Shown here: in pieces, positions 1 through 40,525 of the stretch | Numbering within the stretch: the first letter of the stretch is position 1 | Layout: each line of letters starts with the position of its first letter | Assembly (NCBI GenBank): GCA_947259355.1 | Contig: CAMYMF010000018.1 | Span: 1-40,525 of the forward strand | Direction: 5' to 3' | Origin: an uncultured Nitrospirota bacterium | Lineage (GTDB): Bacteria; CG2-30-53-67 | DNA: 40,525 bases | The notes under the pieces: generated by a model | Databases searched by the model: none | What the model was told of the DNA's origin: nothing | Seen by the model: the letters and a program-made list of their open reading frames with translations, nothing else | Made by a program: the position numbers and the translations under genes

Positions 1-616
1 TGATATGATGTCTCTCAACAGACAAGTCGCCGGATCTCTTTGCTCGGTTCAGTTTGTTCCGAAAAGTTTTCCTGAATTTGGATGACCGGCTTCCCCAATA
101 AGCATCCCAAGTCATGTTCATCTCTATCACCGGGCTTTCTATGCTTTCCTGGAGCCCAAAGAGATGCCGATTCTCTTTAAGGAACTTCGCTATCGCCTGA
201 AAGGCATGGCCATTTCGGTCTACCTTGGTGAACTCGATCATATCCCAAGTGGGCAAACTCATCAGAGTGTCCCAAACAGTCTTCACAATCTCGCTTACAT
301 TCTGGTCTTTTCGAATAATCAAATCCGAAGACGGAGAATGTCCGTTTGCCATCAGTTTTATTTTCTTTACTTCCACGTTGCGATAGCGGCCTACACTCCG
401 AAGAAATGGAGCTATCCCAATGATCTCCTCTTGCGAATTGTAAACAACGATTGTACTGAGTACCGGGCCCCCACCGAAATGGTTCCACCAAGCCATGATC
501 CAGTCATGCGTAAGTTGTACCACATTGTTGTAACTGTCCTGTAACAGCTCAGTCCACGGCCCTTCTAGACTTTCCAGTTCTTCTATCTGAGTGAGAATCC
601 TGGCGTTCATAAACAT
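1..616 (-). CDS. GNAT/FemAB-like acyltransferase, CelD/BcsL type (C-terminus cut by window edge)
   Basis: An open minus-strand frame begins at 616 (ATG; a second in-frame ATG lies two codons later at 610) and stays open for about 205 codons to base 1, so the C-terminal acyl-CoA domain is cut. The N-terminal part has the family's tryptophan-rich patch (THDWIMAWWNHFGGG) followed by IVVYNSQEEIIGIAPFL. Near the edge comes a basic segment (KFRKTFRNKLNRAKRSG) typical of CelD/BcsL and FemAB-like proteins, which are thought to acylate polysaccharide or peptidoglycan precursors in the cytoplasm. The start lies 16 bases after the stop of the upstream lipoprotein gene, suggesting one leftward operon with it and the metallophosphoesterase. 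Such proteins are frequent in PEP-CTERM exopolysaccharide loci, which fits prsR and prsT nearby. The substrate is unknown. Confidence 0.75.
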   Translation of the reverse strand, partial: MFMNARILTQIEELESLEGPWTELLQDSYNNVVQLTHDWIMAWWNHFGGGPVLSTIVVYNSQEEIIGIAPFLRSVGRYRNVEVKKIKLMANGHSPSSDLIIRKDQNVSEIVKTVWDTLMSLPTWDMIEFTKVDRNGHAFQAIAKFLKENRHLFGLQESIESPVIEMNMTWDAYWGSRSSKFRKTFRNKLNRAKRSGDLSVERHHI

Positions 617-632
617 ACTCGAGGATCGAGAG

Positions 633-1196
633 TCATGTACTAGGCAGTCGCGTCAAGGTGAAGTTGTCGAGATAGATTGTGTATTTCTCTGTCAGGCCCG
701 TTGTATAAAAGATGAGCCTTCTGATCTGAGACGTGCGCAGCGGTCGCCCATTTCCGTAAGTCTTCAATTGACCAAGCTCGACTGTGATGCGATTCGTCCC
801 CCTGGGCAAATTCAGCCTCTTCCAGAACCAGTCATCGGGACCGGGATCTTTGCGATCATCGATTCTGAGTTTGAACTGCGTTACAGGACCGGGATTGTAA
901 ACGTCAAATTCGAGCGTTTGAAACCCGCGCCAATCCTGCTTCCCCAGGTTGAGAGTCACACCGGGATACTCCTCCGAGGAAGACAATTCCGCCTTGAGAG
1001 AATACCGGCCGTCCGTTGCGTGTTCCGGAGATCGCTCGAACCAGGTCCTGCAATGCCACTTGATCCCGTCAAGCTCCTGGTCTCTTTCAAAGCTCGCGAT
1101 GCTGAACGATTCGCTCCCCATGTTTGAACACGCCAGGAAACAGAACAACCCCGTGATTAGGATGCAATTCTGCAGGAAACTGTTTGTTTTAACCAA
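633..1196 (-). CDS. Secreted beta-sandwich (carbohydrate-binding-module-like) lipoprotein
   Basis: The product is about 187 aa if translation starts at the TTG at 1196. That start gives a hydrophobic signal segment ending in FLAC (Cys23), a plausible though not ideal lipobox. The in-frame ATG at about 1121 would remove the signal, and the longer frame reaching 1265 overlaps the upstream gene. The mature part has alternating strands with the pattern W-x-G-F-x-x-L-E-F-D-V-Y-N-P, then KLRIDDRK, a tryptophan-rich loop (DDWFWKRLNLPRG) and a terminal YTIYLDNFTL. This resembles CBM/galactose-binding-like jelly-roll domains that bind sugars. It sits 4 bases after the metallophosphoesterase stop codon. 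No catalytic residues are evident. A sugar-binding periplasmic or outer-membrane role in polysaccharide handling is inferred; the start is uncertain. Confidence 0.65.
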   Translation of the reverse strand: MVKTNSFLQNCILITGLFCFLACSNMGSESFSIASFERDQELDGIKWHCRTWFERSPEHATDGRYSLKAELSSSEEYPGVTLNLGKQDWRGFQTLEFDVYNPGPVTQFKLRIDDRKDPGPDDWFWKRLNLPRGTNRITVELGQLKTYGNGRPLRTSQIRRLIFYTTGLTEKYTIYLDNFTLTRLPST

Positions 1197-1200
1197 CTCT

Positions 1201-2040
1201 TCAGCTCTGTCCCTCGAATGAAAAGACTGTAAGCTCCGGCCGGCAGAAAAATCGGACCGGCACATAACTCGTACCGATGCCGCGATTCACGTAGAGGTAG
1301 GTGGCACCCAGTTTAAAGAGTCCTGAACGATATCGCTCATAAAGTGCTCTTCCGGTGTGCAATGAAGTGATAAAGGGAAGGCCTAACTGACCCCCGTGGG
1401 TGTGGCCGCACAAAATTAAGTCGATCTTCTTGCCTGCCGCTTTGCGGACCACATCTGGGGAGTGGCTCAACAAGATGACAAAGGCGCCTTCCGAGACTGC
1501 ATCGAGCGCCTGGTCGATATCGTCTCGTCCATTGACAGGATCGTCAACGCCGCCGATATACACCGAACCCTGCGGGGTCTTCAGAAGAACATGACTATTT
1601 CTAAGCACCTTGATCGGCAGCCCTGGATTCAGTTTTTTCGAACCTGCCCGATGGCAGAGCAGGCACATACCCCGCCCATCCGTATAGTCTGAGTTGCCTA
1701 AAACACCAAAGATTCCGTATTTGGACTTCACTCTCGCGAAAAGACCCAACACGGGATGAAAGTCGTCGCCGTAGGCCGTGTAATCACCCGTGACAAGAAC
1801 GAGGTCGGGCGAGAGGCTATTGATCGATTGAACCAGCTTTTTTTCTCTATATCCCAAGCGCTTCAGATGGATGTCTGAAATATGGACAATCTTGAGTCCG
1901 CTCAATCCTGGAAAGGATTCAGCGGGAAGCTCGATGTGAGTGGTCTCTATCCAATTTGGCTCTAGGAATAATGCGTAAGAAGCGATGACAAGAAAGCCAG
2001 CCGCAATACAAAACCAGATTTTCTTTCGGCGTTGATTCAA
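1201..2040 (-). CDS. Membrane-anchored metallophosphoesterase (YkuE/YaeI-like)
   Basis: The 279-aa protein has one N-terminal membrane segment (about residues 8-27) and a calcineurin-like phosphoesterase domain. Metal-binding motifs run in order: D56-I-H58, G85-D86, N116, H193 in LSHSPD, and H213-T-H215 in the GHTHGGQ motif. The family uses a dinuclear metal centre to cleave phosphoesters; YkuE/YaeI-like members are envelope-associated and some act on lipid A precursors. Two oddities: the usual GNH(D/E) motif reads GNSD, so the His beside the metal-binding Asn is Ser117, and the next loop has a Cys-X-X-Cys-His (C126, C129, H130). The start is a TTG at 2040 with a weak Shine-Dalgarno; there is no later Met before the membrane helix. 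It is first gene of a leftward group with the lipoprotein and acyltransferase. Confidence 0.85.
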   Translation of the reverse strand: MNQRRKKIWFCIAAGFLVIASYALFLEPNWIETTHIELPAESFPGLSGLKIVHISDIHLKRLGYREKKLVQSINSLSPDLVLVTGDYTAYGDDFHPVLGLFARVKSKYGIFGVLGNSDYTDGRGMCLLCHRAGSKKLNPGLPIKVLRNSHVLLKTPQGSVYIGGVDDPVNGRDDIDQALDAVSEGAFVILLSHSPDVVRKAAGKKIDLILCGHTHGGQLGLPFITSLHTGRALYERYRSGLFKLGATYLYVNRGIGTSYVPVRFFCRPELTVFSFEGQS

Positions 2041-2448
2041 CGGCGACGTCCGCCAGGCAAAGCTCCGCCCTGTCGGTTACATTTCATCCCTTAATCCGAG
2101 GCATCCAGCAACAATAATGCCAGATTGTGTTATCTGGTTCCGAAAAACCGCTAAATCATTTTAACAAAAGCGCATTGCTGCGTCCACAAAGTTAATCTTA
2201 ACACTCTGTTTACGAACCATACCGAATATTATTCGGAAATCATTTCCACAATTTTGGAAGAAAAATTCCTCAAATGGGAAAAGTGGGACATATTTCGAGT
2301 CTGCTCCAGAGGCAAATATCACTATTGGCTCTGGCACTTGACAAAAAGGCGTTCCGATGCAGCGGGAAGGGCTCTTCTGATCTTAGGAGTGCCAAAGCAG
2401 GAGATTTGGCCGGCATCAAGAGAAGGTGGATCAAGTCTTGGGAAGCAT
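2041..2448. other. 408-bp intergenic region with small palindromes
   Basis: No gene is supported here. It should hold the end of the epimerase transcript and the promoter of the metallophosphoesterase group, both leftward. Visible structures are a hairpin with arms CCAGAT/ATCTGG (2120-2137), a 15-bp dyad CCGAATATTATTCGG (2222-2236), arms TTCCA/TGGAA (2244-2259), and distant arms TGGCACT/AGTGCCA (2332-2338 and 2388-2394). I see no convincing -35/-10 pair on the minus strand and no canonical terminator. Confidence 0.5.
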
Positions 2449-3384
2449 TCATTCATACCACCCAATGGTCTCGGCCAGCCCCTTTTCCAGGTCATATTTC
2501 GGCCGATAGCCGAGATACTCGCCAGCGTAGGAAATATCGGCCAGGGAGTGGCGGATATCGCCTTTGCGTTTTTCTTTGAAAACGATTTTCGAGTTCGAGC
2601 CGGTGAGGGCGATGATCATTTCAGCGAGCTCCAGGATGCTGATCCGCTGACCGTAGGCGATGTTGAAGGAGCCTCCCGCGGCCTTGGGGTGTTCGAAGCC
2701 TGCGAGGTTGGCATCGACGACGTCGTCGATATAGGTAAAATCCCGAGTCTGCTTGCCGTCGCCTTCGACGCTCAGGTCTTCTCCTTTGAGCGCAGCCGTG
2801 ACGAACTTGGGAACGACCGCGGCGTAATCGGACTGGGGGTCCTGACGCCGGCCGTAGACGTTGAAATAGCGAAGCCCCACGGTGTCGAGACCGTAGACTT
2901 CGTGGAACACCTTCAGGTAGAGCTCCTTGGCCACCTTGGACACGGCATAGGGGGATTGGGGATTGTAGGGCATGGACTCCTTCTTGGGGAGCTGCGGCGT
3001 GTCGCCGTAGACCGATGACGAAATGGCCACAACCACCTTTCGGATTCCGGCATCGGAAGCCGCCTTGAGTACGTTCAGCGTCCCCGTCACATTGGCTTCA
3101 TTGGTCGCGAGGGGGTCTTCCACACTTCGCGAGACGCTCGGGCGCGCGGCCTGATGGGAGATGGACTCTATTTGATAGGCCTGGATGACCTCCGCGAGAT
3201 GGACCGGCTTGAGGATGGTGCCGTGCACAAAGGTGAACTCGGGGTGATCCTTCACGGCCTCCAGGTTTTCCATTCTCCCCGTGCTGAGATCATCAAATAC
3301 GATCACCCGGTGCCCGTCGCCGATGAGTCGTTCTGCAAGATTGCTTCCGATGAAACCGGCGCCGCCGGTGATGAGGACGTTCAA
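2449..3384 (-). CDS. NAD-dependent UDP-sugar 4-epimerase (GalE/WbpP-like)
   Basis: A 311-aa extended short-chain dehydrogenase. The NAD-binding GGAGFIG is at residues 7-13, the catalytic serine region is SSSVYG (about 122-127), and the Tyr/Lys pair is Y146-x3-K150 in PYAVSK. The following RYFNVYG and RQDPQSDYAAVVPKF segments are typical of GalE/WbpP-type UDP-glucose or UDP-GlcNAc 4-epimerases, which supply nucleotide sugars for exopolysaccharide or O-antigen in the cytoplasm. Length is slightly below typical GalE. The start is TTG at 3384, well supported by AGGGAGG six bases upstream and by the family's usual N-terminus. It is divergent from prsR and has its own promoter at 3434-3461. Whether the substrate is UDP-Glc/Gal or the N-acetyl forms cannot be told here. 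Confidence 0.9.
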   Translation of the reverse strand: MNVLITGGAGFIGSNLAERLIGDGHRVIVFDDLSTGRMENLEAVKDHPEFTFVHGTILKPVHLAEVIQAYQIESISHQAARPSVSRSVEDPLATNEANVTGTLNVLKAASDAGIRKVVVAISSSVYGDTPQLPKKESMPYNPQSPYAVSKVAKELYLKVFHEVYGLDTVGLRYFNVYGRRQDPQSDYAAVVPKFVTAALKGEDLSVEGDGKQTRDFTYIDDVVDANLAGFEHPKAAGGSFNIAYGQRISILELAEMIIALTGSNSKIVFKEKRKGDIRHSLADISYAGEYLGYRPKYDLEKGLAETIGWYE

Positions 3385-3433
3385 TGCCTGCCTCCCTGGG
3401 AGTCATGCATGTTGCACCAATGTCAATCTGTTG

Positions 3434-3461
3434 ATTATACGGCTTCGAGGGGGCTTTGCAA
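3434..3461 (-). promoter_or_regulatory. Sigma70-type promoter for the epimerase
   Basis: On the minus strand TTGCAA (3461-3456), 16-bp spacer, perfect TATAAT (3439-3434). Transcription would start near 3427, about 40 bases before the TTG start codon. Confidence 0.6.
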
Positions 3462-3589
3462 GCGCTTTCTCGTCCGGACATTCTTCCTCAAACTTACTTA
3501 GACGGCCCCGGGGTGCCAGGCGCTGGTTTTCTCCGGGGCCGAAAACTAGTCTCCCGCCCCCTTGTGTCACTTCGTCTCCTCTTCTTTCA

Positions 3590-3635
3590 CCCCCCTCCCC
3601 CTTCACCTTCTTCCCCGCTTGGGGGAGAGGGGAAG
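3590..3635. repeat. REP-like C/G-rich palindrome, single copy
   Basis: This stretch pairs a run of CCCCCTCCCCC with a hairpin CTTCCCC...GGGGAGAGGGGAAG. Its reverse complement (CCTCTCCCCC, short loop, GGGGAAGAAGG, then GAGGGGGG) matches the two units at 17231-17275 and 17320-17358, so it is a dispersed intergenic repeat. The rest of the 3385-3842 gap holds the two divergent promoters and nothing else that I can support. Confidence 0.6.
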
Positions 3636-3745
3636 ATGGGTATATGCCGCTCTTTCTCCAACACCTGGGGAGCGCGAACCTCACCTTGAACCTCATAAGC
3701 TGGCCCAGGGTGTGAACGCCGGCACAAACGAAAGCTGCCCTTTTC

Positions 3746-3774
3746 TTGATTGTTGCGAGCGGTTGTGACATAAT
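3746..3774 (+). promoter_or_regulatory. Sigma70-type promoter for prsR
   Basis: TTGATT (3746-3751), 17-bp spacer, CATAAT (3769-3774). Predicted transcription start near 3781, about 60 bases before the ATG at 3843. Confidence 0.6.
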
Positions 3775-3842
3775 TTCAGCAGGTGTGCCGGCTCCTGGAA
3801 AAGGCCCACCGCTGCAACGTCATCCGCGCACAGAGGAAAGCC

Positions 3843-5213
3843 ATGGTGAAGCCGAAACTTCTGATTGTCGACGACGACGAGAGCATCCTCAAACAACTCC
3901 TATGGGCCTTCGACGATGACTACGCGGTCTTGCTTGCGCCCGACAAGGAGACAGCTCTGGCTTCGCTGCGCGAGCAACGGCCTGATCTGGTGGCCCTGGA
4001 TCTTGGTCTGTCCCCGCACATGGGAGGCGAGGCCGACGACGAAGGGATCGACATACTGGCGCAGGCATTGAAACAGGATCCTCTGGTAAAGACCATCATG
4101 ATCACCGGCAACGAGGACAAGGAGTACGCCATCAAGGCTATCAAGATGGGCGCTTACGACTATTACCTCAAGCCGGTGGACGTGGAGGAGCTCCGTCTCA
4201 TCATGAAACGGGCCCGGCGGATCCAGAATCTGGAACGAGAAAACGTCCGGCTCCAGGAGCAGATGCACGAGAGCAAGCGTTATGCGGGACTGGTCGGTTG
4301 GTCGCCCGCCATGCAGGCCGTCTACCAGCAGATCGAAGGGGTGGCCGACAGCGACGTCACCGTGCTCATCGAAGGGGAGAGCGGCACCGGCAAGGAGCTG
4401 GTAGCCAAGGCCATTCAGGAGAAGAGCGGGCGCGCCAAGGGTCCCTTTGTGATCATCAACTGCGGCGCCATTCCGGAGAACCTTCTGGAGTCGGAGCTTT
4501 TCGGCCACGAAAAGGGGGCCTTCACCGGCGCGACGGCCGGCAAGGCAGGCAAATTCGAACAGGCCGACGGGGGCACCCTCTTTCTCGATGAGATCGGCGA
4601 ATTGCCCTTGAGCCTGCAGGTGAAGCTGCTTCGCTTTCTGCAAGACCACCAGATCGAGCGGGTCGGAGGCAAGAGTCCGATCAAGCTCAATGTCCGGGTA
4701 CTGGCGGCCACGAACCGGGACCTGGAACAGGAAGTAGAGGCAGGGCGGTTCCGCAAAGACCTCTATTTCCGCCTGAACGTGGTCCGCATCGTCCTGCCCC
4801 TGCTGAAGGATCGCACGGGCGATGCCATGCTCCTGGCCCACTATTTTCTCGACTGCTACCGGGGGGAGAAAAAGAAGAAGATCTCGGGATTCTCGGCGGA
4901 AGCGGAGCTGGCGGTGAAAACGGCGGAATGGAAAGGCAATGTCCGGGAGCTGGAAAACCGGATCCGCAAGGCCCTGATAGTGACCCAGGGACCGCTGATC
5001 ACCGAGCACGATCTCGGGCTCGCCTATAACGAAGATGCTGTCCCGCTGCCGCTGAAGGAGGCCCGGGAACAGCTCGACCGCAAGTACATCATGCTTGCCC
5101 TGCGCGGCACCGGGGGCAATATCAGCAAGGCGGCCAAGGAACTCGGCATCAGCCGGGTTACGCTGCACGATCTGATCAAGAAATACGACATCACCGTCCC
5201 TTCCGGGGTCTGA
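3843..5213 (+). CDS. prsR: PEP-CTERM-box sigma54-dependent response regulator PrsR
   Basis: A 456-aa NtrC-class regulator. Residues 1-120 are a receiver domain with acidic D10-D12, phospho-acceptor D53, T88 and K110. Residues about 150-390 form the AAA+ sigma54-activation domain: Walker A GESGTGKE (178-185), the sigma54-contact loop GAFTGA (225-230), and Walker B GGTLFLDEIGEL. The C-terminus has a Fis-type helix-turn-helix (GNISKAAKELGISRVTLHDL). Start chosen at the ATG at 3843, behind GAGGA with 7-8 bases spacing, rather than the in-frame GTG at 3783. Length, an unusually loose receiver and the PEP-CTERM target just downstream fit the PrsR family, which turns on PEP-CTERM/exopolysaccharide genes with sigma54 RNA polymerase. 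Its usual partner kinase PrsK is not in the window. The probable target promoter is at 5427. Confidence 0.88.
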   Translation: MVKPKLLIVDDDESILKQLLWAFDDDYAVLLAPDKETALASLREQRPDLVALDLGLSPHMGGEADDEGIDILAQALKQDPLVKTIMITGNEDKEYAIKAIKMGAYDYYLKPVDVEELRLIMKRARRIQNLERENVRLQEQMHESKRYAGLVGWSPAMQAVYQQIEGVADSDVTVLIEGESGTGKELVAKAIQEKSGRAKGPFVIINCGAIPENLLESELFGHEKGAFTGATAGKAGKFEQADGGTLFLDEIGELPLSLQVKLLRFLQDHQIERVGGKSPIKLNVRVLAATNRDLEQEVEAGRFRKDLYFRLNVVRIVLPLLKDRTGDAMLLAHYFLDCYRGEKKKKISGFSAEAELAVKTAEWKGNVRELENRIRKALIVTQGPLITEHDLGLAYNEDAVPLPLKEAREQLDRKYIMLALRGTGGNISKAAKELGISRVTLHDLIKKYDITVPSGV

Positions 5214-5238
5214 CCGTCTAAATCGCCTCTCGCTTCAA

Positions 5239-5255
5239 TGTCGATTTCCTTTACA
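5239..5255 (+). promoter_or_regulatory. Upstream activator element, copy 1 (putative PrsR site)
   Basis: TGTCGATTTCCTTTACA. It matches the second copy at 5315-5331 at 13 of 17 positions (TGTCG-N3-TCC-Y-TTACA). It lies about 190 bp upstream of the -24 GG, within the range for enhancer-binding proteins. Confidence 0.55.
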
Positions 5256-5314
5256 CTGCTAACCTTTTAAATTCAAAGAACTTCTCCTCAAGACGCCGAT
5301 ATTTGTCAGGCGAA

Positions 5315-5331
5315 TGTCGGAATCCCTTACA
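5315..5331 (+). promoter_or_regulatory. Upstream activator element, copy 2 (putative PrsR site)
   Basis: TGTCGGAATCCCTTACA, 76 bp downstream of copy 1 and about 98 bp upstream of the -24 element. A related TGTCAGG lies 11 bp before it (5304). Conservation of both ends at fixed length suggests one protein-binding site used twice; assignment to PrsR is inference from position. Confidence 0.55.
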
Positions 5332-5426
5332 ACTTTACCGCCCCCATCGGCTCGGTCGTCTTCGAATTCCCACGGCATGAATTCAAAAAATGATTGAAAT
5401 TCTCCGGTTACGGAGTCCGGGAGAAG

Positions 5427-5443
5427 CTGGTATGCAATTTGCA
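5427..5443 (+). promoter_or_regulatory. Sigma54 (-24/-12) promoter of the PEP-CTERM gene
   Basis: CTGGTATGCAATTTGCA matches the sigma54 consensus YTGGCACGRNNNTTGCW: GG at 5429-5430 and GC at 5441-5442 with exactly 10 bp between. The transcript should start near 5454. With prsR directly upstream, this is very likely a PrsR-activated promoter. Confidence 0.85.
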
Positions 5444-5444
5444 G

Positions 5445-5489
5445 GAATTCCCCTGTGAGAGATTGTACCTATCTGGAAATGGGGAATTC
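5445..5489 (+). promoter_or_regulatory. 9-bp inverted repeat around the PEP-CTERM gene transcription start
   Basis: GAATTCCCC (5445-5453) and GGGGAATTC (5481-5489) are perfect inverted arms 27 bp apart. The first ends at the predicted transcription start, the second lies about 30 bases before the ribosome-binding site. It may be an operator or a leader structure. Two further GAATTC hexamers occur at 5364 and 5379. Confidence 0.45.
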
Positions 5490-5521
5490 AGATATAAAGT
5501 CACCGGAAAGGAGCCATTATC

Positions 5522-6073
5522 ATGCAAAAGAGAACCATTTTACTCATCTTATTCCTGTCTCTATTCTTAGCGGCATCGAATCTCTACGCCTACTCCTACT
5601 GCTACGAAGGCTGCTATGAGCCGCCCGAGGTGACAGCCAGCATGGAAATGACCGGCGGAGACGGCGGCGCGTTCACCGCCCAGTACGTGTTTTCGAATCT
5701 GCCGACCGACTACGGGGCCATGGCACTTCTTCTGGATTTCCAAAGCCCCTTCACGCCCGTTCTCAACAGCCAGACCCTGGGTTGGTACATGGGCACGGCA
5801 GACGGCAATCTGCTGCTCGCCACCAAGTCCGGTCTGCCGGTGACCCCCGGCCTGTTAAACTTTGACGTCAACGTCGATCTCTCCGACGGCGTTCAGTGGG
5901 ACTGGCACCAGAGCTTCCTCGGCGTCTACACAAAATGCCTGCGGATTGTGAAGTTCACCGGAACCATTGACAGACCGGGCTACCCGGTGGCGGAACCGGG
6001 CACCATGATCCTGCTCGGCATCAGCATGCTGACCCTCGCCGGCTACGGCAGACGGCAGATGATGAAGAGATAG
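5522..6073 (+). CDS. PEP-CTERM sorting-domain secreted protein
   Basis: 183 aa. Residues 1-23 are a Sec signal peptide (MQKRTILLILFLSLFLAAS, cleavage near LYA-Y). The mature part, rich in Gly, Thr and aromatic residues, has no recognised enzyme motif and has an early Cys/Tyr-rich patch (YCYEGCYE). The C-terminus is a classic tripartite PEP-CTERM signal: an AEPGT motif, a hydrophobic helix (MILLGISMLTLAGY) and an Arg/Lys tail (GRRQMMKR). The first Pro of the canonical VPEP is Ala here. Such proteins are exported and processed by an exosortase, and are linked to extracellular polysaccharide. The start has AAGGAG about 9 bases upstream. It follows the sigma54 promoter and the paired upstream elements, and is followed by an intrinsic terminator, so it is a single-gene transcript. 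Confidence 0.92.
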   Translation: MQKRTILLILFLSLFLAASNLYAYSYCYEGCYEPPEVTASMEMTGGDGGAFTAQYVFSNLPTDYGAMALLLDFQSPFTPVLNSQTLGWYMGTADGNLLLATKSGLPVTPGLLNFDVNVDLSDGVQWDWHQSFLGVYTKCLRIVKFTGTIDRPGYPVAEPGTMILLGISMLTLAGYGRRQMMKR

Positions 6074-6121
6074 CGCAGCCTGAGAGGCTGGCCGACTCGC
6101 GAATACGACAAGAAAACAAAT

Positions 6122-6156
6122 AGCGCTTCCCCTTTTGGGAGAAGCGCTGTTTTTTT
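6122..6156. terminator. Intrinsic terminator after the PEP-CTERM gene
   Basis: Stem AGCGCTTC (6122-6129) with GAAGCGCT (6141-6148), extended by CC/GG pairs inside, followed by seven T (6150-6156). It ends the rightward PEP-CTERM transcript; the A-poor left flank means it is less likely to stop leftward prsT transcription. Confidence 0.9.
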
Positions 6157-6199
6157 GACTAAATCCCGAGAACCCGGTTCCAGTCAAATCCCCCTATAT

Positions 6200-6217
6200 C
6201 CCCCTTTCCAAAGGGGG
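6200..6217. repeat. CCCCCTTT/AAAGGGGG hairpin
   Basis: Perfect 8-bp arms with a 2-base loop, preceded by a second ATCCCCC. It sits between the convergent PEP-CTERM and prsT genes and may be a dispersed intergenic repeat or part of the prsT terminator; it lacks a T tract. Confidence 0.45.
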
Positions 6218-6279
6218 ACTGTGAAACCAGGGAAGAAGGGCAACGCCATGACAGCGGGGCCAAACTCACATACTCTTGC

Positions 6280-8472
6280 CTACGAAAGCTCCGAGAGCGC
6301 CTGGAGCGCTTGGTTCCTGTAGATGAAGCTGCCGCCCTTTTCCAGGGCCGTCTCCAGATGCCCCCTGGCCTCTTCATTCTCTCCCAGGGCCTTCAGGACC
6401 ATGCCGAGGTGAAAGTGGATGATCGGCTCACCAGGATTCAGGGCCAGCGCCCGCTCCAGCGTCCCCCGGGCCTCGCGGTGATCCCCCATGAGGTGTTGGA
6501 TCCACCCGAGGGTGTCCTGAAAGCCGGGATCGTTCGGTGAAACGGCCGTCGCTTTCTCGGCCAGCCGCCTCGCCTTCGGCAGGAAGACCCCCTTTTCCGC
6601 GTAGATCCAGGCCAGATTGTTCATGGCGGCGCTGTTGTCGGGCCGCACGGTGAGGAGTTTCTCGTACTGCGCCACGGCCCCGTCGATGTTTCCCGTCGAC
6701 ATATAGAGCTCGGCCAGGGGGAGCATGGCCTGGTAGAGATTCTTCTCCTTGGCGAGGGCCTTCTCGTACTCAGCAATGGCCCGGGCCGACTCCTTCTCCT
6801 GGATATGAAGCTTTGCCAGAACGAGGTGGGGCAGCGCGCTGGCCGGCATCGCGTCAATCGCCGCCGTAAGGCTCTGCCGAGCCTCGGCTTTCCGGTTCAT
6901 TTCGAGGAGCACCCGTGCCTTGCTCAAATAGGGAGCCAGATAATCGGCCCGAACCGCGATGACCTTGTCCCACTGGGCAATGGCCGCCAACGGCTCTTTC
7001 GCCCGCGCATGGGCCGATCCGAGCAGCGTGAGCAGCATGGGATCGTCGGGCCATTTCTTGAGGGCCGCCCGTGTTTCGGCTTTCGCCCCCCCGATGTTGC
7101 CTTGAAGAAGGTGGCTCATGATCAGCCGGACGCGAGCGCCCGGCTGCTCCGGGTCGAGTTGAATCGTTGACTCAAACTCCTCGATGGCCCGTGCGAGATT
7201 GCCTGCGGCACCGTAGTAGACCCCCAGATTTTCGCGAGCCTCCGCTGAGTCTGAGTCCAGAGCCAGGGCTCTTTCAAAAGTCACGATGGCGTCATCGAGC
7301 CGTTCCATCTTCAGATAGGCCGAGCCGAGCAGATTCAAAGGGAGGGGGTTCTGCGGATCGCTTTCAACGGCGGCCTGGAAGGATTTGATGGCATCGTCCC
7401 GGTAACCGAGGGCAAAGGCGCTGGCGCCCGCCAGCAGGTTGGCGCCGGTATGACCGGGGGCCTTGGCCAGCGCATCGTGGGCCATGGTGATGGCCTGCTG
7501 GTAATGCCCTGAAAAATAATGGACCTGGCTGAGCAGATAGTAGGGGATGGCCGACTCGGGGTTTTCCCGGGTCACCAGAATCAGCTCTTTTTCAGCCAGA
7601 TCGTATTTCTTGAGACCGAGATAGGCCGCCCCCTTCAACAGATGGGAGTGCACCGCGTTCGGCTCCAGCTCCTGGGCCCGATCGCCGGCAGCAATGGCGG
7701 CGTCGAATCGGCTCTGATTGATGTAGAGCTCGCCGAGTTTCAGGTGCGCTGCGACCAAATCGGGCTTCTGCGCCAGCGCTCCCTGCACCTCCTCGACGGC
7801 ATCGTCCAGTTTCCCCTGCAGGGTGTAGACCTCGGACCGTGCCAGATAGGGTTTGACATCCTTCGAATCAAGCTCCCCCGCCTTGTTCAAGGCGAGCAAG
7901 GCCTTGTCGAACTGCTCCTGAAAGATAAAGATCGTTCCCACCGTCATCCAGGCCGGCTGGAAATCCTTGTCTAGGCGGAGCGCTTCCTGGGACAGAGAAA
8001 GTGCCAATGTGAGATTGTTCCTGCCGGCGTGCACGTTCGCGAGGACATAAAGGACCCTCGGATCGTCGGACCGGACCGCCCGGCATTTCTGTGCGCTCTG
8101 CTCCGCGGCGTCCAGGTCCCCCAGTTGGAGTGCCGCTTCCGCCGTCTCGAGATGGAGCGCGTAGCTGTCGAGCCCCATCTCCGCAGCCTTCCTGTAGTTG
8201 CTCAGGGCTGTTTGATACTGCTCTTTGAGGGCATGGGCGCGCCCCAGAAGGAAATGGGCTTCCCCCGCATCGGGAGTGAGCTTCACCAGATTGCTAAACT
8301 CCACCACGGCGCCCTGTCCGTTTCCCTCCTCGAGATAGGCGAGCCCCCGTTGCTGGTGGCGGGCGATCTTCGCCTCCCGGCTCTCACAGCCCAGAAGGCT
8401 CACGAGAAACAGGAGGATCACGTATGCCGTCCATCTTTTGAGGGAGAGCTTGACCGGAGTACTCACTTTCAT
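6280..8472 (-). CDS. prsT: PEP-CTERM system TPR-repeat lipoprotein PrsT
   Basis: 730 aa. An N-terminal lipoprotein signal ends in the lipobox SLLGC (Cys29). The rest is a long array of tetratricopeptide repeats, recognisable by repeating A-x-x-x-L-G/A-x-x-Y...A...Y...P patterns such as AWIYAEKG, LGTSHARA-like turns and LNLLGSAYLKMERLDDAI. Length is somewhat below the roughly 900 aa typical of PrsT, as if a few repeats are missing. PrsT proteins are outer-membrane or periplasmic scaffolds conserved in exosortase/PEP-CTERM exopolysaccharide loci. The start was set at the ATG at 8472, nine bases after GGAGG (8486-8482), because the in-frame TTG at 8478 is too close to it. Convergent with the PEP-CTERM gene. 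A promoter lies at 8519-8547. Confidence 0.85.
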   Translation of the reverse strand: MKVSTPVKLSLKRWTAYVILLFLVSLLGCESREAKIARHQQRGLAYLEEGNGQGAVVEFSNLVKLTPDAGEAHFLLGRAHALKEQYQTALSNYRKAAEMGLDSYALHLETAEAALQLGDLDAAEQSAQKCRAVRSDDPRVLYVLANVHAGRNNLTLALSLSQEALRLDKDFQPAWMTVGTIFIFQEQFDKALLALNKAGELDSKDVKPYLARSEVYTLQGKLDDAVEEVQGALAQKPDLVAAHLKLGELYINQSRFDAAIAAGDRAQELEPNAVHSHLLKGAAYLGLKKYDLAEKELILVTRENPESAIPYYLLSQVHYFSGHYQQAITMAHDALAKAPGHTGANLLAGASAFALGYRDDAIKSFQAAVESDPQNPLPLNLLGSAYLKMERLDDAIVTFERALALDSDSAEARENLGVYYGAAGNLARAIEEFESTIQLDPEQPGARVRLIMSHLLQGNIGGAKAETRAALKKWPDDPMLLTLLGSAHARAKEPLAAIAQWDKVIAVRADYLAPYLSKARVLLEMNRKAEARQSLTAAIDAMPASALPHLVLAKLHIQEKESARAIAEYEKALAKEKNLYQAMLPLAELYMSTGNIDGAVAQYEKLLTVRPDNSAAMNNLAWIYAEKGVFLPKARRLAEKATAVSPNDPGFQDTLGWIQHLMGDHREARGTLERALALNPGEPIIHFHLGMVLKALGENEEARGHLETALEKGGSFIYRNQALQALSELS

Positions 8473-8514
8473 TGGCAATAGCCTCCATGCACAACCGTGG
8501 GTAACAAATCAACA

Positions 8515-8547
8515 CGATAGCCTATCGCCGAGGACTCTGCCTGTCAA
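8515..8547 (-). promoter_or_regulatory. Promoter of prsT with overlapping palindrome
   Basis: On the minus strand TTGACA (8547-8542), 17-bp spacer, TAGGCT (8524-8519). The -10 lies inside a 13-bp palindrome CGATAGCCTATCG (8515-8527), a possible operator. The transcript would begin about 40 bases before the ATG. No sigma54 promoter or TGTCG-N8-TTACA-like element is visible here. Confidence 0.55.
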
Positions 8548-8639
8548 TAGCTTAATGGGATTTTAGAGCCTCTTGTTCAGGCTCCTCTGCCGTCGCCCGC
8601 CCGGTGAATCAGTGGAGGGGATTTCGGGATCAAGATTCT

Positions 8640-8670
8640 GTCCTCCGTCCTCCGACGTTTCGTCCTCTGG
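8640..8670. repeat. Low-complexity TCCTCCG/TCCTC repeats
   Basis: GTCCTCCGTCCTCCGACG followed by a degenerate GTCCTCTGG: imperfect 7-8-bp tandem units in the gap between prsT and panC. The remainder of 8548-8761 shows nothing I can name. Confidence 0.5.
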
Positions 8671-8761
8671 TTTCGGGGGTGAGGGGTCCAACGTCAAAAC
8701 CTCATTAGATGCTCAAATCGCCCATTGAGCCGGCGTGTACGCGGCGCCCAAACCGGTGCTG

Positions 8762-8791
8762 TTGACAGCCTTGGCGCATCTTCGGTACGAT
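8762..8791 (+). promoter_or_regulatory. Promoter of panC
   Basis: TTGACA (8762-8767), 18-bp spacer, TACGAT (8786-8791). A hairpin GTGCGG/CCGCAC (8846-8862) lies in the leader just before the ribosome-binding site. Confidence 0.55.
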
Positions 8792-8880
8792 GGTCCCCGA
8801 ATCGTACACGGGGGCCGCCACAGGCAGGAGTCGGCGCCACATCACGTGCGGAGATGCCGCACTTCGTCAGGAGGGAAACC

Positions 8881-9732
8881 ATGAGAGTCATCGAATCAAT
8901 AGACGACATCAAAGTGGCCACGGGCTCGGCCCGATGCGACGGCAAAACCGTCGGATTTGTGCCGACCATGGGCTTTTTGCACGAAGGGCATCTCTCGCTC
9001 ATGCGCGCGGCCCGCGCAGAGAATTATCTGGTGGTGGTCAGCCTCTTTGTCAACCCCACCCAGTTCGGTCCCAATGAGGATTTCGAGCGCTATCCCCGAG
9101 ACCGCAACCAGGATGTGGAACTGGCCATGGGCGCCGGAACGGACCTGCTCTTCATTCCCCGGGCTGAGGACATCTATCCGCCCGATGACGCCACCCGGGT
9201 CGTGGTCCGGGGATTGTCGGAAAAGCTCTGCGGGGCGAGCCGACCGGGCCATTTTGAGGGTGTCGCCACCGTGGTGACCAAGTTGTTCAATATGGTTAAG
9301 CCCCATCGCGCCTATTTCGGCCTCAAGGACTACCAGCAGACCGTTGTCATACGGCGGATGGTCGAGGATCTACACCTGGATGTGGACATCGTGACCCTGC
9401 CGACGGTGCGGGAGGCCGACGGGCTCGCGCTGAGCTCGAGGAACAGCTATCTCTCCGACGAGGAGCGCCGGTCGGCCCGCTGTCTCAAGGATTCCCTGGA
9501 TCTGGCTGAACGCAAGATCCACGAGGGAGAACGCCAGGGCGACCAGATCCGGGGCCAGATCCGGGACCGGATCGGTCGTGAAAAACTGGCCCGCATCGAT
9601 TATGTCTCCGTCTCCGATCCGAAGACCCTCGATGAGGTCTCACAGATTTCGGGCGACGTGGTCATCTCCCTGGCTGTCTACATTGGCGAGACACGCCTCA
9701 TCGACAATCTCGTGGTGAAGGTGGCGGCGTAG
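8881..9732 (+). CDS. panC: Pantothenate synthetase
   Basis: 283 aa, normal for the family. PanC condenses pantoate and beta-alanine with ATP to form pantothenate, the coenzyme A precursor, in the cytoplasm. Signature motifs: PTMGFLHEGH (residues 28-37, the HIGH-like ATP site), VNPTQFGPNEDF, RPGHFEGVATVV (pantoate site), YFGLKDYQQ and SSRNSYLS (KMSKS-like loop). The start is the ATG at 8881 after AGGAGG with seven bases spacing; the longer in-frame extension upstream is noncoding. It is monocistronic here and converges on maf. panB and panD are not adjacent. Confidence 0.97.
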   Translation: MRVIESIDDIKVATGSARCDGKTVGFVPTMGFLHEGHLSLMRAARAENYLVVVSLFVNPTQFGPNEDFERYPRDRNQDVELAMGAGTDLLFIPRAEDIYPPDDATRVVVRGLSEKLCGASRPGHFEGVATVVTKLFNMVKPHRAYFGLKDYQQTVVIRRMVEDLHLDVDIVTLPTVREADGLALSSRNSYLSDEERRSARCLKDSLDLAERKIHEGERQGDQIRGQIRDRIGREKLARIDYVSVSDPKTLDEVSQISGDVVISLAVYIGETRLIDNLVVKVAA

Positions 9733-9811
9733 CCTGCGAAGCATCCCGCCCGTCGGGCGCAAGGGCTCCGCCGTCGGCACGAACTCCGAGCGGTCCCGCT
9801 CGTCAACGCTT

Positions 9812-9827
9812 TTCGGGCTAGCCCGAA
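9812..9827. repeat. 16-bp perfect palindrome between convergent panC and maf
   Basis: TTCGGGCTAGCCCGAA. It lies 10 bp from the maf stop codon and is followed by related GCGGGCT...GCCCGG. It could be a bidirectional stop signal, though no T tract follows. Confidence 0.5.
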
Positions 9828-9836
9828 TATTGCGGG

Positions 9837-10412
9837 CTAAAATGCCCGGATGCCAAACGCCCCCAGCAGACGGGCCAGGCAGACCAGCGGCAGCCCCACG
9901 ACATTGGTGTAACACCCTTCTATGCGCTGAACAAGAAGCGCTCCCTTTCCCTGAATCCCGTAGGCACCGGCCTTGTCCATCGGCTCGCCGGAGGCTATAT
10001 AGCCTTGAATCTCCGCGTCGGACAGGTTTCGGAAGAAGACCTGGGTGCACGCATCGTCCTGCGCCATGCGGCCGTCGGCCGCATCGATGACGGCCACGGC
10101 GGTGATGACCTCATGGGATTTCCCTGAAAGAGCGCGAAGCATCTCAAAGGCCTGCGCTTCAGCGTCGGGTTTTCCCAGAGGCCGCCCGTCCAGCACGACC
10201 ACTGTATCAGCGCCGATGACGATCCCCGATGCGACACGATCGGCAATTTGCGCCGCCTTGCCTGCGGCGAGCTCCCCGGCGCGCTCCCGGACCGGAATCT
10301 CTGCGGGAAACGACTCGGGCACGTCGCTCGGCATCACCTCAAAGACGAGTCCAATCTGCTCGAGCAACGCCTTGCGCCGGGGCGAGGCGGAAGCCAGAAT
10401 GAGTTTTTGCAT
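9837..10412 (-). CDS. maf: Maf-family nucleoside triphosphate pyrophosphatase
   Basis: 191 aa. Maf proteins hydrolyse non-canonical or pyrimidine NTPs (dTTP/UTP for the YhdE type), limiting misincorporation. Motifs: LASASPRRKALL (residues 6-17, the phosphate-binding SxSPRR), SFP, GADTVV with the catalytic Asp, GKP, and DKAGAYGIQG. The start is set at the ATG at 10412, where the family begins; the frame continues open upstream for 13 codons without a better site. A GAGG lies about 10 bases before it. Convergent with panC. Confidence 0.94.
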   Translation of the reverse strand: MQKLILASASPRRKALLEQIGLVFEVMPSDVPESFPAEIPVRERAGELAAGKAAQIADRVASGIVIGADTVVVLDGRPLGKPDAEAQAFEMLRALSGKSHEVITAVAVIDAADGRMAQDDACTQVFFRNLSDAEIQGYIASGEPMDKAGAYGIQGKGALLVQRIEGCYTNVVGLPLVCLARLLGAFGIRAF

Positions 10413-10514
10413 CCGCAGGAAACCTCGAAATGGGTCGACGCCACGGGACACTAGCAGATCGGCCGGGAAGAATCAAATCGGGGAAGACCGCGGGTCCGGC
10501 AGGCCTTTTCCATA

Positions 10515-10543
10515 TGGACATTTATCGGCTGTGGCGATATAAT
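10515..10543 (+). promoter_or_regulatory. Promoter of ntrY-ntrX
   Basis: TGGACA (10515-10520), 17-bp spacer, perfect TATAAT (10538-10543). It leaves a leader of about 140 bases before ntrY, in which I see no known riboswitch. Confidence 0.7.
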
Positions 10544-10692
10544 TTCCGACAGTTTTGCTGGGAACGGCGAGTCTGCGGCGCGCAGGAGGCATGTTGCGCC
10601 ATCGTTTTAGACCGCAGGACGGGCGCCAAGCAAAAAGGAGCCCGATGCCCGGCCCACCGAGCACGTCCGGTCGTTGTTCAACGGAGCATCTG

Positions 10693-12915
10693 ATGCAGGG
10701 ACCCGAGCCTCAAACGGCTGAGATGAGAGCGGCCTTTCGCTGGCAGCAGAAGGTTCTGGTGCTGCTGGGAATTCTCGTGCTCAGCGGTCTCATCTGGTTT
10801 TTCTGGAATGCCGTCCAGAGCTCCGGGGAGATCCGCTTTCCCGTCTCCGACTACGTGCTGCTCTTCTCCCTGGCGGTCATCATCGCCATCCTCTCGCTGG
10901 CGCTGATCCTGCTGGTGTTTCGCAACCTGATCAAGTACTACTTCGAGGGCCGCAAGAGCCCGCCGCGCGCGCGGATCAAGACCAAGCTGATCATCGCCTT
11001 CATCAGCTTTTCCCTGATTCCATCGATTCTGCTCTTCACCATTGCCAGCTTTCTCATCACCTCCAGCATTGACAACTGGTTCAACGAACGGGTCGATGAC
11101 TCGCTGAGGGAATCGCTCGATGTGGCCCGGGTCTATTACGAGAACTCCGAGCGCAATGCCATCTACTACGGCCGCCAGATCAGTGAACAGATCACCCAGC
11201 GCAAGCTCCTCAATGAGAAGAATCTGGCCCGCCTCCGGGAGCTGATCCAACAGAAGCAGAGAGAGTACAACCTGGGTGTGGTGGAGGTCTTCTCGGCCAC
11301 CCACGAAGAGCTGGTCAAGGCGATGAATCCCGAGGTGCCGTCGACCACTTTCGTGGGGCCGCGGGCGGAGATCATCGAGCTCGCCCTCAACGGCAGCGAG
11401 CACACGGAGAGCGAGCCTATGGGGGAGGGCGACATCATCCGGGGCGCCGTGCCGGTGCTCTCGTCCTGGAACCGTAAGGACGTGGTCGGGGTGATCGTCG
11501 TCAATTACTACGTCCAGAAGAGCCTGGCCACCAAGATGATGAACATTACCCGCGCCTTCAACGAATACCGGGAGCAGGCCATGCTGCAGAACCCCATCAA
11601 GGGGATCTACATCATGTTTCTCTTTCTGGTGACCCTGGTCATCGCCTTTTCCGCGACCTGGGTGGGGCTCTACCAGGCGCGCAAGATCACCATCCCCATT
11701 CAGGACCTGACGGAGGCAACGCACCGCATCGCCGAGGGAGACCTGGATTTCGTCATCGATGTGGAGTCCAAAGACGAAGTGGGACTCCTGGTGGACTCCT
11801 TCAACCGGATGATGAGCGACCTGAAATCGAGCAAGGAGAACCTGGAGCGGACCAACATCGAACTGAAGGTTTCCAACGAAGAGCTCGACCGGCGGCGAAG
11901 CTACATCGAAACCATTCTGCAGAACATCGACACCGGCGTCATCTCCATTGACTGGGAGGGGCGCATCACCACCATCAACCAGGCCGCGGAAGGGATGCTG
12001 GGGGTCCGGATCGTGGAGGCCCGCGGCAAGGACTACCGCGACCTGCTGACCTTCCCGAAGTTGCTGGAGAGCATCAAGACCGTCACCACCGGTCTGCAGA
12101 AGAGCTTCGGCCGCGAACTGCAAATCGCCACCGATGAGAAGACCCTCTTTCTCAAGAGCCACGTGTCCGCTCTGGAGGACGATCGGGGCAATTACCTGGG
12201 CGCGGTGGTGGTGCTGGACGACTTCACCGATCTGATGCGGGCGCAGAAGGTGGCGGCATGGCGGGAAGTGGCCCGCCGTATCGCCCATGAAATCAAGAAT
12301 CCCCTGACGCCGATCCAGCTCTCCGCGCAGCGCCTGCGCCGCAAACAGGAGAAGAGCTCACCCGATCTGGATGGGGTCATCCAGGAGTGCACTTCGACGA
12401 TCATCAATGAGGTGGACGGCCTCAAGAAGCTCGTCAATGAGTTCTCCCAATTCGCCAAGATGCCCGACGCGCAACCATCCCCCAACGACCTGCACGAGAT
12501 CATCACCGAAGTCTGCACCCTCTACGACGTGCACAAGAAGGTGAGCATCGTCCGGGAGCTGGATGAAGAACTGCCGACCCTCAATGTCGATCGGGAACAG
12601 GTCCGGCGGGCCCTCATCAACCTGCTGGAGAATGCCGTGGAGGCCATGGAAGGGGAGGGGCGGGTCTGGGTCCGGACCGACTACAACCGCCAACTCCAGA
12701 TGGTGACCATCGAAGTACGGGACGAGGGCGCCGGTATCCGTCCGGAGGATCGGGACAAGCTGTTTCTGCCATACTTCTCGCGGAAGAAGTCGGGCACCGG
12801 TCTCGGTCTGGCCATCGTGGATCGGATCGTCAAGGACCACGGCGGTTACATTCGGGTCAAGGACAACACCCCCCGGGGAACGATGTTTGTCATCGAGCTC
12901 CCGGCAGCGGCTTAG
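10693..12915 (+). CDS. ntrY: NtrY-like membrane sensor histidine kinase
   Basis: 740 aa. Three membrane segments near the N-terminus (about 20-38, 53-77, 98-122), an extracytoplasmic region to about 300, and a fourth membrane helix (IYIMFLFLVTLVIAF). Then a HAMP linker (ARKITIPIQDLTEATHRIAEG), a PAS domain, a HisKA phospho-acceptor H532 in RRIAHEIKNPLTPIQLSAQR, and an HATPase domain with N (LLENAVEAM), G1 (DEGAGI) and G2 (GTGLGLAI) boxes. This order matches NtrY, which senses nitrogen or redox-related cues and phosphorylates NtrX. The start is the ATG at 10693 with GGAG seven bases upstream; the longer frame lacks a site. The regulator gene follows after 124 bases. The signal sensed is not deducible. 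Confidence 0.88.
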   Translation: MQGPEPQTAEMRAAFRWQQKVLVLLGILVLSGLIWFFWNAVQSSGEIRFPVSDYVLLFSLAVIIAILSLALILLVFRNLIKYYFEGRKSPPRARIKTKLIIAFISFSLIPSILLFTIASFLITSSIDNWFNERVDDSLRESLDVARVYYENSERNAIYYGRQISEQITQRKLLNEKNLARLRELIQQKQREYNLGVVEVFSATHEELVKAMNPEVPSTTFVGPRAEIIELALNGSEHTESEPMGEGDIIRGAVPVLSSWNRKDVVGVIVVNYYVQKSLATKMMNITRAFNEYREQAMLQNPIKGIYIMFLFLVTLVIAFSATWVGLYQARKITIPIQDLTEATHRIAEGDLDFVIDVESKDEVGLLVDSFNRMMSDLKSSKENLERTNIELKVSNEELDRRRSYIETILQNIDTGVISIDWEGRITTINQAAEGMLGVRIVEARGKDYRDLLTFPKLLESIKTVTTGLQKSFGRELQIATDEKTLFLKSHVSALEDDRGNYLGAVVVLDDFTDLMRAQKVAAWREVARRIAHEIKNPLTPIQLSAQRLRRKQEKSSPDLDGVIQECTSTIINEVDGLKKLVNEFSQFAKMPDAQPSPNDLHEIITEVCTLYDVHKKVSIVRELDEELPTLNVDREQVRRALINLLENAVEAMEGEGRVWVRTDYNRQLQMVTIEVRDEGAGIRPEDRDKLFLPYFSRKKSGTGLGLAIVDRIVKDHGGYIRVKDNTPRGTMFVIELPAAA

Positions 12916-13039
12916 CCCTTCGATTCACATGTTCGATTACGAATTTGATTTTACCATAGAAAATACTTCACTATCTGTACGGATCGAAGCACTTTGTGGT
13001 CCTGTTCAGAAACATGGTCACCGACCCTGAAGGAGCGTC

Positions 13040-14401
13040 ATGCCCACGGCCCGCATACTCGTCGTCGATGACGAAACGGTCATCCTCAAGACCCTGTCCG
13101 ATGTCCTCCAGGACGAGGGGTTTGAAGTCGTCACCGCTGAATCGGGGGAGGAGGCCCTGCGGGTCTTTCCCGACGTGGCACCCGATGTAACCCTGCTCGA
13201 CGTCTGGCTCTCCGGCATGGACGGCATCGAGGTGCTCAAGAAGATCCGGGAGCAGGTACCCGACGGAGCGGTGATCATGATGTCAGGACACGGCAGCATC
13301 GAAACCGCGGTGCAGGCAACCAAACATGGGGCCTACGATTTCATCGAGAAACCGCTTTCCGTAGACAAGCTGGCCATCTCGATTCAGAACGCTTTGGAGA
13401 AGAGCCGGCTGGAAGCGGAGAACAGAACGCTGCGCAGCAAGCTCGTCGAAAGCTACGAAATCGTGGGGGAGACCCCGGTCATCCGGGATCTCAAGGAGCA
13501 GATCAAGATTGCCGGACCCAGCAACGGTCGCGTCCTCATCTTCGGCGAGAACGGCACCGGCAAGGAGCTGATCGCACACCAGATTCATCTGCACAGCGAC
13601 CGGGCAGACGGGACCTTCGTGGAGGTCAACTGCGCCGCCATTCCCCAGGATCTGATCGAATCGGAACTCTTCGGTCACGAAAAGGGCTCCTTTACCGGGG
13701 CCACGACCCTGCGCAAGGGCAAATTCGAACTGGCCGATCGAGGGACGATCTTTCTGGACGAGATCGGCGACATGAGCCTGGCCACCCAGGCCAAAGTGTT
13801 GCGGGCCCTGCAAGAGCAGATCGTGCAACGGGTGGGCGGCACACGCAACATCTCGGTGGATGTGCGGGTCATCGCGGCCAGCAACAAAGATCTGGAACAG
13901 GAGATCCAGAACGGCAATTTCCGGGAGGATCTCTTCTACCGCCTCAACGTGATCCCTATCGTGGTGCCACCCCTGCGGGAGCGCCGCGAGGATATCCCCG
14001 TGCTGGTGCGGCACTTCATCGGGGAGTACGCGCGCGCCAACGGCATGAAGCCCAAGACCATCCTGCCGGAGGCCATGCAGATCCTCATGCACTACCACTG
14101 GCCCGGGAATGTGCGGGAACTGCGCAACATCGTTGAGCGGATGATGATTATGGTGCGCAAGGAGAGCATCGGAACGGATGAGATCCCACCGGCCATCCGG
14201 GGCGAGCCGGCCCGGGCCAGACTCACCAGCTATGCGGGAAGTCTGCGGGAAGCCCGGCAGGCCTTTGAGGGCGATTACATTCTTCAGAAGCTGAAGGAAA
14301 ACGACTGGAATGTCTCACAGACAGCGAAGATTCTGAAGATCGAACGGAGTAATCTGCACCGAAAGATCAAGCATCTGGGGCTCGACGCCCGGAAGAACTA
14401 A
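13040..14401 (+). CDS. ntrX: NtrX-like sigma54-dependent response regulator
   Basis: 453 aa. Receiver domain with D10-D11, phospho-acceptor D54 and K104; AAA+ domain with Walker A GENGTGKE (169-176) and Walker [12 protein letters not shown]-terminal Fis-type helix-turn-helix ([20 protein letters not shown]). The sigma54-contact loop reads GSFTGA (216-221) rather than GAFTGA, a conservative change; compare GAFTGA in PrsR in this window. The start has AGGAG about 6 bases upstream. Together with NtrY it forms a two-component pair acting on sigma54 promoters. Genes controlled are unknown. It converges with the flavoprotein gene; a palindrome GGGGCGCCCC (14403-14412) lies just after its stop codon. 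Confidence 0.9.
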
Positions 14402-14428
14402 CGGGGCGCCCCTCCGAGATCGGGGGTC

Positions 14429-15541
14429 TCAGGGAGTGACCGCCTTCGCCGGGGTGGGAACTTCCTGCGTCAGCTCTCGGATCAGATCGCGCACATGGAC
14501 CAGATTCCGGACCCGCCAGCCGTTGCTCCCTGAAAAGAAGAGCCCTGTGTCGAGGTGCCCCTGGACGGCGTCGCTGAGGCGATCGGAAATGCAGTAGCCC
14601 ACCTTGCGGGACTTCTCCCCGTGATTGCAGGGTGCGATGCAGTTTGAAATGCACTTCACCTTCGGACACGTACCGTCTTCCAGCGAGTCGTGGAGATGGG
14701 TCCAGATGCCCCGGGCCGGGTACCCCACCGGCGATTTCATCAGCACGATATCCTTCGGACCGGCATTGAGGACCACCTGCTTAAAGGCGGCCGAGGCATC
14801 GCACTCGTGGGTTCCGATGAAACGGGTCGCCATCTGCACGCCCGCGGCCCCCAGACCAAGGAAAGTCTCGATATCGCTCCGATCCCAGATTCCGCCGGCC
14901 GTGATCACCGGGATCTCACCCCATTTACGGGCTTCCGCCAGCACCTGGGGCAGAAGCCTCTCCAAGGAATAGGCCGCATCCTCGCACTGCTCGACGGTGA
15001 ATCCCTGATGCCCCCCCGATTTCGGCCCCTCCAGCACCACGGCATCGGGAAGTCGCTTGTAACGGTGCGACCAGCTCTTGCAGATAATGCGCAGCACCCG
15101 GGCCGACGACACGATGGGGACCAGGGCCACGTCGCTGTCGCCGGCGTACTCGGGCAGACGCAGCGGGATGCCCGCGCCCGAAATGATCAGGTCGGCGCCA
15201 GCATCTACCGCGTCCCGGACCACACGCCCGTACTCGTTGATACAGTGCAGGATGTTGACACCGACGGCACCCTTTCCCTCCGCGATCTCCTTGGCCCCTT
15301 GGACGATACGGATCAAGGATTCCCGATGATGCAGGTTTTCGGGTTTCAGCGGTCGGCCCTGCAGGGTCTTCACTAAGTCAGGGTAGCGGTATCCAGTGCA
15401 GACGCCCGAGATAATCCCGATGCATCCGTTGCGGGCCACATGGCCGGCCAGATTGTCCCACGAAATACCGACCCCCATCCCTCCCTGAATGATGGGGTGC
15501 GGCACGTGTATCTTTCGAAGCTTCAATGATGGCAGTTTCAA
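14429..15541 (-). CDS. Nitronate monooxygenase-like / FabK-like flavoprotein
   Basis: 370 aa, FMN-binding TIM-barrel of the nitronate monooxygenase (2-nitropropane dioxygenase) family. Motifs: PIIQGGMGVGIS at the N-terminus, GVNIL, an ISGAG strand, VLEGPKSGGHQG (the substrate/FMN loop with His), ITAGGIWDRSDIE and GLGAAGVQMATRFIGTHEC. A C-terminal cysteine-rich segment (CPKVKCISNCIAPCNHG) is characteristic of one anaerobe-associated subgroup and could bind a metal or cluster. FabK enoyl-ACP reductases share the fold, so the reaction is uncertain. The start is TTG at 15541, with GGAG five bases upstream. It converges on ntrX and is divergent from the hydrolase. Confidence 0.8.
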   Translation of the reverse strand: MKLPSLKLRKIHVPHPIIQGGMGVGISWDNLAGHVARNGCIGIISGVCTGYRYPDLVKTLQGRPLKPENLHHRESLIRIVQGAKEIAEGKGAVGVNILHCINEYGRVVRDAVDAGADLIISGAGIPLRLPEYAGDSDVALVPIVSSARVLRIICKSWSHRYKRLPDAVVLEGPKSGGHQGFTVEQCEDAAYSLERLLPQVLAEARKWGEIPVITAGGIWDRSDIETFLGLGAAGVQMATRFIGTHECDASAAFKQVVLNAGPKDIVLMKSPVGYPARGIWTHLHDSLEDGTCPKVKCISNCIAPCNHGEKSRKVGYCISDRLSDAVQGHLDTGLFFSGSNGWRVRNLVHVRDLIRELTQEVPTPAKAVTP

Positions 15542-15743
15542 ACGGTCTCCAGTCTGTCAAGAAATGGACGGCGGGAGTGAACCATGGACGGGATGCTGAG
15601 ACTGGCTGGAAAAATGGTCCTGTGATGCGGACGCAAAACACCACGACGAGGGCCGATAGGCTCCTCTGAAACATTCAACGCGATCGCAATAGCCCGTATG
15701 CTCTGTCCCCCATCGCAAGGATGTGAGGTGTTGCTTCGGAGCA

Positions 15744-15773
15744 ACTATAGCATAAATGTCAAGCCCGCACCAA
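15744..15773 (-). promoter_or_regulatory. Extended -10 promoter of the flavoprotein gene
   Basis: Minus strand: TTGGTG (15773-15768), 18-bp spacer, TGC plus TATAGT (15749-15744). A hairpin with arms GTTGCT/AGCAAC (15730-15745) sits at the start of the predicted transcript, which has a leader of nearly 200 bases. Confidence 0.45.
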
Positions 15774-15802
15774 GAAAAATCTCCCAGAGCCTTCTTGCCG
15801 GC

Positions 15803-15831
15803 TTGGCGGGCCCCGCATCCTGGGATATACT
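15803..15831 (+). promoter_or_regulatory. Promoter giving a probable leaderless hydrolase mRNA
   Basis: TTGGCG (15803-15808), 17-bp spacer, TATACT (15826-15831). The ATG of the hydrolase begins at 15839, only seven bases after the -10, and no Shine-Dalgarno precedes it. Confidence 0.6.
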
Positions 15832-15838
15832 GCCGAAA

Positions 15839-16651
15839 ATGAAGGCCGCCCTCTTACTGGTATCGGGGATACTCCTTTTGTCCATGGGATGCAGCACGCC
15901 CTTTGAAGCCAGCCTAATCTATTTCCCGACTCGCGAGGTACGCTTTACCCCTGCCGATGTAGGGCTGGCCTTTGAGGACGTCACCCTTGACACGGAAGAC
16001 GGGGTGCGGATCCATGCCTGGTACGTGCCGGGGAATCCCGCCGGCAAGACCCTGCTCTGGTTTCACGGCAATGCCGGCAACATCGGCGATCGGGTGGAGC
16101 ACATCAAGGTCTACCACGACCGGTGGGAGGTAAACCAGATGCTGGTGGAATACCGGGGATACGGCAAGAGCGGCGGCAGCCTCTCCGAAGAGGGGACCTA
16201 CGCGGACGGGCGGGCGGCCCTGGCCTATCTGCGGGAGCACCGCGGGCTGGCTCCGGCTGATTTGATTCTATTCGGACGCTCCCTGGGCGCGGCCATTGCC
16301 GTGCAACTTGCCACTGAAACGGAGTGCGCGGGCCTGATGCTGGAATCGCCCTTTACCTCGATTCGGGAGATGGCCCGTACCCACTATCCGCTGCTGGGAC
16401 ATCTGGTGCCGCTTCGGATCCGCTATGCATCCATTGACAAGATCGGCCAGATAAAATGCTCCCTCTTGATTCTGCACGGCGACCGGGACAACATTGTCCC
16501 CCAGAAGCACGGCCGGCGGCTCTACGAGGCGGCCCGGGAACCGAAGCAGTTCTTCAGCATCGAGGATGCCGGTCACAATGATATACTCATGCGGGCCGAT
16601 GAAGCCTACCATCGGACGGTCCGGAACTTTATCGACGGCAGCGGCGGCTAA
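15839..16651 (+). CDS. Alpha/beta hydrolase, BEM46/YfhR-like lipoprotein
   Basis: 270 aa. A short hydrophobic N-terminus ends near MGC (Cys18), a likely lipoprotein signal. The fold shows an oxyanion region HGNAGN, nucleophile elbow G-R-S148-L-G, acid D215 in HGDRDNIVP and His246 in DAGHND, so the catalytic triad is complete. The BEM46/YfhR group consists of envelope-associated serine hydrolases of mostly unknown substrate. The upstream frame is open but lacks a site; the ATG at 15839 is chosen because it starts the signal peptide and lies directly at the predicted transcription start. A Nudix gene follows after 60 bases in the same direction. Confidence 0.88.
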   Translation: MKAALLLVSGILLLSMGCSTPFEASLIYFPTREVRFTPADVGLAFEDVTLDTEDGVRIHAWYVPGNPAGKTLLWFHGNAGNIGDRVEHIKVYHDRWEVNQMLVEYRGYGKSGGSLSEEGTYADGRAALAYLREHRGLAPADLILFGRSLGAAIAVQLATETECAGLMLESPFTSIREMARTHYPLLGHLVPLRIRYASIDKIGQIKCSLLILHGDRDNIVPQKHGRRLYEAAREPKQFFSIEDAGHNDILMRADEAYHRTVRNFIDGSGG

Positions 16652-16711
16652 GTCCTGGCCGCAACGGTTCGTCATCGGGTTGATGAATCGAAGGCGCGAC
16701 GGGGGGGGGAC

Positions 16712-17125
16712 ATGCAGACAAGGGCGGAACACCCCAAGAATCCGATCCCCACGGTGGATGTCATCATTGAGCTCAAGGGACGGGGCGTGGTGCTCATCCG
16801 GCGCAAATACCCCCCGCCGGGCTGGGCCCTGCCGGGCGGCTTCGTCGATTACGGCGAGACCCTGGAAGCGGCGGCTGTGCGGGAAGCCCGGGAAGAGACC
16901 TCCCTTGCGGTGCGGCTGGTCCGCCAGTTTCACAGCTACTCCGATCCGGATCGCGATCCCCGACGCCACACCATCACCACCGTCTTCATTGCAGAGGCCG
17001 ACGGCGAGCCCCGGGCGGCGGACGATGCGAAAGAAGCGGCGATCTTCAGTCGGGACAGCCTGCCCCATGATCTGGCCTTTGACCACGCCCGGATCCTGGA
17101 GGACTATTTTGAGAAGAGGTACTAG
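16712..17125 (+). CDS. Nudix hydrolase
   Basis: 137 aa. The Nudix box runs from G43: G-x5-E49-x7-R57-E58-A-x-E61-E62-T-S64, so all metal-binding acids are present but the usual final Gly is Ser. The [13 protein letters not shown] entry and [14 protein letters not shown] segment resemble ADP-ribose pyrophosphatase-type or NUDT-like sanitising enzymes, which cleave nucleoside diphosphates linked to another moiety. The start is preceded by a run of nine G ending two bases before the ATG, which would serve as the Shine-Dalgarno. It is probably co-transcribed with the alpha/beta hydrolase. Confidence 0.9.
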
Positions 17126-17140
17126 CCCGGATGGATCTCG

Positions 17141-17190
17141 CTTGGACTGTGTCGTTAACAATATACTTGGACTGTGTCGTTAACAATATA
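17141..17190. repeat. Perfect tandem duplication of a 25-bp unit
   Basis: The unit CTTGGACTGTGTCGTTAACA followed by ATATA occurs twice head to tail (17141-17165, 17166-17190). The second copy contributes a possible promoter TTGGAC-N16-TACAAT (17167-17194). GTTAAC is palindromic in each unit. Confidence 0.85.
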
Positions 17191-17230
17191 CAATGAAAGC
17201 TCCTTGTCAAAGCAGCACAGGTAGAGCGGT

Positions 17231-17275
17231 CTTCCCTCTCCCACATTTCGGGGGAGAAGGCAGGGGCGAGGGGGA
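17231..17275. repeat. REP-like palindrome, unit 1 of an inverted pair
   Basis: CCTCTCCC, 7-base loop, GGGGGAGA followed by AGGCAGGGGCGAGGGGG. It is the inverted relative of the unit at 17320-17358 and also matches 3590-3635. Confidence 0.65.
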
Positions 17276-17319
17276 AAGAAAGATCCGACGAAATCAGCAG
17301 GAAAGCAAAACCCTGAGAG

Positions 17320-17358
17320 CCCCCCTCACCTCGGCCCTCTCCCCGGCGGGGAGAGGAA
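17320..17358. repeat. REP-like palindrome, unit 2 of an inverted pair
   Basis: CCCCCCTCACCTCGGCC then a hairpin CTCTCCCC-GGC-GGGGAGAG. In opposite orientation to 17231-17275, about 45 bp away, giving a doublet as in bacterial interspersed mosaic elements. The remaining gap to 17563 holds nothing else I can name. Confidence 0.65.
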
Positions 17359-17563
17359 GTTGCTTCAGGAAAGCACAATGCCGTTTTTCGTCCCCGTGCG
17401 AAGAGTGGGTCGGACATTAATTTGGCTCCGTTAATGTGTATGCGTGGGCTCACAACCGCTTGATGACCGAGCCGAATCTGCCTCGAACCACCCGGATGTT
17501 GCAGGGCGATCAATCGTGCAGTATCTGGGCTGAGGTTTTGAACACACCCGGAGGATCTGCATC

Positions 17564-17881
17564 ATGCCGACAACCCAACCACCCGTCATCACCCTCATGG
17601 CGGCCCTCCTGGCCGCAAGCCTTTTCGGCTGCTCCGCGACTTCTCTGCCAAAGGGGGACGCGGCGCGAGGCGAGGCACGTTTCGCGGACACCACCCTGGG
17701 GACCAGCGGCAAATCTTGCAACACGTGCCACACGGAGATGGGCCGGGGCGCGATGAGCCTGGTGGGCAAGACGCCCTATGATCATACGATTCGGGACTGT
17801 ATTCAGGGCCCGCTGCAGGGGGATCCTGGGCAGGAGCAGGCGATTGCAGACCTGCTGGCCTATATCCGATCTTTGCGCTAG
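17564..17881 (+). CDS. Small monoheme cytochrome c lipoprotein
   Basis: 105 aa. A lipoprotein signal ends in LFGC (Cys23). The heme c site is C52-N-T-C-H56 and is followed by several Met (TEMGRGAM) of which one could be the second heme ligand. The C-terminal helix (QEQAIADLLAYIRSL) is the usual cytochrome c C-terminal helix. It would transfer electrons at the outer face of the inner membrane or in the periplasm. The start has CGGAGG about 10 bases upstream. The protein is short compared with class I cytochromes (about 80 residues mature), with little sequence between heme and C-terminal helix. Its stop codon is followed in the same frame by a glycerate-kinase fragment. The partner oxidoreductase is not in the window. 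Confidence 0.85.
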   Translation: MPTTQPPVITLMAALLAASLFGCSATSLPKGDAARGEARFADTTLGTSGKSCNTCHTEMGRGAMSLVGKTPYDHTIRDCIQGPLQGDPGQEQAIADLLAYIRSLR

Positions 17882-18136
17882 CACGGACACGGCGGAGGGA
17901 GCCATGGGGGACCAGCGAAAGCTGCGGCGAGGCGGGGAATCGTCTTTCTCAGTGGCGGTACCGACGGCCCCACCGACGCCGCCGGGGCGGTCGTCGACGG
18001 GGCAACGCTCATACGGGCGCGACGCAAAGACCTCAATCCCCGCGCGGCCTTGGACAACAATGATGCCTACCCGTTCCTGCACAGCGTCGGCGGACATCTC
18101 GTTACCGGTCCGACCTTGACGAATGGCATCGACATC
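17882..18136 (+). pseudogene. Remnant of glycerate 2-kinase C-terminus (MOFRL domain)
   Basis: Read directly after the cytochrome stop codon, in the same frame, the sequence encodes RGIVFLSGGTDGPTDAAGAV, then VVDG, ALDNNDAYPFLHSVGGHLVT and GPTLTNGIDI. These are the core motifs of the GckA/MOFRL-type glycerate 2-kinase C-terminal region (family pattern: SGGTDGxDGPTDAAGA, NDSYxFF, LxxTGPTGTNVxDL). About three residues of the GTDG-TDG-PTD motif are missing, and there is no start codon or N-terminal kinase domain. The frame continues without homology to 18340. This is a decayed gene piece, probably left by a deletion that joined it to the cytochrome gene. Confidence 0.75.
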
Positions 18137-18314
18137 ACCTGCGCTCTGGGGTGGTATAGCCAGAATATTTCAGTCACCGACAGGGCGTGGAGGGTTCCCC
18201 GTTGCCCCCAAACGACCCCTCATGGCGATGACGCACGCCATTTCGGGATTGCTCGGCACGGCGAAAAATGCGAAATTCTTGTACAACAATGTTCGGATTT
18301 TTTGATCAAACAGC

Positions 18315-18343
18315 TTGACAGCGATTTTCGGATATGCTAATTT
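18315..18343 (+). promoter_or_regulatory. Promoter of the ATP synthase operon
   Basis: TTGACA (18315-18320), 17-bp spacer, extended -10 TGC-TAATTT (18338-18343). It overlaps the end of the glycerate-kinase-derived frame. The leader is about 70 bases. Confidence 0.6.
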
Positions 18344-18422
18344 CCCGATGCTTTTTCCCGTACTAATATATTACACCTCCCCCTGCTTTTCAGATTTACC
18401 AGAAAAATCGAGGAGTTGAGGC

Positions 18423-18854
18423 TTGATCCATCTATCACCCAATCTCATCATTCCTGCAATCATTTTCCTCCTGATCCTCATGTGGGTCCTCAATCGGTGG
18501 CTTTATCGCCCCGTTTTGAAGGTGCTGGACGACCGTCAGGCGATTGTCGAGGGTGCCGCCCGGGACGCGGCCGACGCGGAGGCCAAGATTGCCGCCCTGA
18601 GCGAGGAGTACGATAACGCGCTGCAGCACAGCCGCCGGGTTGCCAAGGCCACCGGGAACCAGGCCCAGACGGAGGCCCTGGGCGCGGAGAAGGAGATCCT
18701 CTCGGCGGCCCACCACCAGGCCGAGGCCTTTATGGACAAAGCCCTGGTGGCACTGGAGAAGAGCGCGGATGCGGCCCGGGAGGAACTTGGCGAACATGCG
18801 GAGACGCTCTCGCGCGAAGTCAGCTCCAGGATCTTGGGGAGGGCTCTTAGATGA
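18423..18854 (+). CDS. atpF': F0F1 ATP synthase subunit b'
   Basis: 143 aa. One N-terminal membrane helix (residues about 6-24, LIIPAIIFLLILMWVLNRW) followed by a long charged coiled coil rich in Ala, Glu and Lys. This is the b-type peripheral stalk that holds F1 against F0. Being first of two b-type genes in a row, it is the b' (AtpF2/AtpG) form seen in deltaproteobacteria and phototrophs. The start is TTG at 18423, about 7 bases after AGGAG and with the family's usual N-terminus. The stop overlaps the next start (ATGA). Confidence 0.88.
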   Translation: MIHLSPNLIIPAIIFLLILMWVLNRWLYRPVLKVLDDRQAIVEGAARDAADAEAKIAALSEEYDNALQHSRRVAKATGNQAQTEALGAEKEILSAAHHQAEAFMDKALVALEKSADAAREELGEHAETLSREVSSRILGRALR

Positions 18855-19459
18855 TCACATACGTGCGCGGCCATCCACGGATCAAAGCTGTGCTGCGGGG
18901 GAGCGGCGTCCTGCTCGCACTCCTCATTATTGTGGCCGGCGTAGCCTTCGCATCCAGCGGCGAAGGGGCTCACGGCGCAGCCCCGTCTCTGTTCTCGAAG
19001 GAGATGCTCTTTCGGCTCCTCAACTTCATCGTTCTCTTTGCCCTTCTGTACAAGTTTCTCGCGAAGCCGATCGGAGATTATCTCTCGGCGCGCCGGGAAG
19101 AGATCCTCTCCCGTCTGGAAGAGGCCAAACGGAGCAAGGAGGATGCTGAGGCCCGCTATGCGGAACTGACCCAACGGCTTGCCAACCGGGACGAGGAGTT
19201 CGAGGAAATCCGTCGGAACGCGGAGGAGAACGCCGCCCGCTTGAAGGAGGGCATCCTTGCGGAAGCCCAGGAAAAGGCGAAGCGGATCGAAGAAAAAGCA
19301 AAGGCCTCCATCGAGCAGGAATTGAAAAAGGCCCAGGAAGCGCTCAAAGTGGAGGCGGCAGAGTTGGCACTGAAGCTCTCCCGGGAGAAGCTGCTGCGGG
19401 AGATCAAACCGGAGGATCATCAGCGCTTCGTCGATGACTACATCGCGAACCTGAAATAG
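18851..19459 (+). CDS. atpF: F0F1 ATP synthase subunit b
   Basis: 202 aa. An N-terminal hydrophobic stretch (about 17-35) that looks like a signal peptide ending near FASSGEG is followed by the true membrane anchor (LLNFIVLFALLYKFLAKPI, about 56-75) and a long coiled coil. This N-terminal extension is common in deltaproteobacterial b subunits. It forms the second strand of the peripheral stalk with b'. Its start overlaps the b' stop by four bases (ATGA), implying translational coupling. Confidence 0.92.
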   Translation: MITYVRGHPRIKAVLRGSGVLLALLIIVAGVAFASSGEGAHGAAPSLFSKEMLFRLLNFIVLFALLYKFLAKPIGDYLSARREEILSRLEEAKRSKEDAEARYAELTQRLANRDEEFEEIRRNAEENAARLKEGILAEAQEKAKRIEEKAKASIEQELKKAQEALKVEAAELALKLSREKLLREIKPEDHQRFVDDYIANLK

Positions 19460-19474
19460 AGAAGGGGAGAGGCG

Positions 19475-20014
19475 ATGAGCAGTGTGGTCGCCAGAAGATA
19501 CGCCAAAGCTCTGATCGATTTGGCCGCAGCGGAAGGAATCGTCGATCGAATCGAAGGGAACCTCGGCCGCGTCGTGCGCACCATCGTCGCCGAACGGAAA
19601 CTGAAGAACTTCTTCTTCAATCCGGTTTACAAGAGCGAGGACAAGCGCCGACTCCTGGATACGATCATCAAGGAGATGGAGATTAGCGGCCTGCTCAAGA
19701 AGTTCCTCATCCTGCTGATCGAAAAGGACCGCATGCCCGATCTGGAAGCAGTCCATGCGGAATATGTCAACCTCTCCAACACCCTCAACAACCGGGCCGA
19801 GGCCGAAGTACGCACCGCCGTGCCACTTTCCGAGAGTGCCCGAGAGAAGCTGCAGGCCAAACTCCAGGCCCTGACGGGCAAGAACATCTACCTCAAAGTG
19901 CAGGAGGATCCCGCCCTCATCGGAGGGATCGTCACCCGGATCGGGAGCGTCGTCTATGACGGCAGCATCCGGTCCCAGATCATGCGGCTCAAGGACCAAA
20001 TCATAAAGGGGTAA
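19475..20014 (+). CDS. atpH: F0F1 ATP synthase subunit delta
   Basis: 179 aa. The OSCP/delta N-terminus is recognisable (SSVVARRYAKALIDLA), as is the C-terminal GGIVTRIGSVVYDGSIRSQI signature. It links the top of F1 to the b/b' stalk. The start has GGGGAGAGG eight or fewer bases upstream and lies 15 bases after atpF. Confidence 0.95.
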   Translation: MSSVVARRYAKALIDLAAAEGIVDRIEGNLGRVVRTIVAERKLKNFFFNPVYKSEDKRRLLDTIIKEMEISGLLKKFLILLIEKDRMPDLEAVHAEYVNLSNTLNNRAEAEVRTAVPLSESAREKLQAKLQALTGKNIYLKVQEDPALIGGIVTRIGSVVYDGSIRSQIMRLKDQIIKG

Positions 20015-21526
<1,512 letters not shown>

Positions 21527-21543
21527 CACCGGCGGGAGAAGGC

Positions 21544-23848
<2,305 letters not shown>

Positions 23849-23907
23849 CCCCATGCTAAATCGGAGGCGGTGCAGCAGAGCACCGGCCTTTGCAGACAGG
23901 ATTGCCC

Positions 23908-24324
23908 ATGGCAGAGACGCTCCTTTTTGAAATCGTGACACCCGAACGGCTCGCCTTCTCGGAAGAAGTGGAGGAGGTCGTCGTTCCCGGCACGCTGGGA
24001 GAGCTGGGGATTCTGCCTGGACACGTCCCCTTCCTCTCAACGCTCCAGCCCGGCGTGATGATGGTGCGCCAGGACGGCCGCGAAATCTATTACGCGGTGA
24101 GCGGCGGATTCATCGAGGTCCATGAAGATCACGTCATCCTCCTGGCGGAAACGGCGGAGCGGGCGGACGAAATCGACTTGGAGCGGGCCCTGGCCTCGAA
24201 AGCCAAGGCTGAAGAGATTCTGAAAGACGTCCAGGACGCCAGCGAGCTTAAGTTCAAGCGGGCCGACCTGCGGCTGAAGCGAGCCCTCACCCGCGAAGAA
24301 GTGGCCCGACGGTCTCGTTCCTAG
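23908..24324 (+). CDS. atpC: F0F1 ATP synthase subunit epsilon
   Basis: 138 aa. Beta-sandwich N-terminal domain with the conserved LFEIVTPERLAFSEEVEEVV and PGTLGELGILPGHVP, and a C-terminal two-helix hairpin rich in Ala, Glu and Arg. It sits at the bottom of the rotor and can inhibit ATP hydrolysis. Start set at the ATG at 23908, with AGGA about 8 bases upstream and the family N-terminus, rather than the in-frame TTG at 23890. Last gene of the operon; subunits a and c must be encoded elsewhere, as is usual in this group. Confidence 0.95.
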   Translation: MAETLLFEIVTPERLAFSEEVEEVVVPGTLGELGILPGHVPFLSTLQPGVMMVRQDGREIYYAVSGGFIEVHEDHVILLAETAERADEIDLERALASKAKAEEILKDVQDASELKFKRADLRLKRALTREEVARRSRS

Positions 24325-24616
24325 TGGCCCTATTCCTAAATACGGTGGCATTCGAGTGCCGTAGCGCGCCCTGCTCTGCGTTGTCTTTTCCCCGGCGAAG
24401 GCCTTCGCCGGGCCAGTCTCCCGCTTCACTCTGATTCATGCCGCAAGCGGCGGCTTTTACATTAAGGTATCTTGGGATGCGCTCCCTGCGACGTACCGCT
24501 GAGGGTACGCCTCAGTTGCGCGCCTTGATGAGACCACGCTACAGCCCTCTCGGTGCGTTACCTTACTCAGGAACAGGACCACTTGATTTCCCCTTTCCGA
24601 CTTCCCCGGCCCCCAT
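24325..24616. other. Palindrome-rich intergenic region after the ATP synthase operon
   Basis: No gene is visible. It contains a perfect 22-bp palindrome (24391-24412; arms CCCGGCGAAGG and CCTTCGCCGGG), a small GCCGCAAGCGGC hairpin (24440-24451), and two overlapping, mutually exclusive hairpins near 24494-24518: CGTACC/GGTACG and CTGAGG/CCTCAG. The 24464-24573 part is bounded by AAGGTA and TACCTT. This looks like a structured dispersed repeat or a small RNA, not a protein gene. Confidence 0.5.
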
Positions 24617-24645
24617 TTGACCCCTTTTCGCTCCTCCGCTATCGT
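24617..24645 (+). promoter_or_regulatory. Promoter of the P-type ATPase
   Basis: TTGACC (24617-24622), 17-bp spacer, TATCGT (24640-24645). The leader has complementary runs T8 (24698-24705) and A8 (24724-24731) just before the GGAG at 24734. Confidence 0.5.
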
Positions 24646-24741
24646 ACATAGCCGAGAGGAGTGCCTGCGGATGCACGCCGAAGGGGGCGGCCCGCTCTTT
24701 TTTTTCTTTATTCATTCTCAACGAAAAAAAATTGGAGCACC

Positions 24742-27402
24742 ATGCACTGGCACTGCTGCGACACCCAGGAAGTCTGCCGTAATCTTGAGACCTCTCCGCA
24801 GGGACTCACAACCGCAGAGGCTGCCCGCCGCCTTGAAACCTATGGGCCCAACGCGCTGCGGGAGGCGGAAAAGAGACCGCTTGTTTTCCTTTTTCTGGAT
24901 CAGTTCAAAGACTTCATGATCCTGGTCCTGATCGCGGCCTCGGTGATCTCCGGCCTCATCGGGGAGGTGAAGGACACCATCGCCATTCTGGTGATTGTGC
25001 TGCTCAACGCCATCATCGGTTTTGTCCAGGAGTATCGGGCCGAGAGGGCCATGGCGGCCCTCAAGCGGATGGCTGTGCCAACGGCCACCGTGCTTCGCGA
25101 CGGCGATTTGGCCACGGTCCCTGCCGTCGACATCGTCCCCGGTGACGTCGCGGTACTGGAAGCGGGACAGATCGTTCCGGCGGACATGCGGCTCCTGGAG
25201 GCGGCCCAGCTCTGCGTTGAAGAGGCCGCGCTCACGGGCGAGTCGGTGGCGGTGCTCAAGGAGACGGGCGTGCTGAACGATCCGAATCGGGCCGTCGGAG
25301 ACCGTAGCAACATGGCCTTCAAGGGGACCATCGTCACAAACGGGCGCGGTCGGGGCCTGGTCGTCGGCACTGGTATGCAGACCGAAATCGGCCGGATTGC
25401 GGCCATGCTTCAGGAGGAGAAAGAGCCGAGAACACCGCTGCAGAAAAGACTCGAGACCTTCGGCAAGAAACTGGCCGTCATCATTCTGCTCATCTGCGCC
25501 GTGGTCTTTCTGCTGGGCCTGCTCCGGGGCGAGCAGGCTCTGCTGATGTTCATGACAGCCGTCTCCCTGGCGGTGGCCGCCATCCCGGAGGCGCTGCCCG
25601 CCGTCATCACCATCACCCTGGCCCTGGGGGCGCGCAAATTGATCCGTCACCAAGCTTTGATCCGGAAGCTGCCTGCCGTGGAGACCCTCGGTTCTGTCAC
25701 CTATATCTGCTCCGACAAGACGGGCACCCTCACCCTGAACCGGATGGCCGTGGAGCAGGTCTTTGTCGACGGGGAGCTGGTCACGGTGGGGGGCACAGAC
25801 GGTGCAAGACTGCCCGACGATACGCGCCCCCTGCAGAGCCCGCAGTCTCTTTTCCTGCGCGCCCTGGTGCTCTGCAACGACGCCGAAGCCGACGCAGAGG
25901 GGAACCTCATCGGGGACCCCACGGAACAAGCCCTCTACCGTTTGGGGGAGCAGAGCGGGTGCCCGCGTCGGCGGCTGGTCGGAGAATTTCCCCGAGTGGA
26001 CGAGATCCCCTTTGACGCTGGTCGCAAATGCATGACCACTTTCCACCGGTGGATCGACGGCCGGTTCATCTCTTTCACCAAGGGCGCCGTGGAGGGACTG
26101 CTCGCAAACGGCAAATCGATACTGCACGCCGACGGGTGTCGGGCCATCGACCGGGCGGCCATCCGGCGCGTCTCGGAGGCCATGGCGGCCGAGGGCTTGC
26201 GGGTGCTGGGCGTGGCCATGCGCGTCTGGGACGCCCTTCTCGAGTCTCCCGATCCCGAAAACACCGAAACGGATCTGACCCTGCTCGGCCTGGTGGGGCT
26301 AATGGATCCCCCCCGACCGGAGGCGAAGGACGCTGTCTCGCTCTGCCGCTCCGCCGGCATCGTGCCGGTCATGATCACCGGCGACCATCCCCTCACCGCC
26401 AAGAACATTGCCCGTCGCCTCGGGATTCTCGAAGGCAAACTCGAAGACGAATCGGACCGCGTCATCACGGGTCGCGAACTCGCGGCGTTGTCAGACCAAG
26501 CGTTCGCAGCGCAGGTCGGCCGGGTCATGGTCTACGCCCGTGTGGCGCCTGAACAGAAGCTCAAGATCGTCAAGGCCCTTCAGTCCCGGGGCCAGTTTGT
26601 CGCCATGACGGGCGACGGCGTGAACGACGCCCCAGCGCTCAAACGGGCCAATATCGGGGTGGCCATGGGTATCACCGGGACCGATGTGGCGCGGGAGGCG
26701 TCCCACATGATCCTCCTGGATGACAATTTTCAGACTATTGTGCGCGCGGTCCGGGAGGGACGGAAGATATTCGACAATATCCGCAAGTTCGTCAAATACA
26801 CCATGACCAGCAATTCGGGAGAAATCTGGACACTGTTTCTTGCGCCCTTTCTGGGATTGCCCCTCCCCCTTCTGCCCATTCACATCCTCTGGATCAACCT
26901 GGTGACCGACGGTCTGCCCGGCCTGGCGCTCGCCGCCGAACCGGCCGAGCGTGGCACCATGGAACGCCCGCCTCGCCCGCCGGACGAAAGCATTTTTGCG
27001 CACGGCATGTGGCAGCACATGCTGTGGGTCGGCCTGCTGATCGGCGGTTTGTCCATCGGCTCTCAGGCATGGGCTTACCATTCGGGTGAGACACATTGGC
27101 AGACCATGGTGTTTACTGTCCTGACACTGGCTCAGTTGGCCCACGTGCTCGCCATTCGCACGGAACGGGATTCATTGTTTACCGTGGGGCTGATGAGCAA
27201 CTGGCCCCTGCTCGGTGCGGTGGTAATAACCGTCGGCCTGCAGCTTGCCGTGATCTATGTGCCGGCGCTCAATCCGATCTTCCGCACCGCGCCGCTCAGT
27301 CCCGGGGAGCTGCTTGCGGCGGTCCTCCTCTCGGCCGTTGTTTTTGTCGCCGTCGAAACGGAGAAGTGGCTGAAGCGCCGGCGTCTTGCGCCCGCCGCTT
27401 GA
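24742..27402 (+). CDS. P-type cation-transporting ATPase, calcium type (P2A-like)
   Basis: 886 aa. N-terminal cation-ATPase domain, paired membrane helices (about 55-95), actuator domain with TGES, helices with the PEALP ion-site motif (PEGLP in many calcium pumps), phosphorylation site D325 in SDKTGTLT, nucleotide domain, hinge MTGDGVNDAP, and a C-terminal group of membrane helices (LPLLPIHILWINLVTDGLPG). It probably exports Ca2+ (or Mn2+) with ATP. The N-terminus has an unusual HWHCC. Start at the ATG at 24742 with GGAG six bases upstream; an in-frame GTG at 24661 is rejected because it adds noncoding sequence. It is expressed from its own promoter. Confidence 0.92.
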   Translation: MHWHCCDTQEVCRNLETSPQGLTTAEAARRLETYGPNALREAEKRPLVFLFLDQFKDFMILVLIAASVISGLIGEVKDTIAILVIVLLNAIIGFVQEYRAERAMAALKRMAVPTATVLRDGDLATVPAVDIVPGDVAVLEAGQIVPADMRLLEAAQLCVEEAALTGESVAVLKETGVLNDPNRAVGDRSNMAFKGTIVTNGRGRGLVVGTGMQTEIGRIAAMLQEEKEPRTPLQKRLETFGKKLAVIILLICAVVFLLGLLRGEQALLMFMTAVSLAVAAIPEALPAVITITLALGARKLIRHQALIRKLPAVETLGSVTYICSDKTGTLTLNRMAVEQVFVDGELVTVGGTDGARLPDDTRPLQSPQSLFLRALVLCNDAEADAEGNLIGDPTEQALYRLGEQSGCPRRRLVGEFPRVDEIPFDAGRKCMTTFHRWIDGRFISFTKGAVEGLLANGKSILHADGCRAIDRAAIRRVSEAMAAEGLRVLGVAMRVWDALLESPDPENTETDLTLLGLVGLMDPPRPEAKDAVSLCRSAGIVPVMITGDHPLTAKNIARRLGILEGKLEDESDRVITGRELAALSDQAFAAQVGRVMVYARVAPEQKLKIVKALQSRGQFVAMTGDGVNDAPALKRANIGVAMGITGTDVAREASHMILLDDNFQTIVRAVREGRKIFDNIRKFVKYTMTSNSGEIWTLFLAPFLGLPLPLLPIHILWINLVTDGLPGLALAAEPAERGTMERPPRPPDESIFAHGMWQHMLWVGLLIGGLSIGSQAWAYHSGETHWQTMVFTVLTLAQLAHVLAIRTERDSLFTVGLMSNWPLLGAVVITVGLQLAVIYVPALNPIFRTAPLSPGELLAAVLLSAVVFVAVETEKWLKRRRLAPAA

Positions 27403-27427
27403 CGCTGTACCGCCTCGAGGCTATACT
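27399..27427 (+). promoter_or_regulatory. Promoter of the pentaheme cytochrome
   Basis: TTGACG (27399-27404), 17-bp spacer, TATACT (27422-27427), both 5/6 matches. The -35 overlaps the stop codon of the P-type ATPase. The leader is about 115 bases. Confidence 0.7.
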
Positions 27428-27547
27428 TTGGCAGATATGTGGGAGCGTGTTATCCTATTTCTCTCGCAGTCAAATCCGGTATTATCTTCTTCATCTTGGG
27501 GTGCAGGCAGGCGCAAGGCTGGCGAACCGGGCGCAAAGGAGGTCCTT

Positions 27548-29032
27548 ATGAACGTCAGAAGTCTGCTCTTGGTCTGCGTCTGTCTTCTTTTTGCTGTTTC
27601 CGAGCTTATCGCCGCCGAAGGGCCCCAGAAATACACCGGATGGGACGAAGTGCACGCCGGTCACAAGAAGGCCACGCCGGTGTGGACCCTCCCCAAAGCA
27701 ACGGCCCCTGCCAACATGATCTGGGATATCCCCTCCATGCCCGGTGAACTACGATCCGAGCAGTTCTTCACGCCCGATGTTTGCGCCGGCTGCCACGAGG
27801 AGATCTACAATCAGTGGCAGGGCTCCATGATGGGCAACGCATGGAAAGACCCGGTCTTTCTGGCCGTCTATAAGCATTACCTGGAGAAATCAAAGACAGA
27901 CCACGAGAAAGAAGAGACCGCCATGTGCTCGCGGTGCCACACCCCCGTCGGGTACGTGGCCAATGAATCGGCCAGGTACTTGACCGGCAAGCTCTCCGCC
28001 CCCGGGGAGGCCGGCATTCACTGTGATGTGTGTCACTCCGTTTCCAAGAGCGCCGGCGTGGGAAACGGCTCGTTTATTCTCGAGCCGGGCGACGCCGGGG
28101 CCGGCGAGGGTGGCACCAAGTACGGGCCCCGAGACGACTCCACATCGCCCTTTCACGGGACGCAGTATTCGGACCTCCACACACGCTCCGAGCTGTGCGG
28201 CATGTGCCATGATGTGGCCCACGCGCACAACATCATGCCCATCGAGAATACCTACACCGAATGGCGCACAAGTCCCTACAATACGGGAGACCCCAAGACC
28301 TCGACCCATTGCCAGGACTGCCACATGCGCCAGACCCCGGCTGTGGCGGCCACCGGCATCACTGAGCGGCCCGACAGTCCGGGATTCGCCGCGCCGGAGT
28401 TCATGGGCGGTAAGAAGCGTGACCACGTCTGGCAGCACTGGTTCATCGGCGGCAATGCAACGGTGCCCGAACTGCTGGGAAATCCGGAGTGGGCCAAGAT
28501 GGCCCAGGACCGCCTCGCCAAAGCCGTGACGGTCTCGGTGCAGAACGTGGAGCCTGCCAAAGCCGCGGAGATTCTCCGGTTCGAGGTTCGGGTGGACAAT
28601 GTGGGCGCGGGACACTATCTGCCGACGGGCCTGACCTACGTGCGGGAGATGTGGCTCCATGTCGAGGTGAAGGACAAGGACGGCAAGAAGCTCTATGAGT
28701 CGGGTGGCCTTGATGGCAAGGGCAATGTCGACCCCAAGGCGGTGATGTACAAGACCGTCCTCGGTGAAGGCGGCAAGGAGCGCAAACCGACCTTCTTCCT
28801 GCCGACGGCCGTGCAGGTACTCTCCGACAAACGGATCCGGCCGCTGGGCTATTCCGTCGAACCCTACGCGGTCTACCTGCCGAAGAAGGTTGACGGGCCG
28901 GTGGGGATTGAGGTGACCGTTCGGTATCGGAGTGCACCGCAGTTTCTGATCAACGATATGCTCGGAAAGGACGCGCCGGTCCTTCCGATCTTTGACATGG
29001 GGTTTGCGAAACAGACCGTCAAGGTTCGTTGA
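27548..29032 (+). CDS. Pentaheme c-type cytochrome
   Basis: 494 aa. A Sec signal peptide (MNVRSLLLVCVCLLFAVSEL, cleavage near IAA) is followed by an N-terminal region with five CXXCH heme sites: C79-H83, C127-H131, C159-H163, C217-H221 and C255-H259. Their spacing and the TPDVCAGCHEEIYNQWQGS pattern resemble the cytochrome c554/NrfB-like multiheme families. From about residue 310 the protein has no hemes and looks like a beta-sandwich (EVRVDNVGAGHYLPTGLTYV). It would shuttle electrons in the periplasm. The start has AAGGAGGT seven bases upstream. It is expressed from its own promoter and followed by a strong hairpin. The redox partner is not evident. Confidence 0.9.
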   Translation: MNVRSLLLVCVCLLFAVSELIAAEGPQKYTGWDEVHAGHKKATPVWTLPKATAPANMIWDIPSMPGELRSEQFFTPDVCAGCHEEIYNQWQGSMMGNAWKDPVFLAVYKHYLEKSKTDHEKEETAMCSRCHTPVGYVANESARYLTGKLSAPGEAGIHCDVCHSVSKSAGVGNGSFILEPGDAGAGEGGTKYGPRDDSTSPFHGTQYSDLHTRSELCGMCHDVAHAHNIMPIENTYTEWRTSPYNTGDPKTSTHCQDCHMRQTPAVAATGITERPDSPGFAAPEFMGGKKRDHVWQHWFIGGNATVPELLGNPEWAKMAQDRLAKAVTVSVQNVEPAKAAEILRFEVRVDNVGAGHYLPTGLTYVREMWLHVEVKDKDGKKLYESGGLDGKGNVDPKAVMYKTVLGEGGKERKPTFFLPTAVQVLSDKRIRPLGYSVEPYAVYLPKKVDGPVGIEVTVRYRSAPQFLINDMLGKDAPVLPIFDMGFAKQTVKVR

Positions 29033-29076
29033 GGCTCCCGAGGGGCTGAACGCAAGGTCAGCTGGATGCTGCGGAC

Positions 29077-29105
29077 GCGGCCCCGGGGAGAGACCCCGGG
29101 GCCGC
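29077..29105. terminator. Strong G/C hairpin after the cytochrome gene
   Basis: GCGGCCCCGGGG (29077-29088), loop AGAGA, CCCCGGGGCCGC (29094-29105): a 12-bp perfect stem (13 with the flanking C-G). No T tract follows, so it is either a Rho-dependent stop, an mRNA stabiliser or a block between the cytochrome and the flavoprotein. Confidence 0.5.
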
Positions 29106-29158
29106 GCTGCGGTGCCCCCGTTCATCGTATCCGTCAATGCCAGAAAAGGCAGCCGGTG

Positions 29159-30265
29159 ATGGCAGCACTCTTCGATCCCGTAACGATCCACGGCCTCCGT
29201 CTTCCCAACCGCGTCGTGCGGTCGGCCACCTATGAAAACCGGTGCGACGCCGACGGGCGGGTCACCGACGAGCTGCTTCGTTTCTACCGGAAGCTGGTGG
29301 TCAACGACATCGGGCTGGTCATCACCGGCAACGCAATCGTCCATCCTTGGGGGCTCACGGCGCCCCACGTCCTGGGCATCTGGAGCGATGAACATCTCCC
29401 GGGGCTGACCCGTCTGGCCACGGTCTTTCGGGACGCGGGGCAGGCAGGGGTGGTGCAGCTCTCCCACGGCGGGCGGCAGACGCAGCCCAAGCTCATTGAC
29501 GGCCACGACGTGCTCGCGCCCTCGGCCGTCTACTCGCGGGCCATGAAAACCACGCCCCGGGAAATGACTCTGGCCGAGATCCGGGAAGTGATCGACGATT
29601 TCGTGGCCGCAGCGGAGCGAGCCCAGAAAGCCGGATTTCAGGGTGTCCAGCTGCATGCGGCCCACGGCTACCTCCTCAGCAATTTTCTCTCTCCCTGCAC
29701 GAACCGCCGCACCGATGAGTTCGGCCAAGACACCGAGGCGCGCACCCGAATTCTCCTGGAAATTCACGATCGGATTCGCGCCCGATGTGGCTCGGAATTC
29801 CCGGTGTTGCTCAAGCTCAACGCAGAGGAGGGACTCCGCACGGGAATCGATGCGGCGGAAGCGGTCCGGATCGTGCAGGTTTTGGACAAGCGGGACTTCG
29901 CCGCCATCGAAGTCAGCGGCGGCGTCTACGAAACGGGGCTGGCCACCCGGACAAAGATCAACTCGAAAGCAGACGAAGCCTATTTCCTGCACAACGCGGA
30001 ACGCCTGCATGGGGAGACCGAGATCCCCCTCATCCTGGTCGGCGGGATCCGCTCCCCCGAACGGATCGATGAGATCCTGGCATCCGGGACGGTGGCCCTG
30101 GTCTCCATGTGTCGCCCCTTTATCCGGGAGCCCGGGCTATTGCGGCGCTGGCACGGTGGCGACCGCACCGCTGCCCGATGCATCTCCTGCAACGAATGCG
30201 TCAAGCGAATTTTCGACGGGCCCGTGCGGTGCTACCAGGAGGAGAAGGCCTCAGCCCGTACCTGA
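29159..30265 (+). CDS. Old yellow enzyme-family NADH:flavin oxidoreductase
   Basis: 368 aa. An FMN-binding TIM barrel. Signature elements are LFDPVTIHGLRLPNRVVRSA at the N-terminus, VVQLSHGGRQ, the catalytic His region VQLHAAHGYLLSNFLSP and TNRRTDEFG, then LILVGGIRSPERIDEIL and VSMCRPFIREP. A C-terminal CISCNEC pair with a third Cys could bind a cluster, as in 2,4-dienoyl-CoA reductase-type members, but no NAD-binding second domain is present. Start set at the ATG at 29159 where the family begins; an in-frame GTG lies three bases earlier. It converges with the porin gene five bases apart. The substrate is unknown. Confidence 0.88.
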   Translation: MAALFDPVTIHGLRLPNRVVRSATYENRCDADGRVTDELLRFYRKLVVNDIGLVITGNAIVHPWGLTAPHVLGIWSDEHLPGLTRLATVFRDAGQAGVVQLSHGGRQTQPKLIDGHDVLAPSAVYSRAMKTTPREMTLAEIREVIDDFVAAAERAQKAGFQGVQLHAAHGYLLSNFLSPCTNRRTDEFGQDTEARTRILLEIHDRIRARCGSEFPVLLKLNAEEGLRTGIDAAEAVRIVQVLDKRDFAAIEVSGGVYETGLATRTKINSKADEAYFLHNAERLHGETEIPLILVGGIRSPERIDEILASGTVALVSMCRPFIREPGLLRRWHGGDRTAARCISCNECVKRIFDGPVRCYQEEKASART

Positions 30266-30269
30266 GTCC

Positions 30270-31502
30270 TCAGAAGTACCACGCCAGTTCCGCCTGGATG
30301 TAATCATCCCTGCGGAAGCCGAAGAAGAGATCTTTCGGAGCCACCCGTTCAAAGGCCCGGCCCTCCACGGAGAGTTTCCAGCTACTGCCGAGGCGGCGGC
30401 TTGCCTCCAGGTTCCAGAATTGGGCCTGGCTGTGGCGGTCCAACAGCACACCGAAGAGCAGTTCCGTGCTCTGCACATCGTTGAAGACAACCCGGCAGCC
30501 GAAGGCGAGATCATCCTCAAAGGGGATCGGCGGTGCTTCGTCGCCGCGGTTGTCGTAGAGATACTCCCCCAAGACCCCCAAGTCCACGGCGGTACCGAAG
30601 ATACCGACGAAGGTATACTCAAACCCGCCGGTCAGGGCGGTGAACCGCTCTCCCAGCACGCGACGGGTCAACAGCTCCAGCTTCCAGAGCCAGTTTCCCT
30701 TGGTTGCCTGCACGTCCAGGCTCGTCTGATCCATCAGGTCATAAACGGGGACCAGCACAGGTTCCAGCGGATTGCGCAGGTCCGGAATGAGTCTCGGCTC
30801 GCGACTGGTTCCCGAGAAGTGAGCCACACCGATGTCCCAGTCACCCAGACTCTGGAACCACCGCACTGCCCAGTCCAGATGCCGGCGGCCCACCCCCGAT
30901 TCATATCGCGCCCGGTCGGTGTCGACGGGGATTAGAAAACGGAGTCGGCCGTCAGTACCGGGGAATGTTCGTTCCCGGAAAAGTGGGAGCAGGAAGAAAT
31001 CGAGCGTGCCCCAATCCCGGATGATCGCGACATTGAGCATCGGTTGGCCGAGCTTCTCCTCGGTGTCGATGTTCTCGACAAAATCGGTCTGATTGATCAC
31101 ATCGACGAGATGGAGAAACTCCGTCACACCCCAGAAGACCTTGCGGACCCCTACCCGAAGCTCCCAGCTCTGCCCCACCCGAAGCCAGGTGAGCTCCCGG
31201 ATATCGCCGTGGGTCCGCTCGTCATCCAGCTGGTCCAGCCGCAAGAAAGGAACGAAGGTGAGACTCTGCCGGCCGCCATCCCATTCCTGATAATACTCAG
31301 GCTCAACGGCCAGGGAGAGGTTCTCGTCGTGTTGGTTCGACGCCAACGGTTTCTGGGGAAAGAGCCGCAGTTCGGTCGCCACGTAGCCCGACCACCGCCC
31401 GGTCTCGGCGCCGGCTGAGCCCGTCGGCAGCCCGAGCAGCAGACAGGCCAGCAGCAGTTCCGCTGCACGGCAATTGGACGCGAGGCTCAGGATCGCTCTC
31501 AT
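30270..31502 (-). CDS. Outer-membrane beta-barrel protein (DUF1302-like)
   Basis: 410 aa. Sec signal peptide (cleavage near SAGA-E), then many amphipathic strands with aromatic girdles, and a terminal Phe (AELAWYF) that matches the outer-membrane insertion signal recognised by BamA. It is the last gene of an operon with the LolA-like protein and the RND transporter; its ATG overlaps the stop of the LolA-like gene by four bases (ATGA). RND/MMPL transporter plus LolA-like plus DUF1302-like barrel is a recurring gene set in Gram-negative bacteria. The barrel may be the outer-membrane exit or receptor for the same substrate, an inference from context. Confidence 0.8.
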   Translation of the reverse strand: MRAILSLASNCRAAELLLACLLLGLPTGSAGAETGRWSGYVATELRLFPQKPLASNQHDENLSLAVEPEYYQEWDGGRQSLTFVPFLRLDQLDDERTHGDIRELTWLRVGQSWELRVGVRKVFWGVTEFLHLVDVINQTDFVENIDTEEKLGQPMLNVAIIRDWGTLDFFLLPLFRERTFPGTDGRLRFLIPVDTDRARYESGVGRRHLDWAVRWFQSLGDWDIGVAHFSGTSREPRLIPDLRNPLEPVLVPVYDLMDQTSLDVQATKGNWLWKLELLTRRVLGERFTALTGGFEYTFVGIFGTAVDLGVLGEYLYDNRGDEAPPIPFEDDLAFGCRVVFNDVQSTELLFGVLLDRHSQAQFWNLEASRRLGSSWKLSVEGRAFERVAPKDLFFGFRRDDYIQAELAWYF

Positions 31503-32278
31503 TTGGCCCGTTTCAGACTGGTGCGGTTAAAATCGGCCACGCTGAGGCCCGTGCGAAACTGATAATTTGTCCAGCTCAGGAGGGTGCTCTTGCCGGTCTG
31601 GTGGTTGATCATGAACATCTTCCCGGCACGCCAGTACTGATCAAGATACTGCTGGTAATCGTCAAAGGTCAGCGTTTTCAGAGGATCGTTCTTGCGGTCA
31701 TAGAAGTCAATCTTCAGGGGGCGATACTCGGCCTTGTCGATCCAGACGACCTGTCGCGTGTAACCCGAATACTTGTCCACCGGGTCCCGTTCGATGACAA
31801 AGCAAACGTGTCCTTCATAGGCCTCATCGCGCAGGTAACGATAGGTGTACTTCTCCACCTCCTGGGAGGCGATGTCCTCGTAGGCGAATTCGCTTCCCAT
31901 GAAGGGGCCGGACTTGTTGCGAGAGGCGATCCGCTTGACCCGTTTCAGCGCCGGCAGATAGAGCCACTGGTCATCGGGTCCCGTTTTGTGGGAGAAAGTG
32001 AGCAGGGCCGTTCCCTGAACATCGCGGGGCCGGTCGAAAATGGTCAGGCTCTTGTCGCCATCCTCAGGGACCTCCAGGGTCCGGACGCGCATGTAGCGCA
32101 GGCTCTCTTCGCCTTGGCGGTTCTTGAGCAGCATGGTCAGCTCGGACGTGAAATCCTCAAAGCCCGTGTCCCGCCGGTCCGCTTCCACCGCGATGGCCAG
32201 CCCCTTCTCTTCAGGCGTTTCCGCCTGGAGGGTCAGGGGCAGGAGCGTGAAGCATATCAGCCACACTGTCTTTCGCAT
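31499..32278 (-). CDS. LolA-like outer membrane lipoprotein-sorting protein
   Basis: 259 aa. Signal peptide (MRKTVWLICFTLLPLTLQA-E). The mature part is the LolA-like half-barrel of the PF17131 type, recognisable by DKSLTIFDRPRDVQGTALLT, LYLPALKRVKRI and SGPFMGSEFAYEDI. Family members bind lipid or lipoprotein acyl chains in the periplasm. The start is the ATG at 32278, with GAGGAG 8 bases upstream; the in-frame TTG at 32293 overlaps the same site. The start lies 68 bases inside the RND gene in another frame, so translation is probably coupled. It sits between the transporter and the barrel. Confidence 0.85.
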   Translation of the reverse strand: MRKTVWLICFTLLPLTLQAETPEEKGLAIAVEADRRDTGFEDFTSELTMLLKNRQGEESLRYMRVRTLEVPEDGDKSLTIFDRPRDVQGTALLTFSHKTGPDDQWLYLPALKRVKRIASRNKSGPFMGSEFAYEDIASQEVEKYTYRYLRDEAYEGHVCFVIERDPVDKYSGYTRQVVWIDKAEYRPLKIDFYDRKNDPLKTLTFDDYQQYLDQYWRAGKMFMINHQTGKSTLLSWTNYQFRTGLSVADFNRTSLKRAK

Positions 32279-34562
32279 GTTGTTTCTCCTCAATCTTCAT
32301 GAGCAGGGGGGGCAGAAAGAGAAAATCCACCGTCAGGGCGATGCCGATGGTCACCGCCGTGAGCAGACCCATCCCTGCGTTAATTTCAAAGGCCGACAGG
32401 CTCAAAATGAGAAACCCCGCCATGAGCACCAGCGACGTGACCCAGAGCGCCGTCCCCACCGTGGAGAAGGCGTATCGTACGGCGTCCTGGGGCCCCAATC
32501 CCTTCTCCCGGCGGGCCCGCAGATACTTGCTCAAGAAGTGAACCGTATCGTCCACCACGATGCCGAGCGACATGCTCGCCACCACCGAAAGCGAGAGGCC
32601 GATCTGGCCGACGGTGAGCCCCCAGAGGCCGAAGGCGGTGCCGGCCGGGACCAAATTGGGAATCATGCTGGTGAAACCAATCTTTACGGAGCGCAGCGCA
32701 ACGATGAGGATCAGGGAAATGAGAATCAGCGCCAACGTGGTACCGGTCAGCATGCTCCGGATATTGCGTTTTCCGATGTGGGAGAACATCACCGAGGGAC
32801 TGGAGCCTTCCACCTGCATGGGGGCCGGTGCGTTTTCCTTGAGCCAGGCTGCCGCACGCTTTTCTAAATTGAGCAGCTGATTGCTGGAGAGGCTTTGGAG
32901 TGAAACGCTCAGCCGCGTGGCCGACTTGGCCACATTGATCTGGTTGTTGAGGTCCAGACCAAACGGGAGGGACATCTCGTAGAGCAGCAGATACTGGGCA
33001 GCCAGGTCGCGCGCATGGGGTGTGCGATACCAGGCGGGTCCATCGGCGTGCATGTTCTTGTTGAGCCGCTTCATCACATCGGTGAAACTGTTGACGTGAA
33101 TCACCTCCGGCTGCTCACGAAACCAGTTGGCAAAGGCCTCGACATGTCTCTGAAAAGCGGGGTTGCTGATGCCGCCGCTCTCCCCGGACTCCAGGGAGTA
33201 ATCGATGGAATAGATACCGGTGAGATTGGCCGTGGTGAAGTCGGTGTCTCGGCGAAACTCGATCCGCTCGTCGAAATATTTGACGAACTCGTCGTTCAGT
33301 TCATTCCGGGGGATCATCAGAATCAGAAACACCACCACCATGGACATGCCCCAGAGCAGCGGCTGCCGCCGGTGGACCACGAACTCCGCAAAGCGCTCCA
33401 TGGGGTGGACCCGTCGTGCGGCGCGGACCCGAATCCGCATGGGAAGAAGTGTCGCCAGGGCCGGCAGAAACGTGACCGACAGGACAAAGGCGATGGCAAC
33501 GCCCATGGCCACAATGTTGCCCAGATCCCGGAAGGGTGGCGCGTCACTGAAATTCATGCTCAGAAAGCCGATGGCCGTCGTCAAACTGGTCAGAAAGACC
33601 GGCTGGAAATTGACCCGCAGGCTTTCAGCCATGGCAGCCTTACGACCGGTTCCAAGACGCAAGCCCTGCAGGTATGTCAGCAGAACGTGAACGCAGTCCG
33701 CCACAGCCAGGGTCAGGATAATGGTCGGTGCCGTCGCCGAAGGCGGTGTCAATCGAATACCGAGCCATCCCGTCAATCCCATGGCCATGAGGATGGAAAA
33801 GACAATGACCAGCACCGTGCCGAGGGTGGCGGCAGGTGAGCGGAGCAGCAGGGTCAGGGCCAGGATCACCACGCCGAACATGAGCGGCACCAGGGTGCGC
33901 ATGTCCTGAACGGAGGCTTCCGAAAAGAGATGGTTCATCATGACGATGCCCGTGAGATGGACATCGAGTTCAGGATTCTCGGCGCGGACTTCGTCTGCCA
34001 GTTTTCGAGCAAAAACAACGGTTTGCGGCACCTCCCGTTCGGGCTGCTCCCCTTTGAGCTGAATGGTGACATTGACACCGGTGACGTGGGCTCTCGGCGA
34101 AATGAGGCGACTCACCAGAAGCGGCTCCTGCAGGGCGATCCCCTCGATCCGTTCCAGGTCGGCATCGGACAGAGTCAGTGGGTCCACGACCAGGTCTTCC
34201 ACGACAAGATCGTCCGCCTCGGCCCGGGTGTGCTGGAAATTGGTGATCGAATCGACGCGGATAGAGTAGGGGATCTGCCAGGCCGCCTCGGTCAGACGGG
34301 CCACGGTCTCCAGGGTTTCCCGGGTGAAGACATTGCCGTCTTTCGGCGCCAGCACAAAGAGGACGTTATCGTTCTTGGTGTAGGTATTCTGTAGTCGCTC
34401 AAAGGCCTGGAGCTGGGGATTTTCCGCGCTGAAAAAAACTCGATAGTCGGTGGTGAACTGGAGAAAACGCGCTCCGGCAGCCGCCAGAGCAACGAGAATG
34501 AGCGAGATGGTGAGAACCAGGGCTCTCCTGCGCAGAATCCATGCTGCAAAGTTCTCAACCAT
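32211..34562 (-). CDS. RND/MMPL-family transporter
   Basis: 783 aa. Two halves, each with one leading membrane helix, a large periplasmic loop, and five further helices; the first helix is at about 12-33 (LVLTISLILVALAAAGARFL). Motifs such as FTTDYRVFFSAENP, APTIILTLAVADCVHVLLTY and SLGIVVDDTVHFLSKY hold the charged helix-4 residues used for proton transport. This is the HpnN/MMPL branch that exports lipids or hydrophobic compounds. Start set at the ATG at 34562, since it begins the family N-terminus; a GGAGG is 14 bases upstream, which is long, so the ATG at 34640 cannot be fully excluded. First gene of the operon with the LolA-like protein and outer-membrane barrel. Confidence 0.85.
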   Translation of the reverse strand: MVENFAAWILRRRALVLTISLILVALAAAGARFLQFTTDYRVFFSAENPQLQAFERLQNTYTKNDNVLFVLAPKDGNVFTRETLETVARLTEAAWQIPYSIRVDSITNFQHTRAEADDLVVEDLVVDPLTLSDADLERIEGIALQEPLLVSRLISPRAHVTGVNVTIQLKGEQPEREVPQTVVFARKLADEVRAENPELDVHLTGIVMMNHLFSEASVQDMRTLVPLMFGVVILALTLLLRSPAATLGTVLVIVFSILMAMGLTGWLGIRLTPPSATAPTIILTLAVADCVHVLLTYLQGLRLGTGRKAAMAESLRVNFQPVFLTSLTTAIGFLSMNFSDAPPFRDLGNIVAMGVAIAFVLSVTFLPALATLLPMRIRVRAARRVHPMERFAEFVVHRRQPLLWGMSMVVVFLILMIPRNELNDEFVKYFDERIEFRRDTDFTTANLTGIYSIDYSLESGESGGISNPAFQRHVEAFANWFREQPEVIHVNSFTDVMKRLNKNMHADGPAWYRTPHARDLAAQYLLLYEMSLPFGLDLNNQINVAKSATRLSVSLQSLSSNQLLNLEKRAAAWLKENAPAPMQVEGSSPSVMFSHIGKRNIRSMLTGTTLALILISLILIVALRSVKIGFTSMIPNLVPAGTAFGLWGLTVGQIGLSLSVVASMSLGIVVDDTVHFLSKYLRARREKGLGPQDAVRYAFSTVGTALWVTSLVLMAGFLILSLSAFEINAGMGLLTAVTIGIALTVDFLFLPPLLMKIEEKQHAKDSVADMLHAPAPDPPGGNA

Positions 34563-34589
34563 AAGCTTTTTTTCTACCTCCGGCCACCC

Positions 34590-34619
34590 ACCGTACCGCA
34601 GGGGCTTCCTGATTGTCAA
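34590..34619 (-). promoter_or_regulatory. Promoter of the RND operon
   Basis: Minus strand TTGACA (34619-34614), 18-bp spacer, TACGGT (34595-34590). It gives a leader of about 20 bases if the ATG at 34562 is used, supporting that start over 34640. Confidence 0.5.
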
Positions 34620-34804
34620 TTCCCGTTGATTATCGAGCATATGGCCGTCCGGAGATCGTCCCAGGAGATATTTTCGCGCTGCCTCGGCACGCAGGGGGCT
34701 GCCTGCGTGGGCAAGCGGCGGATATATTTCATTTGCGGAGCCTGGAAAAATGATATAGAAAGGAACCTATACGCTCGGGACAAGAGAGGGCACCGGCCTC
34801 TCGA

Positions 34805-35452
34805 ATGGAAAGGATGTCTGTCGTGTACTGGAAACAGGTTGCCGTCGGCGGGATGGGAAACTTCGCGTATCTCTTCGGCTGTGAAAAGACCAAGGAGGCG
34901 GCGCTGGTCGATCCGGGCTTCGAGGCGAAAACCCTGCTGGCACAGGTCCAGGCCGACGGCTATCGCGTCGCCCACCTCTTCACGACCCACGGTCACTACG
35001 ACCATGTCGGGGGGCACCAGGAGGTGGCGGCGGCCACCGGTGCACGGATCATTGCACACCGACTCGAAGTGCCCATGCTGAAGGCGCAGGGGATTGGCGT
35101 GGACCTTGCGGTAAAAGATGGACAATCCGTGGCTGTGGGCACGCTCGTGGTGCAGATCATTCACACCCCTGGCCACACGCCCGGCGCCATCTGCCTGCTG
35201 GTCAATGGCGAGAAACTGATCACCGGCGACACGCTCTTTGTCGGTGACTGCGGCCGGGCCGATCTGCCCGGCGGCAGTCTGGAGGAACTCTTTGAAAGCA
35301 TCCAGAAGAAGCTCAAGACCCTTCCTGAGCGCGTGCAGGTCTATCCCGGCCACGACTACGGAGACCATCCCTTTTCAACGATTGGAGAAGAGAAGCGAAG
35401 TAATCCGGCCATGGCGTGCCGTTCTCTGGATGAATTCAGGGCCCTGCCGTGA
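34805..35452 (+). CDS. MBL-fold metallohydrolase, glyoxalase II/ETHE1-like
   Basis: 215 aa. The metal site H62-x-H64-x-D66-H67 (THGHYDHVGG) is complete, with the following HTPGHTPG, GDTLFVGDCGRADLPGG (bridging Asp) and VYPGHDYGD motifs. These are typical of hydroxyacylglutathione hydrolase and persulfide-dioxygenase-like proteins. No rhodanese domain is attached. The start could be 34805 or the ATG at 34814, and neither has a good ribosome-binding site. The gene is on its own between the divergent RND operon and the OB-fold lipoprotein gene. The substrate (thioester or persulfide) is uncertain. Confidence 0.88.
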   Translation: MERMSVVYWKQVAVGGMGNFAYLFGCEKTKEAALVDPGFEAKTLLAQVQADGYRVAHLFTTHGHYDHVGGHQEVAAATGARIIAHRLEVPMLKAQGIGVDLAVKDGQSVAVGTLVVQIIHTPGHTPGAICLLVNGEKLITGDTLFVGDCGRADLPGGSLEELFESIQKKLKTLPERVQVYPGHDYGDHPFSTIGEEKRSNPAMACRSLDEFRALP

Positions 35453-35480
35453 ATCGGATCTTCTGCAGGTGTTTTCACCG

Positions 35481-35509
35481 TGGATTCACAGCGCATAACC
35501 TGATATACT
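35481..35509 (+). promoter_or_regulatory. Promoter of the OB-fold lipoprotein
   Basis: TGGATT (35481-35486), 17-bp spacer, extended -10 TGA-TATACT (35504-35509). It lies about 80 bases before the GTG start. Confidence 0.5.
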
Positions 35510-35586
35510 GAAACCTAATTTTTTACGGACCCGTTCTTACCGTGCAGGATAAATCACCCCAAACAACCCATGTTGGAGGAGAAAAC

Positions 35587-36423
35587 GTGAAGAACAAAAT
35601 GATGATCTCTGTCGCTGCGGCGGCTGCACTCTGGTTCACACTGGGGTGCAAGGCCGAAGCTCCCAAAACAGCCCAGGTTTCGGCTCCCCAGGGCCGTGCG
35701 GCGACCCCTGCGGGGATGCAGAATCTGCCGCCTCCGCCGGGGGCGGGGTTCCAGGGTTCGGTGGTCGAGACCATGAACTCGGGCGGCTACACCTATGTGC
35801 AGGTCGACACCGGCGCCGAAACCATCTGGGCGGCGACGAATGCCTTTGAAGTCAAAGTGGGCGACCGCGTTACCATTCCCCAGGGCATTCCCATGCGAAA
35901 TTACCACAGCAAGACTTTGGAGCGAACCTTTGACGTAGTCTATTTTGTCGACCGGATTATGCCCGGCGCCGCACATGCCGCCGCGCCCGCGCCGCCGGGA
36001 CATCCGCCGATAGGCGGGAGCGAGGCCCAAACCGCCACCCCACCCCAGGGTAATCGGCCCACGGGTCAGAGCCGCACCAAGGCCGTCGCCCCTACAGATA
36101 TCGATTTTTCGGGCCTTCAGAAACCGGAAGGCGCCAAGACGGTGGCCGAGGTTTACGCGGGGCGAAAGGAACTCGTCGGACAGACGGTGACCGTGCACGG
36201 CAAGGTGGTCAAGTTTACGCCGGAAGTCCTGGGCAAGAACTGGATTCACATTCAGGACGGAACCGGTGAAGCGGGGACGAACGATCTCGTGGTGACCTCG
36301 CTGGACCGGGCCCAGGTGGGTGACACGGTGACCGTCACAGGGTTGGTGGAGGCTGACTCGGACTTGGGTTTCGGCTATCGCTACGAACTGGTCGTCTCGG
36401 ATGCCAAGCTGGCTGCTGAGTAA
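35587..36423 (+). CDS. Lipoprotein with two OB-fold domains
   Basis: 278 aa. Lipoprotein signal ending in TLGC (Cys21). The first OB-like domain (about 50-120) has GSVVETMNSGGYTYVQVDTG and YHSKTLERTFDVVYF, a pattern seen in NrfJ-like and related periplasmic OB proteins. A Pro/Ala-rich linker (about 125-170) follows. The second OB-like domain (about 190-278) has GQTVTVHGKVVKFTPEVLG, WIHIQDGTG, VGDTVTVTGLVEAD. Start is GTG at 35587, with GGAGG 7 bases upstream; the later Met codons lack one. OB folds of this kind bind small ligands, metals or partner proteins; no enzyme motif is seen. Confidence 0.8.
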   Translation: MKNKMMISVAAAAALWFTLGCKAEAPKTAQVSAPQGRAATPAGMQNLPPPPGAGFQGSVVETMNSGGYTYVQVDTGAETIWAATNAFEVKVGDRVTIPQGIPMRNYHSKTLERTFDVVYFVDRIMPGAAHAAAPAPPGHPPIGGSEAQTATPPQGNRPTGQSRTKAVAPTDIDFSGLQKPEGAKTVAEVYAGRKELVGQTVTVHGKVVKFTPEVLGKNWIHIQDGTGEAGTNDLVVTSLDRAQVGDTVTVTGLVEADSDLGFGYRYELVVSDAKLAAE

Positions 36424-36441
36424 ATCCCCGCGAACCTCCGG

Positions 36442-37473
36442 TCAGGCACTGTTGATCACGTCGATGAGGTTGCGCAGCCGCCCGAAGTCCTGCCGGTTGA
36501 AGTCGACCAGAAGCCGGGGCAAGTGGGCAATCTCCGGTTCATCCTCCTCCTGGGGCAGGGGGCCCGAAGGGGTCAACGTGCCGCCGGGCGTCAGGATGTC
36601 CGCAAAACCCTCCCGCAGGGAATCGAGCCGCGCCGGGCCAAGCTCGGAGCTCAGGCGGAGTACGAGCCGTCCATTGACGTAACGCAAGCTGTGGTAGCGC
36701 CGGTAAAACCGGGTGATGCACGCCACCGCTGCCTCCACCGAATCGACCTGTTCGAAAAGGCTGAAGTCGGTCCGGCTGATGTATCCCTGCTCCAGCAGTG
36801 ATTTCTCCACAAACATGAGCCAGCGCGACCAGTAGGAACCGCCTGGCGTGTCCACGAGGATCAGGGGCAGCGGATCCCGCTTGCCCGTCTGCACCAGGGT
36901 GAGTGTCTCCATGGCCTCGTCGAGCGTCCCGAAGCCACCGGGGAAGAGAGCGATGGCGTTGGCCTCCTTGAGGAAGGCCACCTTCCGGTTGAAGAAATAT
37001 TTATACATGATGTGTCGGGGATTCCCGTCGAGCACGGGGTTCGGTCTCTGCTCGAAGGGAAGCCGGATGTTCACGCCGAAGGAATGATCCGGCCCCGCGC
37101 CCTCATTGACGGCCTGCATGATACCGGGACCGCCGCCGGTGATGACCATATAGCCCGATTCGGCCAGCGTCTTGCCGAAGAGGCGGGCCATTTCGTAGGG
37201 CCCCTCCCCGGGCTCCGTCCTCGCGGAGCCGAAAACGGTGACCTTCTTGACATGCTCGTAGGGGCGAAACACTTTACTGGTGAATCGCATCTCCTTGAGC
37301 GTGGTGTTCATCAGCTTGAAATCGCCCTTGCTGCCACCCTCCTGACCGGCCTTCAGCGCAGCCAGTATCATTTCCCGGACAATCTCCGGGTAATGGACTC
37401 CCTCGACAAGTTCGATGAGCCGGTCGATGGCCTCATCGGCCGCCCCATTGGTTCGGGTGAAATGAAGTTCCAT
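36442..37473 (-). CDS. LOG-family protein (YgdH/PpnN-like nucleotide hydrolase family)
   Basis: 343 aa. It carries the family motifs GGGPGIM (113-119) and PGGFGTLDE (178-186) with the catalytic Glu. The LOG/PpnN family cleaves nucleoside monophosphates to base and ribose phosphate; several members were mislabelled lysine decarboxylases. An N-terminal helical extension (about 70 residues) and a C-terminal extension (about 275-343) are larger than in minimal LOG proteins. The start ATG at 37473 has AGGAG about 12 bases upstream. It converges with the OB-fold lipoprotein gene, 18 bases apart. Confidence 0.88.
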   Translation of the reverse strand: MELHFTRTNGAADEAIDRLIELVEGVHYPEIVREMILAALKAGQEGGSKGDFKLMNTTLKEMRFTSKVFRPYEHVKKVTVFGSARTEPGEGPYEMARLFGKTLAESGYMVITGGGPGIMQAVNEGAGPDHSFGVNIRLPFEQRPNPVLDGNPRHIMYKYFFNRKVAFLKEANAIALFPGGFGTLDEAMETLTLVQTGKRDPLPLILVDTPGGSYWSRWLMFVEKSLLEQGYISRTDFSLFEQVDSVEAAVACITRFYRRYHSLRYVNGRLVLRLSSELGPARLDSLREGFADILTPGGTLTPSGPLPQEEDEPEIAHLPRLLVDFNRQDFGRLRNLIDVINSA

Positions 37474-37656
37474 GTCGGATGCGTTCTCCTATCTTGCGAC
37501 GCCTGCAGTCGCGGTCTGCGGGATCTGCCGCCGGATTATATGGGATCGGGCCAGGACGGTTCAAGTCCGAAATGGGGTCGCCCCCGCTGCCGGACCCGAC
37601 GGGCCCTGCCGGTGTTGGCTGCGGCGACGGCGTCTGCACGGCCCGTCAGGGCGGGA
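37474..37656. other. Short gap between the LOG gene and the four-cysteine gene
   Basis: Transcription of both flanking genes is leftward. No terminator or promoter is convincing here. A T-arm-like sequence near 37558 does not form a tRNA. Confidence 0.3.
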
Positions 37657-37860
37657 TCACCGAACGTCCTTTCTCCAGAACGGAGATCCCCGCCTTCTGG
37701 CGAAGTTGAAGCAGGTGTGACCTGAGACCCGTTGGACGAAGGACGCGGGCATCTCCTTGCCCTTGAACTGCATGGCCCGGCATCCCCTCGGGAAGGCTGG
37801 ATCCCAGGTAATGAAAAAATGTCTGCACTGAAGGCAGTCGATTCGGTCACGAGCGGTCAC
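37657..37860 (-). CDS. Small conserved four-cysteine protein
   Basis: 67 aa from a GTG at 37860 (a TTG lies two codons earlier). It reads DCLQCRHFFITWDPAFPRGC, RAMQFKGKEMPASFVQ, SGHTCFNF. Cysteines are at positions 9, 12, 27 and 50. The block C-x2-C-x-x-F-x-x-T-W-D-x-x-F-P-x-G-C-R-A-x-x-F-K matches, from memory, a family of short uncharacterised bacterial proteins, so it is probably a real gene and possibly zinc-binding. The function is unknown. It is divergent from the HNH nuclease gene, and its -10 (TATAAT, 37911-37906) overlaps that gene's promoter. The basic tail (ARRRGSPFWRKDVR) is less conserved-looking. GC-rich leader has only a weak ribosome-binding site. Confidence 0.65.
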   Translation of the reverse strand: MTARDRIDCLQCRHFFITWDPAFPRGCRAMQFKGKEMPASFVQRVSGHTCFNFARRRGSPFWRKDVR

Positions 37861-37884
37861 CGCCAAAGTCCCCGATCGTCTCAA

Positions 37885-37913
37885 TTGCAAAAGCGATGCG
37901 TTTACATTATATT
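37885..37913 (+). promoter_or_regulatory. Overlapping divergent promoter (HNH nuclease / four-cysteine gene)
   Basis: Plus strand TTGCAA (37885-37890), 17-bp spacer, TATATT (37908-37913). On the minus strand a perfect TATAAT (37911-37906) overlaps the same bases. The plus-strand leader then holds a T9 run within GTGCG/CGCAC arms (37950-37969). Confidence 0.55.
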
Positions 37914-38010
37914 TTACAGCAGGTTCCGGTACTTTACCAGACGTCTCTCGTGCGCTTTTTTTTTCGCACAGCGGCATCGTTCCGGCAAAGAACTGGGTGG
38001 GAGAGACACC

Positions 38011-38352
38011 ATGAGCCGTAGAGGTTTTCAGGAGTCCGGCAAAGGGTCCAACCGCCGGAAGCGGGAACAGCTCCCTTTGGAGGAGTTCATCCGGGGATTG
38101 CGGCGGATCAATGCAGCGTCCGATGCCGGTTATCGGGAGCGCTCTCTCAAGATTCACGGTCTCATCTGCGCGAAGTGTGGGCGGGAATTCGATGCCGCCA
38201 CCCGACACCTGCTCACCGTTCATCACAAGGACGGCAACGCCGCCCACAACCCCGCCGACGGATCGAACTGGGAGAATCTCTGTGTCTACTGTCACGAGGA
38301 CGAGCACACCCGGGGACAACTGGGACACTACCTGAATGAAGAGGAGTCCTAA
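38011..38352 (+). CDS. yajD: HNH nuclease, YajD type
   Basis: 113 aa. The HNH/treble-clef region is complete: CAKCGREF (first Cys pair), LLTVHHKDGN (catalytic His-His with the metal ligands), NPADGSNWENLCVYCHEDEH (Asn, second Cys pair, final His). YajD is a small HNH protein whose substrate is not established. The start is ATG at 38011 behind GGGAGAGACACC. Its end overlaps the next gene by 17 bases, so the two are probably co-expressed. Confidence 0.88.
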   Translation: MSRRGFQESGKGSNRRKREQLPLEEFIRGLRRINAASDAGYRERSLKIHGLICAKCGREFDAATRHLLTVHHKDGNAAHNPADGSNWENLCVYCHEDEHTRGQLGHYLNEEES

Positions 38353-38911
38353 CCCGAGACGGGGGGCACCCGTCACACAGACCACCGTCCTTCCCGATAC
38401 ATTTCAGATCCGCTTTTCGCGATCAGGCGGCGGCAGGCGCATTCTGCTCGCGTCCCAGATCTTACCACTTCCCAGGAAGAAGGCCTTCGTGTTTTTTCAG
38501 GATCCACGCAATCTCTTCGAGATCACGCCTCCCTGGCTCGATTTCAGAATGCAGGAGCCCCGTCGTCATGGCGTCTTTGAGGGCGCCGAATTCGACTATA
38601 CGATCCGATGGCTCGGCGTTCGCATCCCCTGGCGAAGCCGGATCGAGGCATATTGTCCACCCGAGCAGTTCGCCGACCTGCAGGTGCGGGGGCCCTACCG
38701 CTATTGGCGCCACCTGCACCGTTTCACGGAGGACGTAGCGGGCACACGGATGGAGGATGAAGTCACCTACAGGCTCCCCTTCCCTGCCCTATCGCCCCTG
38801 GTGCATCGATGGCTCGTCCGCCGACAGCTCTACCACATCTTTGCCTACCGGGCGGTGCGAATCGACGCCTGGGCCCGGGGCGCGTGGCGCCCCCGGGCGC
38901 CCGGTGAATAA
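38336..38911 (+). CDS. SRPBCC-superfamily ligand-binding protein
   Basis: 191 aa. From about residue 36 it fits the START/SRPBCC helix-grip fold: the strand ILLASQILPLPRKKAFVFFQ, then NLFEITPPWLDFRMQEP, FDYTIRWLGVRIPWRSRIE and a C-terminal helix (HRWLVRRQLYHIFAYRAVRI). This subgroup binds hydrophobic small molecules, often lipids or polyketide-like compounds, in a deep pocket. The first 30 residues are Arg/Pro-rich and may not be coding; the true start may be downstream. The chosen ATG at 38336 overlaps the HNH gene end. The function is unknown. Confidence 0.7.
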   Translation: MKRSPNPRRGAPVTQTTVLPDTFQIRFSRSGGGRRILLASQILPLPRKKAFVFFQDPRNLFEITPPWLDFRMQEPRRHGVFEGAEFDYTIRWLGVRIPWRSRIEAYCPPEQFADLQVRGPYRYWRHLHRFTEDVAGTRMEDEVTYRLPFPALSPLVHRWLVRRQLYHIFAYRAVRIDAWARGAWRPRAPGE

Positions 38912-39190
38912 CACCCGACGGTTTTCTGCCTCGAGTTTTTCTGGTAACTTACAAAAAGCGTTTTACCGCAGAGCGCGCAGAGATTGCGGAGAAAGGCAAT
39001 GCTTGTTAGAAGCAAGATCAAAAGGTATTTCACCACGGAGGAAAGGCCAAATCGCGTTGCGGGCGAAGACCTAAGATCTGTTTTCAACCTTCAGTCTTCA
39101 GCCTTCCACCTCTACCGATCTTCTATTTTCCATTTGCCATTTCCGCATGTCAGGAGATCGCGGAGTAGCAGCAACGCACAACAGGACTAA
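38912..39190. repeat. Low-complexity intergenic repeats
   Basis: A gene-free stretch with degenerate short repeats: TTTACCGCAGAGCGCGCAGAG (38961-38982 area), TTTCACCACGGAGGAAAGG (39028-39046 area), and TTCAGTCTTCAGCC-like and CTATTTTCCATTTGCCATTT units (39095-39145). The last is the inverted partner of 40354-40370. Confidence 0.5.
39123..39139. repeat. Inverted repeat, left arm
   Basis: CTATTTTCCATTTGCCA. It is matched in inverse orientation at 16 of 17 positions by 40354-40370. Confidence 0.65.
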
Positions 39191-39194
39191 ATGA

Positions 39195-39836
39195 ATGAAT
39201 AACGTGGGCGATGAAAGCAACCCTCGGGGATTTCCGGACTGGGAAGAGCGCTATCAGGACGATGTGCCGTCCATGCCATGGTTTCATCCGGAACTCGATC
39301 CCGACCTGGATGGTGCGCTCCGTACCTTGAACATCTCGAGCGGCTCGGTGCTCGATCTCGGGACCGGTCCCGGAACCCAGGCCATGGCACTGGCCGAGCG
39401 GGGCTTTCAGGTCACGGCCACCGACCTGTCGGAGACGGCGGTGAAGAAGGCCCGCGCGCTGGCCAAAGAGCGAGGTCTGTCCATTGACTTCCTGCAGGAC
39501 GACATTCTAGAGTGCAGACTCCCAGGCCGATTCGACATCATCTTCGATCGGGGCTGTTTTCATGTTTTTGCCCCTGAGCGGCGGCCCGATTATCTGCGCT
39601 GCATCGACGGGCTACTGCGGCCCGAAGGGCATCTCTTCCTGAAGTGTTTCAGCCACCTGGAGCCGGGCGAGGAGGGCCCCTATCGCTTTACGCCCGATGA
39701 GATAGAGGAAATATTCCGTAAACCGTTCCGGGTTCAATCGATTGCACACACCGTCTACCAGGGAAACATGGAGCAGTTTCCGAAGGCTCTCTTCTGTGTC
39801 ATTCGTAAAGCCTCGCGAAGCGTTGCGCTCCCCTGA
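39195..39836 (+). CDS. Class I SAM-dependent methyltransferase
   Basis: 213 aa. SAM-binding motif I VLDLGTGPGT (residues about 53-62), then TATDLSETAVKKA (motif II region with the acidic ribose-binding Asp), and DIIFDRGCFHVF (post-motif). A short N-terminal lid (WEERYQDDVPSMPWF) resembles thiopurine/tellurite-type small-molecule methyltransferases. The start is ATG at 39195 in ATGAATGAATAA; the ATG four bases earlier is out of frame and stops after three codons. The ribosome-binding site is weak. It is flanked by inverted repeats together with the DUF423 gene. The substrate is unknown. Confidence 0.86.
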   Translation: MNNVGDESNPRGFPDWEERYQDDVPSMPWFHPELDPDLDGALRTLNISSGSVLDLGTGPGTQAMALAERGFQVTATDLSETAVKKARALAKERGLSIDFLQDDILECRLPGRFDIIFDRGCFHVFAPERRPDYLRCIDGLLRPEGHLFLKCFSHLEPGEEGPYRFTPDEIEEIFRKPFRVQSIAHTVYQGNMEQFPKALFCVIRKASRSVALP

Positions 39837-39881
39837 AACCCGGAGCCGAACCGGCATGGCGAAAGAAAGGGCGGGTGACCC

Positions 39882-40256
39882 ATGGGCAAACTCTTTCTGA
39901 TACTGGCCAGTCTCAATGGCGCATTGGTGGTCGCCCTGGGGGCCTTCGGGGCGCATGGTCTGAAGTCCCGGCTCTCACCGGAGATGATGGCTGTCTACCA
40001 AACGGGCGTCACCTACCATCTCTATCACACCCTTGCGCTGCTGGCCGTTGGGCTGCTGGCCCTGCACACACCCGATTCGGCCTGGGTCAAAGGCGCGGGC
40101 TGGTGTCACCTGGCGGGGATTCTCCTCTTCTCCGGCAGCCTCTACGCGCTCACGCTGAGTGGCGTGCGATGGCTCGGCGCCATCACCCCCATTGGCGGCA
40201 CCGCCTTCATCATCGGTTGGTTCCTCCTTGCCGTGGCGGCGGTCAAGTCGCTTTGA
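39882..40256 (+). CDS. DUF423 (YgdD-like) membrane protein
   Basis: 124 aa with about four membrane helices. The family signature GAFGAHGLK and the [14 protein letters not shown] motif are present, with a final [16 protein letters not shown]. YgdD-like proteins are small inner-membrane proteins of unknown function. The start ATG at 39882 is the family's usual one; the ribosome-binding site is weak (GGGTGACCC). It follows the methyltransferase gene by 45 bases. Confidence 0.88.
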
Positions 40257-40353
40257 GGCAACGCCAGTGGGCGGTGAGCAGTGGGCGGCAAAGACCAGGG
40301 GACAGAGTAACAAAGGACTGACGGCACACGCAGTTAAGAGCCAGCGGGCAGAT

Positions 40354-40370
40354 TGGCAAATAGAAAATAG
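40354..40370. repeat. Inverted repeat, right arm
   Basis: TGGCAAATAGAAAATAG, the reverse complement of 39123-39139 with one mismatch. It lies in low-complexity sequence after DUF423, with GTGGGCGG repeats (40267-40290) nearby. Confidence 0.65.
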
Positions 40371-40446
40371 CTAAACGGCTGAAGGCGGGCTTTGGTTTTG
40401 AGAAGAAGCAGCTCTTTCTTTGTGCTCTGGTTTATTGTTGTCAAGT

Positions 40447-40458
40447 TGTTAAAGAGCA
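40447..40458 (-). promoter_or_regulatory. rRNA-type antitermination boxA on the minus strand
   Basis: The minus strand reads TGCTCTTTAACA, an exact 12/12 match to the E. coli rrn boxA that binds NusB/S10. Arms GCTCTTT (40411-40417) and AAAGAGC (40451-40457) can pair. No rRNA or tRNA gene is found within the window on either side. The stretch 40257-40525 otherwise has no gene. Confidence 0.55.
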
Positions 40459-40525
40459 AAAAAGAGATTTTATTCGGGCGTCTCCTGTGTAGCACCTTGC
40501 CCAATCCTGGTCATTTTCGAGAGTC

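Follow-up and report, generated by a model that had tools for sequence, protein, structure and literature searches.

The stretch of DNA analysed here (the window, 40,525 nucleotides) is one contig (C18) of a 3.1-Mb draft genome of 94 contigs (G000) from an uncultured Nitrospirota bacterium, and it raises the question of what two similar 17-bp elements are doing between prsR and a PEP-CTERM gene. The original prediction was that these elements form the enhancer pair of a sigma-54 promoter and are bound by PrsR. Both 17-mers were found where they had been reported (Table 1), identical at 13/17 positions and 76 bp apart from start to start, with box 1 ending in TTTACA and box 2 in CTTACA. The promoter, with its GG at 5429-5430 and GC at 5441-5442, follows at 189 bp from the start of box 1 and 113 bp from the start of box 2. 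The gene assignments also held, as prsR directly upstream scores 553.5 bits against TIGR02915 (NCBI cut-off 502.6) and the tail of the downstream PEP-CTERM gene lies at the TIGR02595 cut-off of 16, scoring 15.4 bits, or 16.1 with frame neighbours. Apart from PrsR, region 10555-14401 of the window encodes a further sensor kinase with an NtrC/NtrX-like sigma-54 response regulator.

Table 1. Coordinates of the box elements, promoters, genes and candidate RNA (window positions unless a genome and contig are given).
Feature	Location	Strand	Description
Box 1, distal enhancer element	5239-5255	+	TGTCGATTTCCTTTACA; counterpart in G001 is TGTCGATTTCCCTTACA
Box 2, proximal enhancer element	5315-5331	+	TGTCGGAATCCCTTACA; counterpart in G001 is TGTCGGAATTCTTTACA
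Sigma-54 -24/-12 promoter	5428-5444	+	TGGTATGCAATTTGCAG; TGGTATG and TTTGCAG retained in G001
IHF-like element, 4 bp past box 1	5260-5272	-	TAACCTTTTAAAT; 2 mismatches to YAANNNNTTGATW, better at other loci
PEP-CTERM gene, putative target, 183 aa	5522-6073	+	C-terminus VAEPGTMILLGISMLTLAGYGRRQMMKR; TIGR02595
prsR	3843-5213	+	Receiver, sigma-54 activator AAA+ and Fis-type HTH; candidate box-binding activator
prsT-like TPR protein, XrtA/PEP-CTERM system	6280-8478	-	Convergent neighbour; TIGR02917 359 bits, cut-off 312.2
C27 box pair and sigma-54 promoter	G000:C27, boxes 5770-5862	-	Before operon of PAS/HisKA_3 kinase and LuxR-type response regulator
Candidate RNA, ~127 nt	G000:C56:10381-10508; G001:C79:7250-7376	- in both	Conserved segment immediately past box-controlled sigma-54 promoter
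Boxless PEP-CTERM genes, G000	C59, C8, C10 (48624), C4, C58 (two), C36, C31		GSG-type tails

Taken alone, the window pair is weak evidence and has no significance by itself. Among 300 dinucleotide-shuffled versions of the 308-bp intergenic stretch, 26% contain at least one pair agreeing at 13/17 positions; therefore the window observation has to be judged by other loci. The genome scan near -24/-12 promoters that had been proposed as a check revealed five loci at which two boxes are spaced 76-77 bp and a strong promoter lies 90-113 bp past the start of box 2 (C18, which is the window, C44, C27, C56, and C10), three of them before PEP-CTERM genes and two before other genes. The genome-wide statistics come from pattern searches, and the inter-box spacing was left unspecified in this one and measured afterwards. 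All four genomic matches with zero or one mismatch lie at box/sigma-54 promoters. At up to two mismatches the excess is modest, with 32 matches vs 19 for a reversed-pattern control, and the two-mismatch matches in this genome were set aside as mostly noise. Degenerate second boxes are common (e.g., TGTAGGAGTTCCTTATA, TGTAGGATATCTTTATA, TGTTAATAATTCTGACA). In the window, box 2 ends 96 bp before the promoter, the longest such gap of the five; the spacer is 73-82 bp at the four other loci and reaches up to 110 bp in G002, a genome of another genus.

The layout is also conserved in related genomes. The genus is represented by one other genome, G001, whose PrsR is 94% identical. There, all five loci have counterparts that keep the boxes and promoter, while most of the sequence around them has diverged, and a search for the pair pattern gave five matches in each of the two congeneric genomes and none in the controls. 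The window pair is solid because the same layout recurs at five loci here and in all five of these counterparts, and this recurrence supports the predicted enhancer-pair organization. Two PEP-CTERM genes of G002 carry two-box and three-box arrays with 78-bp steps, and two genomes of a third genus (G004 and G005) hold one pair each at 76 bp. This gives 15 pairs in five genomes with a spacing of 76-78 bp, corresponding to about seven or eight loci without obvious orthology. The host lineage lies outside the Proteobacteria, its nearest named relative being a MAG labelled Nitrospirae/CG2-30-53-67. Matches at 72-76 bp on contig C125 of the related genome G003 were rejected as false boxes, as from G003:C125:15049 onward they belong to a CRISPR array in which the start of the repeat (GTCGCAATCCTTTATT) mimics a box at 72-76 bp spacing.

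Beyond this lineage, a prsR-bearing plasmid of Vibrio alfacsensis has a single box, TGTCGATATATTTTACA, 72 bp before the sigma-54 promoter of a PEP-CTERM gene. The idea that boxes are generally paired in Proteobacteria was rejected: with a strict pattern, 399 genomes from one betaproteobacterial order (placed there by their RpoC and UbiD sequences and taken whether or not they encode PrsR) gave 7 pairs vs 9 in controls and thus no excess. One of these seven pairs (L199, G099:C17:34713-34804) is plausibly real: its boxes, spaced 75 bp, come immediately after a PEP-CTERM gene and are accompanied by a -24/-12 element, and the interval from box 2 to this promoter contains a perfect IHF consensus. 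Box pairs were absent from two Zixibacteria genomes, two Vibrionaceae plasmid records, and two further genomes. The two Zixibacteria MAGs (L070 and L071), which also lie outside the Proteobacteria, encode PrsR orthologues that pass the TIGR02915 cut-off.

IHF is a standard partner of sigma-54 promoters, and the genes for its alpha and beta subunits are present in the genome with scores above the NCBI cut-offs. In all 14 tabulated pairs, box 1 is followed after exactly 4 bp by TAA; the spacer's best IHF-like match sits at this offset on the minus strand at most loci. At most one mismatch to the IHF consensus is found in 7/14 box-box spacers (shuffle mean 1.5), three of the 14 being perfect vs 0.08 in shuffles, although these and the following counts overstate independence because orthologous copies are included. 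Between box 2 and the promoter, 11/13 intervals, including the G001 counterpart of the window, hold a forward match with at most one mismatch (shuffle mean 1.6), and six of the 13 hold a perfect consensus vs 0.09 in shuffles, with the site mostly at 54-56 or 66-68 bp past box 2. The window's own promoter has degenerate IHF matches only, the best with two mismatches. The one paper found to name sigma-54, IHF, and PEP-CTERM together offered no support.

Several explanations other than a PrsR-bound, IHF-bent enhancer pair may be weighed against these data. That the window 17-mers resemble each other by chance is very improbable; shuffled intergenic sequences do contain pairs at least as alike at the frequency given above, but five loci share the boxes, spacing, and promoter, G001 retains them, and they reappear in G002, G004, and G005. 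A chance pair is thus refuted by conservation, even though the pair alone lacks significance. The fixed element 4 bp past box 1 could instead be part of a longer sequence recognized by PrsR or another factor, or be a site for HU, and this would explain the 76-78 bp spacing. The constant TAA at this offset despite poor IHF matches (2-3 mismatches) at several loci, including the window, would fit such a reading, as would the single-box promoters, which have no obvious element at +4. However, the near-promoter IHF matches, six of them perfect, are independent and lie away from the boxes, and both IHF subunits are encoded, leaving the longer recognition sequence a doubtful alternative to IHF.

The identity of the activator is a separate matter, as the boxes could be sigma-54 enhancers for a different NtrC-family protein, with prsR adjacent by chance. 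The genome offers many candidates, with 17 NtrC-family matches at E <= 1e-100, and boxes lie beside prsR at no locus other than the window and its counterpart in G001. In the G002 assembly, which is 95% complete, no PrsR orthologue was detected, yet there are two box promoters, and the EBP nearest to PrsR shares 44% identity and differs in its recognition helix. Set against this are the match in phylogenetic profile between the box motif and PrsR across 13 proteobacterial species in the accessible part of an earlier study (Haft et al., 2006; PMC1569441), the single weak box and absence of pairs among the 28 PEP-CTERM genes of G003, which is without PrsR, and the comparable box that precedes a PEP-CTERM gene on the prsR-bearing Vibrio plasmid. 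The main doubt about PrsR as ligand is therefore G002, with its boxes and no detected PrsR, vs the 2006 profile match. On balance we consider a different activator unlikely, and the boxes are probably an enhancer pair for an NtrC-type activator, with PrsR the most likely one, which would activate sigma-54 transcription from IHF-bent DNA. PrsR, PrsK, and PrsT all occur in this one genome, PrsR and PrsT in the window and PrsK on contig C19 (436.8 bits, cut-off 300).

If PrsR is indeed the activator, it would first be phosphorylated, with the signal presumably arriving through PrsK, which is encoded on another contig. PrsR dimers would then occupy the two 17-bp imperfect dyads, which lie 76 bp apart, and at most loci IHF would bind once inside the box-box spacer and once more shortly before the promoter. 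The resulting bends may bring the bound boxes to meet each other and the sigma-54 RNA polymerase at -24/-12, where the AAA+ domain of PrsR would drive open-complex formation. The predicted outcome is a small regulon comprising a PEP-CTERM subclass, a two-component operon, and a structured RNA.

It had also been suggested that the box could list the whole exosortase-substrate regulon of this organism, and this part of the original prediction failed. Sequences preceding 124 PEP-CTERM genes from eight related genomes of the phylum were scanned at a threshold that shuffles did not reach; a box with a promoter precedes 13 of them, vs 0 in ten shuffle rounds, and several of these 13 genes lie outside the window's family and have weak single boxes. 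In the source genome the figure is 3/11, and two of its five box promoters (C27 and C56) serve genes other than PEP-CTERM genes. The tail pattern PE[PS]xT..[LF][GA][IV][SA]...Y, although defined post hoc, occurs in 9/13 box-bearing genes vs 1/111 others (Fisher p 5e-10). All eight boxless PEP-CTERM genes of the source genome have GSG-type C-termini, which are absent from the three with a box. Judged by their predicted tails, the box-bearing genes form a distinct C-terminal subclass, and with only 3/11 PEP-CTERM genes boxed the box is therefore no list of the whole exosortase regulon. The source genome yielded a single EpsH-type exosortase.

Next after the two-component operon at the C27 promoter comes a gene whose product probably has a signal peptide and belongs to no Pfam family. 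The C56 promoter leads into a segment of ~127 nt from the predicted transcription start (near GTGAATACTGACAATAGGG) that is 94% identical between G000 and G001, whereas its flanks are 54-61% identical. The segment ends in a strong GC hairpin and a short T run resembling a terminator, upstream of a gene for a THEP1-type NTPase, and its predicted fold energy is only mildly low (z -1.75). Rfam searches of the region found no family at gathering score, the sole match being His_leader on the opposite strand at a sub-threshold 36.4 bits (gathering 49). The segment looks like a candidate sigma-54-dependent small or leader RNA. If true, it would to our knowledge be the first RNA assigned to an exosortase regulon. 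We tentatively propose, at somewhat less than even confidence, that this candidate phylum has a compact PrsR regulon defined by a fixed box-IHF-box-IHF-promoter unit, with boxes 76-78 bp apart and folded by IHF, and that this regulon may hold a distinct subclass of PEP-CTERM signals, another two-component system, and a small or leader RNA that depends on sigma-54.

Much of this arrangement has a precedent. In the accessible text of Haft et al., a 17-nt "motif 1," occasionally repeated, and a sigma-54 "motif 2" are described with PrsR as the proposed ligand (Haft et al., 2006; PMC1569441). The likeness is close, with a 17-nt box ending in TTTACA/TTACA, sometimes repeated, before the sigma-54 promoter of a PEP-CTERM gene, and the members of that system checked here, namely the TTTACA-type 3' end, the -24/-12 element, the PEP-CTERM gene (in the window), and PrsR/PrsK/PrsT, are all present. 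As far as that text goes, the earlier set was seen in Proteobacteria only, which is no defining trait, and covered 99/167 PEP-CTERM genes, whereas ours is from a non-proteobacterial candidate lineage and covers 3/11; its spacer of 32-92 nt, a described range and no strict definition, compares with 73-110 bp here, the window at 96 bp falling outside it; and it states no inter-box spacing or IHF site, whereas here pairs lie at 76-78 bp with IHF-like sites. For pepA of Aquincola tertiaricarbonis, beside prsT, RpoN dependence has been measured and a -24/-12 promoter and predicted upstream enhancer reported, with no box pair, IHF, or experimental demonstration of a PrsR role described in the available part of that work (PMC9850573). 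The finding is thus a rediscovery in a new lineage, because the box, its repetition, the sigma-54 motif, and the PrsR hypothesis were known from 2006 and RpoN dependence from Aquincola, judging by the accessible parts of both sources. The fixed pair spacing, IHF positions, substrate subclass, and RNA do not appear in the accessible passages of these two papers on PrsR and enhancers, Figure 5 of Haft et al. (2006) excepted.

What these data add is an extension of the PrsR-box system outside the Proteobacteria and a geometric rule that finds box promoters with few false positives (0 in controls, six genomes of the order). The rule would separate PrsR-controlled exosortase substrates from the uncontrolled majority and suggests that the controlled set uses a different flavour of sorting signal and includes a regulatory RNA. 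In NtrC- and NifA-type systems, where looping is assisted by IHF, activators with a Fis-type HTH bind dyad enhancers ~100-200 bp upstream, with an IHF site between enhancer and promoter. The promoters described here differ in having boxes 76-78 bp apart and an extra IHF-like site between them, at a fixed 4 bp.
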